A stretch of DNA of 53,090 bases from a virus, in IMG/VR virus record IMGVR_UViG_3300050121_000130, positions 1 to 53,090 of that record; one strand, 5' to 3'. Positions within the stretch are counted from its first letter, which is position 1. Each line of letters opens with the position of its first letter. This document shows, one piece after another, positions 1 to 53,090 of this stretch. Position numbers and translations under genes: made by a program. Below the pieces are notes generated by a model, which did no database searches, had not been told where the DNA came from, and saw only the letters and a program-made list of their open reading frames with translations.

Positions 1-126
1 GAAGTGCTTTATGTCAGGAAAAATGAAAAGCCCAGTAATGAGATAGCGCGTCTCGCCGGTGCCAGGTTCGTACTCGCCAGCGAAGGCGAAAAAGGCAAGA
101 GATTAGACGAACCACTTGTAAAAAAG
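1..126 (+). repeat. Terminal direct repeat, left copy
   Basis: Bases 1-126 are identical to 52938-53063. Identity stops at base 127 (C here, T in the other copy). The next 27 bases differ at 9 positions without changing a residue. It lies wholly within the primase-helicase gene, so it is more likely an assembly overlap or allele junction than a biological terminal repeat. Confidence 0.95.
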
Positions 127-720
127 CTAACAGGTCAAGATTTATTAAGTGCGAGATTTTTATATAAAGAATCATTTGAATTTATGCCGAACTTTAAGAT
201 CGCTATGATGGTCAACGATAAGCCAGTTGCTTCTCAGGAAGACGTTGCATTATGGGCAAGGATTCAATTAGTGCCATTTAATAAAAAGTTTGAAGGAGCA
301 AATCAAGACAAAAATTTAGCTCAAAACTTGCGTAAAGAATCGGAAATAAACGGTATTTTGCAATGGTTAATTGAGGGATGCTTGGAATGGCAACGAATCG
401 GATTAAATCCTCCTGATGAAGTATTGCAAGCAACAAACGAATATCGATCAGAAAACGATAGATTGAAAGATTGGGAAGATGAAAATTGTGTAGTTGATTC
501 GAAGCTAAGTTGCAGATTAAAGGATTTATACAGAAATTATCAAGCTTGGTGCCTTGAAGCAGGAGAAAGATATATTATAAAGCAAAAAGAATTTTCGGCA
601 AATTTAATTCAAAAAGGCTTTATAAAATATGAGCCTGCTGGAATTGTAAAATTTAAGGGGATCGGCATAAGAACTAGATATTCTGATGAAATTATTAGAG
701 AAAATCAAAACAATTGGTAA
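1..720 (+). CDS. Phage/plasmid primase-helicase (P4/D5 type), C-terminal part
   Basis: Open from base 1 in frame 1 with no start of its own; it continues the gene starting at 51219 if the ends are joined. The piece holds the end of the SF3 helicase core (ARFVLASEGEKGK, then FKIAMMVNDKP and ALWARIQLVPF, matching the sensor and arginine-finger region of D5 helicases). A C-terminal winged-helix-like domain follows (about residues 165-235 of this piece; LYRNYQAWC, then FKGIGI). It would unwind DNA at the phage origin and prime synthesis. The joined protein would be about 812 aa. Synonymous differences between the two end copies mean this C-terminus may come from another allele. Confidence 0.85.
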   Translation, partial: EVLYVRKNEKPSNEIARLAGARFVLASEGEKGKRLDEPLVKKLTGQDLLSARFLYKESFEFMPNFKIAMMVNDKPVASQEDVALWARIQLVPFNKKFEGANQDKNLAQNLRKESEINGILQWLIEGCLEWQRIGLNPPDEVLQATNEYRSENDRLKDWEDENCVVDSKLSCRLKDLYRNYQAWCLEAGERYIIKQKEFSANLIQKGFIKYEPAGIVKFKGIGIRTRYSDEIIRENQNNW

Positions 721-832
721 AATTGTTGGATTGTTGGATATTTAAGGTCTTTTTTGTAACTTAGCCTCGTGTAAATATATATATATTATATAGTTTCAAA
801 AATAGACCTCATATTCCAACAAACCAACATTT
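719..832. repeat. Inverted pairs of TTGTTGGA-type iterons around an AT-rich spacer; candidate origin
   Basis: The left arm (719-750) carries two tandem TTGTTGGA-type units and ends in AAGGTCT. The right arm (804-832) is nearly its reverse complement, with TCCAACA and ACCAACA units, starting AGACCT. Between them is an AT-rich stretch with an alternating AT run (about 775-792). It lies directly after the primase-helicase gene. Paired inverted short repeats around AT-rich DNA fit a replication origin bound by that helicase. A transcription terminator or regulator site is the alternative. Seen: the repeats. Inferred: the function. Confidence 0.55.
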
Positions 833-859
833 AAAAAATTGAAGGAGTGTTTTTAAAAA

Positions 860-973
860 ATGAACAATGACAAAATTATTCAAAATATTCCGGCCCCGAG
901 TAATTTATATTGCGTTTATAATGGTGTTGATAACAAAAAGGAAATTGAATCAAAAGTTGTTTGTTTAGGATGA
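860..973 (+). CDS. Small hypothetical protein, 37 aa
   Basis: ATG with a good Shine-Dalgarno (GAAGGAG, 841-847) and a stop overlapping the next gene's ATG (ATGA). I recognise no domain; it is polar with two cysteines. The translational coupling supports it being real. It is the first gene after the inverted-repeat region and probably belongs to a short operon with the next three genes. Confidence 0.5.
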   Translation: MNNDKIIQNIPAPSNLYCVYNGVDNKKEIESKVVCLG

Positions 974-1302
974 CGGAACAATTTGCTCCAATTTTAAAGA
1001 AATTAGATATCATGGATGATCCGTTAATCTTAGGATCACAATTATCAAATTTACTTGGCGGCACCGACTCCGAAATGTGGATTAAGTTATTTATAGCTGC
1101 CGATAAAATAAATCCTGATTTTGCCGCGAGATTAATGTACATGAGGAATAGTGGGTGCAGATTGCAGCCACACACGGATTTTAAATATAAAATAATGCCG
1201 ATCAAAGCGCTTTGGGAGTCAGAGGATTTTTATAATCAAGAAAAACAGTGTTTAATGGATTTCAGGGATGAGTTAACGGAGTTATTGGGAGGGTTGAAAT
1301 GA
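970..1302 (+). CDS. Hypothetical protein, 110 aa
   Basis: The ATG at 970 overlaps the preceding stop (ATGA); a TTG at 961 in frame has no separate ribosome site. The product is mostly helical by composition, with no recognised family. It overlaps the Bro-N gene by four bases (ATGA at 1299), so the two are probably translated together. Function unknown. Confidence 0.6.
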   Translation: MTEQFAPILKKLDIMDDPLILGSQLSNLLGGTDSEMWIKLFIAADKINPDFAARLMYMRNSGCRLQPHTDFKYKIMPIKALWESEDFYNQEKQCLMDFRDELTELLGGLK

Positions 1303-2036
1303 ACGAATTACCGAAAGTATTTAATTATCAAAACACAGAAGTTAGAACGGTTATTAAAAATAATGAACCTTGGTTTGTGGCAAAAGACATTTGTGATGTT
1401 TTAGAATTAGAAAATAGTAGACAAGCATTAAGCAGGATATCCGACAAACATAAGGGTGTATCTATTAATGACACCCTTGGTGGAAATCAGGAACTTGCAA
1501 TAATTGATGAACCGGGTTTATATAAACTGATTTTTACCAGCCGTAAAAAAGAAGCCGAACAATTCCAAGATTGGGTTTACGAAGAAGTCCTTCCATCGAT
1601 TCGAAAAACAGGTCAATATGGTACTCCTGAGTTTTTAGGTAAAATGCACGATTCAATGAATAAAATTCGTAATTTAAGTTGGCATGAAACAAAAAGCATA
1701 AAAAAGCAGCATATATCCGAAAACTTAGCCAAACTTAAAAAATATTATTTTTCATTAATTGATTCTGACGCTGAAAACGAACCCAATCCATTTGAAACTT
1801 TTGTAAAAGATCGTTGTACGTTCGACGAAAACTCAACAATCGACAGACGGCAATTATACGATGGGTATATTCGGTGGTGCTGCGACAATAATGTTTATCC
1901 AAAATCAAAAATTAAGCTTACTGATTATTTAAATCAAATAGACGGGGTTGCTTATTTTGGGGCTGATTCAAAGCATCTGTTGCATCAAAGATTTACTGGG
2001 ATTAAATTAAATCAAAAAGGATTGGGGCTGAGTTAA
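1299..2036 (+). CDS. Bro-N antirepressor-like protein with primase-type C-terminus
   Basis: 245 aa. Residues 1-110 match the Bro-N fold of phage antirepressors (EPWFVAKDICDVLEL, GLYKLIFTSRKKEAEQFQDW, VLPSIRKTGQYG). Residues about 165-245 resemble the C-terminal domain of the primase-helicase in this window: LYDGYIRWC against LYRNYQAWC, and FTGIKL against FKGIGI, at similar spacing. Bro-N is a DNA-binding domain. The second domain suggests the protein acts near the replication machinery or origin, which is inference. It lies in the operon just after the candidate origin. Confidence is high for Bro-N and moderate for the second domain. Confidence 0.8.
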   Translation: MNELPKVFNYQNTEVRTVIKNNEPWFVAKDICDVLELENSRQALSRISDKHKGVSINDTLGGNQELAIIDEPGLYKLIFTSRKKEAEQFQDWVYEEVLPSIRKTGQYGTPEFLGKMHDSMNKIRNLSWHETKSIKKQHISENLAKLKKYYFSLIDSDAENEPNPFETFVKDRCTFDENSTIDRRQLYDGYIRWCCDNNVYPKSKIKLTDYLNQIDGVAYFGADSKHLLHQRFTGIKLNQKGLGLS

Positions 2037-2363
2037 TTGCCAGTAAAACGCATTTCGATATTTTGTCAAATGTGTCACGTAATGATGGAGTATAAAAAAC
2101 CGCCTGATGATTTTTATAAATGCCCAATATGCGGATTTGAAGGTTGGCCGGGCGATACAATAACGCCAACTGATGATGAAGTATCAAAACTAATGCGAGA
2201 AATGGCACCGACACATAAACCCAAAGAGTGTTTACCGGCTGGAGGTCCAATATTAAAAGGCGGAAGTAAATCAAAGGTTGGCAAGAACGAGAAAATGAGC
2301 AAGAAAACATTAAGCCAAATAAACCAAGGATTAAACGGTAAATGCAGTAGTTTTGACAACTAA
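2037..2363 (+). CDS. Zinc-ribbon protein, 108 aa
   Basis: TTG start immediately after the Bro-N stop, with a G-rich stretch upstream. The N-terminus holds two CxxC pairs (CQMC at about 10-13, CPIC at about 30-33), a single zinc ribbon. The rest is lysine-rich and probably unstructured, ending KCSSFDN. It may bind nucleic acid, but no family is assigned. It is the last gene of this small operon; a 318-base non-coding stretch follows. Confidence 0.55.
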   Translation: MPVKRISIFCQMCHVMMEYKKPPDDFYKCPICGFEGWPGDTITPTDDEVSKLMREMAPTHKPKECLPAGGPILKGGSKSKVGKNEKMSKKTLSQINQGLNGKCSSFDN

Positions 2364-2367
2364 ACGA

Positions 2368-2396
2368 TTGCATTAATTTGACAGATACCTTATAAT
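2368..2396 (+). promoter_or_regulatory. Promoter, sigma-70/SigA type
   Basis: TTGCAT at 2368-2373, a 17-base spacer, then a perfect TATAAT at 2391-2396. The transcript would begin near 2403 and meet an intrinsic terminator at 2440-2471, giving a short RNA of about 65 bases unless the terminator is read through. Confidence 0.6.
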
Positions 2397-2439
2397 ATAG
2401 TTAATTGGTCTGCAAGTTAGAAACAATGTTATGTAAACA

Positions 2440-2471
2440 AAGCCCGTCCTAAATTGGATGGGCTTATTTTT
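2440..2471 (+). terminator. Intrinsic terminator
   Basis: Ten-pair stem (AAGCCCGTCC with GGATGGGCTT, one G-U), six-base loop, then ATTTTT. Its tail, 2461-2479, is repeated exactly after the second hairpin at 2648-2666 (19 bases). It ends the short transcript from the 2368 promoter. Confidence 0.75.
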
Positions 2472-2521
2472 ATATCTAAAATTATACTTGGCAGTGACCT
2501 AATGGCACTGACCATAATTAT

Positions 2522-2617
2522 ATTGGCGCGGCGTGGTGGTGCAACCATACTATGGAGTTATCTTGCATAGCCTTAACGGGCGCGGAAGTCAAGCAGGTTC
2601 AAATCCTGTCGCCAATA
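2522..2617 (+). tRNA. tRNA-like RNA, isotype not assignable
   Basis: A seven-pair acceptor-like stem (ATTGGCG 2522-2528 with CGCCAAT 2610-2616, extendable outward) encloses a canonical T arm (GCAGG-TTCAAAT-CCTGT). The whole is about 95 bases, the size of a long-variable-arm tRNA. The anticodon arm is irregular: CTATG pairs with CATAG around an 11-base loop, or with one mismatch closes on GTTATCT, which would give anticodon UAU. Position 8 is not U and no CCA is encoded. It could be an unusual tRNA, a decayed one, or a tRNA mimic. Confidence 0.4.
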
Positions 2618-2630
2618 TTATAATCATTAC

Positions 2631-2658
2631 AGCCGTCTATTTCAGATGGCTTATTTTT
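2631..2658 (+). terminator. Intrinsic terminator or attenuator before the 69-aa gene
   Basis: Stem AGCCGTCT with AGATGGCT, five-base loop, then TATTTTT. It ends about 13 bases before the ribosome binding site of the gene at 2682, so it could act as an attenuator for that gene as well as ending the tRNA-like transcript. The tail matches that of the terminator at 2440. Confidence 0.7.
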
Positions 2659-2681
2659 ATATCTAATCGGAGGTGCCCATC

Positions 2682-2891
2682 ATGATATCTCATTGCGCTG
2701 ATACTGAATGTGAATTTTATAATCCTGATGGTTGTACGGCCAGCGAGATACATCACACCTCTGATAGATTCTGTACTGCTGGGAGACGAAAGCCACGCGA
2801 TTTCACCAAGGAGCTGATGGACCATTTTAATTCAGGCTGCCATCGTGGTGGGGGTAAACATAAATCGAACAAAATTAAATTGAGGAAATAA
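2682..2891 (+). CDS. Cysteine-rich small protein, DUF1540-like, 69 aa
   Basis: ATG at 2682 with CGGAGGTG upstream is preferred to the in-frame GTG at 2673, which lies within that site. The N-terminus has a CxxxxCxxxxxxxC pattern (CADTECEFYN, then GCTASEIH), and C at FCTAG recalls the DUF1540 metal-binding motif. The C-terminus is basic. It lies alone between the tRNA-like cassette and the candidate cos region. Function unknown; the DUF1540 resemblance is by eye only. Confidence 0.6.
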   Translation: MISHCADTECEFYNPDGCTASEIHHTSDRFCTAGRRKPRDFTKELMDHFNSGCHRGGGKHKSNKIKLRK

Positions 2892-3021
2892 GCAATAAGG
2901 TTTAGACAATAGGCTGCTGAAGTGATTACAAAATTTTCAGCGTGAAACTCGTTGAACTGTGGGTCTCTGATCGGCTACACCACGAGATATAACTCCTCTG
3001 AATTCTGACGGGTCCTTCCTG

Positions 3022-3054
3022 AGGGGGCGGGGCGCACACAGGTCGCACACCCCT
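3022..3054. other. Candidate cos (packaging) site
   Basis: A 223-base gene-free stretch (2892-3114) before the terminase genes contains a GC-rich island in AT-rich surroundings. In it CGCACAC occurs twice (3033-3039, 3044-3050) beside a run of G and C. Lambda-like phages with Nu1/GpA terminases have cos just upstream of the small-subunit gene. Placement is by position and composition only; no cohesive end can be read from the sequence. Confidence 0.4.
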
Positions 3055-3114
3055 CGATTATTTCCTCTGAAAAATTATAAAATTTTGCCTTACATTACGA
3101 CAACAGGTGATGAT

Positions 3115-3645
3115 ATGGAAAATTCAAATTTAGATAAAGAAGAAAAAAACGCTTCAAATAATGATTTCATTTTTGGCACAACTCAGACTTGTGATTTTTT
3201 TAGTGTTTCCCGTGACACTTTGTCAGTTTGGGCAAAACAAGGATGTCCGAAAATTGACCGCGGTAAGTGGAATATAAAAGAAGTGATGAACTGGCGCGGT
3301 CGAACTGCGCTTGCCGGAAAAGTGGTAGAAGTAAGTAATGAGTTTAGAAAGTTAAAGGCTGATGCTGATATTAAAGAATTAAAAGCCGAAAAAGAAGAAA
3401 TAACGCTGGCTGTGTTGCGGGGTGAATTCATAAACAAAGAGGAGGTGGACAGGCAATGGTCAGTAATTGGAAATCAGTTGAAAAACAATTTGTTGTTATG
3501 GTCCAGAACACTGGCTTCAGAACTTGCCCACTTAGATATGCGGTCGGTAGAGAAAGTGTTGACTGATGCTACCTATGACCTCCTTGAACAGCTCTCCAGC
3601 ACAAGCCATTATAAGAAAAGCAAGAAGAAAAAGAATCTTAATTGA
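3115..3645 (+). CDS. Terminase small subunit (Nu1-like)
   Basis: 176 aa from ATG 3115 (AGGTGAT upstream); an in-frame TTG at 3085 lacks a ribosome site. An N-terminal winged-helix of the Nu1/excisionase type (TTQTCDFFSVSRDTLSVWAKQG, followed by KWNIKEVMNW) would recognise cos DNA. A long charged coiled coil (about 80-120) and a lysine-rich tail (KKSKKKKN) would contact the large subunit. The next gene starts 80 bases inside this one. Length and position fit lambda Nu1. Confidence 0.85.
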   Translation: MENSNLDKEEKNASNNDFIFGTTQTCDFFSVSRDTLSVWAKQGCPKIDRGKWNIKEVMNWRGRTALAGKVVEVSNEFRKLKADADIKELKAEKEEITLAVLRGEFINKEEVDRQWSVIGNQLKNNLLLWSRTLASELAHLDMRSVEKVLTDATYDLLEQLSSTSHYKKSKKKKNLN

Positions 3646-5404
3646 ATTACCTTTAGCATTAAGATTAGCGCTCAAGCCGCCGGAAAGATTAACCGTTAGT
3701 CAATGGGCTGATAAAAATAGAGTGCTTGATAATATATCATCCAAGCCAGGTCCGTGGAAAACAAGTTTTGTGCCTTATACAAAAGAACCGATGGATGCGT
3801 TTACTAATAAAGAAATTGAACAAATTATTTTAGTTTGGGGAACCCAATCCGCAAAAACAGAATGTATAAACAACATGATTGGTTATGCGGTTGATCAAGA
3901 TCCTGGACCGGCCATGGTTGTATATCCTGAAGAAAAAACAGCAGAGTTTGCTAGTAATAAGCGGATTCAAACCATGGTTTTATCTACTGAATCGATTGCA
4001 CGAAAATTTAATACAAGAAGCAAGGTACTTGAACTCGATTTTATAGATATGTTTATTGCTTTAGTTAGTGCAAATTCTCCTTCACAATTGGCATCACGTC
4101 CTATAAGATATTTGTTTCGTGATGAAATTGACAAATATAATACCTGGTCTGGTGATGAGGCGAGTCCTTTAAAACTAACAAAGGAAAGAACAAAAGCATT
4201 TTCTTATAATCGAAAAATAGTAGATGCTTCAACACCTGTTACAAAAAACAAAAATATATGGCCAATGTATTTGTCTGCTGATGCCCGATATAAATATCAA
4301 ATTCCTTGTCCTCATTGTAAAACGATGCAGCCACTTGTTTTTAAACAGATAAAATGGCCAAAAGAAATTAACGACAGTTCGAAACTTGTTGAAGATGCTG
4401 CGTGGTATGAATGTTGCCATTGCAAAGAAAAAATTCACGATGGTCACAAACAAGCCATGCTTAGACTCGGAGAGTGGAAAGTAGAAAATAAAACAGTCGG
4501 CAGAATAAGATCTGTTGCCTATCATCTCAATTCTATTTATAGCCCGTTCGTTACTTTCGGGCAAGTTGCCAAAGAATTTTTAGAATCAAAAGATGAACCA
4601 AAAGATTTAATGAATTTTGTAAATTCGTGGCTTGCCGAACCGTGGGAAGCAAAAGGCAAACGTTATAAATCAGATACAATTTTAGAACATAAATCGTCAT
4701 ACAATCGCGGTAAAGTTCACCAATCATCGCAAATATTAGTCGCTGGTGTCGATGTGCAATTAGATCATTTCTGGTGGGGCGTTCGTGCCTGGGGACCTGA
4801 TATGACGTCGTGGTTAGTTGACTATGGTCGAACAGAAACTTGGACCGATATTGAAAAAATATTAAGACAACCTTATCCGATAAATGAAACAGGAGAAACG
4901 GTATTTATTAATAAGGCCTGTATCGATTCAGGATATAACACAGATGAGGTATATAAATTTTGTGCCTACAATCAGGATATTTGTGTGCCGACTAAAGGTT
5001 CTTCACGGCCACTTCGCTCCCGGTATGTCCAGTCGAAAATTGACAGAGACATTGCATTGGGATTGATTTTATATATTTTTGATCCGAATCAGTTTAAAGA
5101 TTTTATTGCCGGAAGATTAGCCCACGAAGTAAATGCACCAGGAGCGTGGATGTTGCCGGCCGATATTGATAAATTATATGCTGATCAAATTGTTGCCGAA
5201 CAAAAAGTCGAAGGTAAGTGGGAACCAATCAGCAGTCATGCACAGAATCATATGCTTGATGTTGAGGTTAATATTGCACTGGCAGCTGAATTGTGTGGAG
5301 TAAGGTATTTGTTGCCGGTTCCAGAAATGGTGGCACAGAAGCCAGAGGTACAGTCAGAAGCGAAACCATGGGTTGGAAATACGAATAATTGGATGAAGAG
5401 GTGA
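3566..5404 (+). CDS. Terminase large subunit (GpA family)
   Basis: 612 aa, close to lambda gpA. The ATPase half has a P-loop-like WGTQSAKTE near residue 90 and a Walker B region RYLFRDEID near 186. Two CxxC pairs (PCPHCKTM, ECCHCKEK) follow near 250 and 290. The nuclease half has acidic motifs AGVDVQLDH and CIDSGYNTD. It cuts concatemeric DNA at cos and pumps it into the prohead. ATG 3566 and 3575 are both possible starts; either overlaps the small subunit gene. Confidence 0.95.
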   Translation: MLPMTSLNSSPAQAIIRKARRKRILIELPLALRLALKPPERLTVSQWADKNRVLDNISSKPGPWKTSFVPYTKEPMDAFTNKEIEQIILVWGTQSAKTECINNMIGYAVDQDPGPAMVVYPEEKTAEFASNKRIQTMVLSTESIARKFNTRSKVLELDFIDMFIALVSANSPSQLASRPIRYLFRDEIDKYNTWSGDEASPLKLTKERTKAFSYNRKIVDASTPVTKNKNIWPMYLSADARYKYQIPCPHCKTMQPLVFKQIKWPKEINDSSKLVEDAAWYECCHCKEKIHDGHKQAMLRLGEWKVENKTVGRIRSVAYHLNSIYSPFVTFGQVAKEFLESKDEPKDLMNFVNSWLAEPWEAKGKRYKSDTILEHKSSYNRGKVHQSSQILVAGVDVQLDHFWWGVRAWGPDMTSWLVDYGRTETWTDIEKILRQPYPINETGETVFINKACIDSGYNTDEVYKFCAYNQDICVPTKGSSRPLRSRYVQSKIDRDIALGLILYIFDPNQFKDFIAGRLAHEVNAPGAWMLPADIDKLYADQIVAEQKVEGKWEPISSHAQNHMLDVEVNIALAAELCGVRYLLPVPEMVAQKPEVQSEAKPWVGNTNNWMKR

Positions 5405-5433
5405 AGTGATAAATACCAAATAGATTTCACAAA

Positions 5434-5652
5434 ATGATTTTAATATCAAGAACGGGTATTGGACTTTATTGCGATCAAGCCAGAGAGTTAATGTATTGGG
5501 TTTTTGATGAAAATAATCGGATAAAAAGATATAAATTAATTAAAATTGCTGAAAAAACAGAACGATTATATCGAAAATCTCACAGATGGGATTTGGATAA
5601 CAAACAATGGTTTGAAGATTTACCTAAGCAAATAGACTATTCCAATATTTAG
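5434..5652 (+). CDS. Hypothetical protein, 72 aa
   Basis: Lies between the terminase and the gpW-like gene. No clear Shine-Dalgarno precedes the ATG at 5434, so the start is uncertain. The product is basic and aromatic-rich (RLYRKSHRWD), with no known domain. It ends just before a hairpin at 5660. Function unknown. Confidence 0.5.
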   Translation: MILISRTGIGLYCDQARELMYWVFDENNRIKRYKLIKIAEKTERLYRKSHRWDLDNKQWFEDLPKQIDYSNI

Positions 5653-5659
5653 TAATTTC

Positions 5660-5682
5660 GTCGCCAATAGGCGATTATTTTT
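5660..5682 (+). terminator. Hairpin with U-rich tail before the 5710 gene
   Basis: TCGCC-AATA-GGCGA followed by TTATTTTTA, ending about 10 bases before the ribosome binding site (AAGGATGAG) of the next gene. It is inside what should be one late operon, so it may be an attenuator rather than a true end. Confidence 0.5.
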
Positions 5683-5709
5683 ATGTTTGAAAGGATGAGA
5701 TAAAATATC

Positions 5710-6075
5710 ATGACAAATAAAACGAAACTAGAAGCACCAATCGAAGTGGAAACACCGGTCGAACACGCTATCGTAATTCTCAACGAAGCCTTTAAGCTCG
5801 ACTCACGTACCATCGATTGGCTAATTAATAATCGCGTGCCATGTCACTCTGAACTATCCAAACACTCTACGATTCAAGTCAGAACAATCCGAAAGAATCA
5901 GCCATTTGGTGGAACTGATCCAGTTAAGTATGAGGTTGGTATGCTGGATATTCTAAACGGTATCTTAGACAGTAACATTGCCGCTGATTACAGCGAAGAT
6001 ACTGGCAAGTTGATCGGCTTCAAGGAGGTGATACCACCATCGGATAAAAGCACGGAAGGAGAAACAAAAACATGA
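5710..6075 (+). CDS. Hypothetical protein, 121 aa
   Basis: ATG with AAGGATGAG upstream; it overlaps the next gene by four bases (ATGA). No family recognised. The middle reads like a small alpha/beta domain (HAIVILNEAFKLDSRTIDWL) and the C-terminus is charged and flexible. Its position between terminase and gpW suggests a head-associated or accessory role, without direct evidence. Confidence 0.6.
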   Translation: MTNKTKLEAPIEVETPVEHAIVILNEAFKLDSRTIDWLINNRVPCHSELSKHSTIQVRTIRKNQPFGGTDPVKYEVGMLDILNGILDSNIAADYSEDTGKLIGFKEVIPPSDKSTEGETKT

Positions 6076-6365
6076 ATGAACCATTTCCAGCCGTAGAATC
6101 GCAAAATATTGCTCAACAAATGCTTGCCGCTGTCGAATCTGCAATACTTACACTGATAACAAGCAGCGAAGAAATCATGATTGATGGCCGTAAATACCGT
6201 AGAACTGATTTAAATAAACTAAGGGATATGCGTCAAAAACTTTATGAAGAGGTATTTTATGCTAATTTGTCAGCAGGCGCAACAACTCGCGCTTATGCCG
6301 CATGGCCGCTTCGAAAGGCAGGGATGCCGCCGTGGACTTCAATAGGACCGTGGAGCAACTTGTAA
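6072..6365 (+). CDS. gpW-like head-tail connector protein
   Basis: 97 aa. The central region (EEIMIDGRKYRRTDLNKLRDMRQKLYEEV) has the beta-hairpin-plus-helix pattern of lambda gpW, which plugs the portal after packaging. It lies between the terminase and portal genes, as W does in lambda. Its last 64 bases overlap the portal gene in another frame. The tail beyond residue 75 is therefore probably translated but poorly conserved. Confidence 0.65.
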   Translation: MNEPFPAVESQNIAQQMLAAVESAILTLITSSEEIMIDGRKYRRTDLNKLRDMRQKLYEEVFYANLSAGATTRAYAAWPLRKAGMPPWTSIGPWSNL

Positions 6366-7852
6366 GTTATATATCACCCAAAGCTGCTTTCGAACGTCAT
6401 GCCTACCGCAAAGCTCTTGAAATCAAACACGCTCAGGAGGATAAGCAACGCAATTATGATGCCGGAATGATTGACAGGTTTAATAATCGTTGGAACGCAG
6501 CATGGGGCAGTGGCGAGTTGGTTGATAAACCTTATCGGCAGCGGTTACTGTTAATTGCCCGCGATCTCGAACGCAATAATGATTTTGCCAAATCAATTAT
6601 TTCGCCATTTGAACGTAATGTTGTAGGTTTGGGGTTTAATGTTCAAGCGAAAACAGATAGCGATGATCTCAATAATGAAATGGAAAGTATTTGGAACGAA
6701 TGGTGTGAACCTCAAAATTGCGATACAACTGGGCAATTAACATTTACTGAAATGATGCGAATGAAACTTCGAAGAACAATCGTTGATGGCGATATTGCCG
6801 CTATTGAGGTTTATGACTCAAAGTCTAAATTTATTCCTTATCGACTGCAACTTATTGAAGCGGATATGTTCGATGTTACTTTGTTCGAAAACTCCGATAC
6901 CGGAAATCGTATTTATAGCGGGGTGGAAGTGGATGAATATATTAGGCCCGTAGCTTACTGGTTCAGACAGTCAACACTAGATTATTACCTGTATAACGTC
7001 AAATCAGTCAGAATTCCTGCGGACCAGGTTAATCATTTATTTACAAAACAGCGGGTTACGCAGGTTCGCGGCATATCGCTGTTAGCGTCTTCGATGTCAT
7101 CCATACAAGATATTGGCGATTACATGGAAGCCGAACGGGTGAAAGCTCGAATATCCGCTTGTTTTTCCATGGCAGTAACTACGACACCGCAGGGGCTTGT
7201 TGGACGATCAGGGCAACAACCAGAAGATTACAAAAAGCATCGCCGTGATTATATGGAACCTGGCATGATCGAATATTTGTTGCCAGGTGAAGAAATGAAG
7301 ATTGCTTCACCGTCAGGAATAAATACAAACACCAAAGATTTCGTACAGACCAATTACCGTGCACTGTCTGCTGGACAAGGGCTTAGTTATGAATCAACTA
7401 GCCGCGATGTATCTCAGGTAAGTTATTCTTCTGCTCGACACAGTGCTTTAGAAGATCGAAAAACATATCAGCCCATACAACAATGGCTGATCAATCATTT
7501 TTGCCGAAAAGTTTATAAGCAAGTAATTATTTCAGCGGTGATGTCTGGGAGATTAAAAATCCCGGACTTTTTTACGCGCCAAAGTTATTATTTGCAGCAT
7601 AAATGGTTGCCGCCTGGATGGGATTGGGTAGATCCGCTCAAAGATGTGCAGGCCAGTAAAATTGAATACGGCATGGGGCTTACAACTTTAGAACAACTTT
7701 GTGCTGAACAGGGCAAGGATTATAAAGACATCCTCGAACAGCAAAAGAAAGAACGCGCAATGCTTAAAGATACTGGCATTGATATTGATGCCGCGACTGG
7801 CGTTGTGTCGGTAAAGGAGAATCGAGAAGATGAAACAAAAACGGACACTTGA
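6302..7852 (+). CDS. Portal protein (lambda gpB family)
   Basis: 516 aa, near the usual length. Features of the family include RDLERNNDFAKSI at about 80, GLGFNVQAK, the VDGDIAAIEVY strand, and the C-terminal segment SYSSARHSALEDRKTYQPIQ near 375-395. It forms the dodecameric DNA gate of the prohead and docks the terminase. The start at 6302 lies inside the gpW-like gene and has no strong ribosome site, so coupling to that gene is likely. It overlaps the protease-capsid gene at its 3' end. Confidence 0.9.
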   Translation: MAASKGRDAAVDFNRTVEQLVSYISPKAAFERHAYRKALEIKHAQEDKQRNYDAGMIDRFNNRWNAAWGSGELVDKPYRQRLLLIARDLERNNDFAKSIISPFERNVVGLGFNVQAKTDSDDLNNEMESIWNEWCEPQNCDTTGQLTFTEMMRMKLRRTIVDGDIAAIEVYDSKSKFIPYRLQLIEADMFDVTLFENSDTGNRIYSGVEVDEYIRPVAYWFRQSTLDYYLYNVKSVRIPADQVNHLFTKQRVTQVRGISLLASSMSSIQDIGDYMEAERVKARISACFSMAVTTTPQGLVGRSGQQPEDYKKHRRDYMEPGMIEYLLPGEEMKIASPSGINTNTKDFVQTNYRALSAGQGLSYESTSRDVSQVSYSSARHSALEDRKTYQPIQQWLINHFCRKVYKQVIISAVMSGRLKIPDFFTRQSYYLQHKWLPPGWDWVDPLKDVQASKIEYGMGLTTLEQLCAEQGKDYKDILEQQKKERAMLKDTGIDIDAATGVVSVKENREDETKTDT

Positions 7853-10286
7853 TCAAAAGTATTATCGTGATGTAGCCATTGACCCGTCAAGCATTGATAC
7901 CAAAAACCGAACAATTCCAGTGTCGTTTTCTTCTGACGAAGGAGTTATGCGGTTTGATTGGTGGGAAGGAACATCATACAACGAAATATTAGGGCACGCA
8001 CCTGGAAACGTTGATCTTACTCGATTGAGTGATATCGGCGTTTCTTTATTTAATCACGACCCTAACCAAGTAATTGGCAAAGTTTTAAATCCGGCAATTG
8101 ATAGTAAAGCCATGCGCGGAACTGCCAATATTCAATTTGATACCGATGAAGCCAGCGATATTATTTATCAAAAAGTTTTGTCCGGTACCCTCAAAGGCGT
8201 TTCTGTAGGTTACCGCGTGACGGTTTGGGAAACCGTTGACGATGGTGAAACGTCAACCTGTGGACTGTATGAAGGTCCTTGCCAAATTGCTCGTATGTGG
8301 GAACCATTTGAAATATCGATTGTATCAGTCCCAGCAGATGCAACGGTAGGCGTTGGCCGCAGTATGAACGATGACATTACACAAATTGTTCAAAGGGCCG
8401 TTAACAAAGCTTTGGCATTAGTTCGCGGTGTGGTACCCGACAACATATCAACGGTAAAAGCTGATGAAGGTACCACATGGAAAGCCCCGGCGTTAAAAGA
8501 TTTTACTAAAAAGGCATGGGGTGACTTAACTGATACCGAGAAATCAGATATTGCCGGTCACTTTGCATGGGCTGCCGAAGATCCACCGGATACATTCGGA
8601 GATTTAAAATTGCCACATCATCAAGCAAGCGATGGCAAGGTTGTTTGGGATGGCGTCTCAAACGCCGGGGACCGGATAGATCAGACTGACATCCCTTCTG
8701 GCGATTTGGATAAAGTAAAAGAGCATTTAGCCGCACACTACAAGCAATTTGGTAAAACAGCACCATGGGATGAACCGGAGGGCGACAAAGGCGAAAAATC
8801 TGCTGGTGGAACTTCAAAAAGAGATCCAGATGGATCAGGTAACGACGACATCGATGATGATGAAACCGTTGGAGATGGCGAACCAGATGATGATCCAGAT
8901 GACAATCCAGATGAAAAAAACAAACAAAATAAAAAAGCAGGGGGTAAAAAATCAATGCCTATCGATGAAAAAGAAAAAATTGCTATCCGTGAGGAAGCAG
9001 CCAAAAATGAACGCGTAAGAACCGGTGAAATTCGAGCTATGTTTAAACATTTTGCTGGTCAAGTCGACATTAAAGAAGAAGATTATATTGATGCTGGGAC
9101 TTCAGTTGACGCAACTCGTGAAGCCATCATGAAAAATATTATTGAACGCAGTGTGCCAGCCGTTCCTGCAACTCCTAATCCTGATATCACAGTAGGCGCT
9201 GACGATGAAGACAAGTTCCGTGCTGCCGCCACTGATGCACTCTGCTGGAGATCGGGAATGAAATTCGATGAAGCAAAAGCAGCACCCGGATTTAAGGCCC
9301 TTCGCGGAATCAATATGATTGATCTTGGCCGTGAAGTTTATGAGCGTCAAACAGGAAAACGTTTTAAGTCTCATGATCGTAATTTATTAGTTCGCGAAAT
9401 GGTTCAGTCTTCTGTATTCAGTTATATTCTGCAAAATGTCGCTGATAAATCCATGCAAAATGCTTATCAGTACGCTCCTGTTACATATCCAATTTGGACT
9501 AAACATGGTGTATTAAATGACTATAAACCAGCATTACGGGCGCAATTATCCGAAGTTCCATTACTGTCGAACGTTAGCAAAGGTGAAGAGTACAAACTTG
9601 TTACTTTAACCGATGCCGGTGAATGGATTCAATTGTCCAAGCGTGGTAATTTGTTCACGATTACCCGCGAGGATATTATCAATGATGATATGCATGCACT
9701 GGTAGATTTCCCTGCACGCTGGGCAACTGCTGCGAGAGAAACAATTAATAGCGATGTATATAGTGTCTTGAATGGCAATCCTAATATGGGTTATGATGGC
9801 AATCCATTATTTTACGGTAGTCATAAAAATCTTGAAGCTACCAATAAAACCGCTCCATCAAAGTTGTCTTTACAGTCAGGTATTCAGTCAATGATGTTGC
9901 AAACAGGTTTAAAAACTTCTATTCCGTTAAACATTCGGCCTAAATTTTTGCTGTCTCCAGTGGCGCTGATGTGGGGCGCTAAACAGTTGCTAAATTCGGC
10001 TGCTGATAATACCCAAGCCAATTCAGCGGTTGTCAATGTACTGGAAAACATAGTTACATTAGTTACCGATCCGTTGCTGGATTTAAACAGTCCGTCTTCA
10101 TGGTATTTGGCTGCCGATCCTGCCGTAACCGATACTGTAGAAGTTGGCTTCCTGAATGGTCAGGATACTCCATATATCGAACAGCAAGCAGGTTTCCAAG
10201 TTGATGGATTCACTTATAAAATTCGTATTGAATACGGCGTGAAAGCACTCGACTGGAGAGGCTTGTTTAAGAATCCTGGTCAGTGA
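7830..10286 (+). CDS. Prohead protease, DUF6582 and major capsid protein fusion
   Basis: 818 aa from ATG 7830 (AGGAG upstream). Residues about 1-190 are an HK97-type prohead protease with candidate catalytic His in LFNHD and Ser in GVSVGYR. Residues about 215-313 are a DUF6582-like domain (WKAPALKDFTKKAWGDLTDT). An Asp/Pro-rich linker (about 325-370) and a charged helix (376-430) follow. The capsid shell domain (about 455-818) resembles Mu gpT-type heads. An internal in-frame ATG at 8955 has GGGGG ten bases upstream and would make the scaffold-capsid part alone. Confidence 0.9.
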   Translation: MKQKRTLDQKYYRDVAIDPSSIDTKNRTIPVSFSSDEGVMRFDWWEGTSYNEILGHAPGNVDLTRLSDIGVSLFNHDPNQVIGKVLNPAIDSKAMRGTANIQFDTDEASDIIYQKVLSGTLKGVSVGYRVTVWETVDDGETSTCGLYEGPCQIARMWEPFEISIVSVPADATVGVGRSMNDDITQIVQRAVNKALALVRGVVPDNISTVKADEGTTWKAPALKDFTKKAWGDLTDTEKSDIAGHFAWAAEDPPDTFGDLKLPHHQASDGKVVWDGVSNAGDRIDQTDIPSGDLDKVKEHLAAHYKQFGKTAPWDEPEGDKGEKSAGGTSKRDPDGSGNDDIDDDETVGDGEPDDDPDDNPDEKNKQNKKAGGKKSMPIDEKEKIAIREEAAKNERVRTGEIRAMFKHFAGQVDIKEEDYIDAGTSVDATREAIMKNIIERSVPAVPATPNPDITVGADDEDKFRAAATDALCWRSGMKFDEAKAAPGFKALRGINMIDLGREVYERQTGKRFKSHDRNLLVREMVQSSVFSYILQNVADKSMQNAYQYAPVTYPIWTKHGVLNDYKPALRAQLSEVPLLSNVSKGEEYKLVTLTDAGEWIQLSKRGNLFTITREDIINDDMHALVDFPARWATAARETINSDVYSVLNGNPNMGYDGNPLFYGSHKNLEATNKTAPSKLSLQSGIQSMMLQTGLKTSIPLNIRPKFLLSPVALMWGAKQLLNSAADNTQANSAVVNVLENIVTLVTDPLLDLNSPSSWYLAADPAVTDTVEVGFLNGQDTPYIEQQAGFQVDGFTYKIRIEYGVKALDWRGLFKNPGQ

Positions 10287-10296
10287 TAAGCAAACT

Positions 10297-10316
10297 GGCT
10301 GCCTTAATGGTAGCCT
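10297..10316 (+). terminator. Intergenic hairpin
   Basis: GGCTGCC pairs with GGTAGCC (one G-U) around TTAAT, followed by TTAAATTT. It lies between the capsid and decoration-protein genes, before the latter's ribosome site. Weak as a terminator; it may tune relative expression or protect the 3' end. Confidence 0.4.
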
Positions 10317-10350
10317 TAAATTTAAAAATAAAAAAAGTGAGGTAATATAA

Positions 10351-10701
10351 ATGAGCGCAAATATTCCTACGGGAGTTTATTTAGCAGAGGGAGATATTTT
10401 AGATTATACCAATTCCGGTTCGTCCGCATTGAATAACGGCGATGTAGTAACAGGTGCCGGAGCTTGTGGCGTAGTAACCGGAAACGGTATTGCTGTTGGA
10501 GCAACCGGACCAGTTGTAGTGCATGGGGTATATCAATTACCGGCAGTAACAACCGTTAGTTGGGCGGCTTTTGATAAATTATATTGGGATGCAACAAATA
10601 TTTGCTTAACTAATGTTACTACTGGAAATACCTTCATTGGTTATGCCCTAAATGCAAAAATAACTGCATCAGCGGCTGCGCTAGTAAAATTAAATAACTA
10701 A
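10351..10701 (+). CDS. DUF2190-family head decoration protein
   Basis: 116 aa, the usual size of DUF2190 capsid-stabilising proteins. The small, Gly/Ala/Val-rich beta sequence (GDVVTGAGACGVVTGN, GPVVVHGVYQLP, DKLYWDATN, GYALNAKITASAAALVKL) matches the family pattern. These proteins bind the outer capsid surface as lambda gpD does. It lies directly downstream of the capsid gene with a GTGAGGT ribosome site. Confidence 0.8.
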   Translation: MSANIPTGVYLAEGDILDYTNSGSSALNNGDVVTGAGACGVVTGNGIAVGATGPVVVHGVYQLPAVTTVSWAAFDKLYWDATNICLTNVTTGNTFIGYALNAKITASAAALVKLNN

Positions 10702-10710
10702 CAAAATACG

Positions 10711-10736
10711 GGGGCTGAAAAGCCCCTATTATTTTT
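10711..10736 (+). terminator. Intrinsic terminator between late genes
   Basis: Perfect GGGGCT-GAAA-AGCCCC stem with a GNRA loop, then TATTATTTTT. It ends a few bases before the GGAGGT ribosome site of the 10752 gene. It should reduce transcription into downstream genes unless the late polymerase is antiterminated, which would suit the very abundant capsid proteins upstream. Confidence 0.7.
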
Positions 10737-10751
10737 GATTGGAGGTATGAA

Positions 10752-11393
10752 ATGGGAGCTGGAAATACAAATACATGGGGCCGAATAGCTCTTGAACAAG
10801 ACGGCGATGAAGTAAATTCATCCAATCCATTAGTAGTAGCAGTTGTTGGTGCTGGCGGTTCCAGTGTTGACCGTGTTTTTGTAACTACACAGTGGACAGC
10901 AAAAGCAATAGCTACAGGAATGGCAGCAGGCGATTTGATTGTTCAGGCCGATGAATATGACGTGACAACGAATCCAGCGACATTTTTAAGCACGACATGG
11001 CGAAATGTAACGCAGAATACAAATTTGGCGAGTGCGCCGGTCGGTAGTAATTTAAGTTTAGTTGCTGGATCGTCCAGCGTGAGCATATTAAATTTCCCCA
11101 CCACTCAGGCGGTGTCTACAGGCCGTGCCATAGCAGTAGCCGGTAAGACAGTGGTAACGATCGCCGGAACACCCGTAAATTTAGGTAGTCAAGTTTGCGG
11201 TGACGGAATTACGGTGATTGCAAATCCGGCTAATACAGGAAAAGTATATGTATTTCCTGCAGCGGGTAGCAAGACAGATGTTGTGCCGCTGGTAGCGGGT
11301 GATAGTAACTTTTTCCCTGTGGCTAATATATCGGCGCTAAAAGTAGATGCTGATACTTCCGGCGATTCTGTCTACTGGCAGGGGGCGGTGTAA
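10752..11393 (+). CDS. Putative virion surface protein, 213 aa
   Basis: Rich in Gly, Ala, Ser, Thr and Val with repeated short beta patterns (DRVFVTTQWTAKAIATG, GNTNTW, LSLVAGSSSVSI). This is typical of a beta-structured decoration or fibre domain. No family is assigned. It follows the DUF2190 gene, has a strong GGAGGT site, and its stop is directly followed by the next gene's TTG. I infer a head-surface role from position. Confidence 0.6.
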   Translation: MGAGNTNTWGRIALEQDGDEVNSSNPLVVAVVGAGGSSVDRVFVTTQWTAKAIATGMAAGDLIVQADEYDVTTNPATFLSTTWRNVTQNTNLASAPVGSNLSLVAGSSSVSILNFPTTQAVSTGRAIAVAGKTVVTIAGTPVNLGSQVCGDGITVIANPANTGKVYVFPAAGSKTDVVPLVAGDSNFFPVANISALKVDADTSGDSVYWQGAV

Positions 11394-12320
11394 TTGGATT
11401 ATGGCAATAGTTACAAAAAAGCCTCAAGCGGTTCTGGTAGTTCTGGGGGATTAACTGATAAAGGTATTTGGGATTCTGCAGTATCTTACGCAATAAATGA
11501 TCTTGTTAGGTATAATAATTCCTTGTATAAATGTATTCTTGGTATTACATCTGGAGTTCCCACAAATATCGCTAATTTCGCTACAATTTCATTTTATAAT
11601 GGCTATCAAGCTAGTGGAGCAACTGTTGGACAAGTAACAGATGGTGATATTGATACATCTATAGGGTATGGTTATTCAAATCAAGGCTTTAAATTTCAAT
11701 GGAGTTCCGCGGTAACTTTATCCAAAGTAAGAGTTTATGGATATGCTGCCCAAGGAGAAATAATTAAGGGTATTAGTATTCTAGATCATACCTTAACTCA
11801 AGTAGCTTCTGTAACTCAGAATATTTCAAGTACTGGTGATTATATTGATATTCCGATATCTATTACTGATTCAATTATATATGTAGTTTTCCTTTCAACT
11901 CAGAGTAATGATGGTAAAATATCAGAAATTCAAGTTTTTAATGGTGTGACACCCTTATATCCAAATTCAAGTCCTACATTTTGGACTTTCTTTGCAAGTG
12001 CTCTTGCAAATTCATTTTTGTCTCCTGTCACATTTGCTATGAATGCACCTGTAGCGGATTACCGAACGGTACCCTATATGGTGAAAAATGCTTGTGCAAT
12101 ATCTGAAATAACAATATTAACAGATGTTGTGCCGACTGCCTCCATGACCTTCTTATTATTTAAAAATGGTACTCAAATTAAAAGTATTACTACCGATGCC
12201 GTGTCTTTGATTACTCCAGATATTTCAGTCGCATTGGCGGTTGGCGATGTTCTTTATGCTCAAATATCGGGCAATATCAACGGTATTAATTTCGCTACCA
12301 TTGAGTTAAATGTGGTATAG
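11394..12320 (+). CDS. Putative carbohydrate-binding decoration protein, 308 aa
   Basis: TTG start straight after the previous stop. Residues about 24-50 (GIWDSAVSYAINDLVRYNNSLYKCI) match the short aromatic CBM5/12-like chitin-binding motif common on phage surface proteins. Residues about 65-190 resemble a discoidin-type galactose-binding fold (ATVGQVTDGDIDTS, KVRVYGYAAQG, ISEIQVFNG). The C-terminal 100 residues form another beta domain. It probably binds sugars on host or environment surfaces. Both assignments are by eye. Confidence 0.6.
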   Translation: MDYGNSYKKASSGSGSSGGLTDKGIWDSAVSYAINDLVRYNNSLYKCILGITSGVPTNIANFATISFYNGYQASGATVGQVTDGDIDTSIGYGYSNQGFKFQWSSAVTLSKVRVYGYAAQGEIIKGISILDHTLTQVASVTQNISSTGDYIDIPISITDSIIYVVFLSTQSNDGKISEIQVFNGVTPLYPNSSPTFWTFFASALANSFLSPVTFAMNAPVADYRTVPYMVKNACAISEITILTDVVPTASMTFLLFKNGTQIKSITTDAVSLITPDISVALAVGDVLYAQISGNINGINFATIELNVV

Positions 12321-12323
12321 ATA

Positions 12324-12872
12324 ATGGCAGGATATTTATCTGATGCGTGGATACCTAATTATAATGATAATACCGTTTCTCATATTGTTAATGGCGTAGT
12401 TACTGCGACAATAACTGTAGGTACTAGCCCAATTGCAACGTGTGTGGATATGAATAATGCAATTTGGGTAACAAATTATACTGCAACTTCTGTGACAAAA
12501 ATAGTCAATGGTGTAGTAACTGCAACTATTAGTGTGGGGGCAAATCCAAATGCAATTTGTATAGATAAGGAAAATAATAAATGGGTAGTTAATATTAGTA
12601 ATAATACAGTTTCAAAAATAGTAAATGATATTGTTACTTCAACAATTACAGTAGGGGATACTCCTAGAGGGATATATGTTGATAGTAATGATAATATAGG
12701 TACTATAAATTATTGGGGGAGTAGCGTATCAGAAATAATTGCGGGAGTAGTTTCAACAATCGCAGTTGGTGGTAAACCCTATGGGTACGGTGATGCCACA
12801 GGCATGCAGGCGGCTATGCTGTTTGGATGGGGACCGTTTGCAACATCAAATTACTACAGTTACATTATGTAA
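12324..12872 (+). CDS. Beta-propeller-like repeat protein, 182 aa
   Basis: Four tandem units of about 41 residues with the pattern (V/I)VNGVVTATITVG...I...N..WV.N, as in YncE/NHL-type blades. Examples are VNGVVTATITVGTSP, VNGVVTATISVGANP and VNDIVTSTITVGDTP. Four blades is short for a propeller, so it may oligomerise or be truncated. It lies with the carbohydrate-binding gene between head and connector genes. A role in surface adhesion is inference. Confidence 0.65.
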   Translation: MAGYLSDAWIPNYNDNTVSHIVNGVVTATITVGTSPIATCVDMNNAIWVTNYTATSVTKIVNGVVTATISVGANPNAICIDKENNKWVVNISNNTVSKIVNDIVTSTITVGDTPRGIYVDSNDNIGTINYWGSSVSEIIAGVVSTIAVGGKPYGYGDATGMQAAMLFGWGPFATSNYYSYIM

Positions 12873-12886
12873 GGACCATAATTTGT

Positions 12887-12938
12887 GGAGGTGATCCAGA
12901 TGGGCAACCATCTGCAATAGACCGTGACGGTCTTTTTT
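12887..12938 (+). promoter_or_regulatory. Leader with full-length SD, 6-codon ORF, GNRA hairpin and terminator
   Basis: GGAGGTGATCC (12887-12897) is complementary to all 11 bases of the usual 16S 3' end. It is followed by ATG at 12900 and a six-codon ORF (MGNHLQ, stop 12918-12920). The ORF start lies in a perfect hairpin CAGATGG-GCAA-CCATCTG (12897-12914). Directly after, AGACCG-TGA-CGGTCT plus a U run (12919-12938) is a strong terminator. The next gene's ribosome site follows. The layout resembles a translation-coupled attenuator. Confidence 0.6.
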
Positions 12939-12959
12939 TATTGCCTGGAAGGAGGAACT

Positions 12960-13277
12960 ATGTCAATAAAATCTCAAATCATAGTTGACAATGCGATTTT
13001 CCTTGATCTTGATACTTTTGCTGAACAAATAACCTACGAAGGAAAAACAATTTCCGCTGTAGTTGTTATTGGTGATTCGTCTATTAAGGGCGATACGTTT
13101 GAAAACAGAGGCCGTGCTTCAGTTGGCAGCATTAGCGTTTCGGCAATTGATGTACCAGACCCTCAAACGGGTGATGAAGTAATTATTAATTCCGTTAAAT
13201 GGGAAATGAGTCGTATTATTGATTCTGATTCTGCTATGAATAAGTTGCAAATCATTAGTGGGGAGAGTGTTTTATAG
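12960..13277 (+). CDS. Putative head-tail joining protein, 105 aa
   Basis: ATG at 12960 with AAGGAGGA upstream; a start at 12924 would lie inside the terminator. The small beta-rich product (AVVVIGDSSIKGD, SVSAIDVPDPQTGDEVIINSVKWEM) is in the position of lambda FII-type head-tail joining proteins. The word GDEVIINSVKW also suits the gp17/ATP-binding-sugar-like head-tail fold. The stop overlaps the GTG start of the next gene. Confidence 0.55.
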   Translation: MSIKSQIIVDNAIFLDLDTFAEQITYEGKTISAVVVIGDSSIKGDTFENRGRASVGSISVSAIDVPDPQTGDEVIINSVKWEMSRIIDSDSAMNKLQIISGESVL

Positions 13278-13855
13278 TGCTTACCGTTGATGTTTTAGAC
13301 GAAGCTGACCCTATTCTGGCATATTTGGCGGCTGAATACCCTAATTTAATTAGTAAAGCCGCGAAATCCACTGGTTATATGATGCAGAAGCAAATTAAGG
13401 CTGGTATTTTATCCGGTGCACCTGGTGGGGTTCCTTATGCGCCATTAATACCGCCGCCATTTCGACCTAGGCTCGATGAATTAACATCAGGGCATACAAA
13501 ACCCGATTATAAATTATTGGGCGCATTGGCACAAGCTACTGGATATCAGTACAAAGACGGTGTTCTTTTGGTTGGTTGGCTATCTGATTCAGCTGTTAAA
13601 ATTGGAGTCATGGAAGAAGAAGGCGCCGTAAAGCCATTCAATACTCAAATGAGACAGCAATTTCTTGAAGCTGGGTTACACCCATCCAAAAACAAGACTG
13701 AAGTTGTTATTCCAAAACGTGCAACCTATGCACCGATGTTTCGCATTTTAGCACCGCAAATAACGCCATATATTGCGGAAAAGTTGGACGAATATGAGAC
13801 AAAAGGTCTTCCCGATGTCACAAAAAACAAACGAAAATACTCCGTGAAGGGGTGA
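13277..13855 (+). CDS. Tail completion / minor tail protein (lambda Z-like or HK97 gp10-like)
   Basis: 192 aa, GTG start overlapping the previous stop (TAGTG). The sequence MMQKQIKAGILSGAPGGVPYAPLIP followed by a conserved-looking body and KRATYAPMFRILAPQITPYIAEKL suits the tail-completion or HK97 gp10-like proteins that act at the head-tail interface. It is helical with a central loop. The family assignment rests on position and length more than on a strict motif. Confidence 0.55.
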   Translation: MLTVDVLDEADPILAYLAAEYPNLISKAAKSTGYMMQKQIKAGILSGAPGGVPYAPLIPPPFRPRLDELTSGHTKPDYKLLGALAQATGYQYKDGVLLVGWLSDSAVKIGVMEEEGAVKPFNTQMRQQFLEAGLHPSKNKTEVVIPKRATYAPMFRILAPQITPYIAEKLDEYETKGLPDVTKNKRKYSVKG

Positions 13856-13859
13856 AAAA

Positions 13860-14333
13860 TTGCAAACATTAAGATTTGAATCCATTTTAGCCGTCTATAT
13901 ACCGGCACTGGTAAACAGTGTGGCAATAGACGGTTTTTGTATGGACAAATACGGTAAACCGCTGACGATTATGGAGGGCTTTGACGGTAAGAATCCACCC
14001 AAAGGAGCCGCTTGCCCCTACATGGCATTCACTGGATTCGTCAAGCAAGAAGGTGACGAAATAAGCGAATTTACATATCATTTGTCAACAATGTCATGCG
14101 TAAGTAATACCAGCACGACCACAAATGGAAACGTAATCAGTTATAACGGTTCAGCGGAATCCCGCGAATTATCGCAATTAATTTATGAATGTCTCTGTGA
14201 GGCCAGTCAGAACTATCCGATTGCTCATGCTAATACAACAGTTGATTCGTTTACATTCATTCCTCAGTTTCCGGGCTATTTGGATATTACATTAAAAATC
14301 CCCATTTGTATGGGTGGTCAAATTATATTTTAG
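13860..14333 (+). CDS. Putative tail terminator protein (lambda U-like)
   Basis: 157 aa with a TTG start and GGGGTG upstream. It lies between the tail-completion and tail-tube genes, where the tail terminator that caps tube growth usually is. Residues 115-157 (LSQLIYECLCEASQNYP, TFIPQFPGYLDITLKIPI) have the helix-plus-strand pattern of such proteins. No catalytic motif. Assigned mainly from position. Confidence 0.55.
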   Translation: MQTLRFESILAVYIPALVNSVAIDGFCMDKYGKPLTIMEGFDGKNPPKGAACPYMAFTGFVKQEGDEISEFTYHLSTMSCVSNTSTTTNGNVISYNGSAESRELSQLIYECLCEASQNYPIAHANTTVDSFTFIPQFPGYLDITLKIPICMGGQIIF

Positions 14334-14345
14334 GAGATGATAGTT

Positions 14346-15293
14346 TTGGGTATTCAAGCAAAAGGTATAAAAGCAACAGTACAACTTGATTTTGAAGCTG
14401 CTTATAATGTTGTTAACACCGTTCCGGCAGCGGTACAATTGCCGATTAATACCTGCGAAATAAAATCAAAACAAAATTTGGTTGATCCAGTGACTATTAC
14501 GGGTCGGCGTGATCCAGTAGCCCCCAGCTTTGGGAATATTGACGTGTCGGGAACTGCAGTTGTTCCACTCGATGCTGAAAACTTCGGGAATTGGCTTAAA
14601 GCAGCTTTTGGCGCACCTGTAACAACTGGATCGGCAGCACCCTATACTCATGTTTTTAAAGTTGGCGATATTCAACCATCAATAGCAATTCAACAAGCAT
14701 TTAATGACATTGGTCAGTATGAACTTTTCACCGGATGTAAAATTTCAAAGATGAAGTTTTCATTCGGCGGTGATGGTGAACTCACTGTAAGCATCGACAT
14801 TATGGGTGCTAAAGAAACGCTCGGAACCGTGACATATGATGCCACTCCGACAACGCTTGTATTAACGCGGTTTAGTAATTTCCAAGCGTCGATTAAAGAG
14901 GGCGGTTCTACGGTTGCCATTATCCGGAATGTAGATGTTGAAATTGATATGGGTCTTGATGGCGATACCTACGTTATTGGTGGCCAAGGATTCCGCGGAT
15001 CGGTTAATGAAGGGCTAATGCTGTTATCCGGTAATGTGAAAGCGTTATTTGAAGATCAAACATTACTAGCAAAGGCGGTTGCCGGAACTCAATCCAGTAT
15101 TGATATTACTCTTACAAACGGCACTGAATCACTCGAGATTAATATGCAGGAATTAGTTTATCAGCGAAATTCTCCTGGTATTAATGGACCAAAGGGAGTC
15201 GAAATTGAATTGCCGTTTAAAGCATATTTTAAGGCCGGTGCGCTGAATAGTTGCATTGCGTTTACGTTGACCAATAATACAGCTACATATTAA
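14346..15293 (+). CDS. Major tail tube protein
   Basis: 315 aa. TTG at 14346, nine bases after AGGAG, is preferred to the ATG at 14337, which abuts the AGGAG. The beta-rich tail-tube pattern includes PVTITGRRDPVAPSFGNIDVSGTAVVPLD, FTGCKISKMKFSFGGDGELTVSIDIMGAKET and NVDVEIDMGLDGDTYVIGGQGFRGSVNEG. It polymerises into hexameric rings that make the tube. It lies directly before the chaperone genes, as V precedes G in lambda. Confidence 0.8.
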   Translation: MGIQAKGIKATVQLDFEAAYNVVNTVPAAVQLPINTCEIKSKQNLVDPVTITGRRDPVAPSFGNIDVSGTAVVPLDAENFGNWLKAAFGAPVTTGSAAPYTHVFKVGDIQPSIAIQQAFNDIGQYELFTGCKISKMKFSFGGDGELTVSIDIMGAKETLGTVTYDATPTTLVLTRFSNFQASIKEGGSTVAIIRNVDVEIDMGLDGDTYVIGGQGFRGSVNEGLMLLSGNVKALFEDQTLLAKAVAGTQSSIDITLTNGTESLEINMQELVYQRNSPGINGPKGVEIELPFKAYFKAGALNSCIAFTLTNNTATY

Positions 15294-15310
15294 CAGGGGG
15301 TACAACACAA

Positions 15311-15583
15311 ATGGAAAAGTTAAAAACGGAACTTCCGGCAGCTCGTGGCATGACAAATGGTGAATATAAAAAATTCAAAGAATCCGGACACGATCCGGTA
15401 TTTTTTACGACTGAAAAGCTGGAAAACTACGGTAAATCAATCGTTGAAAGCAAAGAATACATCATCAAGGAAATTTACGACGGTAATTTTTCTGATGATG
15501 TGAACCGTGGCGACTTGATGGCATTGGCTGAAAAAACCATGCGAATTACCAACGGGTTTGAAGCAGAAATAAAAAACTCCTAG
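15311..15583 (+). CDS. Tail assembly chaperone (gpG-like)
   Basis: 90 aa, acidic and helical, with GGGGG upstream of ATG 15311. It lies between tail tube and tape measure like lambda G. Its last codons read ATA AAA AAC TCC TAG, placing an A-AAA-AAC slippery heptamer two codons before the stop. Most ribosomes would make this short form; some would shift -1 into the 15586 reading frame to make a gpGT-like fusion. These chaperones hold the tape measure during tail assembly. Confidence 0.8.
   Translation: MEKLKTELPAARGMTNGEYKKFKESGHDPVFFTTEKLENYGKSIVESKEYIIKEIYDGNFSDDVNRGDLMALAEKTMRITNGFEAEIKNS
15571..15577 (+). promoter_or_regulatory. Programmed -1 frameshift slippery site
   Basis: A AAA AAC in the correct register (codons ATA AAA AAC). 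After a -1 slip the next codons are CTC CTA GAC GTG TGG, open into the 15586 frame and bypassing the TAG at 15581. The geometry matches lambda G/T frameshifting. Confidence 0.75.
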
Positions 15584-15585
15584 AC

Positions 15586-15903
15586 GTGTGGGGCTGGATG
15601 GCTGAAAAAGGCAGTTACTGCACAGATATGAAGCATTTAGGCAGATGCAAGCCTGATGAATGTTTGGAATGCGATTTTCGTTGCCCTGATTTAATCCCTG
15701 AAAATCGCGAGGCATGGGAATTGTGGATTACCGCAAATACACAATGGCGTATGGGCAGATATGGACCTGTAGGACTTGATTACCCAGCTGTTATGTCGGT
15801 TAGCCAGGTCTTATTTATTACTTTAACCCCGGCGATACTCCATAAAATACGCAAACTCGAAGAATATGAGTTAAAACGCCTCCACGAGAAGGTGAAAAAA
15901 TAG
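15586..15903 (+). CDS. gpT-like C-terminal part of the frameshifted tail chaperone (DUF1799-like)
   Basis: 105 codons in the -1 frame relative to the upstream gene. The only nearby start is a GTG directly after that gene's stop with no ribosome site, so expression by frameshift is likeliest. The segment WELWITANTQWRMGRYGPVG and LDYPAVMSVSQVL resembles DUF1799 phage proteins that follow the G-like gene. A Cys-rich patch (CTDMKHLGRCKPDECLEC) precedes it. It ends in TAGTG, overlapping the tape measure start. Confidence 0.75.
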   Translation: MWGWMAEKGSYCTDMKHLGRCKPDECLECDFRCPDLIPENREAWELWITANTQWRMGRYGPVGLDYPAVMSVSQVLFITLTPAILHKIRKLEEYELKRLHEKVKK

Positions 15904-18900
15904 TGGCAAATAGTGTACAAATAGCAGTTGGCGTTACTGATAACGCGACAGCACAATTTCAAAAAATATCAGCAGCCGATCAGGAAATGAATAAACAAAT
16001 GATCGCTGCCCATGAAGCCAGCAATAAAGCAATGAAAACGGCTTTTTCCGACAATATTAAGGCCATTGATACATCGAAGTATCAAGAACAGTACGCCAAA
16101 CTCACTATGGGACCAACAACTGCTGGATTCGCGAAACAATCTGCTGAAATGGATAAGCAAATCGCCCTGCAGCGGGATAAATTAAAGTTGTTGGCTGAAG
16201 CTCGCGATAACGCAGACAATCCGCGTTCTATTGGTAAATATGCCATGCAGTTGGAGCGGCAAAATGTTGTACTGGCTGAAATGGAACAACGGCGTAAGGC
16301 ATTAAGCATATCGCCGTACGCTGCCAATTTAGGCCTAGCCCAGCAGGACCGCAACAACATGCAAGCCCAGCGGGGTATTGACAATAACAAGTATAAAGAC
16401 GGTTCTTATGCTCTGTATGCCGCCCAGTCATCTAGTATGAAACCGATATTAGAACAGCAGGCTGGCGTGGTCAATAAGGCGGCTGATGCCCACAGAGCAA
16501 CCGTAGCGGCTTATGGGGCTGAATCTTCGGCGGCAAAAACTTCCATGGCAACGCTGCTGGCTGAAAAGAAAATGTATTCTGATTTGGAAAAAGAAATTTC
16601 GAATGTTAATAAATTACGGCGTGAAAAAATAACCGGACCAATAGGCGCGGGATTATCAGCCGCAAGTATTGGGGTGGCTGCTGTCGGCGGGTATGCATTG
16701 TCGGCGGCTATATCTGAAAAGGCCGTTGATCGGCAAGTATCAGCATCATTTGGAAGTCGCGCCGATGATATTACAAAATACAGTCAGCAGATGCGCGAAG
16801 AATTTGGTTTAAACGAAACCGAAGTTCGTAAATCTGCGTCATCGTTTAATATGATGCTTCAAAGTATGGGACTGACGAATAAAGAATCTTATGAAATGAG
16901 TACAGGTTTTACTAAATTGTCCAGTGAAGTAGCAGCGTTTTATGGTATTTCGTCTGAAGACGCTACCGAAAAATTGCGCGCTGGTTTGATGGGTAGAACG
17001 AGAGGACTTGTAGAATTAGGCGTTGCTGTAAGTAAAGAAACCATAAATAATTATGCCTATACTCATAGCATTGCCGATCAAGGTGCAACACTTACCGAAT
17101 CGCAGACTGCTTTAGCAAGTTATGCTGTTATTTCAGAAAAATTAGCACAAACGAACGGTACCCTAGCAGCCACCATGGATGGTCCTGCAGGACAGTTAAG
17201 AATGCTAAAAAACACTTCCGAAGATTTAGCAAAATCACTAGGCAATCAGTTATTGCCTGACTTTTTAAAATTAGTTCAATCAGCCAATTCCGTTGCGTCA
17301 TTTGGTGAAAAATCAAAGGGCGCATTAGATGGCGCAGGTGGTGCATTTGCCAAGTTTGGGGTTGAAGCGGCTGGGGCAATTGGTTTGCTTCGCGGACTGG
17401 GCATGGTGTTAGGATTTGCAGTTAATCCGTGGGTAGCATTGGCTATCACTGTTGGTTTAGCTACTCAAAAATTAGAAGAATTCTTAAAGAAAAAACGTGA
17501 AGTTGATTTAGTTCAACACGGAGATCAAGGAAAAAACAAAGCCGACGTTTATTTAAATCCCGACACCGGAAAATATGAAAAGGATCAGGAATATTTTGCA
17601 CCGTGGGGAACAAAATTAACTAGGCGGCAAGAACTTAGTCCAGAAGAAGTGGCAGATATGCATGGAAGTTTGCCTCCTGGCAAGGAGCGCGCAGGTTTTG
17701 CCAATCTCAAAGGAGACAATCCTAGCCCTGATTTGCCAGGGTTACAAAAAGATTTAGAAACAAAAAGGCAGACTGATTCCGAAGCTAAAGCCGAAGCTGA
17801 TCGTCAAGCAGAAGCAGCTAAAGAACTCGCCGCCTCAAGACTCCAAACCGAACGGCAACTGCAAAATGAACTGTTCAAAATGCGTCACCAAGGAGCCTAT
17901 GCAACATTCCAGGATGACCTACAAATTCAAATGGAAGAAATAAATCTCAAAGAAAAAGAAGCCGTCAAAATTATAGGCGCACCTGAAGCGAAACAGTATT
18001 ATGATCAGATTCGCGTTGAAACCCAGCGCATTGCTGATGATAAAATCCGTAAATCAACCGAAGACTTGAATCGTGATATTTATAAAATTACTCATTCGTC
18101 AATTGAAGCGCAAATTGCCGATATTGAGCATAAAAAAGCTGAATCCATTAGAGCTGGTATTGCTGAAGCTGATGCCGAAAAGATGGCAGCGGCTGAAAAA
18201 GCAAAATTGCAGTGGGATTCTAGCAAGGAAATTCAGGGCGATTTATTTAAGTCAGCACCAAATCGTAATGATTATCAAAGCAAAATGTACGATTTGAATA
18301 ATAGAAGTATTTCATTGCAGGAAAAATATGGCAAAGACGATCTTGATATATTCAGGACGATTGAACAAGAAAAAACAAAGATTATGGAAGATGAAACCCG
18401 TAGCCGGATGAGCAAAATGCGAGCGTTAACTTCTGGTGAATTTGGTGAAGAAGTTGCGGCGGTTAAGGATGCAATATTGAAAGGTAAAGACCCTGATGCT
18501 GCATACGAAAAAGCGCATAAAACTGCCGAACGGGATCGTAATGCACAAGTGGGCGCCGAATGGTCAGTTTTAGGCAAACAGGGAATTGATCCAACCAGAG
18601 CCGATTTTGAGCAACAACTTTCTAGTCGCGGGATGGATGCTAGATTTATGCGGTATGGAAATGTCAATTCGTATCACGATGAATCAAAATTTAGTCCCAA
18701 TTCGCTGAAATTTAATCAAGACAATACGATTGTAAATGCTAGTACGAATGATTTGATTGGAAGGCGTGATCAGTCGCTATCATCGGTATATGTTCAGCCG
18801 TTGCCAGCTAAAGAAGTCCCCAAAATGCAAGTATACATCACCGTCACTTATGACGAAGCCGGGAACGAAAAAATTATTGGTACGATTACAGACGGAATAA

Positions 18901-18929
18901 AAAATAACTTGGAAGCGTGGGGCAGTTAG
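15903..18929 (+). CDS. Tail tape measure protein
   Basis: 1,008 aa, GTG start overlapping the previous stop. N-terminal coiled coil (about 10-110), hydrophobic segments near 245-262 and 490-515 (GAGLSAASIGVAAVGGYALS, GFAVNPWVALAITVG), then long charged helices (about 620-800), the classic tape-measure layout. It sets tail length and is later ejected. At roughly 1.5 angstroms per residue the tail would be about 150 nm, a rule-of-thumb inference. Confidence 0.9.
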   Translation: MANSVQIAVGVTDNATAQFQKISAADQEMNKQMIAAHEASNKAMKTAFSDNIKAIDTSKYQEQYAKLTMGPTTAGFAKQSAEMDKQIALQRDKLKLLAEARDNADNPRSIGKYAMQLERQNVVLAEMEQRRKALSISPYAANLGLAQQDRNNMQAQRGIDNNKYKDGSYALYAAQSSSMKPILEQQAGVVNKAADAHRATVAAYGAESSAAKTSMATLLAEKKMYSDLEKEISNVNKLRREKITGPIGAGLSAASIGVAAVGGYALSAAISEKAVDRQVSASFGSRADDITKYSQQMREEFGLNETEVRKSASSFNMMLQSMGLTNKESYEMSTGFTKLSSEVAAFYGISSEDATEKLRAGLMGRTRGLVELGVAVSKETINNYAYTHSIADQGATLTESQTALASYAVISEKLAQTNGTLAATMDGPAGQLRMLKNTSEDLAKSLGNQLLPDFLKLVQSANSVASFGEKSKGALDGAGGAFAKFGVEAAGAIGLLRGLGMVLGFAVNPWVALAITVGLATQKLEEFLKKKREVDLVQHGDQGKNKADVYLNPDTGKYEKDQEYFAPWGTKLTRRQELSPEEVADMHGSLPPGKERAGFANLKGDNPSPDLPGLQKDLETKRQTDSEAKAEADRQAEAAKELAASRLQTERQLQNELFKMRHQGAYATFQDDLQIQMEEINLKEKEAVKIIGAPEAKQYYDQIRVETQRIADDKIRKSTEDLNRDIYKITHSSIEAQIADIEHKKAESIRAGIAEADAEKMAAAEKAKLQWDSSKEIQGDLFKSAPNRNDYQSKMYDLNNRSISLQEKYGKDDLDIFRTIEQEKTKIMEDETRSRMSKMRALTSGEFGEEVAAVKDAILKGKDPDAAYEKAHKTAERDRNAQVGAEWSVLGKQGIDPTRADFEQQLSSRGMDARFMRYGNVNSYHDESKFSPNSLKFNQDNTIVNASTNDLIGRRDQSLSSVYVQPLPAKEVPKMQVYITVTYDEAGNEKIIGTITDGIKNNLEAWGS

Positions 18930-18957
18930 CTTCACGCTAATTTATTGGAGGTGCTAT

Positions 18958-19596
18958 ATGTATCTGCATATTCGCCAAAACAATCCTACAGCAGGCGGTA
19001 CTGATGGCCAGCTAGTCAGCGAAACCATTACCACAACGCTAACAGCCAACAATACTATTGGCGACACCAGTATTGCTGTAGCCAACTCATTTGGTCTTAC
19101 TGCCGGAATGGTCATAAAATTATCCGACACCGAATCAACCACAATATCAGCAGTATCCGGCAATACATTAACCGTATCGGCTTTAACTGCAACACACGTA
19201 TCAGGTGATACAGTCATTAATGCCTCTGCCGGAACAAATCCGATTATGTTTAATTTGACTAGCACTTCCACAGGTACGGAATCATCTGCTATGAAATTAG
19301 CCATTTGTACCTTGCCATTAACAATTAATAGTGTGGTCACCAATTATGTAACAGGTGATGTTGCTGTTTTAACACCTATGGGTACGGCGGGTGTTGAATG
19401 GGCTTTGGCACTTGATAATAGCGGTGTGGCGGGTACGTGGGGGGCTTATGGGGCAGCGTTAACAATACCGCTAGGAGTTGGCGCAACCAATACAATTTTC
19501 TGGATTAAAGCGAAGGTCTTGGCAAACGAAGCTGCTCAAAATGACGTTACCGTTAAATTAAATATTGCCTGTGCAAATATTCAAGTTGCGGCTTAG
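18958..19596 (+). CDS. Putative tail protein, 212 aa
   Basis: ATG with GGAGGTG upstream. Thr/Ala/Val-rich beta sequence. The core, LTANNTIGDTSIAVANSFGLTAGMVIKLSD followed by TTISAVSGNTLTVSAL, has the pattern of small beta domains seen in phage tail and fibre proteins. The C-terminal half looks like another beta domain. It lies between tape measure and baseplate-type genes; a tail-tip location is inferred. Confidence 0.6.
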   Translation: MYLHIRQNNPTAGGTDGQLVSETITTTLTANNTIGDTSIAVANSFGLTAGMVIKLSDTESTTISAVSGNTLTVSALTATHVSGDTVINASAGTNPIMFNLTSTSTGTESSAMKLAICTLPLTINSVVTNYVTGDVAVLTPMGTAGVEWALALDNSGVAGTWGAYGAALTIPLGVGATNTIFWIKAKVLANEAAQNDVTVKLNIACANIQVAA

Positions 19597-19607
19597 GCGG
19601 TGAGGAT

Positions 19608-21179
19608 ATGACAACGGATTCAGTAAACGTCGATACCAGTCGCGTAATTTCAGCCTCGGACATTGTAAACATTGACACTCTTCGAAAAATAACTGTTTCA
19701 GATAATATAAATATTGATACTTCCCGCAAAATCATGGCGTTATTTTCAGCTCTCACATTCTCGAACCATAAATCATTAACACTTACGTTAAATCCCGGTG
19801 TTCGTACTGATACTTTTACAGCAGAAACGTTCAATCGCTATACGATTAAAGATAATATTGATATTCAAATCAAGGATTTTCAACAAAATTTTGTTGTTTA
19901 TGGCGATGGGCACGTTGAAAAATCCGCTATCCCATTTGATAGCACAGTAAAAAAATCCATTCAAACCATTAATGGCTACTATGATATTGAGCAAATGGTT
20001 GATAAACCAATTTGGATGGATTACAGCGAGTTGCCGTACGGAGTAGTAAACGCGCCAACAACGCCAACAGCGACACAAGCGCAAGCTTCATTCATGTTTT
20101 CACTGGCCTGTTCGCGACTTGGAAAACAATATGTTATGCAATTTCAAGATTGGCTAGGGCCGAATATTACAGGTTTAACACCTACTTTCCGCGATGTGCT
20201 ATCACATTTTTTCGACTGGACTTCGCAGGTGCCGCACAAACAAATTAATGTTTTTCAGCGTGGAAATGTAATTTATGCGATTCAGCGTGGAACCGAAACG
20301 GCGGTTGTTGATTTACCCTATTTCAACGAAGCGATTCCAGTTAGTCATAAATATATGAATTTGATTAAAGCAGTTACGGATACCAATAACAATGTTTTGT
20401 ATGGAAATTATGTTTCGGCGGTACCTGATGATACGGTAATTTCAGGTACTTATTTTTTCGGCACCACGCAGGTAACTTATGATAACGGCGTTGTTACTTA
20501 TGAGCAACATCCATCAGGCACGGGTACGGAATCAACATCATGGTCATTTACTGGGACGCCTGGTCAATCCGGCTGTAAAATATCGCAAAAATATACCGTT
20601 CATGCTGACGGTAGCAAAACAGTTAATTTTTATAATTATGGTACCGATATCGCTGGCAAATCAATCCTGATAAGCGAAACCGAATATACCGGGAAAAGTC
20701 TGATTGTGAGTGGTGAATCAGTGTCGGGTATTGATACTACGCGAATTACAAATTATTATCCTATGGGCATGGGTTTATATGCGACAATCGTCGAGGAAAA
20801 TAACTCTGTAGTTTCCGGCACAATCGGTCAAGGAAACGCCGCACCGCAAGCCAGTCAATTTTCATTTCGACAATGGGATAAACCTTCAAACGCGCAATTA
20901 CAAGCTGCCGGAAGATTTAAAGGTAGCGGCTCATTCCCAGTTGATTTGCAGATGCTGGAAACAATTTTAACATGGTTAACTTGGCTAAATGGCAAAACAG
21001 AGGAACGAGTCGATTTGACTATTGTTGAACCGCTTGACAGGGATTTCATTTACCCGGATTTGATTGATTTCACAAATCGTTATACATGGCGAGGAAACGA
21101 ATATTATCTTGAAAATAATAAAGTGACGGTTAACTCTGAAAAATTAGTGCAGAAGATCGAACTTATAAGATGGTTTTAA
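19608..21179 (+). CDS. Tail tip / baseplate protein with DTSR repeats, 523 aa
   Basis: The N-terminus carries three imperfect repeats of (V/I)(N)(V/I)DTxRx(I) (VNVDTSRVISASD, VNIDTLRKITVSD, INIDTSRKI). The body (about 60-523) reads as a hub-like protein, with DWLGPNITGLTPTFRDVL, HKQINVFQRGNVIYAIQRG and the C-terminal VDLTIVEPLDRDFIYPDLIDFTN near the end. It probably forms the tail tip after the tape measure. The N-terminal repeats may be a flexible docking segment. Confidence 0.6.
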   Translation: MTTDSVNVDTSRVISASDIVNIDTLRKITVSDNINIDTSRKIMALFSALTFSNHKSLTLTLNPGVRTDTFTAETFNRYTIKDNIDIQIKDFQQNFVVYGDGHVEKSAIPFDSTVKKSIQTINGYYDIEQMVDKPIWMDYSELPYGVVNAPTTPTATQAQASFMFSLACSRLGKQYVMQFQDWLGPNITGLTPTFRDVLSHFFDWTSQVPHKQINVFQRGNVIYAIQRGTETAVVDLPYFNEAIPVSHKYMNLIKAVTDTNNNVLYGNYVSAVPDDTVISGTYFFGTTQVTYDNGVVTYEQHPSGTGTESTSWSFTGTPGQSGCKISQKYTVHADGSKTVNFYNYGTDIAGKSILISETEYTGKSLIVSGESVSGIDTTRITNYYPMGMGLYATIVEENNSVVSGTIGQGNAAPQASQFSFRQWDKPSNAQLQAAGRFKGSGSFPVDLQMLETILTWLTWLNGKTEERVDLTIVEPLDRDFIYPDLIDFTNRYTWRGNEYYLENNKVTVNSEKLVQKIELIRWF

Positions 21180-21194
21180 AACGAGGTGGTACTA

Positions 21195-21413
21195 ATGAGT
21201 ATTGATTCACTATCTCAAACGATTCACAACTTGATTCAAAACAATCAAACTTCCCAAGCCGCACAGCCTGGCACAGTTTCAGGAACTGGTGTGATTGTTG
21301 GTGGAAACGTTTATCCGGCACTATACCGAGTTGATTTTCCCACCAACGACGGTGACACCGTATATGTTGTTTTAAGCGATGACAAAACTCAAGCTGTGGT
21401 GATTGGTAGATGA
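21195..21413 (+). CDS. Small tail-associated protein, 72 aa
   Basis: ATG at 21195 with GAGGTGG upstream is preferred to the in-frame GTG at 21186. Short Gln-rich helix, then a beta segment (YPALYRVDFPTNDGDTVYVVLSDDKTQAVVIGR) typical of small OB-like baseplate proteins. It overlaps the next gene by four bases (ATGA), so the two are coupled. Confidence 0.55.
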   Translation: MSIDSLSQTIHNLIQNNQTSQAAQPGTVSGTGVIVGGNVYPALYRVDFPTNDGDTVYVVLSDDKTQAVVIGR

Positions 21414-23134
21414 GAAACGAAGTCATTTTATCCGTTAATGGTCGCTGGATTGGAACGCAGTCAGGCCAGAAAATTGCAATCGGGAATCAGCCGCATGCCA
21501 TTGGCGATATCGTAAGTGTTGACGGCATGTATGTATTTGGACATCAGGCGGTTTATACTAGTGTGCCGTATGTGCCAAGCAGCGGCTATCATTTTGCCGA
21601 TTCCGGTTTAAACATGATTTACGTCAATGCTGCATTTAACGCCATAATCAAAACGACTACTATCACGCCACCAAATTCATCCGCAAATTTATTGTTACAT
21701 TGCTACAATAAAAACGCCGAATATCTAGTATGGATGATAGCATCTACTACAAGCAACGGTTTTTGCGACTGTATTATCCAAAAAGATGGCAACACGATTG
21801 CTGATTTTACAAGTGCTTTTACATCAGTGCCGAGTTTAACTGATGCTTACATCGATGCAAACAACAATTTAATTTGGGTAGCAATGGAAAGCACTTATCT
21901 TAATGGAGTACAAACATTAATAATGGTAAAATACACAAACGGCACATTGACTGCTTCTGAATCTTATACTTTCGCGGCGATGTTGGCAGCCATGCAGGAC
22001 AGATTGATTTCAATTTTATCGGAAGCAGCAGCGGCAGTAGTGGTAATTTTTGCTAATGAAAATACAACTGTTACAACACAATTGTATGCCTGTCTTCCAG
22101 ATACAATTTACGGTATGTTACATGAAAGTGAGTATATAGGGGTAACTTCAAGTTCTGCAGGTTTATATTCTAATGAATCAAATTATATCTCAGGGATTTG
22201 GGCATTAGATGCAATTTTAGGTGGTACAGCAGGCGGCTCTCTTATGCTACAAGCACAAATATCTAATACTTATCTTGATACTACTACGGGGGAAATAAAA
22301 AATATTGGATCTTCTCCTATTGCTTCACTTTTCCCAGGAGCTTCTTTAGAATGGTTTTACAAAGCGAGCGGAACTCTAGTAGCTGAAAAATTAACCCCTA
22401 ATTCAAATCCATTAAGTGCAACCGTTCTACAAGCGGTAACAAGCGTACAGGCACCTATTGAAAAAACAAGTGACGGAATAGTATCCGGTTCTGTAACAGC
22501 AGTTAATTCTGCTTCTAGTTTATCAATATCAACCTCTCTGCCTGCCAATACAGAATGGTTATTTAGCAATCCAACTGATATGACTGGGTTTGTAGTAACC
22601 TTTACTGCTTGTAATAGAGCAAGCATTGCAAATTTGGGACAATCTCGGACTCTTAGTGGTGGTTATGATCAATACCTGAACGGTACACCCTTTACAGTTA
22701 CTTTTAGTAGCGCATGGGATGCTGTTCCTGTGGTTGGAGACACCTTTACAATTGCTGTAGCTTTTGCTACGGCAACGACTACGATTATAGAAAAAGATAT
22801 TACAATGACTGTTGGTTTAGAAACTTTCCAGTCGGGTACCTCTGGAGAATTTGATAATGATATCGGAAGCGGATACACAATTGTCCACTCGACTCCTACG
22901 TTAACTGATGACGGATCTTTCGGTCCAGTTATTCCATCATTGAAATATGGCGGCGCAACAATATTTACAGGTTCGCAGGGAGATTATTTAACTAATGGAG
23001 CATGGATGACTGATAGTGGTAAATTGGTTGGTTTATATGAGGACAAAGTAATAAAATCAACAAATGGCATAGCAACATCAAATACTAATAATTTATTTAG
23101 TGCCACCGTCACAAAACGATTCGTACAAAAATAA
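21410..23134 (+). CDS. Putative tail fibre / receptor-binding protein, 574 aa
   Basis: Begins with a short beta domain (VILSVNGRWIGTQSGQKIAIGN, then IGDIVSVDGMYVFGHQ). Long Thr/Ser/Asn-rich beta stretches follow, then a C-terminal part (about 450-574) ending DYLTNGAWMTDSGKLVGLYEDKVIKS. It is the last large gene of the tail module, the usual place for host recognition. No enzymatic motif seen. Function is inferred from composition and position. Confidence 0.55.
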   Translation: MRNEVILSVNGRWIGTQSGQKIAIGNQPHAIGDIVSVDGMYVFGHQAVYTSVPYVPSSGYHFADSGLNMIYVNAAFNAIIKTTTITPPNSSANLLLHCYNKNAEYLVWMIASTTSNGFCDCIIQKDGNTIADFTSAFTSVPSLTDAYIDANNNLIWVAMESTYLNGVQTLIMVKYTNGTLTASESYTFAAMLAAMQDRLISILSEAAAAVVVIFANENTTVTTQLYACLPDTIYGMLHESEYIGVTSSSAGLYSNESNYISGIWALDAILGGTAGGSLMLQAQISNTYLDTTTGEIKNIGSSPIASLFPGASLEWFYKASGTLVAEKLTPNSNPLSATVLQAVTSVQAPIEKTSDGIVSGSVTAVNSASSLSISTSLPANTEWLFSNPTDMTGFVVTFTACNRASIANLGQSRTLSGGYDQYLNGTPFTVTFSSAWDAVPVVGDTFTIAVAFATATTTIIEKDITMTVGLETFQSGTSGEFDNDIGSGYTIVHSTPTLTDDGSFGPVIPSLKYGGATIFTGSQGDYLTNGAWMTDSGKLVGLYEDKVIKSTNGIATSNTNNLFSATVTKRFVQK

Positions 23135-23150
23135 ACAGGGAGATGATATT

Positions 23151-23240
23151 ATGATTGTCAATCTTAAAGTCACGGGCAAAAACCAAGTCGAAAATCCCAA
23201 CAACAGCGAATGCTCACGCTGTTAACGATATTATTGCGAT
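23151..23240 (+). pseudogene. Tiny ORF with probable frameshift
   Basis: AGGGAGATG upstream of ATG 23151 opens a 24-codon frame (MIVNLKVTGKNQVENP...) ending at 23225. Shifting frame at the AAAAA run near 23180 instead gives a more protein-like end (IPTTANAHAVNDIIAITI) stopping at 23240. This suggests a one-base indel or sequencing error. Function unknown. Confidence 0.3.
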
Positions 23241-23266
23241 AACGATTTAACCGCCACTTAGACGGT
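23240..23266 (+). terminator. Weak hairpin with U-rich tail before the lysis genes
   Basis: ACCG pairs with CGGT around a nine-base loop, followed by ATTTTTATTT. Short stem. It resembles the other hairpins placed before ribosome sites in the late region. Confidence 0.35.
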
Positions 23267-23298
23267 ATTTTTATTTGGGTAGAAACGGGGGCGGTGGA

Positions 23299-23607
23299 TT
23301 GAGTGAACCGGCAACTTTAGAGGTAGTCGTGGCATTGATAACGCAAGTTCGTGAACATCAGGCAGAAAATTTTAAAGACTTAAAATCTCAAATTTCCGAG
23401 CAAAAAGAAACAATTGATAATCAAAACGAAAAACTGGAAAAAGCTATAAAAGATAAATGCAAAAATTGTTCCATTACTTCGATTCTTACAACGAAGGTTT
23501 TTTATCAGTGGATTGCGATAACGGCGTTAGGGACGTGGTTAAGCGTGGTTTCGTACTATTATTATTTATTGGCGGTAGAATTTTATCGTTACGTTGGTAA
23601 ATCATGA
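23299..23607 (+). CDS. Putative holin-like / XhlA-like membrane protein, 102 aa
   Basis: TTG at 23299 follows GGGGGCGGTGG; the TTG at 23275 has no ribosome site. Charged coiled coil (about 10-50, with HQAENFKDLKSQISEQKETI), two cysteines (CKNC), then one membrane segment (about 70-92, WIAITALGTWLSVVSYYYYLL). The coil-plus-one-TM layout is that of XhlA-type lysis proteins. It overlaps the next gene by four bases. Confidence 0.55.
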   Translation: MSEPATLEVVVALITQVREHQAENFKDLKSQISEQKETIDNQNEKLEKAIKDKCKNCSITSILTTKVFYQWIAITALGTWLSVVSYYYYLLAVEFYRYVGKS

Positions 23608-24071
23608 ATATGAGAGGATTTGTTAAAACTCATTTTATGTTGGCAGTTGTGATGGTCGTTATTATTCCGATGGGATTGATATATTTGAATTATTACTCCC
23701 AAGCGCGGGTTATAACGGGCGAAAGTCAAGAAGGCAAGGAAATGTCTGACCACGTTTTTATAACGGCTCATAACGCCGAAATTGATCGGCTAGAAGATAG
23801 GTTGGAAGCTGCAAACACGAGCAAAGAATATCTAAGAAACCGTACCCTTGCATTTGCTGTTAGTCCAACAATAGTGCCTGTAAAAACGGTTGAAAAAGTT
23901 GTTGAAAAAGAATCGAATTATGCCGAAAAGGATTATCAACCTCAAACACACTCCGCTTACATTCCCGAACCGATAAAAAAACCGCCCAAAGCGAATATCC
24001 TGCATCAGATCATGGCTCATGGTGGCAGTTATACTGATGCTTATCAGCGAGCGCAAAAAGGAGGGAAGTAA
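23604..24071 (+). CDS. Membrane-anchored protein of the lysis module, 155 aa
   Basis: N-terminal membrane segment (about 10-28, FMLAVVMVVIIPMGLIYLN), then a charged coil (EIDRLEDRLEAANTSKEYL), a Lys/Glu linker and a Pro-rich stretch. A single N-terminal anchor with a coiled exterior domain suits an inner-membrane spanin or accessory lysis role, but no specific family is recognised. It overlaps the genes on both sides. Confidence 0.5.
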   Translation: MNMRGFVKTHFMLAVVMVVIIPMGLIYLNYYSQARVITGESQEGKEMSDHVFITAHNAEIDRLEDRLEAANTSKEYLRNRTLAFAVSPTIVPVKTVEKVVEKESNYAEKDYQPQTHSAYIPEPIKKPPKANILHQIMAHGGSYTDAYQRAQKGGK

Positions 24072-24337
24072 TGTTTAAAAACAACCTTAAACTGCTGTTT
24101 CAAAATTCTCCTTTGATATTGTCAGATACCGACGATCCCAAAGATATAAGTCTAACAAGGGTAATCATATTTATTTTTGCAATAGCCACCATTATTGGTG
24201 GCCTTGTTATTTTAATTTGGTTTAGATCAGAAGCATTGCAGTTTGTTGGTTATTGGCAGGCTTGGTTAGCGAGTTTTACGACAATGGTCAGCGGTAATAT
24301 CGCAAAGAAAATATTTAATAGGGGAGGAAATACATAA
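24071..24337 (+). CDS. Putative holin, 88 aa
   Basis: Two hydrophobic segments: VIIFIFAIATIIGGLVILIW (about 31-50) and a more amphipathic WQAWLASFTTMVSGNIAKKIF (about 62-82). A charged tail follows. Size, topology and its place one base before the lysozyme-like gene fit a holin that times membrane opening. The ATG overlaps the previous stop. Confidence 0.6.
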   Translation: MFKNNLKLLFQNSPLILSDTDDPKDISLTRVIIFIFAIATIIGGLVILIWFRSEALQFVGYWQAWLASFTTMVSGNIAKKIFNRGGNT

Positions 24338-24943
24338 ATGACAGATGAACAGTTAGCTTGCGAAATTGCAAAGGGTATCGGATCAACGGGCGTGGAAGGC
24401 GGCTACAATAGCGTGTCATGTTCTACTGCTGGAGATTATCCATCAATGGGAATATCACAGTGGGAAGGACTTGGAGGACGAGGGGATACCTTGCTGGGGT
24501 ATATTGACGGAGGAAACAAATTTGCTGGAAGAAGTTATTCAGATATTCGGGATAACGGCGGACTTTCTGATTTACAAGGTTTATTAGATTCTACACAAGG
24601 TCAAGCAGCACAGAATGATATTTTGACTAATGATTGCCTAGAAATGTACTTACCAGCATTAAAACGTATCCCGGGATTTGATGATAGCAGATGCATGATT
24701 TATGCAGGTATATGGTGTCCAACAAGTCAGGACGTAGTACAACGGTTTTTGACTAATAGGTATGGCCAGTATGATTTGACTAATTTAGAGGCCGTACGGG
24801 ATATTTTTTGCGACCAATATTATATTGCTGCAAGTGTAGGTCCCAAATATGCTGAAGGGTACGCTAACAGGGCTAATAATACTTTTGATTATGTGTCAAA
24901 TCTGGATTTGTCGGCGTATGGTGTTCCACAATATGGAGTATAG
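24338..24943 (+). CDS. Putative endolysin, lysozyme-like, 201 aa
   Basis: Starts immediately after the holin candidate stop with AGGGGAGG upstream. The segment STGVEGGYNSVSCSTAGDYP and then MGISQWEG-GRGDTLL has the layout of lysozyme-superfamily phage hydrolases: an early Glu, a beta hairpin, then a G..QW motif. VEGG probably contains the catalytic Glu. No signal peptide, so release would need a holin. Exact glycosidase family not determined. Confidence 0.6.
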   Translation: MTDEQLACEIAKGIGSTGVEGGYNSVSCSTAGDYPSMGISQWEGLGGRGDTLLGYIDGGNKFAGRSYSDIRDNGGLSDLQGLLDSTQGQAAQNDILTNDCLEMYLPALKRIPGFDDSRCMIYAGIWCPTSQDVVQRFLTNRYGQYDLTNLEAVRDIFCDQYYIAASVGPKYAEGYANRANNTFDYVSNLDLSAYGVPQYGV

Positions 24944-24955
24944 GAGGGCGAGTCA

Positions 24956-25105
24956 ATGTGTCCTTACAAATGCCCAAACTGTTATGTTGGTGATAACTAC
25001 TCCGGATGCGCCAGATACAAGTCGGCCACAATTCATGGGATTGAAAATGTGACAGATGATAGGAAGGTTTTAGATCATGGCAGGTTGCTGGAATTATCAA
25101 AGTAA
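24956..25105 (+). CDS. Small Cys-rich protein, 49 aa
   Basis: ATG with GGAGGGCGAG upstream, 12 bases after the endolysin stop. The N-terminus MCPYKCPNCYVG has a CxxxCxxC cluster with a further Cys at residue 18, suggesting a metal site. The C-terminal half is ordinary and polar. No family recognised. Confidence 0.55.
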   Translation: MCPYKCPNCYVGDNYSGCARYKSATIHGIENVTDDRKVLDHGRLLELSK

Positions 25106-25124
25106 ATTTAAATAAGTATCAAAA

Positions 25125-25160
25125 AGGCGGTTGTCATTAAAATTAGTCGCCTAAAATTTT
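25125..25160 (+). terminator. Hairpin before the 42-aa gene
   Basis: AGGCG (25125-25129) pairs with CGCCT (25148-25152) around an 18-base loop, then AAAATTTT and, just after it, the GGAGGTGAC ribosome site. The stem is short; attenuation is possible. Confidence 0.35.
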
Positions 25161-25176
25161 AATTGGAGGTGACAAT

Positions 25177-25305
25177 ATGAGTGAACAAAAAAAGGCTGCT
25201 CACACAATTGGCGTTGTAGAGCAGTCAAAAGAAAAGATTATTACTAAGTTTGGTAATACAACTGTAGTTATGACTAAAGACTCAATTATGGCTACAGTTC
25301 AATAG
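25177..25305 (+). CDS. Small hypothetical protein, 42 aa
   Basis: ATG with a very strong GGAGGTGAC site. The product (MSEQKKAAHTIGVVEQSKEK, then IITKFGNTTVVMTKD) is a short beta-type sequence with no known family. Its 3' end overlaps by 14 bases the end of the convergent minus-strand gene, so the two transcripts would collide or pair. Confidence 0.55.
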   Translation: MSEQKKAAHTIGVVEQSKEKIITKFGNTTVVMTKDSIMATVQ

Positions 25306-25531
25306 AAACAGTCCCGTCTGCATTAGTTATAAACTTTTTGTTTGATTTGACGATAATCTTGTCGGCGTATTGGGTCATCTCCAAAACTAAACCATTTGGG
25401 TATGTTGAGACGTTTTTTATGCAGTCGGGCGTCTGAGTTATCTCTTTTTTTATATCCGTAAACTCAATACCAAATGGGGTAAGAATAGTAGGGAAAGCAC
25501 CAGTAGCATATGTATATATGTATTCATCCAT
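25292..25531 (-). CDS. Lone minus-strand protein, 79 aa
   Basis: ATG at 25531 (reading left) with GGGAGGTGAT upstream; a start nine bases earlier would run into the ribosome site. It is the only minus-strand gene within the late region. Pattern YTYATGAFPTILTPFGIEFTD, then KNVSTYPNGLVLEMTQYADK and KKFITNADGTVSIEL; family not recognised. The 25-base element at 25560-25584 upstream is shared with the other lone minus gene at 34404. Moron-like expression in the lysogen is inferred. Confidence 0.65.
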   Translation of the reverse strand: MDEYIYTYATGAFPTILTPFGIEFTDIKKEITQTPDCIKNVSTYPNGLVLEMTQYADKIIVKSNKKFITNADGTVSIEL

Positions 25532-25540
25532 AAATATCAC

Positions 25541-25555
25541 CTCCCTTCAAGGGAG
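25541..25555 (-). promoter_or_regulatory. Hairpin overlapping the ribosome site of the 79-aa gene
   Basis: Read on the minus strand, CTCCC-TTGAA-GGGAG is a perfect five-pair hairpin whose 3' side is part of the GGGAGGTGAT ribosome site. It could mask the site and lower or condition translation. Confidence 0.45.
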
Positions 25556-25559
25556 ATAC

Positions 25560-25584
25560 TTCGACAAAAACCAATATTTTCCTA
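25560..25584 (-). promoter_or_regulatory. Conserved element, copy A, with Spo0A-box-like core
   Basis: Minus-strand reading TAGGAAAATATTGG then TTTTTGTCGAA. It matches copy B (34643-34667) at 23 of 25 bases; the only change is an AT/TA swap. TTTGTCGAA is the consensus of the 0A box bound by Spo0A in endospore formers. It lies about 14 bases before the ribosome site of the 25531 gene. Confidence 0.65.
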
Positions 25585-25595
25585 TCTGGTTTCAA

Positions 25596-25629
25596 AGAGA
25601 TTCGGCTAACCCGGATCTCTATTTTTAAT
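25596..25629 (+). terminator. Intrinsic terminator or attenuator before the 25651 gene
   Basis: AGAGATTCGG pairs with CCGGATCTCT (one G-U) around CTAAC, followed by ATTTTTAAT. It ends just upstream of the GGAGGA site of the next plus-strand gene, downstream of the minus-strand element. Confidence 0.65.
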
Positions 25630-25650
25630 AAAAATTTGGAGGAATGTAAG

Positions 25651-26031
25651 ATGGCAGACGAAACAACTACGACAGACCCGGCAGCAGTAATCCCGGCAAT
25701 AACTGACACTCCGGCAACAGATACCCCAGCAGTGGTACAAACTGACACGCAGAAAGCTATCACAGCCGTGGAGACAGCTTTACAGTCGCTAAAAACGGCA
25801 AGCGGCGATTTGATCACGGCTGAAATTGCGGGGCTTGAGGCAACGCTCACAAGTCTGAAAACACAGGCCGAAGCCGAAGCAGCAGCAGTGGAAACTGCAG
25901 TTAAAGGCGAGCTCACAAAAGTTGAAACAGCAGAAAAAACATTCGCGGCAACTTATGGCACAGTGATTCTGCACACGTTTTACATTATCACATTGCTTTA
26001 TATTGCTGGCAGACTTGCCAATCTATTCTAA
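25651..26031 (+). CDS. Ala/Thr-rich protein with C-terminal membrane segment, 126 aa
   Basis: ATG at 25651 with GGAGGA upstream; the in-frame TTG at 25636 is part of that site. Thr/Pro/Ala-rich N-terminus, then a helical coil (about 30-100, TAEIAGLEATLTSLKTQAEA) and a C-terminal hydrophobic segment (TVILHTFYIITLLYIAG). A tail-anchored coil suits an accessory lysis or membrane role. No family assigned. The stop overlaps the next ATG (TAATG). Confidence 0.55.
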   Translation: MADETTTTDPAAVIPAITDTPATDTPAVVQTDTQKAITAVETALQSLKTASGDLITAEIAGLEATLTSLKTQAEAEAAAVETAVKGELTKVETAEKTFAATYGTVILHTFYIITLLYIAGRLANLF

Positions 26032-26174
26032 TGGACGCATTTTTATTGGATGATTTATCTAAAATTCGGGACGTGATTAACAGGTTGGAAAACTATGATC
26101 CGACATTATTTGCGGATACGATTGAATTTTTGATGAGTGAAGCGAGAAAATTAGAAAATAGATTGGAGGACTGA
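26031..26174 (+). CDS. Small acidic helical protein, 47 aa
   Basis: Starts within the previous stop and ends six bases before the next gene's TTG. Entirely helical by composition (LDDLSKIRDVINRLENYD, SEARKLENRLED). It is probably translationally coupled. Function unknown. Confidence 0.5.
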   Translation: MDAFLLDDLSKIRDVINRLENYDPTLFADTIEFLMSEARKLENRLED

Positions 26175-26180
26175 TTCAGA

Positions 26181-26792
26181 TTGACTGACATAAAAAATTA
26201 TATTATTGCTCATAAAACTGCGATTATTATTATAGTCGCAGTTATTTTGTTGGCTGGCGCCTACTTTTTAGGCCGTAATCATGCAACTACAGCGGTAAAA
26301 GAAGCCGAGCCCGTTGTAGTGTCGCAGGATAACTCAACAAACGTTAATGCCCTGCAAAACCTTCTGAATATCGCTGAACAAAATGCCAAAGACCTTCAGG
26401 CTAAAATTGCCGCTATTCAAGCCGGTCACGCCACCCCAGTAGCAAATTATTATGTGACAGCTCCAACAGTAGAAAAAGCCGCCGATACTGTTCAGCAGCA
26501 GATCAAAAATAATGATCCCACATTGCCGCCTGCTGCGCTCGAAAAAACGGATAGGACTGTTGTCACGGCGATTACAAAAGATTCAACAGGTGCCACGTTG
26601 CCAGCCGATCAGCAGAAAGTAGAAGTGTATAAGATTGATCTGGACCATCACATTGAAGTCGGTGGTGGTGCTGGAATTATGAATGGTAAAGCCGTTGCCG
26701 TAGCGGCGGTGCAGTACAATACGAAAAATATTGCTTATGAGGTAGTCGGGAACAAAGATAGTGGTATTGGAATAGTGAAATATAGGTTTTAA
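26181..26792 (+). CDS. Membrane-anchored protein, possible spanin-like, 203 aa
   Basis: TTG start with GGAGGA upstream. N-terminal membrane segment (about 12-30, AIIIIVAVILLAGAYFLG), Ala-rich coil (about 50-85), then a Thr/Lys/Asp-rich exterior domain (about 90-203) with a Gly-rich stretch (GGGAGIMNGKAVAVAAVQYN). Position near the lysis cluster and topology suit an envelope role. It is the last gene before a strong terminator. Confidence 0.5.
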   Translation: MTDIKNYIIAHKTAIIIIVAVILLAGAYFLGRNHATTAVKEAEPVVVSQDNSTNVNALQNLLNIAEQNAKDLQAKIAAIQAGHATPVANYYVTAPTVEKAADTVQQQIKNNDPTLPPAALEKTDRTVVTAITKDSTGATLPADQQKVEVYKIDLDHHIEVGGGAGIMNGKAVAVAAVQYNTKNIAYEVVGNKDSGIGIVKYRF

Positions 26793-26850
26793 TGTGGTAT
26801 AATAAAGCTATACAACCACTTTAAGTGGTCCAAAACGACACACGCAAAAA

Positions 26851-26887
26851 AAGCACTCAGCCTGTAAATGGTTGAGTGCTTTTTTTA
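26851..26887 (+). terminator. Strong intrinsic terminator, end of the late operon
   Basis: AAGCACTCA pairs with TGAGTGCTT around a 13-base loop and continues into a seven-U tract. It is followed by a new promoter, so it marks the end of the head, tail and lysis transcript. Confidence 0.85.
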
Positions 26888-26934
26888 TGCCTAAAAATAA
26901 ATTTAAAATATCGCAATTATTTATATAAAATGTG

Positions 26935-26963
26935 TTGCTTTAAGTGTGTAGTTATAGTACAAT
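26935..26963 (+). promoter_or_regulatory. Promoter, sigma-70/SigA type
   Basis: TTGCTT at 26935-26940, 17 bases, then TACAAT at 26958-26963. The transcript would begin near 26970 with a leader holding two hairpins, GAGGT/ACCTC (about 26971-26987) and CAGTCA/TGACTG (about 27003-27024), before the AAGGAG site of the 27036 gene. Confidence 0.6.
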
Positions 26964-27035
26964 ATAGACAAGAGGTAAGGGAAACCTCAAATAAACTGAG
27001 TCAGTCAGCATTGAGCGTGACTGCAAGGAGATAAA

Positions 27036-27287
27036 ATGAAAAAGTTTTATGCAGGAAAAAGCTATATGGGAACCAATTATACTTATGAGTCAGAATGCTG
27101 GTCAGCATACGCTTTCGGCAGCAAGGCCGAACGTGATGAATGGGTAGAAAAGAATGAATGGGATCAGAACACTAGCCAGTACGTCGCTGAAGCAGTTACC
27201 AGAACAGTAGCTTACAAAATTGCAGGTATCGACAGTAAATATAAAACACCAGTAGTGGAAGAAAATCGGTTGTCTTACAAATATTAA
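27036..27287 (+). CDS. Hypothetical protein, 83 aa
   Basis: ATG with AAGGAG upstream, behind its own promoter and structured leader. Tyr- and Glu-rich, with the central KAERDEWVEKNEWDQ region probably helical. No family. Being the first gene after the late terminator with its own promoter suggests independent expression, perhaps in the lysogen. Confidence 0.6.
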   Translation: MKKFYAGKSYMGTNYTYESECWSAYAFGSKAERDEWVEKNEWDQNTSQYVAEAVTRTVAYKIAGIDSKYKTPVVEENRLSYKY

Positions 27288-27305
27288 CATGGGGAATAAC
27301 GCAGA

Positions 27306-27344
27306 GTGACCGGGTTCGCCCGGTTAATGCGGCAAGCTGGTCAC
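27306..27344 (+). ncRNA. Structured leader RNA candidate
   Basis: GTGACC (27306-27311) pairs with GGTCAC (27339-27344), enclosing a GGG-TTCG-CCC hairpin with a very stable UUCG loop. It is GC-rich against AT-rich surroundings and lies upstream of the 27384 gene. It could be a regulatory leader. An ORF reading through it (from 27306) is less likely than the ATG at 27384. Confidence 0.35.
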
Positions 27345-27383
27345 AAGCCCAGCGAAATAGACCGCGGCGAAGGAGCGAATAAA

Positions 27384-27590
27384 ATGGAATATGGCAAAGA
27401 TGATTTTATGGAAATGATTAAGGATTGGCAAACTGACAATTCGCCGGAATACGATGATTTAAAAATTGAAGAAGCAGAAATTAACGAAAATGGCAAATGG
27501 GAATCCATTGCAGAAGACGAGAAATGCACTTACTCGCTAACCGACGATGGCACCGGGAACATAGTCATAAATTACCTTGATACAAAATAA
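27384..27590 (+). CDS. Hypothetical acidic protein, 68 aa
   Basis: ATG with GAAGGAG upstream; an in-frame extension to 27306 would translate the structured region and has no ribosome site. Strongly acidic (DNSPEYDDLKIEEAEINENG), with no recognised family. Strong acidity with small size recalls DNA-mimic or anti-defence proteins, but nothing specific supports that here. It ends in front of a terminator-like hairpin. Confidence 0.55.
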   Translation: MEYGKDDFMEMIKDWQTDNSPEYDDLKIEEAEINENGKWESIAEDEKCTYSLTDDGTGNIVINYLDTK

Positions 27591-27594
27591 AACC

Positions 27595-27618
27595 AGCCGG
27601 GCATCGTCCCGGCTTTAA
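27595..27618 (+). terminator. Hairpin with U-rich tail before the 27637 gene
   Basis: AGCCGGG-CATCGT-CCCGGCT followed by TTAATTTT; the AAGGAGG ribosome site of the next gene follows directly. Strong stem, moderate tail. Confidence 0.6.
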
Positions 27619-27636
27619 TTTTAAGGAGGAAAACAT

Positions 27637-27978
27637 ATGAGCAGAAAACAAATATGGTTAAATCCACCGCTTGAACGTCTTGCCGAACAATGCGGACAGG
27701 CCAAAGGGCGCGATGGTAAATTTTCCGCTCGTTTGGGTGATATTGTGGAGCGTTACGAGGCTATTATGGCTAACACGCCCGTCCCAGCAATGACTGATGA
27801 AGAAAAAATGATACTCGGTGCCGCTGTATGTGGAAGTGTATTATCAACAATCACAATTAAATACTTGCATGAGGGTATATCTGATCTAGGTATCCCCGGC
27901 GCAATAGAGTTGGCGGAAAAGGTACAGGAGTGGACGGCTGCTGAGCGGATCGCTGCTATTGAATCATTAAAGGTATGA
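27637..27978 (+). CDS. Hypothetical protein, 113 aa
   Basis: ATG with AAGGAGGA upstream. Helical, with a conserved-looking N-terminus (RKQIWLNPPLERLAEQCGQA). RDGKFSARLGDIVERYE resembles plasmid or phage proteins that bind DNA as small helical domains, but no family is recognised. It overlaps the zinc-finger gene by four bases (ATGA), so the two are coupled. Confidence 0.6.
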   Translation: MSRKQIWLNPPLERLAEQCGQAKGRDGKFSARLGDIVERYEAIMANTPVPAMTDEEKMILGAAVCGSVLSTITIKYLHEGISDLGIPGAIELAEKVQEWTAAERIAAIESLKV

Positions 27979-28511
27979 ATCTCCGTCTCAAACCAAAAAC
28001 CTGCGCTACATGTGGTGTGGGTTTTATCGGTGGTCCAACGGCCACATATTGCCCAACCTGCCGAGCTGAACGAATACGCCAGCATGATCGCGAGCGTCAT
28101 CAGCGCAAGCTTGCTGGACAACTCAGGCACATTGGATCAACTGATCTATGCTTAATTTGTGGCAAGTCATATGAGGTTGTAGGTGGAAATCAAAAATATT
28201 GTGAGCCTTGTTCGGTGGCTAAAACTAAAAGACACGCTCACGAGTTATGGCTTGCTGAATATTATGATGATCCAGTTAAACGTCAAAAATACCTGCAACG
28301 AGCTAGGCAATGGGCTGAATCGCATAAGGACCGGATGGCTGAAATATTGCGGAAAAGCTATAAACGCCATCTGGATGACATTAAAGATAAGCGCCGCAAA
28401 ATGTACGGCGTAAAATTAAGACCATTAGGGCGGACGGAAATCTGCCCGAAGTGTGGCAACGAGTTTATAGTTTGTGAACGCAACCAGAAATACTGCCCCA
28501 CCTGCAAATAA
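27975..28511 (+). CDS. Triple zinc-ribbon protein, 178 aa
   Basis: Three CxxC...CxxC ribbons: CATCG with CPTC (about 11-33), CLICG with CEPC (about 58-80), CPKCG with CPTC (about 157-177, at the very end). The last two end in a shared KYC-P/E-xC pattern. A basic helical linker (about 85-140) joins the second and third. It probably binds nucleic acid. It is the last plus gene before a two-way terminator. Confidence 0.7.
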   Translation: MNLRLKPKTCATCGVGFIGGPTATYCPTCRAERIRQHDRERHQRKLAGQLRHIGSTDLCLICGKSYEVVGGNQKYCEPCSVAKTKRHAHELWLAEYYDDPVKRQKYLQRARQWAESHKDRMAEILRKSYKRHLDDIKDKRRKMYGVKLRPLGRTEICPKCGNEFIVCERNQKYCPTCK

Positions 28512-28543
28512 TCCCTCATCCAGCAACGGGTGGGGGATTATTT
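28506..28543. terminator. Terminator usable from both strands
   Basis: AAATAATCCC pairs with GGGATTATTT around an 18-base loop, between the convergent zinc-ribbon gene and the minus-strand secreted-protein gene. The A-tract and T-tract sides allow both directions. Confidence 0.6.
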
Positions 28544-28565
28544 ACATATATAACGGGATATGATT

Positions 28566-29198
28566 TTATTTGGCTAGCGAAATAACATTATTTCCATTCA
28601 AACTGCGTTGATATATTTCACTTTGGTGATCGTCTACATACGAACTTATAAAATCGTACCAAATACCCATAGGGGTGCCGGAATAAGATTGATACCATAC
28701 TCCCATGCCAGTTACAGCCATAGAATATGTTAGCGCTTGATTAGATTGTTTTTCTATAAACGAACCTCCAGCTCCAAGCCTTGCAGTAGTAGTTTCGTTG
28801 ACGGTTATTTCTTTACCCGATTCTGGGTTTTTATCTAGTGGGCCATAACCAATAGTAATGCCGTTCTGATTATAGTCTGACTTTTCTAGTGGCAAAATTA
28901 AGCCATTAGATAAATTTACTATTATATGAAATTCTGATGAGACAATCGTTTTATCTAAACTAAACATATTATCAATAGACTGTGTATTTATAGCTTTAGT
29001 TGGACTCTTATAAAATATCTTCATTGCTACTTTTACTTTGTGATGTTCGTTTCCTTCGATAAATATCGGGCCGTAAACAATTGAATCAGTATCGACATAA
29101 TAGTCCTCCGACTGATTAGAGTAAACCCAGACATATTCCGCCGAACACGGCACAGCCATCATCATTAATAGGCATGCCAATATAATAACCTTTTTCAC
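28566..29198 (-). CDS. Secreted protein near attP, possible lysogenic conversion factor, 210 aa
   Basis: GTG start with AAGGAG upstream. A clear signal peptide (MKKVIILACLLMMMAVPCSA) should be cleaved before EYVW. The mature part begins WVYSNQSEDYYVDTDSIVYG, resembling small exported surface proteins of low-GC Negativicutes, with no enzymatic motif. It is alone on the minus strand, next to the attachment site, and bounded by terminators, the classic place for a moron expressed from the prophage. Confidence 0.7.
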   Translation of the reverse strand: MKKVIILACLLMMMAVPCSAEYVWVYSNQSEDYYVDTDSIVYGPIFIEGNEHHKVKVAMKIFYKSPTKAINTQSIDNMFSLDKTIVSSEFHIIVNLSNGLILPLEKSDYNQNGITIGYGPLDKNPESGKEITVNETTTARLGAGGSFIEKQSNQALTYSMAVTGMGVWYQSYSGTPMGIWYDFISSYVDDHQSEIYQRSLNGNNVISLAK

Positions 29199-29379
29199 AC
29201 GATCATCTCCTTACCCATAATTACCACGCTTGGTAAGATTATCCTGCATTCGAGCGTAATAATTTTAAACAGACCTCTCCCCCACCCTGCAAATAAGCAT
29301 AGATATTGATAGTATTTCCATGTTTTACGAGGTTTATACCTGGTAGGGGAGGGAGGACGGAAATTATTTTTTGAAATAA

Positions 29380-29412
29380 AAAAGCCTCCGATCATTTCGT
29401 CGGAGGCTTTTG
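29380..29412. terminator. Bidirectional intrinsic terminator
   Basis: AAAGCCTCCGA pairs with TCGGAGGCTTTT around an eight-base loop. It works from either side and isolates the secreted-protein gene from the attachment region. The stretch 29199-29553 holds only this and the left arm sites. Confidence 0.75.
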
Positions 29413-29431
29413 GTATAGTAGCAAACACCGT

Positions 29432-29464
29432 TTTGCTAATCCGTTTGCTAATCAGATTAGCAAA
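29432..29464. repeat. attP left arm: integrase arm-type sites
   Basis: TTTGCTAATC at 29432-29441 and 29444-29453 (12-base period) and its inverted copy GATTAGCAAA at 29455-29464. The same decamer occurs three times on the other side of the core at the same period. Confidence 0.65.
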
Positions 29465-29553
29465 ATTTAAACTTATTTAAAAATTAACCATGTGATAAAA
29501 CTCAGTAAAATAGCCACTATATAGGATTTGACTTACTCCGTGGAATGGTTTGG

Positions 29554-29603
29554 CATCGTTGACATCGATGAGGTCAGAGGTTCGAGTCCTCCTAACCCCA
29601 CCA
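29554..29603 (+). other. attP core: 3' half of a tRNA-Val(GAC)-like gene
   Basis: The anticodon arm CATCG-TTGACAT-CGATG (29554-29570) has U33, anticodon GAC and A37. The variable loop AGGTC, T arm AGAGG-TTCGAGT-CCTCC (one mismatched pair), acceptor strand TAACCCC, discriminator A and CCA (to 29603) follow. No matching 5' half (GGGGTTA) lies upstream, so it is not a functional tRNA here. Tyrosine integrases commonly use tRNA 3' ends, so insertion would rebuild the host tRNA. Confidence 0.7.
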
Positions 29604-29620
29604 TAACAAACGTAGTAAAA

Positions 29621-30859
29621 TCACGGCTTCGCAAGGTTTAACTTGCGGAGCTTTTTTATTTTGCTAATCGGTTTGCTAATCTCTTTGCTAATCTTTTTCT
29701 TTCCAAACATATCATCCATTGCCGTAGCTGTTTCGTTTTGCATATCATTTGCAACGTGCTGGTAGTAGTTGGCTGTAAAACTAGACTTCTTATGGCGGAG
29801 CTTCTTCGATACAATTTTAACGTCAATTTTTTGTCTAAGGAGCAGGGTAGCGTGAGTATGTCGCATGTCGTGAATTCGAATAACAGGCAACTTCATCTTT
29901 TCTTTGTCTTCTTCTTTAATTTTTTCGTCATTATCAATTTTGATATTTTGATTCTTAATGAATTTTATGAAATCATGATAGAGCGAATTCGGATATAACG
30001 GCGATCCGTCTTCGTGGCAACACACATATTCTATTTTTTTAAAGCACGGACCGAGCTGTAATTTATTTAATTTTTGCTGTTTCAATTCATTTTCAAGAGC
30101 AAGAATAACAACATGTGGAATTGGTATGTATCCTTCACTGCTGTCTGTTTTTAACGGGCCGAGTTCTAATTGCTTTGTTTCTCTGTTCAAACTTAAACTG
30201 TTTCTAATAAAAGCCGATCTTTCTGCTAGATTTATATCTTCCCATCTAAGACCGCATATCTCGCCACGCCGTAATCCGCACAAAAACCCCAGCAGAGCAA
30301 CTATATATAAAGATGTAGGTTTGGCTAGGTCAAGAAACCTTTGAACCTCTTCTGGCGTATATACGGCATTATGCGGGGCGTTTCGTTTCGGTGAATCAAC
30401 AGATGCACACGGGTTTTTACTGATTAACTGCCAGTCAACCGCTTTATCTAATGCTTGTTTTAAAACTGAATATTGACATTGAACCGAAGTAGGCCGCAAA
30501 CCTCTTTCTCGCTCGGTGTTTAAATATTCCTTAATTTTTAACGGGCTTAGCTTTTCTAATTCGACACTACCGATAATTTTAATGATGTTTTTAATTTTAA
30601 AGCTATAGCTTGATGAGGTCCCTTCTCTCTTATCTGGCTTTATTTCAACATCAAGCCATTTGTTTAAAAAACTCTCAACGGTAGTTTTTTCCGAAAAAAC
30701 AACTTCCCCACGAGAATAATCGGTAATTAACTCTCTCTCTTTTCGTTGAGCATCACGCAAAGACGGACCAGCATTAATCCATTTTTGCTTTTTTTTGTTT
30801 TGAGCATCGCGGTAGGTAACTATTACAGAATAGTTATCGCCGCGTTTTTTTATTGCCAT
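29621..30859 (-). CDS. int: Tyrosine-family site-specific integrase, 412 aa
   Basis: ATG at 30859 with GGGAGG upstream; the longer reading to 30931 has no ribosome site. The N-terminal arm-binding domain (about 1-70) begins MAIKKRGDNYSVIVTYRDAQ; a SAM-like core-binding domain spans about 75-165. The catalytic domain has LLGFLCGLRRGEICGLRWEDI (Arg I), HDMRHTHATLLLR (HxxR) and a C-terminal YYQHV Tyr. The extreme C-terminus has an ISK-type repeat (ISKEISKPISKI) encoded by arm-type sites. It recombines attP with the host tRNA gene. Confidence 0.93.
   Translation of the reverse strand: MAIKKRGDNYSVIVTYRDAQNKKKQKWINAGPSLRDAQRKERELITDYSRGEVVFSEKTTVESFLNKWLDVEIKPDKREGTSSSYSFKIKNIIKIIGSVELEKLSPLKIKEYLNTERERGLRPTSVQCQYSVLKQALDKAVDWQLISKNPCASVDSPKRNAPHNAVYTPEEVQRFLDLAKPTSLYIVALLGFLCGLRRGEICGLRWEDINLAERSAFIRNSLSLNRETKQLELGPLKTDSSEGYIPIPHVVILALENELKQQKLNKLQLGPCFKKIEYVCCHEDGSPLYPNSLYHDFIKFIKNQNIKIDNDEKIKEEDKEKMKLPVIRIHDMRHTHATLLLRQKIDVKIVSKKLRHKKSSFTANYYQHVANDMQNETATAMDDMFGKKKISKEISKPISKIKKLRKLNLAKP
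29626..29657 (+). terminator. Intrinsic terminator just past the attP core
   Basis: GCTTCGCAAG pairs with CTTGCGGAGC around a six-base loop, followed by six U. It reads on the plus strand from the tRNA half and lies inside the last codons of the minus-strand integrase gene. In the integrated state it would end transcription of the rebuilt host tRNA. Confidence 0.6.
29660..29693. repeat. attP right arm: three phased integrase arm-type sites within int
   Basis: TTTGCTAATC at 29660-29669, 29672-29681 and 29684-29693, exactly 12 bases apart. On the minus strand they encode the ISK triplet repeats at the integrase C-terminus. Matching copies lie left of the core. Confidence 0.65.
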
Positions 30860-30982
30860 AGATAAACCTCCCTTTAAATAATAAAAAAACATAGCATCAA
30901 TAGTGGCTGCGATGTTTAGGTAAATAATCAATAGCGTCTACAATTTTTGATATATTTCGACATTCATTAACAAAAATAGAAG

Positions 30983-31336
30983 TTATTTTTGTTCGGTTTG
31001 TTTTAACGAATCCGAATCAAGAACATAATCAATAATGGATTTGTTTTTTTCTGAAGTATTTTTAATTTTTTTTAACATGTTAACATCTTCGTCGGAGCTG
31101 ACAAAATTAAGCTCTTTTGACGGACTACGCCCATAAAGCCAATCAATAGAAACGTTGTAAAAATCAGCTATTTCTAAAAGTTCCTCTATGTGAGGCATAC
31201 GTTTTCCTAATTCGTGACTGCTTATTGTTGAAGTAGAACCATAACCCATAAATTTTTGAACGTCCTTTTGAAGGTATCCAGCTTCTTCGCGTGCTTGTCT
31301 CAATCTAGCACCTACCAATTTAGCCGTGTTTTTCAT
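30983..31336 (-). CDS. CI-type repressor, HTH XRE family, 117 aa
   Basis: Minus strand, with GGAGGAGG before its ATG. Residues about 6-65 are a helix-turn-helix (RLRQAREEAGYLQKDVQKF, TSTISSHELGKRMPHIEELL), then NVSIDWLYGR, the usual end of XRE domains. The C-terminus is short and has no LexA-type Ser-Lys peptidase, so induction would not be by RecA-driven self-cleavage. It diverges from the Cro-like gene over three operators and would keep the prophage silent. Confidence 0.85.
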   Translation of the reverse strand: MKNTAKLVGARLRQAREEAGYLQKDVQKFMGYGSTSTISSHELGKRMPHIEELLEIADFYNVSIDWLYGRSPSKELNFVSSDEDVNMLKKIKNTSEKNKSIIDYVLDSDSLKQTEQK

Positions 31337-31375
31337 TTATTCCTCCTCCTTCTATAAATATTTGTCTATGCCATA

Positions 31376-31403
31376 ATATTACCACAAAAAGCGAGATTAT
31401 CAA
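31376..31403 (-). promoter_or_regulatory. Repressor promoter with operator 1 in its spacer
   Basis: Minus-strand TTGATA (31398-31403) and TAATAT (31376-31381) with a 16-base spacer that contains operator 1 (31382-31394, CCACAAAAAGCGA). Repressor bound there would limit its own synthesis. Confidence 0.6.
31382..31394. promoter_or_regulatory. Operator O1
   Basis: CCACAAAAAGCGA, matching the palindromic consensus TCGCAAAAAGCGA at 11 of 13 positions. The weakest of the four copies. Confidence 0.65.
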
Positions 31404-31411
31404 TGTTTTTT

Positions 31412-31424
31412 TCGCAAAAAGCAA
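31412..31424. promoter_or_regulatory. Operator O2
   Basis: TCGCAAAAAGCAA, 12 of 13 positions of the consensus; 30 bases from O1 and 28 from O3, a roughly three-turn spacing that favours cooperative binding. Confidence 0.7.
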
Positions 31425-31432
31425 AATAAATG

Positions 31433-31461
31433 TTGAACTTCGCAAAAAGCGATGTTATAAT
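31433..31461 (+). promoter_or_regulatory. Early rightward promoter with operator O3 in its spacer
   Basis: TTGAAC at 31433-31438, 17-base spacer, TATAAT at 31456-31461. Operator O3 (31440-31452, a perfect TCGCAAAAAGCGA) fills the spacer, so bound repressor must exclude polymerase. It drives the cro-like gene and probably the whole early region. Confidence 0.8.
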
Positions 31462-31507
31462 AAAAATTGTAAAAAGATAGAATAAATAATCGAAGGGTGG
31501 TGATAAT

Positions 31508-31738
31508 ATGAATTTAGGATCGAATATACGCAAAATAAGGGTTTCAAAAGGAATTACTCAACAATATATCGTTCAAAAGGTCGGTAAATACCCTTCTTGG
31601 CTGTCAGAAATCGAAGCTGGAAACACTCGGTTGCTTGCGGACGACTTAGGAGATTTGGCTGATGCGCTGAATGTGTCGATTGTTGAATTTTTTTCGCCTG
31701 ATAATATCGCAAAAAGCGAAGTCGAGGAGACAAAATAA
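31508..31738 (+). CDS. Cro-like HTH regulator, 76 aa
   Basis: ATG with GGGTGGTGAT upstream. One XRE-type helix-turn-helix domain fills most of the protein (NIRKIRVSKGITQQYIVQKV, YPSWLSEIEAGNTRLLAD, LADALNVSIVEFF). It is the first gene of the early transcript, and a fourth operator (31707-31719) lies in its last codons. By analogy it would lower repressor synthesis on entry to the lytic cycle. Confidence 0.8.
   Translation: MNLGSNIRKIRVSKGITQQYIVQKVGKYPSWLSEIEAGNTRLLADDLGDLADALNVSIVEFFSPDNIAKSEVEETK
31707..31719. promoter_or_regulatory. Operator O4 within the cro-like gene
   Basis: Perfect TCGCAAAAAGCGA about 255 bases downstream of O3, inside the coding sequence. It could act as a roadblock or an anchor for a repression loop. 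Confidence 0.65.
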
Positions 31739-31740
31739 CA

Positions 31741-31917
31741 ATGTTCGAGGACTCCAAAATATATACCGCCAAAGAATTAGCCGAAAAAATTAAAATGTCG
31801 GTTTCTTGGATATACGAACAAATCATCCAAAATAAAATTCCTCATGTGAAAATGGGGAACAGAGCAAGGTTTTTAGGTTGGAGATTAAACGAGTGGATAA
31901 AGGAAGGGATGAAGTGA
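31741..31917 (+). CDS. Excisionase-like HTH protein, 58 aa
   Basis: ATG three bases after the Cro-like stop. It is a single MerR/excisionase-type winged helix: KIYTAKELAEKIKMSVSWIY, then KIPHVKMGNRARF and WRLNEWIKEG, the pattern of HTH_17 proteins. Excisionases bend DNA at attP arms to favour excision. Its place in the early operon, apart from int, would let it be made on induction. Another DNA-binding role is possible. Confidence 0.65.
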   Translation: MFEDSKIYTAKELAEKIKMSVSWIYEQIIQNKIPHVKMGNRARFLGWRLNEWIKEGMK

Positions 31918-32744
31918 ACAAATTAGCCTTAGTCAAATCAGAAGACTTTCACGGTGTACAATGTGACTTTTGGAAGGGCGATTCAGACAACTATTTTATG
32001 ACATTGGCGCAATTGTCCCAAGCACTTGAATATGCGAGCAAGAGCGCAATTGAAAAGATACTAGCTCGTAATGAATATCTTAAAAGTACCGAGTTTTCAA
32101 CTACCTACAAATTGTCGGTAGGGGGTACGGACAAAACGGGGGTACCTCAAACCGAACAAGAAACCCGCGTTTTCACCGAAGACGGTATCTATGAAGTGAC
32201 CATGTTAGCCAAGACCGACCGTGCCAAAGAGTTCCGCGCCAAGGTTCGCCAAATCCTTAAAGACCTGCGCCAAGGTAAAGTTAAAGCTTTCAAACAAATT
32301 GACCCGCGCCTAATCGAAGCCAGAGAGAAAAACGCACAGGCCCGTCTCATGAACGCTAAGCGAAAAGATGCAGAGTTTCTTATCTCACAGGTTGGCAGGT
32401 TATCCCCGCAATCGGCAGAGTTAGTCAGAATTAACGCCATTGAAATGATTGCTGGCAAAGGGTTTCTCCCTAGACCTAAAACCGAAAAGCATTACACGGC
32501 TGGTGACATTGCAAAAGAAGCCGGAATATCAGCCAATATGGTTGGGAAGATAGCGAATGCGAACGGCTTTAAAACGGCTGAATATGGCTGTGTGGTGCTG
32601 GATAAGTCGAAGTATAGTGATAAGCAAGTTGAGACGTTTCGATATAACGAGGCGGGAAGAACGGCGATATTGGGAGCTATTCCAAAGCGGCCATATCCTA
32701 CCACAGAAGAAATGCTAAACACTCAGTTAACATCGTTGATATAA
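31914..32744 (+). CDS. Phage antirepressor-like protein, 276 aa
   Basis: GTG at 31914 overlapping the previous stop (GTGA). The N-terminal domain (about 1-115) has the Bro-like VQCDFWKGDSDNYFMTLAQLSQAL, TRVFTEDGIYEVTMLAKTDRAKEF and RQILKDLRQG. A C-terminal HTH-like part (about 195-276) reads HYTAGDIAKEAGISANMVGK. It probably antagonises the repressor or another phage regulator. It is second to the Bro-N gene at 1299 in this window. Confidence 0.8.
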   Translation: MNKLALVKSEDFHGVQCDFWKGDSDNYFMTLAQLSQALEYASKSAIEKILARNEYLKSTEFSTTYKLSVGGTDKTGVPQTEQETRVFTEDGIYEVTMLAKTDRAKEFRAKVRQILKDLRQGKVKAFKQIDPRLIEAREKNAQARLMNAKRKDAEFLISQVGRLSPQSAELVRINAIEMIAGKGFLPRPKTEKHYTAGDIAKEAGISANMVGKIANANGFKTAEYGCVVLDKSKYSDKQVETFRYNEAGRTAILGAIPKRPYPTTEEMLNTQLTSLI

Positions 32745-32754
32745 AGTCAGCCTA

Positions 32755-32773
32755 GCCGGACCTAATCTCCGGC
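32755..32773 (+). terminator. Intergenic hairpin
   Basis: GCCGGA-CCTAATC-TCCGGC, with no U tract (GAATAAAT follows). It lies before the ParB-like gene. Probably an RNA processing or stability element, not a full terminator. Confidence 0.4.
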
Positions 32774-32808
32774 GAATAAATGTTGGACAAGCAAAGCGAG
32801 GTGAAAAC

Positions 32809-33795
32809 ATGTCAAACAGATATCAATTCATGCCGGACTTATCGCCTGAAGATTACACCGAACTTAAAAACGATATTACCAAGCGAGGGGTCCAGGTTGC
32901 GATTGAGTATGACGAAGATGGAAACATACTCGACGGCCATCATCGGTTGAAAATTTGTGAAGAACTGGGATTAACTGACTGGCCTAAAGTCGTTAGGGTG
33001 GGGATGACAGAAGCGCAAAAACGAGAACACGCCCGCAAATTAAACATGGCCCGCCGGCAGTTAAATAGGGAGCAACGGCAGGAGTTGATTCGCCAGCAGT
33101 TGCAGGAAACGCCTGAAAAGAGTGATAGGCAGATTGCAACAGGGTTAGGAGTGGCAAATAGTACCGTATCGCGTACCCGCGAAAAAATGGAAGATGAAAA
33201 TCAACTGTTGCAAAGCCACAGTTCAATCGGTGCTGATGGGAAAGAGCGTCCCCGCCAAGTCGAACGTAAACCTATAACCATCTTCAATCCTACGGAATCA
33301 AAAATAATCTCCGCAAAAGAATTAGTTCAAAATGCCTCCCCTGAATTGGTACAGGCTGTTGCTGGAAACAAAGTGCCGTTAATGCAAGCTTTTTCAGTAG
33401 CTTCTAGTTCCACGCCAGAGCAACAGACGGAAGCGCTTAAACGTCTAGAAGATGGCAAAGTACCTTATTTGATGGAGGGACTTAATCAACAGAAGATGGA
33501 GGAATATTTAAACCTAACACCCGAGCAGCTTCAAGAATCACGTCAACGTATTAGTGATGGTGATAAGAGGATTGATAACGAATTTAGGTTGTCGAAGCAA
33601 ATTGACAAAGCAATATTTGCCATCTTAAGTATTCAGCCAAACGAAATAGAAGAATCCGTACAATACTGGTTAGAGCATACTCGGGAATTTGATGAAAGAG
33701 ACCAAATTATTATTGATATTTCTGATTGCCTTGAACGATTGCGGTTACTCAAAGTGGCATTTTCAAAAACAAAAACTTTAAAGGTGGTGAGATAG
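32809..33795 (+). CDS. ParB/Srx-domain DNA-binding protein, 328 aa
   Basis: ATG with GAGGTGAAA upstream. Residues about 5-85 are a ParB N-terminal-like domain (LSPEDYTELKNDITKRGVQV, GNILDGHHRLKICEELGL). An HTH-rich middle follows (about 85-130, REQRQELIRQQLQ, SDRQIATGLGVANSTVSRTR). The C-terminal half is charged and coiled (about 200-328). Such phage proteins may act in regulation or partition. Being in an integrative phage, a regulatory role is likelier than plasmid partition. Confidence 0.8.
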   Translation: MSNRYQFMPDLSPEDYTELKNDITKRGVQVAIEYDEDGNILDGHHRLKICEELGLTDWPKVVRVGMTEAQKREHARKLNMARRQLNREQRQELIRQQLQETPEKSDRQIATGLGVANSTVSRTREKMEDENQLLQSHSSIGADGKERPRQVERKPITIFNPTESKIISAKELVQNASPELVQAVAGNKVPLMQAFSVASSSTPEQQTEALKRLEDGKVPYLMEGLNQQKMEEYLNLTPEQLQESRQRISDGDKRIDNEFRLSKQIDKAIFAILSIQPNEIEESVQYWLEHTREFDERDQIIIDISDCLERLRLLKVAFSKTKTLKVVR

Positions 33796-34203
33796 ATGAA
33801 GAAAAAAGCAACACCCAAATCGGCTATTTGTGAATGGATTCGCGAAAACAACATAACGAATCAAGCTGATATTGTCGCTCGGTGCAAGGCTTGCATGGAC
33901 AAACCTAATCCGCAAAAACTTGAAGATCAGCATTGGAACCGCATGGCAAATTCAGTAACGGCGTTAGTTCGCGATAAAAATAACGTTAGAATCGCGTTTT
34001 CCATTCACGGAAGTAAGGGAGCGGAAGTTCATAATATCGAAAAAACTCTTGATTCTGACGCACTCAAAATAATCCGCAAGCGATACGACTTGAATATAAA
34101 AGGTAGCGTAAGATCATTGGCTAAGATCAAGATGCGTCAAGCTGAACTTGCTGGACAAACTTCGTTCGTTTTTGAGTCAACCCAGACCCCACACAATATG
34201 TAG
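33796..34203 (+). CDS. Hypothetical basic protein, 135 aa
   Basis: ATG directly after the ParB-like stop, with GGTGGTGAG upstream. Basic; N-terminal helices (SAICEWIRENNITNQADIVARC), then a strand-rich middle (NSVTALVRDKNNVRIAFSIH) and a basic tail. No family recognised. The layout suggests nucleic-acid binding. Confidence 0.6.
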   Translation: MKKKATPKSAICEWIRENNITNQADIVARCKACMDKPNPQKLEDQHWNRMANSVTALVRDKNNVRIAFSIHGSKGAEVHNIEKTLDSDALKIIRKRYDLNIKGSVRSLAKIKMRQAELAGQTSFVFESTQTPHNM

Positions 34204-34248
34204 GATGTGCTGGAGATACAAAAATTATGCACAAAAGGAGATAAATTT

Positions 34249-34407
34249 ATGACAGAGCAAAAAAATACCGCCGCTGCTGAAGACAGAGACGGGGAAGTTG
34301 AATTGGTACAGTGTTCAAAGTGTATGGGTTGTATGGTACCGGAAATATTGGAAAATGGTGAATGTCCATATTGCGGGGAGAAGTTAACAGATGCTGACCG
34401 GATTTAA
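34249..34407 (+). CDS. Small zinc-ribbon protein, 52 aa
   Basis: ATG at 34249 with AAAAGGAG upstream, in preference to an in-frame TTG/GTG nearer 34207. Two CxxC pairs (CSKCMGC and CPYCGE) make a rubredoxin-like zinc ribbon. It overlaps by four bases the end of the convergent minus gene. Confidence 0.6.
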   Translation: MTEQKNTAAAEDRDGEVELVQCSKCMGCMVPEILENGECPYCGEKLTDADRI

Positions 34408-34616
34408 ATTTCTAAAATTTTATTTCTCTTGAAGCCTTTTGGCTTAACTGCTTTTCCTTTATCCTCAGGCCAACCAAGAGTATATCGGGTATTGCGAAGA
34501 TCAAACAGTCCCGGCCCCGTTTCAATCAATAACCATCCGTTTGCAAGAAAGATATCAATATATTCTTTGATAGATTCATCTGTTCTGGGAGTCGAATTAA
34601 AATAAGTTACTTCCAT
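34404..34616 (-). CDS. Lone minus-strand protein, 70 aa
   Basis: ATG at 34616 with AAGGAGGT upstream. MEVTYFNSTPRTDESIKEYI then FLANGWLLIETGPGLFDL and TRYTLGWPEDKGK suggest a small alpha/beta protein with a GW-L-L-ETG motif; family not recognised. It is alone on the minus strand within the early plus-strand operon. It carries upstream the same 25-base element as the gene at 25531, so both are probably controlled by one signal. Confidence 0.65.
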   Translation of the reverse strand: MEVTYFNSTPRTDESIKEYIDIFLANGWLLIETGPGLFDLRNTRYTLGWPEDKGKAVKPKGFKRNKILEI

Positions 34617-34642
34617 ATCAATTACCTCCTTAAAACAGTTGA

Positions 34643-34667
34643 TTCGACAAAAACCATAATTTTCCTA
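34643..34667 (-). promoter_or_regulatory. Conserved element, copy B, with Spo0A-box-like core
   Basis: Minus-strand TAGGAAAATTATGG then TTTTTGTCGAA, 23 of 25 bases the same as copy A. It ends about 13 bases before the AAGGAGG of the 34616 gene, nearly the same distance as in copy A. Confidence 0.65.
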
Positions 34668-34684
34668 GGAAGGTGATAACAAAC

Positions 34685-34744
34685 GTGTTTTGTGTTTGGC
34701 TAGTAATAGCAGCAGTTTTGGTATTTCGGTTAGGAGGCGATTAG
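34685..34744 (+). CDS. Micropeptide, 19 aa, hydrophobic
   Basis: GTG start with AGGAAGGTGAT about ten bases upstream. VFCVWLVIAAVLVFRLGGD is almost a single membrane segment. Its end runs into the next gene's ribosome site. It may be a leader or membrane micropeptide; only the good ribosome site and position support it. Confidence 0.3.
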   Translation: MFCVWLVIAAVLVFRLGGD

Positions 34745-34852
34745 ATGCAGGAGTTGTTCCGAGCTATTGATGCCGGGCAGTATGATGGCGTGATGTTTAT
34801 CGTATTTATAGTACTGTTTTTCAGCATGATGGAATTTAGAACTTGGAGGTGA
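34745..34852 (+). CDS. Small membrane protein, 35 aa
   Basis: ATG with AGGAGG upstream (inside the previous ORF end). The middle (VMFIVFIVLFFSMM) is one membrane segment with polar ends. It ends AACTTGGAGGTGA, which also serves as the next gene's ribosome site. Confidence 0.45.
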   Translation: MQELFRAIDAGQYDGVMFIVFIVLFFSMMEFRTWR

Positions 34853-34857
34853 AAGCC

Positions 34858-34989
34858 GTGGAAATAAACCAGATTCAAAACATTCGTTTTTCGTTAAAAG
34901 CAAAATCGGTACAACCTTGGCATGTGAAGTATGCGGGATATATTTGGTGGATCGTAGCCATCGCGGCTGTTGTGTGGTCTCAACCATGA
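34858..34989 (+). CDS. Small membrane protein, 43 aa
   Basis: GTG with TTGGAGGTG upstream. Polar N-terminus then a membrane segment (YIWWIVAIAAVVW) near the end. The stop overlaps the ATG of the next gene (ATGA). With its neighbours it forms a run of three tiny membrane peptides. Confidence 0.45.
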   Translation: MEINQIQNIRFSLKAKSVQPWHVKYAGYIWWIVAIAAVVWSQP

Positions 34990-35144
34990 ATCCCTGCACT
35001 GTCAGACAGGCCACGCCCGAGGAACTAAAAAACCTGCCGGAACCACCAGCAAAGCCGTTACCAAGTTACACCGATTACGTTAATCGCAGACGAAATTTAA
35101 AGAAAGGATTGTATGTAAGATGCCAAGGATATCAACGGAAATAA
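34986..35144 (+). CDS. Small basic protein, 52 aa
   Basis: ATG overlapping the previous stop; the in-frame extension to 34917 would run antiparallel in meaning to the upstream gene and has no ribosome site. Pro-rich (LPEPPAKPLPSYTDYV) with a basic end (RRRNLKKGLYVRCQGYQRK). Function unknown. Confidence 0.45.
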   Translation: MNPCTVRQATPEELKNLPEPPAKPLPSYTDYVNRRRNLKKGLYVRCQGYQRK

Positions 35145-35228
35145 AAAAGAAACCATCTGTGCTCGAACACAGACGATTCCAAGGAAAAACACCTGATTCG
35201 ATTATATCACATTTTTGGAGGCAAATAA

Positions 35229-35498
35229 ATGACTATCACAACACATGATTGTCGGCTTGCCAATGACTATGAATATCGCAAGGGCTACGCATACGGAATT
35301 GATCATGATTTCGTATATGATGTAATGTCTGCGGACGAATTAATCAGTTTTTCAAAAATTTATAAATCGTTTGAAACGGAATACTCCGATGGCTTGGCGT
35401 TCTATTTGTGGGAAACAGCCGTCAATAAAGGAGCAATCATCTATGATCCAGACACCACCCAAACAAATTCACACGTGGTATCGTCGGGGATACGTTGA
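35229..35498 (+). CDS. Hypothetical acidic protein, 89 aa
   Basis: ATG with TGGAGGC upstream, after an 84-base gap with no evident feature. Tyr/Asp-rich (YEYRKGYAYGIDHDFVYD). No family recognised. Its 3' end overlaps the following small ORF. Confidence 0.5.
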   Translation: MTITTHDCRLANDYEYRKGYAYGIDHDFVYDVMSADELISFSKIYKSFETEYSDGLAFYLWETAVNKGAIIYDPDTTQTNSHVVSSGIR

Positions 35499-35574
35499 GG
35501 TTGGTAGGGTGATTTGGAGTAATGGTCAGATATGCGTGTACATGGAATCGAGGCGAATTTTATGCGTCCGATAA
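35443..35574 (+). CDS. Small basic protein, 43 aa
   Basis: ATG at 35443 with AAAGGAG eight bases upstream, within the 3' end of the previous gene in another frame. The product (IHTWYRRGYVEVGRV) is aromatic and basic, and its end overlaps the next gene. Short and uncertain. Confidence 0.4.
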   Translation: MIQTPPKQIHTWYRRGYVEVGRVIWSNGQICVYMESRRILCVR

Positions 35575-35792
35575 TCAGCGAAATCAGATCATCGTGTCCA
35601 ATGTGTGGACAGGCGGGACGGTTTTTAAGCAAATATAAAAACAATAAATTAACGCTAATTTGTAATGATTGCAACAAAACGTGGATCAGCCTGTCAGGGA
35701 CGTGTCCAGTTTGTGGGGAAGCGAATGGGTATCCGGCGGATGGGGTTTGTGAGGTTTGTTATGAAAAGAGGTTAGGAAATGGATTTAAGTAA
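35562..35792 (+). CDS. Double zinc-ribbon protein, 76 aa
   Basis: ATG at 35562 with GAGGCG upstream. CPMCG with CNDC (about 12-36) and CPVCG with CEVC (about 48-67) make two zinc ribbons. A short variant starting at 35532 would overlap the previous gene more. Probably nucleic-acid binding; it belongs to a notable set of Cys-rich phage proteins in this window. Confidence 0.6.
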   Translation: MRPIISEIRSSCPMCGQAGRFLSKYKNNKLTLICNDCNKTWISLSGTCPVCGEANGYPADGVCEVCYEKRLGNGFK

Positions 35793-35955
35793 AGTATCGA
35801 CACGTGATTTAGTGGACGCCTTGCAGGATCGTAGCAATGTTGAATACATAACCAACGTTAGAAGCTCCAAGGGCTACGTAGTGGCGGTTGAAAACGGCGG
35901 GATGAGGACAGGGCAAGGTGAGGTAATAATTTTAGCGGTAAAGGGGTTGTATTGA
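35779..35955 (+). CDS. Small hypothetical protein, 58 aa
   Basis: ATG overlapping the end of the zinc-ribbon gene by 14 bases, with GTTAGGAA upstream. It ends in TGATGA, so its stop overlaps the next gene's ATG. The product (VEYITNVRSSKGYVVAVENG) is a small beta-type domain, DUF1381-like at a guess. Tight coupling supports it. Confidence 0.5.
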   Translation: MDLSKVSTRDLVDALQDRSNVEYITNVRSSKGYVVAVENGGMRTGQGEVIILAVKGLY

Positions 35956-37007
35956 TGAATGAACCAAAGATCATTGAAAATGTTCAAAAGTTAACTTGGA
36001 ATTTCGTAGAAGTGAAAAAAGAGTTATCGGAACACGTTAAAAAATACGCCAATCTGGTTGTCAATGAAGATAATTTGACTGAAATGGAAAAAACGCAACG
36101 AGAGGTCGCTTCGCTTCGCACTAAGTTAAATAAGTTTAGGTTGGCGGTCAAAAAAGACCTAGACAAGCCTTATGACAAATTTAAATCACAAGTTGATGAG
36201 TTGCTTGAACTAGTTGGAAATGTTGAAATTCCTATCAAAGATCAAATTGAAAAGTATGAACTTCAACGGCGCAAAGATAAAAAAGAGGAAATCAAGCAAT
36301 TTATTAACACAACTTGTGAAGAATTGAAATTGTTTGATAAATTTCGCGATCAAATTGTCATTGACGATAGGTGGATGAATCGCGGTCAAAAGATCAAAGA
36401 CACGCAAGATGAAGTTTACATTAAAATTGGTTGGCTGCTTGATATTCAGAACAAGGAAATTGATGCTAAAAACTTTCGCTTGCAGAAGATTGAAATGGCT
36501 AAATTCATGTGTGAATCGCTTAGCAAAGGACTTGCAACGCCACTTATGTTTTCTGAAATTGAACATCGTCTGGAATCATTCGATATCGCAAGCATGCGGT
36601 CATATATCGAAAACGAAATAGCTAGCCGCAAGGATCGTGAAGAAAAAGCCGCACAGCAAGCTATTGAACGTGCCGAACGCGAACGGCTGGCAGAAGTAGC
36701 TAGGCAAGATAAGGCCGAACAGGAAGTATTGGATAGGCAAGAAAAAGCTAGGGTTGAAGCCGAGCGGTTAGAAGCTAGACGGTTGGAATCGGTACGGCAG
36801 ATGGAAATAAATGCGGCTAACTTGGTAACACAGAAGAAAGCGGACGATTTGATTAAAACGGCTGCACAGCCAGCGCCAAAGCCCGAAAAACTATACAAAG
36901 CTCAATTTGTCCTGTATGACATCAAGCTTGAGCAAATCGAGGAAGTTAAGCAATATTTAATTCATAAAGAAATCGAATTTGAGCAAGCCGTAAAGGTCGC
37001 TAAGTAA
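35955..37007 (+). CDS. DUF1351 protein, recombination module, 350 aa
   Basis: ATG overlapping the previous stop. DUF1351 pattern: KYANLVVNEDNLTEMEKTQR, SLRTKLNKFRLAVKKDLDKP and the IPIKDQIEKYELQRRKDKKEE region in the first 110 residues. A long charged coiled coil (about 225-300, REERERLAE-type repeats) and a C-terminal beta part follow. DUF1351 genes lie next to phage annealing and recombination genes; the next gene is a Sak4-like ATPase. Confidence 0.8.
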   Translation: MNEPKIIENVQKLTWNFVEVKKELSEHVKKYANLVVNEDNLTEMEKTQREVASLRTKLNKFRLAVKKDLDKPYDKFKSQVDELLELVGNVEIPIKDQIEKYELQRRKDKKEEIKQFINTTCEELKLFDKFRDQIVIDDRWMNRGQKIKDTQDEVYIKIGWLLDIQNKEIDAKNFRLQKIEMAKFMCESLSKGLATPLMFSEIEHRLESFDIASMRSYIENEIASRKDREEKAAQQAIERAERERLAEVARQDKAEQEVLDRQEKARVEAERLEARRLESVRQMEINAANLVTQKKADDLIKTAAQPAPKPEKLYKAQFVLYDIKLEQIEEVKQYLIHKEIEFEQAVKVAK

Positions 37008-37655
37008 ATGAGCAGAGTTATAGCAGTGTGTGGGGAATCGGGTTCAGGAAAGACAACCTCTCTCAGATTTTTAGACCCGAAGTCAACTTACATAATTGAC
37101 GCTGATCGTAAAGGACTAAGCTGGAAGGGTTGGAAATCGCAATACAACAAAGAAAGTAAAAATTATATCCAAACCTCAGACGTTAAAAAGATAATCACGA
37201 TTATTGCCGGGATACACAATAATGCACCACATATCAAAGTAATAATTGTTGACACCATCAACACGATCATGGTTGATGACGAAATGAAGCGTATGAACGA
37301 GAAAGGTTACGACAAGTGGCAGGACATGGCCCAAAGCGTTTGGGAAGTCGTTAGTAACGCTCACTTATACCGCGATGATTTAACAATAGCTTTCATGGCC
37401 CACACGCAAACAGACCGTGATGATAATGGATTCATGTTTACTCGAATAAAAACGTCCGGCAAGAAACTGGATAAAATCGTACTCGAAAGCAAATTTACAA
37501 CGGTTTTAATCGCAAAATGCGTAAACGGCAAGCACATTTTTGAAACACAGTCCCGCAATTCAACGGCTAAAAGTCCATTAGGGTGCTTTGAAGATTTTGA
37601 GATTGAAAACGATTTGAATAAAGTTATTAAAAAAATGGAGGAATATGAAACATGA
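37008..37655 (+). CDS. Sak4-like ATPase (RecA-fold), 215 aa
   Basis: Walker A GESGSGKTT at 8-16, Walker B-like VIIVDTINT at about 80-88, and the motif FMAHTQTDRD near 128-137, typical of AAA_24/Sak4 phage proteins that promote single-strand annealing. It lies between DUF1351 and the SSB-like gene. It overlaps the latter by four bases. Confidence 0.8.
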   Translation: MSRVIAVCGESGSGKTTSLRFLDPKSTYIIDADRKGLSWKGWKSQYNKESKNYIQTSDVKKIITIIAGIHNNAPHIKVIIVDTINTIMVDDEMKRMNEKGYDKWQDMAQSVWEVVSNAHLYRDDLTIAFMAHTQTDRDDNGFMFTRIKTSGKKLDKIVLESKFTTVLIAKCVNGKHIFETQSRNSTAKSPLGCFEDFEIENDLNKVIKKMEEYET

Positions 37656-38209
37656 AAAAGCCCCAAGGATACGATGAAACCGAAGCATTTACCGGTGATT
37701 TTAAATCCATTACGCCCGGCGGTCACATTTGCAAAATAGCAGCTGCTAAAATCGACACCACTCAAAATGGCGACGAAATGCTTGTTGTAATGTTTGATAT
37801 TTTCGACGGCGAATGTAAAGCGTATTATGCCGATCAATATAAGAGAAAATCCGCAGCTGATCCGCAAGCGAAATGGCCGGGAATCTACCGACAAATGACC
37901 GAGGGGAAAGGTACACCGTTTTTCAAAGGCATGATAACTGCGATTGAGGAAAGCAATTCCGGCTATAAGTGGAACTGGGAAGAAAAAACCCTCACTAATA
38001 AGATGTTTGGCGGGGTTTTTGGTCAGGAAGAGTGGCTCAACAACAATGGCGAAACAAAGTTATCAACAAAACTTTTATATATTCGTAGCGTAGACGCAGT
38101 TAAAAAAGGTATAACGCCACCGCCAATCAAGCGGCTGAAAGGATCAGCAAGTGTAGCGCCGGAGTCATTCGGCAAAGAAGTCTTCCCTGAAGAAGAAATT
38201 CCCTTTTAA
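37652..38209 (+). CDS. DUF669 single-strand-binding-like protein, 185 aa
   Basis: N-terminal beta domain (GGHICKIAAAKIDTTQNGDE, LVVMFDIFDGECKAYYADQY) and a C-terminal acidic tip ending FPEEEIPF. That tip closely resembles the DDDIPF tip of SSB, which recruits partner proteins. DUF669 proteins follow Sak4 genes in many phages. It would coat single-stranded DNA for annealing and replication. Confidence 0.75.
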   Translation: MKKPQGYDETEAFTGDFKSITPGGHICKIAAAKIDTTQNGDEMLVVMFDIFDGECKAYYADQYKRKSAADPQAKWPGIYRQMTEGKGTPFFKGMITAIEESNSGYKWNWEEKTLTNKMFGGVFGQEEWLNNNGETKLSTKLLYIRSVDAVKKGITPPPIKRLKGSASVAPESFGKEVFPEEEIPF

Positions 38210-38224
38210 TCCCAAATTTAATAC

Positions 38225-38254
38225 AGCAGGGTTCCCTACCCCTGCTTTCTTTTT
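38225..38254 (+). terminator. Intrinsic terminator between the SSB-like and HNH genes
   Basis: AGCAGGG-N8-CCCTGCT followed by TTCTTTTT. It lies directly before the GAGGTGAT ribosome site of the HNH gene, whose insertion may have brought it. Confidence 0.75.
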
Positions 38255-38284
38255 ACCTAAAATGAGGTGATAACAACGAAACCG

Positions 38285-39019
38285 ATGGATATTACTGGTC
38301 AAAAACATGGATTGTTAACAGCGATAAAGCCAGTAGGAAAACGCAAGAATGGTTGTTATATATGGTTATTCAAATGTGACTGTGGTAACGAACACGTTGC
38401 TTCAATGGGACAAGTTAGAAGTGGCAATGTAAAAAGTTGTGGATGCTTACTTAGAAAGAAAATTATCGACATAGCAGGACAAAGATTCGGAAGATTAACA
38501 GCGATTAAACAGGTTTCGCTCGGAAGCAGAAAAGTAAAAGGAAAATGGCTTTTCAGATGTGATTGCGGGAATGAAATTACAATTCCTGCCCAAGCAGCTA
38601 AATCAGGTAATACACATAGTTGTGGATGCTTAAAAAAAGAAATTGCTGCTAGTAAAGCAAAAGAAGCTAATTTGTTAGCACAAAAGGCGTGCACTACTCA
38701 TGGGTGTACAGGAACAAGACTTTATAAGATTTACAAAGGGATGAAGCAACGGTGCTATAACTCCAATAATCCCAATTTTAAATATTATGGTGGTAAAGGA
38801 ATAACGATTTGTGATGAATGGCTAAGTGATCCACAAATTTTCATGAACTGGGCGTTGAGTCACGGATATACGAATAAATTGACTATTGACCGTATTGATA
38901 GTGATAAAGGGTATTGCCCTGACAATTGTGAGTTTATAACACAAGCAGATCAAGCAAGAAAAGCATTAATTGTTAGAGCCGAAAACAAAAAGAAACGGTT
39001 AAAAAATGCAGCTTCGTGA
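38285..39019 (+). CDS. HNH/AP2-type homing-endonuclease-like protein, 244 aa
   Basis: ATG at 38285 follows GAGGTGAT. Two tandem NUMOD/AP2-like zinc repeats (FKCDCGNEHVASMGQVRSGN with SCGCL at about 30-55; FRCDCGNEITIPAQAAKSGN with SCGCL at about 92-120). A C-terminal nuclease domain (about 150-235) has YYGGKGITICDEWL and TIDRIDSDKGYCPDNCEFIT. It would cut intronless alleles at its own site. It splits the SSB-like and helicase genes, so it is probably an insertion. Confidence 0.75.
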   Translation: MDITGQKHGLLTAIKPVGKRKNGCYIWLFKCDCGNEHVASMGQVRSGNVKSCGCLLRKKIIDIAGQRFGRLTAIKQVSLGSRKVKGKWLFRCDCGNEITIPAQAAKSGNTHSCGCLKKEIAASKAKEANLLAQKACTTHGCTGTRLYKIYKGMKQRCYNSNNPNFKYYGGKGITICDEWLSDPQIFMNWALSHGYTNKLTIDRIDSDKGYCPDNCEFITQADQARKALIVRAENKKKRLKNAAS

Positions 39020-40385
39020 TTATCAGACCAAATTAGTCGATGACGTTCGTCAACAAATTCGACTTGGACAAACCCGAATCCTCATTCTGCTTCCCACGGG
39101 CGGCGGCAAAACGGCGATCGCCTCATATATCATCAGCCGAACAGTAAAACGCGGCAACAGGGCAATGATGACGGCCCATAGGTCTGAAATTATCTCACAA
39201 ACTGGCAAAACAATGAAGGAATTTAATGTTCCTTACGGATTAATTCAAGCTGGCGAAAAAATGAATTTAAAGCAACCAATGCAAGTAGCCAGTATATTAA
39301 CTCTTCGAAACCGACTTGATAAAATACCTGTACCAAAAATTCTAGTAATTGATGAAAGCCAGCACCTGGTGAGCCGAACATGGAAAGAGGTTGCTGATTA
39401 CTATAGCGAACGAGGAACGATCATTCTGGGACTTAGTGCAACTCCGAAACGTTTGTCGGGAGAATCATTGTCAAGTTGTTTTGATGTGATGGTACAAGGC
39501 CCATCAATTAAAGAATTAATCAATATGGGAGCCCTAAGCAAGTTCAAATATTTCGCCCCAAGTGTCGGAATCGACACATCGACAATTCATATTAAATGCG
39601 GCGATTTTGATAAAGGCGAACTTGAAATTGCAGTCAACAAAAGGGCTATAACAGGCGACGTAATTGCCCATTACAACAGATTGATACCAGGTAAACGAGC
39701 AATTGTATTTTGTGTATCAGTCGCACATGCAAAGTCAGTTGCTGGTGATTTTAACGAAAGTGGAATCGCAGCAGAGTTTGTCGAGGGATCAATGCCAAAA
39801 GAGTCACGCAAGGCTGCATTCGATAGATTTAAACGCGGTGAAACATTGGTATTAACAAATGTTGAAATTGCGGGCGAGGGCGTTGATATTCCGGCAGTAG
39901 AGTCGGCAATCCTGCTCAGACCAACAATGAGCGAATCGTTGTATTTGCAACAAGTTGGACGAGCTTTGAGAGTCGACCCGGATAATCCCGACAAGCTAGC
40001 TACAATTCTTGATCATTGTTCGAACGTGTTTACTCATGGGCTACCTGATAAAGAAAGAGAGTGGAGTTTAGACGGCACCGCCCGCCGCTCGCCGTCAGAA
40101 AAGTCAATCGGAATACGACAATGCCCAAACTGTTTTCGTTGCATAGTCCCTGCGCCCATATGCGTGTGCGGGTATGAATTTACCGTAACAGCGAGGATGC
40201 TGGCGGAAGAAAAGGGCGAGCTCAAAGAATTCGATGCCGAGCTATTAGAAATAGCAAAGCGAAAAAAGCGGATTGAATTGAATTGTTGCAAGACAATTGC
40301 TGATCTGAAGCAGTTTGCAGAAGAAAATGGATATAAAAGTGGTTGGGTTTATATGAGAGCGAGATTGAAAAATATTAGGAGTTGA
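39006..40385 (+). CDS. DEAD/DEAH superfamily 2 helicase, 459 aa
   Basis: ATG inside the 3' end of the HNH gene. Motif I LPTGGGKTAIAS (about 28-39), motif II VIDESQHL (DESH-type, about 117), motif III GLSATPKR (about 140), motif VI LQQVGRALRVDP (about 316). A CxxC...CxC zinc patch (CPNCFRC, CVCGYEF) lies near 374-393. It would unwind DNA or RNA in replication or recombination. Length fits the RapA-like phage group. Confidence 0.9.
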   Translation: MQLRDYQTKLVDDVRQQIRLGQTRILILLPTGGGKTAIASYIISRTVKRGNRAMMTAHRSEIISQTGKTMKEFNVPYGLIQAGEKMNLKQPMQVASILTLRNRLDKIPVPKILVIDESQHLVSRTWKEVADYYSERGTIILGLSATPKRLSGESLSSCFDVMVQGPSIKELINMGALSKFKYFAPSVGIDTSTIHIKCGDFDKGELEIAVNKRAITGDVIAHYNRLIPGKRAIVFCVSVAHAKSVAGDFNESGIAAEFVEGSMPKESRKAAFDRFKRGETLVLTNVEIAGEGVDIPAVESAILLRPTMSESLYLQQVGRALRVDPDNPDKLATILDHCSNVFTHGLPDKEREWSLDGTARRSPSEKSIGIRQCPNCFRCIVPAPICVCGYEFTVTARMLAEEKGELKEFDAELLEIAKRKKRIELNCCKTIADLKQFAEENGYKSGWVYMRARLKNIRS

Positions 40386-40537
40386 TGAAAGTGGCGGGAG
40401 ATTGTACGGATTGATCATGTTTTTATTGTGAAAATCCAGATTGCCACTACTGTGATATATCTAAAACGAGTTTTTGTCCCGGAAAAATAAAGCAATGCGA
40501 TAAAACTAAAAGCGAGGTTAAAAAATGCCAACCTTAG
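40385..40537 (+). pseudogene. Cys-rich small ORF with an in-frame UGA
   Basis: The ATG overlaps the helicase stop. The ORF reads MKVAGDCTD, then TGA (40412-40414), then SCFYCENPDCHYCDISKT and CPGKIKQCDK to a TAG at 40535. The downstream part has six cysteines in metal-site spacing (CxxC...CxxC), so the frame looks real. UGA could be a Trp codon lost by mutation, a sequencing error, or a selenocysteine codon. Confidence 0.45.
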
Positions 40538-41046
40538 AGATCGATATAAAAAAGCAAGTAAACATTAAAAAGGTAGTCAAGGCCGTTAAAAGCATTGGCG
40601 AATTCGCCCTGTACTCCAAAAGCGAAGATTGCAATTTACTGGTCACTAGGTATTTTGTTCTGAATCTTAATGCCGATCAATTTTGGGAAGCCCAATGCGC
40701 CCTGCTGGCAAAGAAAATTGGAGTCTGGTTTTCGATCTGCAAAGAAGGCTTAGTCGAAGGTAAAAGCATCGAGGATGACGGCTCGGGCGTGGATCTGTAT
40801 TTCAAGACAGTTCACAATCCAATCGCTGAAATAATTGGTTACACCGAATTGATTTTAAATGGTGTGATGCTTTATGCAGGGGAAGAAAAGTATATCGGGA
40901 TTAAAGAATCTTACATTGAAATGCTTGGCGGTTTGTCGGCTATCAAGAAAGCCAGAAATTCAAGTGTAGTGATCGCTTCTGATTTTCATTTGTTAACCAT
41001 AGTGGATAAAGCCGAATCTCAATATTTAGCACCATTACTGTTTTAA
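40525..41046 (+). CDS. Hypothetical protein, 173 aa
   Basis: ATG overlapping the end of the Cys-rich ORF, with GCGAGG upstream. Mixed alpha/beta (TRYFVLNLNADQFWEAQCALLAKK), with no motif recognised. It lies in the replication cluster just before the VRR-NUC gene. Function unknown; possibly a DNA-metabolism accessory. Confidence 0.6.
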   Translation: MPTLEIDIKKQVNIKKVVKAVKSIGEFALYSKSEDCNLLVTRYFVLNLNADQFWEAQCALLAKKIGVWFSICKEGLVEGKSIEDDGSGVDLYFKTVHNPIAEIIGYTELILNGVMLYAGEEKYIGIKESYIEMLGGLSAIKKARNSSVVIASDFHLLTIVDKAESQYLAPLLF

Positions 41047-41050
41047 AACA

Positions 41051-41067
41051 GGGGGCTCTCAGCCCCC
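41051..41067 (+). terminator. Strong hairpin without U tract
   Basis: GGGGGCT-CTC-AGCCCCC, seven perfect pairs, followed by ACAAATATAGGAGG. It lies just upstream of the next ribosome site. Lacking a U run, it is more likely a stability or attenuation element than a terminator. Confidence 0.45.
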
Positions 41068-41086
41068 ACAAATATAGGAGGTAGCC

Positions 41087-41323
41087 ATGCAAGATAACAG
41101 GCCAGTGGCACATTGGGAAAAAAAATTGTCAACGAATTATATCTCATTCATCTGGGCGGCTGCTAGAAAAGCACTGCTGGAAGCTGGAAGACAAGCCGAA
41201 TTTGACGATATGCAGAAAAACATTGAAGGGCATAGTTGGACGGAGCAAATAAAAATCATGAAAAACTATGTGAGGTTTGAAGGGGATTACATTTCTGATC
41301 AGCAGTCGAAGGCCCCAGGATGA
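41087..41323 (+). CDS. Hypothetical protein, 78 aa
   Basis: ATG with AGGAGG upstream, overlapping the next gene by four bases (ATGA). Helical and charged (FIWAAARKALLEAGRQAEFD, NIEGHSWTEQIKIM). No family recognised. Confidence 0.55.
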   Translation: MQDNRPVAHWEKKLSTNYISFIWAAARKALLEAGRQAEFDDMQKNIEGHSWTEQIKIMKNYVRFEGDYISDQQSKAPG

Positions 41324-41673
41324 AGGAGAAGGATTTGCAATCAATGATTCAGATAGAATTGTCAAAGCAAGGATTTACAGTTTTTCGTGCAAATGCCGGA
41401 AGTGGTTGGACAGGTAAAGAAATTATTCGAACTGCAAACGGTGGAGTTTACATACCGGAAGCGAGAGTTTTACAAGCAATGGTCAAGGGCTTTTCAGATT
41501 TATTCGGAGTGGCGCCAGAAGGAAAAATATTTTTCATTGAGGTGAAAACACCGACAGGACGTGTTAGGCCCGAGCAGACCACGTTTTTAAATAGGATGAG
41601 AGAAATTGGAGCGAGGGCAGGGGTGGCCCGGAGCATATCAGATGCCGTGGCGATTGCGAGGGGTGAGGTATGA
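41320..41673 (+). CDS. VRR-NUC nuclease, 117 aa
   Basis: VRR-NUC pattern: KEKDLQSMIQIELSKQGFTV then RANAGSGWTGK near the start, the GFSDLFGVAPEGKIFFIEVKTPTGRVRPEQ core (about 60-90) and a helix ending RSISDAVAIARG. The D and the E-x-K of the core are the PD-(D/E)xK catalytic residues. It probably trims or resolves recombination intermediates. Usual length for the family. Confidence 0.85.
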   Translation: MKEKDLQSMIQIELSKQGFTVFRANAGSGWTGKEIIRTANGGVYIPEARVLQAMVKGFSDLFGVAPEGKIFFIEVKTPTGRVRPEQTTFLNRMREIGARAGVARSISDAVAIARGEV

Positions 41674-41954
41674 AAATGATATGCGCTTTACTGAAGGTTG
41701 CATTAATGGCATTGCTTGTAGCTGTCGTAATGGCTACACTGACGGGGTTTAAATTTGTAGAAGTTAATTATACAGCCGTTAGAGGGGATACCCTGCAGGA
41801 AGTAGCAGAGCGTTATATAGTTAAAAACACTGCAACCATTAGAGACATTAAAGAATTTAAAGAGGGGATTCGCGAAGAAAATTTTGATGTGATTGGAAAC
41901 AGAGAAATTACCCTGGGTGATGTATTGAAAATTACTTGGTGGGAGGCGGATTGA
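41670..41954 (+). CDS. Membrane-anchored LysM-like protein, 94 aa
   Basis: Starts ATGA-coupled to the nuclease gene. N-terminal hydrophobic segment (about 4-26, ICALLKVALMALLVAVVMATL), then a LysM-like domain (FVEVNYTAVRGDTLQEVAERY, then ITLGDVLKITWWEAD). LysM binds peptidoglycan. The role could be envelope attachment or superinfection exclusion. It is unexpected among replication and methylase genes. Confidence 0.6.
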   Translation: MKMICALLKVALMALLVAVVMATLTGFKFVEVNYTAVRGDTLQEVAERYIVKNTATIRDIKEFKEGIREENFDVIGNREITLGDVLKITWWEAD

Positions 41955-41988
41955 TACGAATTTAAACAGAATCGTCAATGGTGATTGT

Positions 41989-42642
41989 ATGGACGGAATG
42001 AAACAAATTCCCGACAAGTATTTTGATCTTGCAATCGTTGATCCGTCTTATTTTAGTGGACCAGAAAGGCGCGAGTTTTATGGAAATAAAATTAGTTCAA
42101 TCGGGGTTTCTCGTTTATATAAAAAAAGTACTACTTGGATAGTCCCGACAGAAAAGTATTTTCAAGAATTATTTAGAGTATCAAGTAACCAAATAATTTG
42201 GGGTTGCAATTACTATGATTACAAATTCGGTCCTGGGCGAATAGTGTGGGACAAGGTAAACGGGGAAAGCTCATTCTCTGATTGCGAAGAAGCATATTGT
42301 AGTTTGCACAATAGTTCTCGATTATTCAGGTTTATGTGGAGTGGAATGTTTCAAGGAAAAAGCGTATCTGATGGAACGACGCAACAAGGAAATAAGAAGT
42401 TAAATGAAAAACGCATCCACCCTACCCAAAAGCCGGTTGCCCTTTATAAATGGATTCTGGCTAACTACACCACTATAGGAGATAAAATCCTAGATACTCA
42501 TGTTGGAAGCGGATCAAGCATTGTGGCTTGTTATGAATTAGGATTCGATTACTTAGGATATGAAATAGACACTGACTATTTTAATGCAGCAAGCAAAAGA
42601 ATCGAAGCGGTTAAAGCACAGGGGAGGTTGTTTGTGCCATGA
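41989..42642 (+). CDS. DNA N6-adenine/N4-cytosine methyltransferase
   Basis: Beta-class order: motif IV VDPSY (DPPY variant) near residue 18, then motif I at the C-terminal side, LDTHVGSGSS (usual FxGxG, here VGSGS). Similar residues open in frame upstream (NLNRIVNGDC) back to 41950, suggesting a non-standard ATT start; ATG 41989 is the first normal start. RIHPTQKPV before motif I is typical. It would methylate phage DNA against host restriction or act in regulation. Confidence 0.8.
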   Translation: MDGMKQIPDKYFDLAIVDPSYFSGPERREFYGNKISSIGVSRLYKKSTTWIVPTEKYFQELFRVSSNQIIWGCNYYDYKFGPGRIVWDKVNGESSFSDCEEAYCSLHNSSRLFRFMWSGMFQGKSVSDGTTQQGNKKLNEKRIHPTQKPVALYKWILANYTTIGDKILDTHVGSGSSIVACYELGFDYLGYEIDTDYFNAASKRIEAVKAQGRLFVP

Positions 42643-42830
42643 ACATGTTTGTTTTCCCCGGCCGCGTCTACGCCCTAAACGTAGTCGACGCCCTCGACAA
42701 AATCCACGAAATGATTGATACCAGAGGGCTAAAATACATCGGCCCTGTTTCACTCAGGGAATGTGACGTACAGACAAAATCAGTTATTTGGTACGAGTTT
42801 TATTGCAAGGTAGAAGAAATTGGAGCGTGA
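42639..42830 (+). CDS. Hypothetical protein, 63 aa
   Basis: ATG overlapping the methyltransferase stop (ATGA). Alpha/beta mixture (NMFVFPGRVYALNVVDAL, KYIGPVSLRECDVQTK), with no motif. It lies between two methylases and may be their partner, without direct evidence. Confidence 0.5.
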   Translation: MNMFVFPGRVYALNVVDALDKIHEMIDTRGLKYIGPVSLRECDVQTKSVIWYEFYCKVEEIGA

Positions 42831-42838
42831 TTTGACAA

Positions 42839-43630
42839 GTGGGAATAAAAATAGAATTGTTCAATGACAATTTTCAAAATTATAAAAGTTATGGTATTCC
42901 AGCAAAGGCACAGTTGGTAATTGCCGATATTCCGTACAACTTAGGCAATAATGCTTTTGCTTCAAATCCTATGTGGTACGTTGACGGCGATAATAAAAAC
43001 GGTGAAAGCAAAAACGCGAACAAGAGTTTTTTCAATACCGATAATAATTTTAATATAGCCGAATACTTCCATTTTTGCAGCAAGTTACTAAAAAAAGAAC
43101 CTAAAGAAACGGGACAAGCACCCGCTATGATTGTATTTTGCTCATTCCAGCAAACGCCATTAGTTATTGAATACGGCAAAAAGCATGGATTTGTTAACAG
43201 CTACCCGCTGTTTTTCGTAAAAAATTATTCAGCACAAGTATTAAAAGCCAATATGAAAATTGTCGGAGCTACAGAAATAGCTATGGTTTTGTATCGTGAC
43301 AAGTTACCAAAGTTTAATAATGGAAAAACCGAAACAGAAAAAGGGAAAATGGTTTTTAATTGGATTGAATGGCGCAGGGACAACCGAAAAATATATCCTA
43401 AAATTCATCCGACTCAAAAGCCCGTAAGTTTGCTAAAACAACTCGTTGAGATATTTACAGACGAAGGTGATACGGTAATAGACCCCGTTGCTGGAAGTGG
43501 AACAACATTAAGAGCATGTGCCGAGTTAAACCGAAATTGTTACGGATTTGAAGTTGATAAGATCTTTTATAAAGAAGCTGTCGATAAAATGATTAATTTT
43601 GATAGTAAAGAAGAGCAAATATTATTTTAA
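42839..43630 (+). CDS. DNA methyltransferase, second (beta-class), 263 aa
   Basis: GTG start. Motif IV ADIPY (near residue 30), then a long insert, then motif I DPVAGSGTTLRACAELNR near 218-235, with KIHPTQKPVSLL before it. Different from the first methylase in sequence and length. The DIPY variant differs from the canonical DPPY/NPPY. Target and specificity unknown. Confidence 0.85.
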   Translation: MGIKIELFNDNFQNYKSYGIPAKAQLVIADIPYNLGNNAFASNPMWYVDGDNKNGESKNANKSFFNTDNNFNIAEYFHFCSKLLKKEPKETGQAPAMIVFCSFQQTPLVIEYGKKHGFVNSYPLFFVKNYSAQVLKANMKIVGATEIAMVLYRDKLPKFNNGKTETEKGKMVFNWIEWRRDNRKIYPKIHPTQKPVSLLKQLVEIFTDEGDTVIDPVAGSGTTLRACAELNRNCYGFEVDKIFYKEAVDKMINFDSKEEQILF

Positions 43631-43649
43631 GGCAAGGTGGTGGAAATTG

Positions 43650-43772
43650 GTGCGTAAAGGTTATTCATCGGTAGGAAAAGTTTGCGGAGCTGATAAGTCC
43701 CGCTGGGAGCATTGGCATCGACAACAGCAGCAAAAGAAGTTGGTAACAAAGATCAAGAAGGTGGAAACATGA
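43650..43772 (+). CDS. Small basic protein, 40 aa
   Basis: GTG at 43650 with AAGGTGGTGG upstream. Basic, with CGADKSRWEHWHRQQQQKKL in the middle. It overlaps the next ATG by four bases (ATGA), so the pair is probably coupled. Confidence 0.4.
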   Translation: MRKGYSSVGKVCGADKSRWEHWHRQQQQKKLVTKIKKVET

Positions 43773-44032
43773 ATTTAGCAATTCACGCCCGAACATATAA
43801 TTATTTTGCCTTAACAGCTGCGATCTTAAATTCAAAATTTAGCGTTGAAGATGCAATTAATAAATTTTCGCCTGCAACTGAAAAGCATAAAGTTGATAAT
43901 TCAACGACTATTGAAATGATGCGGCTTAAGAAAACAATGACATACAAGGAAATTGGCTGCTTATACGGGATTAGAGCTGATGCTGTATATAACAGAATCA
44001 GGAGGTATAAGGGAGGACTTGCAAGTGGATGA
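43769..44032 (+). CDS. HTH protein, 87 aa
   Basis: ATG 43769 overlaps the previous stop (ATGA); AAGGTGG lies upstream. C-terminal helix-turn-helix (KKTMTYKEIGCLYGIRADAV, then YNRIRRYKGG) resembling sigma-like or phage regulatory HTH proteins. A gene read from 43712 in frame would have no ribosome site. It may be a late-gene or methylation-cluster regulator. Confidence 0.5.
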   Translation: MNLAIHARTYNYFALTAAILNSKFSVEDAINKFSPATEKHKVDNSTTIEMMRLKKTMTYKEIGCLYGIRADAVYNRIRRYKGGLASG

Positions 44033-44297
44033 TGTAAGATTTGACCTAAAATATTGGCAGCAGATTGCTAGAAATGTGGTCGGTAGTCAGGGAAAAGCTT
44101 TTGCAGTGGTCAAGAATCCAATAAATAATGAATATTTTGTGCGGTCGCTGGAATCAGCGAAGACCTTTAAGAATGAGATAGTCTGGTCCAGTGATCAACC
44201 AGAAATTAAGATCGAGCCGGTACCATTAGATATACCGTCCGGTCTACTGATTACCTACATGATAGCGGGAGGCGGTTTACATTGCGAGTTGGATTAA
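44025..44297 (+). CDS. Hypothetical protein, 90 aa
   Basis: GTG at 44025 with GGGAGGA seven bases upstream; longer reads to 43953 overlap the HTH gene. Mixed beta/helix (DVRFDLKYWQQIARN, KAFAVVKNPINNEYFVRSLE). No family recognised. It overlaps the start of the radical SAM gene. Confidence 0.5.
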   Translation: MDDVRFDLKYWQQIARNVVGSQGKAFAVVKNPINNEYFVRSLESAKTFKNEIVWSSDQPEIKIEPVPLDIPSGLLITYMIAGGGLHCELD

Positions 44298-45184
44298 TTC
44301 AAGTTGACGGTAAACTTCCTAACTTGGCACTCATGAAATTGTCGGCATGGCATAAATCACAGGGAGACGAAGTGGTTTTCCCTTATGATTATCAGGACAT
44401 GTTCGCTGGAAAAGTGGACAAGGTATATGTAGCTGTGATTTTCGACTGGAATCGGAAAAAAGCTACTAAATATGCCAAATTGGGTGCGGTGATCGGAGGA
44501 ACTGGGTGGAATTTTACAACGACCTTGCCAACTGAAATAGAATCTATGAAACCTGATTATGACCTGTATGGGATTGATTATGGTATGGGATTTACGCAAC
44601 GCGGTTGTATCAGAAGGTGCAAATTTTGTGTAGTTTGGAGAAAAGAAAGCCATATAAAAGAAGTAGCTATGCCTATAGAATTGATTAATCAAAAATCTAA
44701 AGAACTTATTTTGCTTGATAATAATTTCCTTGCATCGCCATTATGGCGTGAGAAATCTCAGCAAATTATTGATCATAAAATAAAAGTCGATTTTACACAA
44801 GGTCTTGATATTAGGCTAGTGGATGATGAGAAGTCAGAATTGTTGGCAGCAATGCGGCACCGGAAGCGAATACACTTTGCCTTTGATAATCTGCAAATTG
44901 AGAAAGAAGTACGCCATGGCATTGAACTGTTGCTTAGTCAGGGAATAAATCATGATCGGCTTTCGTTTTATGTACTTGTTAATTTTAACAGTACCATTGA
45001 GCAGGATTTGAAACGGATAGCAATACTTGATGAATATGGAGTAAATTCTTTTGTCATGGTGTACAACAAGGCAACTGCACCGCAAAAGATAAAATATTTA
45101 GCCAGGTGGTGCAATAAATATCAGACTAAAAAGTCTTGTAGTTTTAAAGATTACGATCCTCATGCTAGGAGGAAAGCAATATGA
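44282..45184 (+). CDS. Radical SAM enzyme, 300 aa
   Basis: TTG start overlapping the upstream gene. An alpha/beta N-terminus recalls a B12-binding-like fold (RVGLIQVDGKLPNLALMKLS). The radical SAM CxxxCxxC is CIRRCKFCV at about 110-118. The TIM-barrel-like remainder includes LLDNNFLAS, FTQGLDIRLV and FAFDNL. It would use SAM for a radical methyl, ring or sulfur insertion. Among methylases, DNA or RNA base modification is plausible but unproven. Confidence 0.85.
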   Translation: MRVGLIQVDGKLPNLALMKLSAWHKSQGDEVVFPYDYQDMFAGKVDKVYVAVIFDWNRKKATKYAKLGAVIGGTGWNFTTTLPTEIESMKPDYDLYGIDYGMGFTQRGCIRRCKFCVVWRKESHIKEVAMPIELINQKSKELILLDNNFLASPLWREKSQQIIDHKIKVDFTQGLDIRLVDDEKSELLAAMRHRKRIHFAFDNLQIEKEVRHGIELLLSQGINHDRLSFYVLVNFNSTIEQDLKRIAILDEYGVNSFVMVYNKATAPQKIKYLARWCNKYQTKKSCSFKDYDPHARRKAI

Positions 45185-46722
45185 AGCCTAATAGCAAATT
45201 TAGCCTATGGCGTGAAATAATAGTTGATAACTTCGCCGGTGGAGGGGGAGCAAGTACTGGAATTTCACTGGCAATTGGGCGATCAGTAGACGTGGCAATT
45301 AATCATGATCCAGCCGCAATTGCAATGCACAAGGCGAATCATCCCGACACTGAGCATTATACAGAATCGGTTTGGGATATTGACCCGCTAATTGTAACGG
45401 GTGGCCGTCCGGTAGCACTCTGTTGGTTTAGCCCAGATTGTAAGCATTTTTCTAAGGCCAAAGGTGGCAAACCAGTCGAAAAACATATTCGGGGGCTTGC
45501 ATGGATTGTTTTAAAGTGGGCCGCAAAAGTCCATCCAAGAGTAATAATGCTTGAAAACGTCGAGGAATTTAAAACGTGGGGGCCGTTACGAAAAGGTAAA
45601 CCGATAAAAAAGCTATCTGGGAAGACCTTTGCAAAATGGGAAAGCCAATTGCGGGCGTTAGGTTACAAGATTGAACATCGAGAACTAAGAGCTTGCGATT
45701 ATGGAGCCCCGACAATTCGCAAAAGATTTTTTCTAATTGCGAGGTGTGATGGCAAACCTATCGCGTGGCCGAAACCGACACACGGAGATCCAAACAGTCT
45801 AGAAGTAAAATCCGGTCGGCTGAAGCCTTGGAGAACGGCTGCTGAAATAATTAATTGGTCCCTACCTTGCCCATCTATATTTGAGCGGAAAAGGCCACTT
45901 GCTGAAAACACCATGCGGCGGATAGCCCGAGGGATTCAGAAATTCGTAATTGATTGCCCTGACCCTTTTGTGATCAAGGTAAATCATCACGGAGCAGATT
46001 TTCGAGGACAGAGTATAAAAGACCCGCTTCAAACCATTACGGCAAAGAACGGCTGGGGAATTGTGGCACCTACGCTAATTCAGTACCACGGCGAACAATC
46101 CGGCAGTGAAGTAAGAGGACAAGCCTTGAAAAATCCATTGATGGTAGTTGATTCATCACCAAGGTATGCGCTGGTGAGTAGTTTTCTGGCAAAGCATTAC
46201 GGCGGTGGCTATACAGGAGCAGGAGCAGATTTAAATGATCCGGTACCAACAGTAACAGCCGTGGATCATAATGCACTGGTTACAAGCCATCTAGTGAAAA
46301 TGAAGGGAACAAATATAGGTCAGCCAGTTACAGATCCCATACAGACTATAACGGCAGGGGGATTGCATTTTGGGGAAGTCAGGGCCTTCTTGATTAAATA
46401 TTACGGCACAGGAGAAGGTCAGTCAGTAAAAGATCCACTGCATACGGTACCAACAAAAGATCGATTCGGACTAGTTACGGTTCATGGGCAAGATTATCAG
46501 ATCGTTGATATCGGCATGAGGATGCTTGAACCAAGAGAATTATTCAATGCCCAAGGGTTTCCACCTGATTACATTATTGATATGGATTGCAATGGGAAAA
46601 AATATTCGAAGTCGGCACAGGTGGCAAGGTGCGGAAATGCAGTACCGCCGCCATTTGCAGAAGCATTAGTTCGGGAGAACCTGCCGGAGCTTTGTGAAAA
46701 CAAATACGCCAAACAAGCATAA
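45181..46722 (+). CDS. DNA cytosine-5 methyltransferase, 513 aa
   Basis: Motif I VDNFAGGGGASTG (about 15-27), motif IV LCWFSPDCKHFSKAKGG with the catalytic Cys, motif VI LENVEEF, motif VIII KRFFLIAR, motif IX-X ARCGNAVPPPFAEALV at the end. Unusually long. Between VIII and IX lie five degenerate repeats of about 33-37 residues (about 263-436; pattern GQxxxDPxxTxTA), in the target-recognition place. It methylates C5 of cytosine, probably to evade restriction. Confidence 0.92.
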   Translation: MKPNSKFSLWREIIVDNFAGGGGASTGISLAIGRSVDVAINHDPAAIAMHKANHPDTEHYTESVWDIDPLIVTGGRPVALCWFSPDCKHFSKAKGGKPVEKHIRGLAWIVLKWAAKVHPRVIMLENVEEFKTWGPLRKGKPIKKLSGKTFAKWESQLRALGYKIEHRELRACDYGAPTIRKRFFLIARCDGKPIAWPKPTHGDPNSLEVKSGRLKPWRTAAEIINWSLPCPSIFERKRPLAENTMRRIARGIQKFVIDCPDPFVIKVNHHGADFRGQSIKDPLQTITAKNGWGIVAPTLIQYHGEQSGSEVRGQALKNPLMVVDSSPRYALVSSFLAKHYGGGYTGAGADLNDPVPTVTAVDHNALVTSHLVKMKGTNIGQPVTDPIQTITAGGLHFGEVRAFLIKYYGTGEGQSVKDPLHTVPTKDRFGLVTVHGQDYQIVDIGMRMLEPRELFNAQGFPPDYIIDMDCNGKKYSKSAQVARCGNAVPPPFAEALVRENLPELCENKYAKQA

Positions 46723-46822
46723 GTAAAGAATATTCGGTTAATTTACCTGCTTTTATTGAAGCGTACAAACACCCAGGGAGTAAGTAAATAAATAAAAGAT
46801 AAAAGGGAAGGAGACAAGAACC

Positions 46823-46975
46823 ATGGAAGATTTAACTCTTGAAAAAGCTATAGAGGAGCAAACACATGCCGAGCAATCAGCGGTAACGGAAGTAAGCCGT
46901 AATAAGTATGGTCAATTAAGATATTGGTTAGAGGAACTAAAGGAACGTCGAGATCAAGATGGTGTGGGAGCATGA
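46823..46975 (+). CDS. Small acidic protein, 50 aa
   Basis: ATG with GGAAGGAG upstream, after a 100-base stretch in which I see no clear feature. Helical and acidic (LEKAIEEQTHAEQSAVTE). It is coupled to the YopX-like gene (ATGA). Function unknown. Confidence 0.5.
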   Translation: MEDLTLEKAIEEQTHAEQSAVTEVSRNKYGQLRYWLEELKERRDQDGVGA

Positions 46976-47361
46976 GAGAAATAAAGTTCCGAGCTTATGA
47001 TACAGTAAGCGAACAATTATTACCTGTAGAAGCAATAGATTTTCGCCAAGATTGTATATTACTTAACGAAGGAGATAACAGTCTTTCGGACACTTTTGAA
47101 ATGTTTGAATTAATGCAGTATACCGGATTAAAAGACAAAAACGGCGTGGATATTTACGAAGGGGATAATACAAGACGCTGGTTGAAAATAAGAAACAAAT
47201 GGGAAGAAGTACAACCCGGTGTAATTAAATGGATTCAATGCGTTTCAGCGTTTAAGTGCGTAGATAAAGACGGATTACTACACTGTTTTGACAACGGTCA
47301 TCTATATGAAGTCGTCGGCAACATTCACGACAATCCCGATCTGCTGGAGGCACAACCATGA
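46972..47361 (+). CDS. YopX-family protein, 129 aa
   Basis: ATG 46972 gives the usual start MREIKFRAYD; the in-frame extension to 46924 lies in the previous gene. Typical motifs: MQYTGLKDKNGVDIYEGD in the middle and YEVVGNIHDNPDLL at the end. YopX proteins are common in phages of Firmicutes; biochemical role unknown. Its stop overlaps the next ATG. Confidence 0.85.
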   Translation: MREIKFRAYDTVSEQLLPVEAIDFRQDCILLNEGDNSLSDTFEMFELMQYTGLKDKNGVDIYEGDNTRRWLKIRNKWEEVQPGVIKWIQCVSAFKCVDKDGLLHCFDNGHLYEVVGNIHDNPDLLEAQP

Positions 47362-47519
47362 CCCTTGAATTATGTTGCTACTGCGGCAATCCAACCGGAA
47401 ATGCTGGCAAAGACGATGACTCGCTATACTGTGAGGTTTGCGGTGAAGGGCCGTTTTGCGATAGATGTTATGAGCGACATATGAATTTTGAAGGTAGAGA
47501 GAGGGGGCTGATGGTATGA
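47358..47519 (+). CDS. Small zinc-ribbon protein, 53 aa
   Basis: ATG overlapping the YopX stop. Cys pairs CCYCG, CEVCGEG and CDRC give two or more CxxC sets in 53 residues (about 6-40). The stop overlaps the next ATG (ATGA). Probable nucleic-acid or protein adaptor. Confidence 0.55.
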   Translation: MTLELCCYCGNPTGNAGKDDDSLYCEVCGEGPFCDRCYERHMNFEGRERGLMV

Positions 47520-47845
47520 CACCAGCAGAGTTAAACGAAATTAAAAAAAGGTTACAAATCAATCGCATTATATTAAAAGACCAAGTTTATGTAAAAGATG
47601 TCACAGACCTATTGGCACACATCAGCGAACTGTCAGAGAAAATTGGACAGTTGGAAGCTATACAAAAAGACGTATTATCTGAAGCCGTATCAACGATTTA
47701 CTTTAACGACAACTCCGATTATTTACGTGTTCTGTGGACTATTGCCAGAAAAATAAGTCCACAAGCAGCAAAATTGCTTGAACGTGATGAAAGTGCAGCT
47801 ATTGAAAAATATACGGATCTTATCATTAAGGAGGAACCTGATTAA
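47516..47845 (+). CDS. Hypothetical helical protein, 109 aa
   Basis: ATG overlapping the previous stop. A coiled region (AHISELSEKIGQLEAIQKD) and a globular end (VLWTIARKISPQAAKLLERD). No domain recognised. It lies right before the IS remnants and is intact. Confidence 0.55.
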   Translation: MTPAELNEIKKRLQINRIILKDQVYVKDVTDLLAHISELSEKIGQLEAIQKDVLSEAVSTIYFNDNSDYLRVLWTIARKISPQAAKLLERDESAAIEKYTDLIIKEEPD

Positions 47846-47870
47846 TGCCAAAACATTTTAACATCGTTTA
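47846..47870 (+). pseudogene. Start of an interrupted gene
   Basis: After AAGGAGG, ATG 47845-47847 opens MPKHFNIV and stops at 47868-47870, where an IS-type end begins. The frame after the insertion (HHWDFERAIKTPIKKV, about 47917-47965) may be its continuation. Probably a small gene broken by insertion. Confidence 0.35.
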
Positions 47871-47874
47871 GCAA

Positions 47875-47918
47875 GAAGCCCCCACCTCTTAGGTGGTGGG
47901 AGTATGTCACCGGCCATC
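47875..47918. mobile_element. IS200/IS605-type end remnant
   Basis: GCCCCCACCTCTTAGGTGGT then GGGAGTATGTCAC forms a CCACCT/AGGTGG hairpin typical of IS200/IS605 termini. It resembles the hairpin at 48781-48804. No transposase gene lies inside, so it is an isolated end. Confidence 0.45.
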
Positions 47919-47976
47919 ATTGGGATTTTGAAAGAGCGATTAAAACACCAATTAAAAAGGTAAGGTGAGTTATCAT

Positions 47977-48417
47977 ATGAAAAGCAGCGTACTTGACCGG
48001 ATATGGAGTGGTGAATTGAAAGTATATACAGCTATTCCGAGAGTCGGATATTGTCCTACGGCAACAGATGATTTATCTGAGCTCCTGCACCTAGCTACCA
48101 TAGGCGAACTGATGCGGTGGGTGCCTGTTACACCAGAGACAATGCCAGAAATACAGAAAAATCGTTATTGTGAACCAACTATTGTTCTTGCGACTGATGG
48201 AAAAATAGTTGCTAGAGCTGCGTATGTACCGAAATTCACGATCAACTGTGAAGATCAAGATTATGACGGTGATCAAGATTACAATGAAATAGAAGACAAA
48301 TATTATTGGCCTGAAGGTTGGTATGAGTGGAACGATTGTGAAGAAACACATTGGATGATAAATGCAAAGATTACCCATTGGATGCCACTACCAGAACCAC
48401 CGAAGGAGGAAAGTTAA
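47977..48417 (+). CDS. DUF551-like protein, 146 aa
   Basis: ATG at 47977 with AGGTGAG upstream; GTG 47965 is within that site. The C-terminal part (WYEWNDCEETHWMINAKITH, then WMPLPEPPKEE) matches the DUF551 signature in phage proteins. The N-terminal part has a VPVTPETMPE-like start of such domains, and an acidic stretch (DQDYDGDQDYNEIED) lies between. Function unknown. Confidence 0.65.
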   Translation: MKSSVLDRIWSGELKVYTAIPRVGYCPTATDDLSELLHLATIGELMRWVPVTPETMPEIQKNRYCEPTIVLATDGKIVARAAYVPKFTINCEDQDYDGDQDYNEIEDKYYWPEGWYEWNDCEETHWMINAKITHWMPLPEPPKEES

Positions 48418-48555
48418 ATGGAAAACGCTGTAATGTGGTTTATTATGTTCGTTATATCTTTCATTATTTTATCATCGTCGGCGAGAATACTCCCTGCTCA
48501 AATTGTCGCAACAATTAGCTGGGGGATGAATCGCCGCCTTTCAAGTATTCTGTAA
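48418..48555 (+). CDS. Small membrane protein, C-terminus altered by IS remnant, 45 aa
   Basis: ATG with GGAGGA upstream. Hydrophobic N-terminus (about 5-22, VMWFIMFVISFIILSS), then a tail (SWGMNRRLSSIL) derived from an IS-type end. The original C-terminus was probably lost by the insertion. Confidence 0.4.
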   Translation: MENAVMWFIMFVISFIILSSSARILPAQIVATISWGMNRRLSSIL

Positions 48556-48607
48556 TTAACTTTTCGAGAATCTTACTAACGTCTGTTTTTTCAATAATTG
48601 CTTGAAT
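48510..48607 (-). mobile_element. Possible second IS remnant end
   Basis: Read leftward, GGCGGCGATTCATCCCCCAG resembles the terminal stretch of IS200/IS605 elements. A short ORF tail ([19 protein letters not shown]) ends in it. Its relation to the tnpB remnant beside it, facing the other way, is not clear. Confidence 0.3.
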
Positions 48608-48706
48608 CTGAGGGAGTGGGAATGTCCAAATTGCCATACTGTGCATGATCGAGATATGAACGCGGCAACAAATATACTTGCCGAAGGACTTAGACTTTTG
48701 GCTTAA
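48608..48706 (+). pseudogene. TnpB (IS605 OrfB) C-terminal remnant
   Basis: [20 protein letters not shown] then [12 protein letters not shown] is the conserved TnpB end: zinc CxxC followed by the RDxNAAxNI motif holding the last catalytic Asp. Nothing upstream continues TnpB, so about 90 percent of the gene is missing. Stop at 48704-48706. It marks a decayed RNA-guided nuclease-type transposon. Confidence 0.75.
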
Positions 48707-48812
48707 ATGCCAATGAACCATAGGAACTATGGGGATAGCTTGGTTAAACTTCGGCACTAGTCGTGGTGTTCCCAAGAATCTCCCACCTCTTTAGGTGGGG
48801 GTAGTTCAATAC
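48707..48812 (+). mobile_element. IS605-type right end
   Basis: Downstream of the tnpB remnant runs a structured, non-coding stretch ending in TCCCACCTCTTTAGGTGGGG then GTAGTTCAA. The hairpin CCCACCT/AGGTGGG (48782-48799) is typical of the right ends that also carry the 3' part of the guide RNA in these elements. The next gene starts inside it. Confidence 0.55.
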
Positions 48813-49064
48813 ACCGGAATTATTGACACATTAAAAGCCGACCTCCTACACCAAACCTCCCGCGCAGACGGTGCCACGATAGCGATGCAAGAATTACAGG
48901 CAGAAAATGACGGGCTGAAGCCTTGGGCTGAGCTTTGGAAGTTAATAATAAAAGCTTGTGAAGAAAGATTTAATAAAGAGAATAAGTGCTGGAATTTAGA
49001 TTCTTTAAATGAGATATACAAATTATTTTGCCAACTTCGCAAGGAATTGGAGGGTGCTGAATGA
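48795..49064 (+). CDS. Coiled-coil protein, N-terminus replaced by IS end, 89 aa
   Basis: The only in-frame start before residue 30 is the GTG at 48795, inside the IS hairpin, so the native 5' end is probably gone. The body is coiled (MQELQAENDGLKPWAELWK). It overlaps the next gene by four bases. It may be made as a shortened protein or be inactive. Confidence 0.45.
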   Translation: MGVVQYTGIIDTLKADLLHQTSRADGATIAMQELQAENDGLKPWAELWKLIIKACEERFNKENKCWNLDSLNEIYKLFCQLRKELEGAE

Positions 49065-49321
49065 CAAAATTAGAAAAATTTGGCCAAGTATGCGTATGCC
49101 AAGACTGCAAAGATGAACATACGTTGGCTATAGCTAAATATGGAAAAGAGTTGCTGGATAATGTTAAATTACAACAAGAAAATGCCGCTCTTCGCCAGCA
49201 GATTGAGAATATGAAGAACTGCGATAACTGCCAATTTGGCGATTGCGATGAAGATGGCATTTATTGCACTAAAGATAAAATTGGATTTGAGTGTAATTGG
49301 CAAATGAAAGGGGCTGAGTAA
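49061..49321 (+). CDS. Cys-rich coiled-coil protein, 86 aa
   Basis: ATG overlapping the previous stop. Helical middle (ELLDNVKLQQENAALRQQIE), with CVCQDC near the start and CDNCQFGDCDEDGIYC near the end, suggesting a zinc site. It lies among coiled small genes of the Ea22-like type. Function unknown. Confidence 0.5.
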   Translation: MTKLEKFGQVCVCQDCKDEHTLAIAKYGKELLDNVKLQQENAALRQQIENMKNCDNCQFGDCDEDGIYCTKDKIGFECNWQMKGAE

Positions 49322-49324
49322 GCG

Positions 49325-50086
49325 GTGAGTTTTGCAGAACAGTTAAAAACGTTAAATGATGCAGTCCTTTATAGAAGTTTACAATTGGAAAATAATTATG
49401 AAGCCGTTGTTAAAAAAAGAGACTTATCTGATTTAATTTTTCATTTTAATAGAATTGATTCAGAACTGCGGGGATACCACGATAGAGAAGTCGACCTTCG
49501 CGCCAAGTGCGACAAATACAAATTAAAGCTGGAAGCAGAACAGCAAGAATCGCTTGAGGGGTATGCGGATTATCAAGCCAATCTGGAAGCGGCAGAACTA
49601 AAAATAACCGGATTGATGGAAATAATAGATAGTCAGAAACAAACTAACTTAGCACTTGTGGGGAAAGTGGAAGCGGTAAAAGCAGAACGTAATAATTTCC
49701 AGAATAACGGAATTGAAGTGGCTAAACAATTAATTAATGAACGAGACGAAGCCCAGCGACAGGTTGAAAAAGAAATATCAGATTCATCTTTTGCTATCAC
49801 AAGACTATCCTCAACATGTGTGCAATTACAGGCGCAGGTTGCCATGCTTAGAGGGGCGCTAATAGGCTTAATGGATGTTATTGAAGCACATCAATGGGAG
49901 TGCTGGCAATATGAATTAGCTGGTCAAACTCTGTCGTCCACACCATCCCAGCAAGCAGAACGGGTGCAGGGACTTGTGGAGGCGCTAGAAGAGGTATTAA
50001 AAAGCGACATAACTTCTCATGGTGGTAGGCTAGAAACACTAATGAAACAAGCCCTTGCCAAGTATCGGGGTGAGGTGGGGGAATGA
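49325..50086 (+). CDS. Long coiled-coil protein, Ead/Ea22-like, 253 aa
   Basis: GTG start. Continuous coil through about residues 40-180 (YKLKLEAEQQESLEGYADYQ, ERNNFQNNGIEVAKQLINER). The end (ALEEVLKSDITSHGGRLETL, then MKQALAKYRG) is of the kind found at the C-terminus of Ea22/Ead phage proteins. Role unknown; such proteins are early, non-essential genes. Confidence 0.6.
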   Translation: MSFAEQLKTLNDAVLYRSLQLENNYEAVVKKRDLSDLIFHFNRIDSELRGYHDREVDLRAKCDKYKLKLEAEQQESLEGYADYQANLEAAELKITGLMEIIDSQKQTNLALVGKVEAVKAERNNFQNNGIEVAKQLINERDEAQRQVEKEISDSSFAITRLSSTCVQLQAQVAMLRGALIGLMDVIEAHQWECWQYELAGQTLSSTPSQQAERVQGLVEALEEVLKSDITSHGGRLETLMKQALAKYRGEVGE

Positions 50087-50403
50087 AAGAGGCAAATTAT
50101 GCTCCCGTTTACTGTGCCTTATATCCAGAATTAGCTGAAGTAGCTCGCAGTCATGGATACGCTTTAGCTGTTCATGGTTCTGTAGCAAGGGATTTTGATG
50201 TAATTTGTATACCATGGACAGAAAAACCCAGCGATCCTAATAAAGTGGTTGAGGAAATTATCTCCAAATTTGACCTTTGGAATGCCGACAAAGAAAATCC
50301 CTGCCGGAAACAACACGGACGGCTTGCATGGACACTAACTATAGGGCATGGCTGTTGTATGATTGATCTTTCGTTTATGCCTCGACTGGAGGACAAGCTG
50401 TGA
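50083..50403 (+). CDS. Nucleotidyltransferase-fold-like protein, 106 aa
   Basis: ATG overlapping the previous stop. The motif AVHGSVARDFDVICIPW (about 30-46) looks like a GS...D.D minimal nucleotidyltransferase signature. The rest is short (GHGCCMIDLSFMPRLEDK). It overlaps the deaminase gene by four bases. Activity not proven. Confidence 0.55.
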   Translation: MKEANYAPVYCALYPELAEVARSHGYALAVHGSVARDFDVICIPWTEKPSDPNKVVEEIISKFDLWNADKENPCRKQHGRLAWTLTIGHGCCMIDLSFMPRLEDKL

Positions 50404-50816
50404 GAATATCAAAACAGGATTATTATCTTAAGGTAGCAGCTGCTGTATCCCAAAGATCAACTTGTTTGCGTCGTCAGTATGGGGCAATCATTGTTAAAAA
50501 CGACGAAATTATTAGCACCGGCTATAACGGAGCAAGTCGCGGTAATCCAAACTGCTATGATGTTGGCAGCTGTTTTAGAGAAGCAAACAAAATTCCGCAC
50601 GGTGAGCAATACGAAAAATGTGTTGCTGTTCACGCCGAACAAAATGCCATTATATCAGCATCGCGGCAGAATATGATTGGGTCTACATTGTATTTAGTTG
50701 GATTCGAAAACAACGTTGAATTGATTAGTCCTATGCCTTGTTTAATTTGCGGCAGAATGATTATCAATGCCGGTATTACATCTGTAGTTGTAAGGAGTGA
50801 GTTGATTGGTAATTAA
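50400..50816 (+). CDS. Deoxycytidylate/cytidine deaminase-like enzyme, 138 aa
   Basis: GTG start overlapping the previous stop (GTGA). Zinc-dependent deaminase motifs: HAEQNAI (HAE, about 81-87) and PMPCLICGRMI (PCxxC, about 114-124). The N-terminus SQRSTCLRRQYGAIIVKND is typical of dCMP deaminases. It would convert dCMP to dUMP, feeding thymidylate synthesis. It is next to a purine-nucleotide pyrophosphatase-like gene. Confidence 0.85.
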   Translation: MRISKQDYYLKVAAAVSQRSTCLRRQYGAIIVKNDEIISTGYNGASRGNPNCYDVGSCFREANKIPHGEQYEKCVAVHAEQNAIISASRQNMIGSTLYLVGFENNVELISPMPCLICGRMIINAGITSVVVRSELIGN

Positions 50817-51222
50817 AGACAGCGGCAACCGAACTGAATTCAGTACCGGAGCAGTAAGAGATATACACCAGGGCAAAGGCCGGTATGATTTGATGCCTTG
50901 GGATGCAATTCACGAACTCGCTATTCATTGCGAACAGGGCGCGAAAAAATATGAGGAGCGCAACTGTGAAAAAGGAATTCCATTACACAGTTTGATTGAT
51001 TCAGCTATACGGCATTTATCTTGCTATCTCAGAGGAATGAAAGACGAGCCACATCTCAGGGCTGCTTTTTGGAACATTGCTTATGCGTTATATATGGAAA
51101 AAAATCATCCCGAAATGCAAGATATCCCGGTGCGGTGGTCATGCGAAACTTGCGCAAAAGAATTGTGTAACGACAGGGCAGTTAAAACGACATGTGACAA
51201 ATGGCGAGCAAAAGGGAAGTGA
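50806..51222 (+). CDS. DUF5664 (MazZ-like dATP/dGTP diphosphohydrolase) protein, 138 aa
   Basis: TTG start within the deaminase gene end. The DUF5664 pattern is clear: EFSTGAVRDIHQGKGRYDLM, then PLHSLIDSAIRHLSCYLRGM, LRAAFWNIAYALYM and NHPEMQDIP. Such enzymes hydrolyse dATP or dGTP; MazZ does so in Z-DNA phages. No PurZ-like gene is visible here, so base replacement is not supported. It overlaps the primase gene start. Confidence 0.75.
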   Translation: MVIKDSGNRTEFSTGAVRDIHQGKGRYDLMPWDAIHELAIHCEQGAKKYEERNCEKGIPLHSLIDSAIRHLSCYLRGMKDEPHLRAAFWNIAYALYMEKNHPEMQDIPVRWSCETCAKELCNDRAVKTTCDKWRAKGK

Positions 51223-53090
51223 TCCCGATTAACATATTAGAATTCCTTCAACTCATGTACGGCGACTGCGAAGATTATTTCATAACTTTATGGGCTAAAA
51301 AAATGCCAACTAAGTGGTTATCAATCAACGATCTTAATGCCATTGCCGAAACCGCAAAATCAATTAAAAATGATGTGTATTTTGGGGTTGGCCTATCTAA
51401 AAATAAAAAATCAGAGGGGAGAATGTCCGTCGACGATATCGACGGCGTTCCATCCATCTGGCTTGATTTGGACCTAAAAGACGATACACATCCTAATAAT
51501 CCTGAGACGGTTGATGTGTTGATGGCTTATGTCGAGAGCTTGCCCCTGCAGCCTAGCGTTATCGTATTCAGCGGCCACGGAATTCATTGCCATTGGATTT
51601 TCAGAGAGTTCTTAACCATTGAATCACCCGATGAACGCATGCAGGTTAAATCATTGTTTAAAGGCTGGCAGAGTTTTATTCGCAAAGGTGCGGCAATAAT
51701 CGGTTGGAAAGTCGACAGCACTTTTGATTTAAGCCGAGTGTTGAGACTACCTGAAACAACAAATTCAAAATACCCCAATGAACCAATTGAAGTTACTGTA
51801 ATATCTCATAACGACAACAGGTTTAATCCTTCTGATTTTGATTGCTATATTTCTGAAGAACCAGAAAAACAGCCAAAAAAACGCGAAAAGTTTAAACGGT
51901 TACCTAGTGATGGTCCTGCAAAGCTGGTAATTGACAATTGTATATTTATACAGAAATGTGTTAAGTCAGCAAAAACACTTACTGAACCGAATTGGCTGGC
52001 AATGATCAGTAATATTGCTCGCTGCTCGGATGGACCAGAAATGTGTCATGAGTTGTCAAAGCCATACGATGGTTACTCTTACGAGGAAACCGAGGATAAA
52101 ATAGCGCATGTTTTAAACGATATGCATGGACCTCAGACTTGCAAATACATTCAAGACGGCTTGGGATTCTCAGAGTGTCCGAGTGATTGCGGAGTTAAAT
52201 CACCTTGTTCGTTCGCACTTACTAAAAAATCAGCAGATCCAATTCCAGCGGATTTTTGGGAGACGGAAATTATTGAACCGCCGAAAATCAAAGTATTTAC
52301 AGACCTTGGAAATGCTGAATATTTTGCTAAAGTTTATGAGAAAAAAATTAAATATTGCATTGAAATGGAAAAATGGTTGATTTGGTATGATGGAAGATGG
52401 AATATTGATTACTCCAATAACATTGTTTTTCTTGCTGGTAAATGCGTCCGTGGCATGTGTAATCAATTAGCTGATATGGCTGATGATGATGCGAAGAAAA
52501 AATTATTCAAGCACAGTTTGAAATCTGAAGATGCAAGCAGGCTAAAAGCATTTATTTCGATTGCTAAAAGTTATCTTCCTGTATCGATTAAAGAATTAGA
52601 TCAAGATTCATGGCTCATAAATTGTCAAAATGGAATTATTGACTTAAAGACAGGTGAATTATTACCGCATGATCCCAGCAAAAATATGATGCGTATGATT
52701 AAAGCCAGTTATGATTCACAGGCTAAATGTCCATTGTTCGAAAAATTCATCAATGATATTTTTGATGGCAATAAAAATGTAATTCAATTCATGCAACGAT
52801 TTTTGGGTTATTGTCTTACTGGCGACACGCGAGAACAACAGTTTATAATTGCTCACGGCAGCGGTAGGAATGGAAAAGGCACCCTGTTGAACTTAATACT
52901 TTATATCCTGGATGACTACACAAAATCAATCCCCAGTGAAGTGCTTTATGTCAGGAAAAATGAAAAGCCCAGTAATGAGATAGCGCGTCTCGCCGGTGCC
53001 AGGTTCGTACTCGCCAGCGAAGGCGAAAAAGGCAAGAGATTAGACGAACCACTTGTAAAAAAGTTGACAGGTCAGGATTTACTCTCGGCT
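51219..53090 (+). CDS. Phage/plasmid primase-helicase (P4/D5 type), N-terminal part
   Basis: GTG at 51219 (AAGGGAAG upstream); runs off the window in frame (624 codons) and would continue from base 1. Prim-pol domain about 25-180 with WLDLDLKDD (DxD) and SGHGIHCHWIF. A Cys-rich patch near 308-333 (CKYIQDGLGFSECPSDC) follows. A D5_N-type region (about 360-500) leads to Walker A SGRNGKGTLLN near 549. It primes and unwinds phage DNA. It ends in VLYVRKNEKPSNEI...KKLTGQDLLSA, the same residues as encoded at the left end. Confidence 0.9.
   Translation, partial: MIPINILEFLQLMYGDCEDYFITLWAKKMPTKWLSINDLNAIAETAKSIKNDVYFGVGLSKNKKSEGRMSVDDIDGVPSIWLDLDLKDDTHPNNPETVDVLMAYVESLPLQPSVIVFSGHGIHCHWIFREFLTIESPDERMQVKSLFKGWQSFIRKGAAIIGWKVDSTFDLSRVLRLPETTNSKYPNEPIEVTVISHNDNRFNPSDFDCYISEEPEKQPKKREKFKRLPSDGPAKLVIDNCIFIQKCVKSAKTLTEPNWLAMISNIARCSDGPEMCHELSKPYDGYSYEETEDKIAHVLNDMHGPQTCKYIQDGLGFSECPSDCGVKSPCSFALTKKSADPIPADFWETEIIEPPKIKVFTDLGNAEYFAKVYEKKIKYCIEMEKWLIWYDGRWNIDYSNNIVFLAGKCVRGMCNQLADMADDDAKKKLFKHSLKSEDASRLKAFISIAKSYLPVSIKELDQDSWLINCQNGIIDLKTGELLPHDPSKNMMRMIKASYDSQAKCPLFEKFINDIFDGNKNVIQFMQRFLGYCLTGDTREQQFIIAHGSGRNGKGTLLNLILYILDDYTKSIPSEVLYVRKNEKPSNEIARLAGARFVLASEGEKGKRLDEPLVKKLTGQDLLSA
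52938..53063 (+). repeat. Terminal direct repeat, right copy
   Basis: Identical to bases 1-126. Bases 53064-53090 differ from 127-153 at 9 positions, all synonymous (Leu, Gln, Leu, Ser and Ala codons). See the left copy. Confidence 0.95.

Follow-up and report, generated by a model that had tools for sequence, protein, structure and literature searches.

A probable sigma-H-class promoter shared by two lone, counter-oriented accessory genes of a Bacillota phage

Two small genes of this phage, each standing alone and opposed to its neighbours, are preceded by nearly the same 25 bases, and the question is what this element does and why two unrelated genes should share it. We examined the whole stretch of 53,090 nucleotides from a virus (IMG/VR record IMGVR_UViG_3300050121_000130), referred to below as the window. 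A direct terminal repeat, 98 % identical, lies at 1-144 and 52938-53081, with the same reading frame continuing across it; given this near-identity and frame continuity, the record probably represents a complete phage genome with redundant ends. The repeat copies and the genes that follow them are:

25560-25584, repeat copy 1, TTCGACAAAAACCAATATTTTCCTA
34643-34667, repeat copy 2, TTCGACAAAAACCATAATTTTCCTA
25292..25531, minus strand, gene 1, 79 aa, a lone gene read as a moron; all-beta predicted protein
34404..34616, minus strand, gene 2, 70 aa, a lone gene read as a moron; strong ribosome-binding site AAGGAGG, no stable leader hairpin

The earlier note had reported a 25-base repeat just before the ribosome-binding sites of the two lone minus-strand genes, and both its positions and its identity (23 of 25 bases, AT/TA being the sole difference) were confirmed. 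The copies are the sole pair of 25-mers with two or fewer mismatches in the whole window, terminal repeat excluded, and a comparable pair at any position arose in 2 of 120 windows simulated with an order-2 Markov model, a figure that does not yet demand a position just upstream of the ribosome-binding sites of lone genes. As the note had also held, the 25-base pair is rare whereas the 7-base core TGTCGAA alone is at chance level, unenriched with 8 occurrences in the window against 7.4 expected. The third TTCGACA of the note (30956), near the integrase, lacks AGGA 17-18 bases upstream and is not a copy of the element, but a chance-level match to the 7-mer. Short repeats of TTTGCTAATC are found at the 3' end of the integrase gene (29431-29453) and just past it (29659-29693). 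The identity of 23 of 25 bases and the placement of both copies before small minus-strand genes could also reflect a recent cassette duplication within one phage, the repeat being a functionless leftover of a shared ancestor sequence, but this explanation is hardly credible, as similarity ends at the element, with unrelated leaders and unrelated proteins beyond it, and in distant phages the consensus is kept, the -35 and -10 being retained while the spacer varies.

Morons are accessory genes, antisense to lytic operons and with promoters of their own, and recognizing them from DNA alone is hard (PMC7067206). L047 is related to the window around gene 1: its flanks align at 24935 and 25625, and the gene and the element are absent between them. 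L050 is related around gene 2 and has two other minus-strand genes at the corresponding position, both of them furnished with a copy of the element. Genes 1 and 2 are therefore absent or replaced between conserved flanks of related phages, and their counter-orientation and own promoter are apparent at the level of sequence. On these grounds we read both as morons that were inserted between conserved phage operons and that would be expressed in the lysogen. They share with known morons and prophage accessory loci (PMC7067206) their solitary position antisense to lytic operons, a promoter of their own and variability among related phages; they differ in that an alternative-sigma promoter appears to be common to many unrelated morons, an arrangement not described in the limited literature that we searched.

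Read on the minus strand, the repeat is TAGGAAAAT(AT/TA)TGGTTTTTGTCGAA, that is AGGA, 17 bases and GAA, which gives two predicted promoters:

25560..25584, minus strand, promoter of gene 1: -35 AGGA 25583-25580, 17-base spacer, -10 GTCGAA 25565-25560
34643..34667, minus strand, promoter of gene 2: -35 AGGA 34666-34663, 17-base spacer, -10 GTCGAAT 34648-34642

The layout, a -35 of AGGA(AAA), a 17-base spacer and a -10 of GTCGAA(T/G), obeys the SigH spacing rule at both copies. Drawn from start-site mapping by dRNA-seq in the Bacillota spore-former Sporomusa sphaeroides, that rule is AGGA and GAAT separated by 17-18 nt (PMC12456013); the AGGA-N17-GAA of the phage element equals it in sequence. 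The element has in common with the SigH promoters of S. sphaeroides and of Bacillus and Clostridium the AGGA -35, the GAA(T) -10, the 17-18 spacing and a short 5' leader, and is distinguished from them by its place in a phage and before morons, by a more conserved spacer (TGG and a T-run) and by a SigH role that is predicted (PMC12456013). This spacer conservation goes beyond the needs of a promoter and leaves room for an additional binding protein, which may act there. The transcription start sites of both promoters are likewise predictions from sequence. The best explanation as a whole, which we hold with good confidence, is that the element is a promoter of the sigma-H (Spo0H) class, each copy driving one lone counter-oriented moron.

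The genes spo0A and spoVG are classical SigH targets. In a survey of ten genomes from the order of a Thermincola MAG (G002), AGGA[AT] stood at the sigma-H distance from GAA in 8 of 9 spo0A and 6 of 6 spoVG genes located, compared with 30 of 544 background genes, so that the motif precedes these SigH targets in the lineage carrying the element. With AGGA[AT] placed in this way relative to GAA at these sites, TGTCGAA, the 0A-box lookalike, is read from sequence as the -10 region of a sigma-H-type promoter. The SigH family exceeded the cut-off in 9 of the ten genomes, as did the Spo0A family. Across the Thermincola phylum, matches to the element at two or fewer mismatches numbered about 60 forward against 2 in the control, and in two Thermincola-type MAGs (L005 and L007) the element lies upstream of cmk, encoding cytidylate kinase. 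A genome match in Desulfonatronum (L006) fell inside a coding frame and was taken as chance. Counts of AGGA..GAAT spacings over the whole sequence of two non-host genomes gave no clear peak at 17-18 and were too noisy.

Scans of viral contigs placed the element at sixteen further phage sites, before unrelated, mostly small genes, including those for a lipoprotein (L003), a KTSC-domain protein (L058/L050), a PIN-like protein (L060) and small proteins without family (L004, L053, L055, L065, L066 and others); genes bearing the element were nearly always alone and opposed to the flanking operon. Matches inside a reading frame (L057/L064) were taken as chance. The pattern of a second viral scan comprised the -10 and a Shine-Dalgarno hairpin alone, leaving the -35 unnamed, and returned 16 stretches, nine of them AT-rich and intergenic; AGG[AT] lay 17-18 bases upstream in all nine, the spacing being 17 except in L078, where it was 18. 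Hairpin-scan matches in L069-L072, L074 and L077 (GC-rich) and in L075 were without a -35 and were also taken as chance. In isolate prophages L051, L052, L054, L056, L059, L061 and L063, AGGATAATTATGGTTTTTGTTGAA stands before an 83-aa gene, without a leader hairpin.

These sites bear on the 0A-box match to which the earlier note had drawn attention. As an operator of this kind, TTTTTGTCGAA would be bound by Spo0A~P at the onset of sporulation, with repression or activation of both small genes. The exact 7-base core TGTCGAA is indeed in both copies, and the 0A-box core and flanking A/T have been described (PMC3485338). We nevertheless regard a 0A-box operator as unlikely: besides the lack of enrichment of the 7-mer in the window, conservation spans the whole promoter grammar of AGG[AT], 17-18 bases and GTCGAA, including positions well away from the 7-mer; TGTTGAA or GTTGAA, in which the C contacted by Spo0A is lost, occurs at three mutually independent phage sites (the L051 group, the second L058 site and L060), the search pattern having permitted this C-to-T change; and the sigma-H-type sites of spo0A itself in the G002 order end in most cases in CGTCGAA, not TGTCGAA. 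What survives of the proposal is that the repeat looks functional and regulatory, that the two small genes share it despite being unrelated, and that it points towards the network initiating sporulation, sigma-H being Spo0H. As the 7-mer overlaps the -10, bound Spo0A should block the promoter; Spo0A control may still be layered over SigH.

The recurrence of the element also bears on the idea of a phage repressor operator common to lysogenic genes, both genes following the CI-like repressor (30983-31336). The two copies in one phage and the near-palindromic gene 1 leader would suit such an operator, which we consider very improbable: the element recurs in phages that resemble this one little or not at all, it precedes a housekeeping gene of the host in Thermincola-type MAGs, its spacing can be either 17 or 18, and the integrase/repressor region gave no match to it.

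Recruitment of SigH by a temperate phage has a precedent in the prophages of Staphylococcus aureus, where SigH drives the int promoter (PMC2869324). Use of host SigH through a conserved promoter would be common to both systems; SigH drives the integrase there, whereas here the promoters precede lone accessory genes and the integrase is without the motif. Our search of a limited library of literature found no description of a SigH promoter combined with an antisense moron. As a host SigH promoter, the element would allow the two counter-oriented accessory genes of this Bacillota phage to be expressed on their own, independently of the lytic programme, for example in a lysogen while the host makes SigH.

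Family searches with both proteins gave nothing above chance, a back-translated pattern found no direct relatives of either, and a plasmid search for gene 1 had no match. The fold search with the gene 1 model yielded no solved relative, the top match being an unnamed 77-aa phage protein (E 6e-3, TM 0.76), and the gene 2 model is unreliable (pLDDT 45). The expectation that the element would accompany homologues held in phage L062, where it lies upstream of a gene 1 homologue of 63 % aa identity, and failed in the Terrisporobacter phage TVCOM_ph1, whose distant homologue (41 % aa) is also lone and counter-oriented but has no sigma-H-type site within 100 bases upstream.

The leader of gene 1 has a further feature:

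25535..25558, minus strand, gene 1 leader hairpin, inverted repeat TATCTCCC..GGGAGGTGATA; fold -11.5 kcal/mol

In the predicted fold, the Shine-Dalgarno sequence GGGAGG (25545-25540) is hidden within the hairpin. Similar hairpins are found in 13 phage leaders, including that of gene 1 but not that of gene 2, in which the stretch following the -10 mirrors the Shine-Dalgarno sequence (TATCACCT...AGGAGGTGATA); the leader directly behind the -10 folds into a hairpin of up to 10 pairs. Of 13 sites ascertained through the promoter only, 8 had the hairpin, compared with 2 of 50 window genes. Among the 13 leaders, 7 double-change cells were counted against 3.7 in shuffled sets, 7 being reached in 6 of 500 shuffles. 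The inner pairs are biased, since the pattern that retrieved some of the leaders names TCACC..GGAGGTGA; the double changes are held by the three outer pairs, which the pattern did not name, and we regard the covariation across leaders as partial.

Genes e, soc and 49 of phage T4 have Shine-Dalgarno sequences that are hidden in long transcripts and freed by a promoter starting inside the stem (PMC3014915). In gene 1 and the other hairpin leaders the predicted transcription start similarly lies inside the 5' arm; truncation at a start 6 to 8 bases beyond GAA weakens the computed fold, on average -11.1 kcal/mol across the leaders, to -5.3 or -3.1 kcal/mol. RNA from the gene's own promoter would largely escape the hairpin, and longer read-through RNA would keep it whole and be silenced in the manner of T4 gene e. 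The likeness to T4 consists of the stem that hides the Shine-Dalgarno sequence and of an own-promoter start, here predicted, inside it; the stem serves the timing of late genes in T4, whereas gating is suggested here, by a hairpin in gene 1 and not gene 2 (PMC3014915). Taken on its own, read-through gating by the hairpin seems to us somewhat short of an even chance, the idea being weakened because the genes are counter-oriented and same-strand read-through would be rare; the absence of the hairpin from gene 2 counts against it as a general part of the explanation.

A search of 399 genomes from the Thermincola phylum found the promoter-plus-hairpin pattern in none, so that phylum is not the host group. 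Relatives of the terminase are all below 60 % identity and belong to phages of many hosts, the best being in Paenibacillus. In the related prophage L050, positions 1-941 join host-like DNA, with a CheY-like gene and a tRNA cluster (Asp, Phe, Gly, Cys, Leu) beside a serine recombinase, and this flank could identify the host.

It is tempting to speculate, more tentatively still than for gating itself, that Bacillota phages carry a portable cassette in which a SigH promoter starts inside a hairpin that hides the Shine-Dalgarno sequence, keeping unrelated accessory genes silent in read-through RNA. Such genes would be translated solely from their own growth-phase-controlled transcript, and, if this is true, lysogenic-conversion genes would be findable from sequence alone. 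A shared promoter-plus-hairpin signature would make a systematic list of the accessory genes of Bacillota phages possible, and would link such genes in prophages to the transition-state sigma factor of the host, extending the single case of SigH and int from Staphylococcus.

What the first reader, a model, noticed from the sequence alone, without database searches (positions are those of the whole stretch)
29432..29693. Integrase arm sites written into the integrase C-terminus
TTTGCTAATC occurs at 29660, 29672 and 29684 with an exact 12-base period and encodes ISK repeats at the end of the integrase. Two direct copies at the same period and one inverted copy (29432-29464) lie on the other side of the tRNA-like core. 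This is the expected layout of integrase arm-type sites, but here one arm doubles as coding sequence, so a single stretch must satisfy protein and DNA-binding needs.
Basis: partly seen in the sequence, partly recalled or inferred. Interest (0 to 1): 0.7.

Follow-up and report, generated by a model that had tools for sequence, protein, structure and literature searches.

The report
Phage attP arm sites inside integrase gene
A temperate phage keeps the DNA docking sites of its own integrase partly inside the last codons of the integrase gene; the sites look real, but the same crowding of docking sites around the integrase stop codon turns out to be common in phages, so this is a neat example of a known arrangement rather than a new mechanism.

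Summary
TTTGCTAATC occurs six times in the 53 kb window, all at 29432-29693: two direct and one inverted copy left of a tRNA-Val-like core, and three direct copies at a 12-base period inside the integrase ORF (ISK x3). The arm-site reading is well supported by sequence. Far-side copies are non-coding. The inner copies sit exactly 98 bases either side of the anticodon-loop centre. Relatives carry the same phased RTTAGCAA-type pairs in different coding contexts: in frame as VSK (L123, L164), in another frame ending in the arm's own TAG (L038, L042), across the stop codon (L195), or after it (L125, L170, L218, L030). L125 is 73% identical to L123, so the DNA, not the protein motif, is what persists. 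The 'dual constraint' part is weak: the ISK tail lies beyond the integrase fold, is predicted disordered, and relatives lack it. The architecture is not special: a repeat scan finds arm-like pairs inside, on, or just after the integrase stop in several named phages, and lambda P'3 overlaps its int stop codon. No binding was tested; RDF sites are not formally excluded. New member of a known kind.

The parts
29432..29441 (+). left arm site, direct copy 1 (TTTGCTAATC), non-coding
   Evidence: exact match
29444..29453 (+). left arm site, direct copy 2, 12 bases from copy 1, non-coding
   Evidence: exact match
29455..29464 (-). left arm site, inverted innermost copy; inner edge 98 bases from the anticodon-loop centre 29562
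   Evidence: exact match
29554..29602 (+). core: tRNA 3' fragment (anticodon arm CATCG-TTGACAT-CGATG to CCA), tRNA-Val(GAC)-like; probable crossover in the loop 29559-29565
   Evidence: sequence inspection; no whole tRNA by ARAGORN; attB not found
29660..29669 (+). right arm site 1, coding (ISK 398-400); mirror image of 29455-29464
29672..29681 (+). right arm site 2, coding (ISK 394-396)
29684..29693 (+). right arm site 3, coding (ISK 390-392)
29621..30859 (-). tyrosine integrase, 412 aa; R197, K237, H330, R333, H334, Y366 intact; Phage_int_SAM_3 plus Phage_integrase domains
   Evidence: Pfam, PHROG_1, alignments, fold
29625..29652 (+). terminator-like hairpin with T-run 3' of the tRNA fragment, inside the last int codons; would end the rebuilt tRNA transcript after integration (inferred)
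   Evidence: number of such sites not above shuffles
29380..29411 (-). terminator-like hairpin that would end int transcription read through attP in the unintegrated genome (inferred)

Best explanation
The decamers are the arm-type binding sites of attP for the phage's own tyrosine integrase. The small N-terminal domain of Int would bind them while the core-binding and catalytic domains act at the anticodon-loop core of a tRNA-Val fragment. Three phased sites lie on each side, with the innermost pair placed symmetrically about the crossover. The right arm lies inside the int reading frame because attP is packed against the 3' end of int and the stop codon happens to lie past the arm. The period is four codons, so each copy is read as ISK in a disordered, probably dispensable tail. 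Shown here: site positions, symmetry, persistence of the DNA motif across different reading contexts, an intact integrase, a tail predicted to be disordered. Inferred: Int binding, the crossover point, dispensability of the tail.
For: Six exact copies confined to attP, on both sides of the core, in coding and non-coding DNA. Inner copies exactly 98/98 bases from the loop centre; 91/91 by decamer edges in L038 and L042. In L123 the pair is coding (VSKSVSK); in 73%-identical L125, and in the remnant L170, it follows the stop. In L038/L042 it is read in another frame and supplies the stop TAG. In L195 it straddles the stop; in L218 it follows directly. The pair lies beside tRNA fragments in L004, L166 and L169. 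4 of 398 genomes carry the pair, none the reversed control. All three coding copies use ATT AGC AAA, p about 1e-4 from the gene's own codon use, while the other ISK (residue 146) uses ATC AGT AAA. Model: beta-beta-beta-alpha N-domain (residues 1-50); lambda Int aligned over 1-380; Tn1549 Int Z 24.8. Arm-DNA-bind_4 in 9 of 13 members of the alignment.
Against: No footprint or integration data. Arm-DNA-bind_4 itself is not detected in the window protein. N-domain identity is not higher among integrases that share the motif than among the others (0.25 against 0.29, few sequences). attB and the host were not found. No relative above about 37% identity was found, so selection on these particular codons cannot be measured.
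Confidence: 0.85

Rival explanations
1. The phased decamers are binding sites of the recombination directionality factor (excisionase) rather than of Int; such factors also bind direct repeats one helical turn apart.
For: Apl of phage 186 binds direct repeats spaced one helix turn apart, like other RDFs (abstract of PMC7498355). No xis gene was identified here, so its sites are unknown.
Against: Sites lie on both sides of the core with a symmetric inner pair. The same motif recurs beside integrase 3' ends in several integrase lineages. No exact copies near the early genes of the window.
Confidence: 0.09
2. The repeat is selected as protein: a basic ISK tail that contacts DNA or partner subunits, with the DNA repeat a by-product of tandem duplication.
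For: Coding copies are in frame at four codons; VSK repeats occur in L123 and L164.
Against: Identical decamers, one inverted, lie in non-coding DNA on the far side. Relatives read the motif in another frame or leave it untranslated. The tail is beyond the fold and of very low confidence.
Confidence: 0.04
3. Chance or assembly repeat without function.
For: The region is AT-rich, which raises the background of short repeats.
Against: 0 in 100 shuffles; recurrence of the motif at other attachment sites.
Confidence: 0.02

Closest known systems
Phage lambda attP (P'1-P'3) and Int
   Same: int followed by attP, arm sites on both sides of the core, same three-domain integrase fold. P'3 (AAATCATTAT, 27806-27815 as I read the sequence) overlaps the int stop codon at 27812-27814.
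   Different: Lambda sites have another sequence, are imperfect, and only the stop codon plus one base is shared; here three whole sites are coding. Dependence on IHF, Xis or Fis is unknown here.
Mycobacterium phage Mask (OP172874) int-attP
   Same: The scan finds a phased pair GTGACAATCC/GTGACAATTC inside the last int codons and a matching non-coding pair beyond a tRNA-Tyr-like fragment.
   Different: Two coding sites, a different motif, an actinobacterial host; found here by repeat scan, not footprinted.
Mycobacteriophage Pixie attP (PMC3203893)
   Same: Predicted layout: three direct sites on one side, a direct pair plus one inverted site on the other.
   Different: Different motif; my scan of the 550 bases at the int 3' end did not clearly recover these sites.
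Paenibacillus phage Dash, Thermus phage Lalka8, Staphylococcus phage WIS42
   Same: Arm-like phased pairs lie on or directly after the int stop codon.
   Different: Not fully coding; other motifs. The Lalka8 repeat alone was not significant.
Tn1549 / Tn916-type integrases
   Same: Best fold match over residues 58-386; related N-terminal arm-binding domain in relatives.
   Different: Conjugative transposons with a different core specificity; the solved Tn1549 chains begin at residue 82 and so lack the arm-binding domain.

Membership tests
lambda-type (heterobivalent) tyrosine integrase | catalytic R-K-H-R-H/W-Y set | tested here: met
   R197, K237, H330, R333, H334, Y366 invariant in the alignments
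lambda-type (heterobivalent) tyrosine integrase | core-binding SAM-like domain plus catalytic domain | tested here: met
   PF14659 and PF00589; Z 24.8 to Tn1549 Int
lambda-type (heterobivalent) tyrosine integrase | N-terminal arm-binding domain | tested here: inconclusive
   Model residues 1-50 form beta-beta-beta-alpha and align with lambda Int from residue 14; PF14657 hits 9 of 13 alignment members but not this protein
attP with arm-type sites | repeated short sites on both sides of a core shared with attB | tested here: inconclusive
   Sites on both sides found; attB not found
attP with arm-type sites | sites bound by Int | not testable with these tools
   needs footprinting
RDF (Xis) binding sites | bound by a phage excisionase | not testable with these tools
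   no xis gene recognised; not excluded

The most novel reading that the evidence does not exclude
Arm sites and the int stop codon form one evolving unit across tyrosine-integrase elements: the arm often supplies or crosses the stop codon, so loss or gain of a stop repeatedly turns arm DNA into short repeated protein tails such as ISK or VSK, which may in some lineages have gained a function.
Probability: 0.25. Interest if true: 0.5.

Novelty: new member of a known kind. Interest (0 to 1): 0.3.

Why it matters
It gives a predicted complete attP (six identical arm sites, symmetric about a tRNA anticodon-loop core) for a phage lineage with no close named relative. It also shows that arm sites can be read off the 3' ends of integrase genes. 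Practical consequence: recoding or trimming an integrase ORF, or cloning attP without the int 3' end, could remove arm sites unnoticed.

Tried and rejected
Exact arm pair in viral contigs: L003 and L005 lie in unrelated coding sequence and were rejected; L004 kept. tRNA fragment in viral contigs and in 299 genomes: nothing. Direct search for the window integrase gave no close relative. No integrase in the L004 record. L167 and L168 look like chance pattern hits. Test for co-segregation of the N-domain with the motif: negative with few sequences. The first version of the integrase-finding script failed on its regular expression and was corrected. Omega record not held. Literature searches found no paper stating that arm sites lie inside the int coding sequence, in the open library only. 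The scans used 20-40 shuffles per locus, so single loci near p = 0.05 are not counted as evidence.

Full report
What is there. The window is an IMG/VR virus record of 53,090 bases with attP in its middle, so it represents the unintegrated or circular phage form, not a prophage cut out at its ends (inference). TTTGCTAATC occurs six times exactly, all between 29432 and 29693. Pairs at the 12-base period occur three times, against none in 100 shuffles. Left of the core: direct, direct, inverted. Right: three direct, inside the ORF of a tyrosine integrase on the minus strand (29621-30859).

The core. Between the arms lies the 3' part of a tRNA: anticodon arm CATCG-TTGACAT-CGATG at 29554-29570, then variable loop, T-arm and acceptor end to CCA at 29602. 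By inspection the anticodon is GAC (Val). ARAGORN reports no whole tRNA. The inverted left copy and the first coding copy are mirror images about 29562, the centre of the anticodon loop: inner edges 98 bases away on both sides (coordinates). In L038 and L042 the inner decamer edges are 91 and 91 bases from the centre of their own anticodon loop (my reading, which counts octamers: 92 and 90).

DNA or protein? The coding copies are read G ATT AGC AAA three times. From the codon use of the rest of the gene, three copies all choosing these codons has p about 1e-4, and the only other ISK of the protein uses ATC AGT AAA. Relatives are decisive. L123 encodes VSKSVSK with GTTAGCAAATCCGTTAGCAAA; L125, 73% identical, stops six bases before GTTAGCAAATTCGTTAGCAAA; L170, a remnant of the same lineage, does likewise beside an intact tRNA-Met. 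L164 (L069) has VSKNVSK. L038 and L042 read the same motif in another frame (TLAID, TLATD) and end on the TAG of the second site. L195 stops on the TAG of the first site, and L218 has its pair directly after the stop. The preserved thing is the DNA motif and its spacing; the peptide is not preserved.

The protein. AlphaFold2 on a 13-sequence alignment gives mean pLDDT 81; the last helix ends at 390 and residues 388-412, with the whole ISK repeat, are below 50. Relatives aligned to it mostly end near that helix. The fold matches Tn1549 Int (Z 24.8) and full-length lambda Int from residue 1. So the tail is most likely extra sequence, not a working part.

How unusual is it? A scan for phased decamers around integrase 3' ends, blind to the motif, found arm-like pairs in named phages: Mask inside the ORF with a matching pair beyond the core; Dash and WIS42 on or at the stop codon; phiCD418, PLE3 and a Latilactobacillus phage after it. 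In genomes, L187/L223 has three copies of a TGTGACCAAAA-type repeat beginning at the stop codon, beside tRNA-Trp. In lambda, P'3 by sequence overlaps the int stop codon. The fully coding triple array is thus at one end of a continuous range.

Limits. No binding data; attB and host unknown, although the best portal matches are mostly phages of Bacillota and gut viruses; RDF sites not excluded; no relative close enough for a substitution-rate test. The literature search covers open papers only, so I do not claim that coding overlap has never been described.

Noticed in passing
window 29417-29426: A weak seventh inverted copy (AGTAGCAAA, up to 2 mismatches) just outside the left pair; it would make the left array inverted-direct-direct-inverted.
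   Followed up: partly
window 29625-29652: A terminator-like hairpin lies in the last int codons downstream of the tRNA fragment, so the int 3' end may also carry the terminator for the rebuilt tRNA gene.
   Followed up: partly
L195, L038, L042, L187, L225 (int 3' ends): The int stop codon (TAG or TGA) is formed by the arm-like repeat itself in several unrelated integrases.
   Followed up: partly
L166 and L170 (genome G024, C1:5095283 and 5130920): Two RTTAGCAAA pairs in the same orientation 35.6 kb apart, each beside a tRNA or tRNA fragment, one next to an integrase remnant; possibly a decayed prophage or two attachment scars.
   Followed up: no
L122 (lambda NC_001416 27814-27854): The GenBank feature 'int 4' lies within the int CDS and does not coincide with the P' consensus sites read from the sequence at 27785-27815.
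   Followed up: partly
L203 (phiCD418 int 3' end): Array inverted-direct-direct near int and direct-direct-inverted on the far side with motif AGGTGGCAAA, a mirror-type layout like the window's.
   Followed up: no
window 41989-46722: Three ORFs that look like DNA methyltransferases by inspection, close together; not checked against profiles.
   Followed up: no
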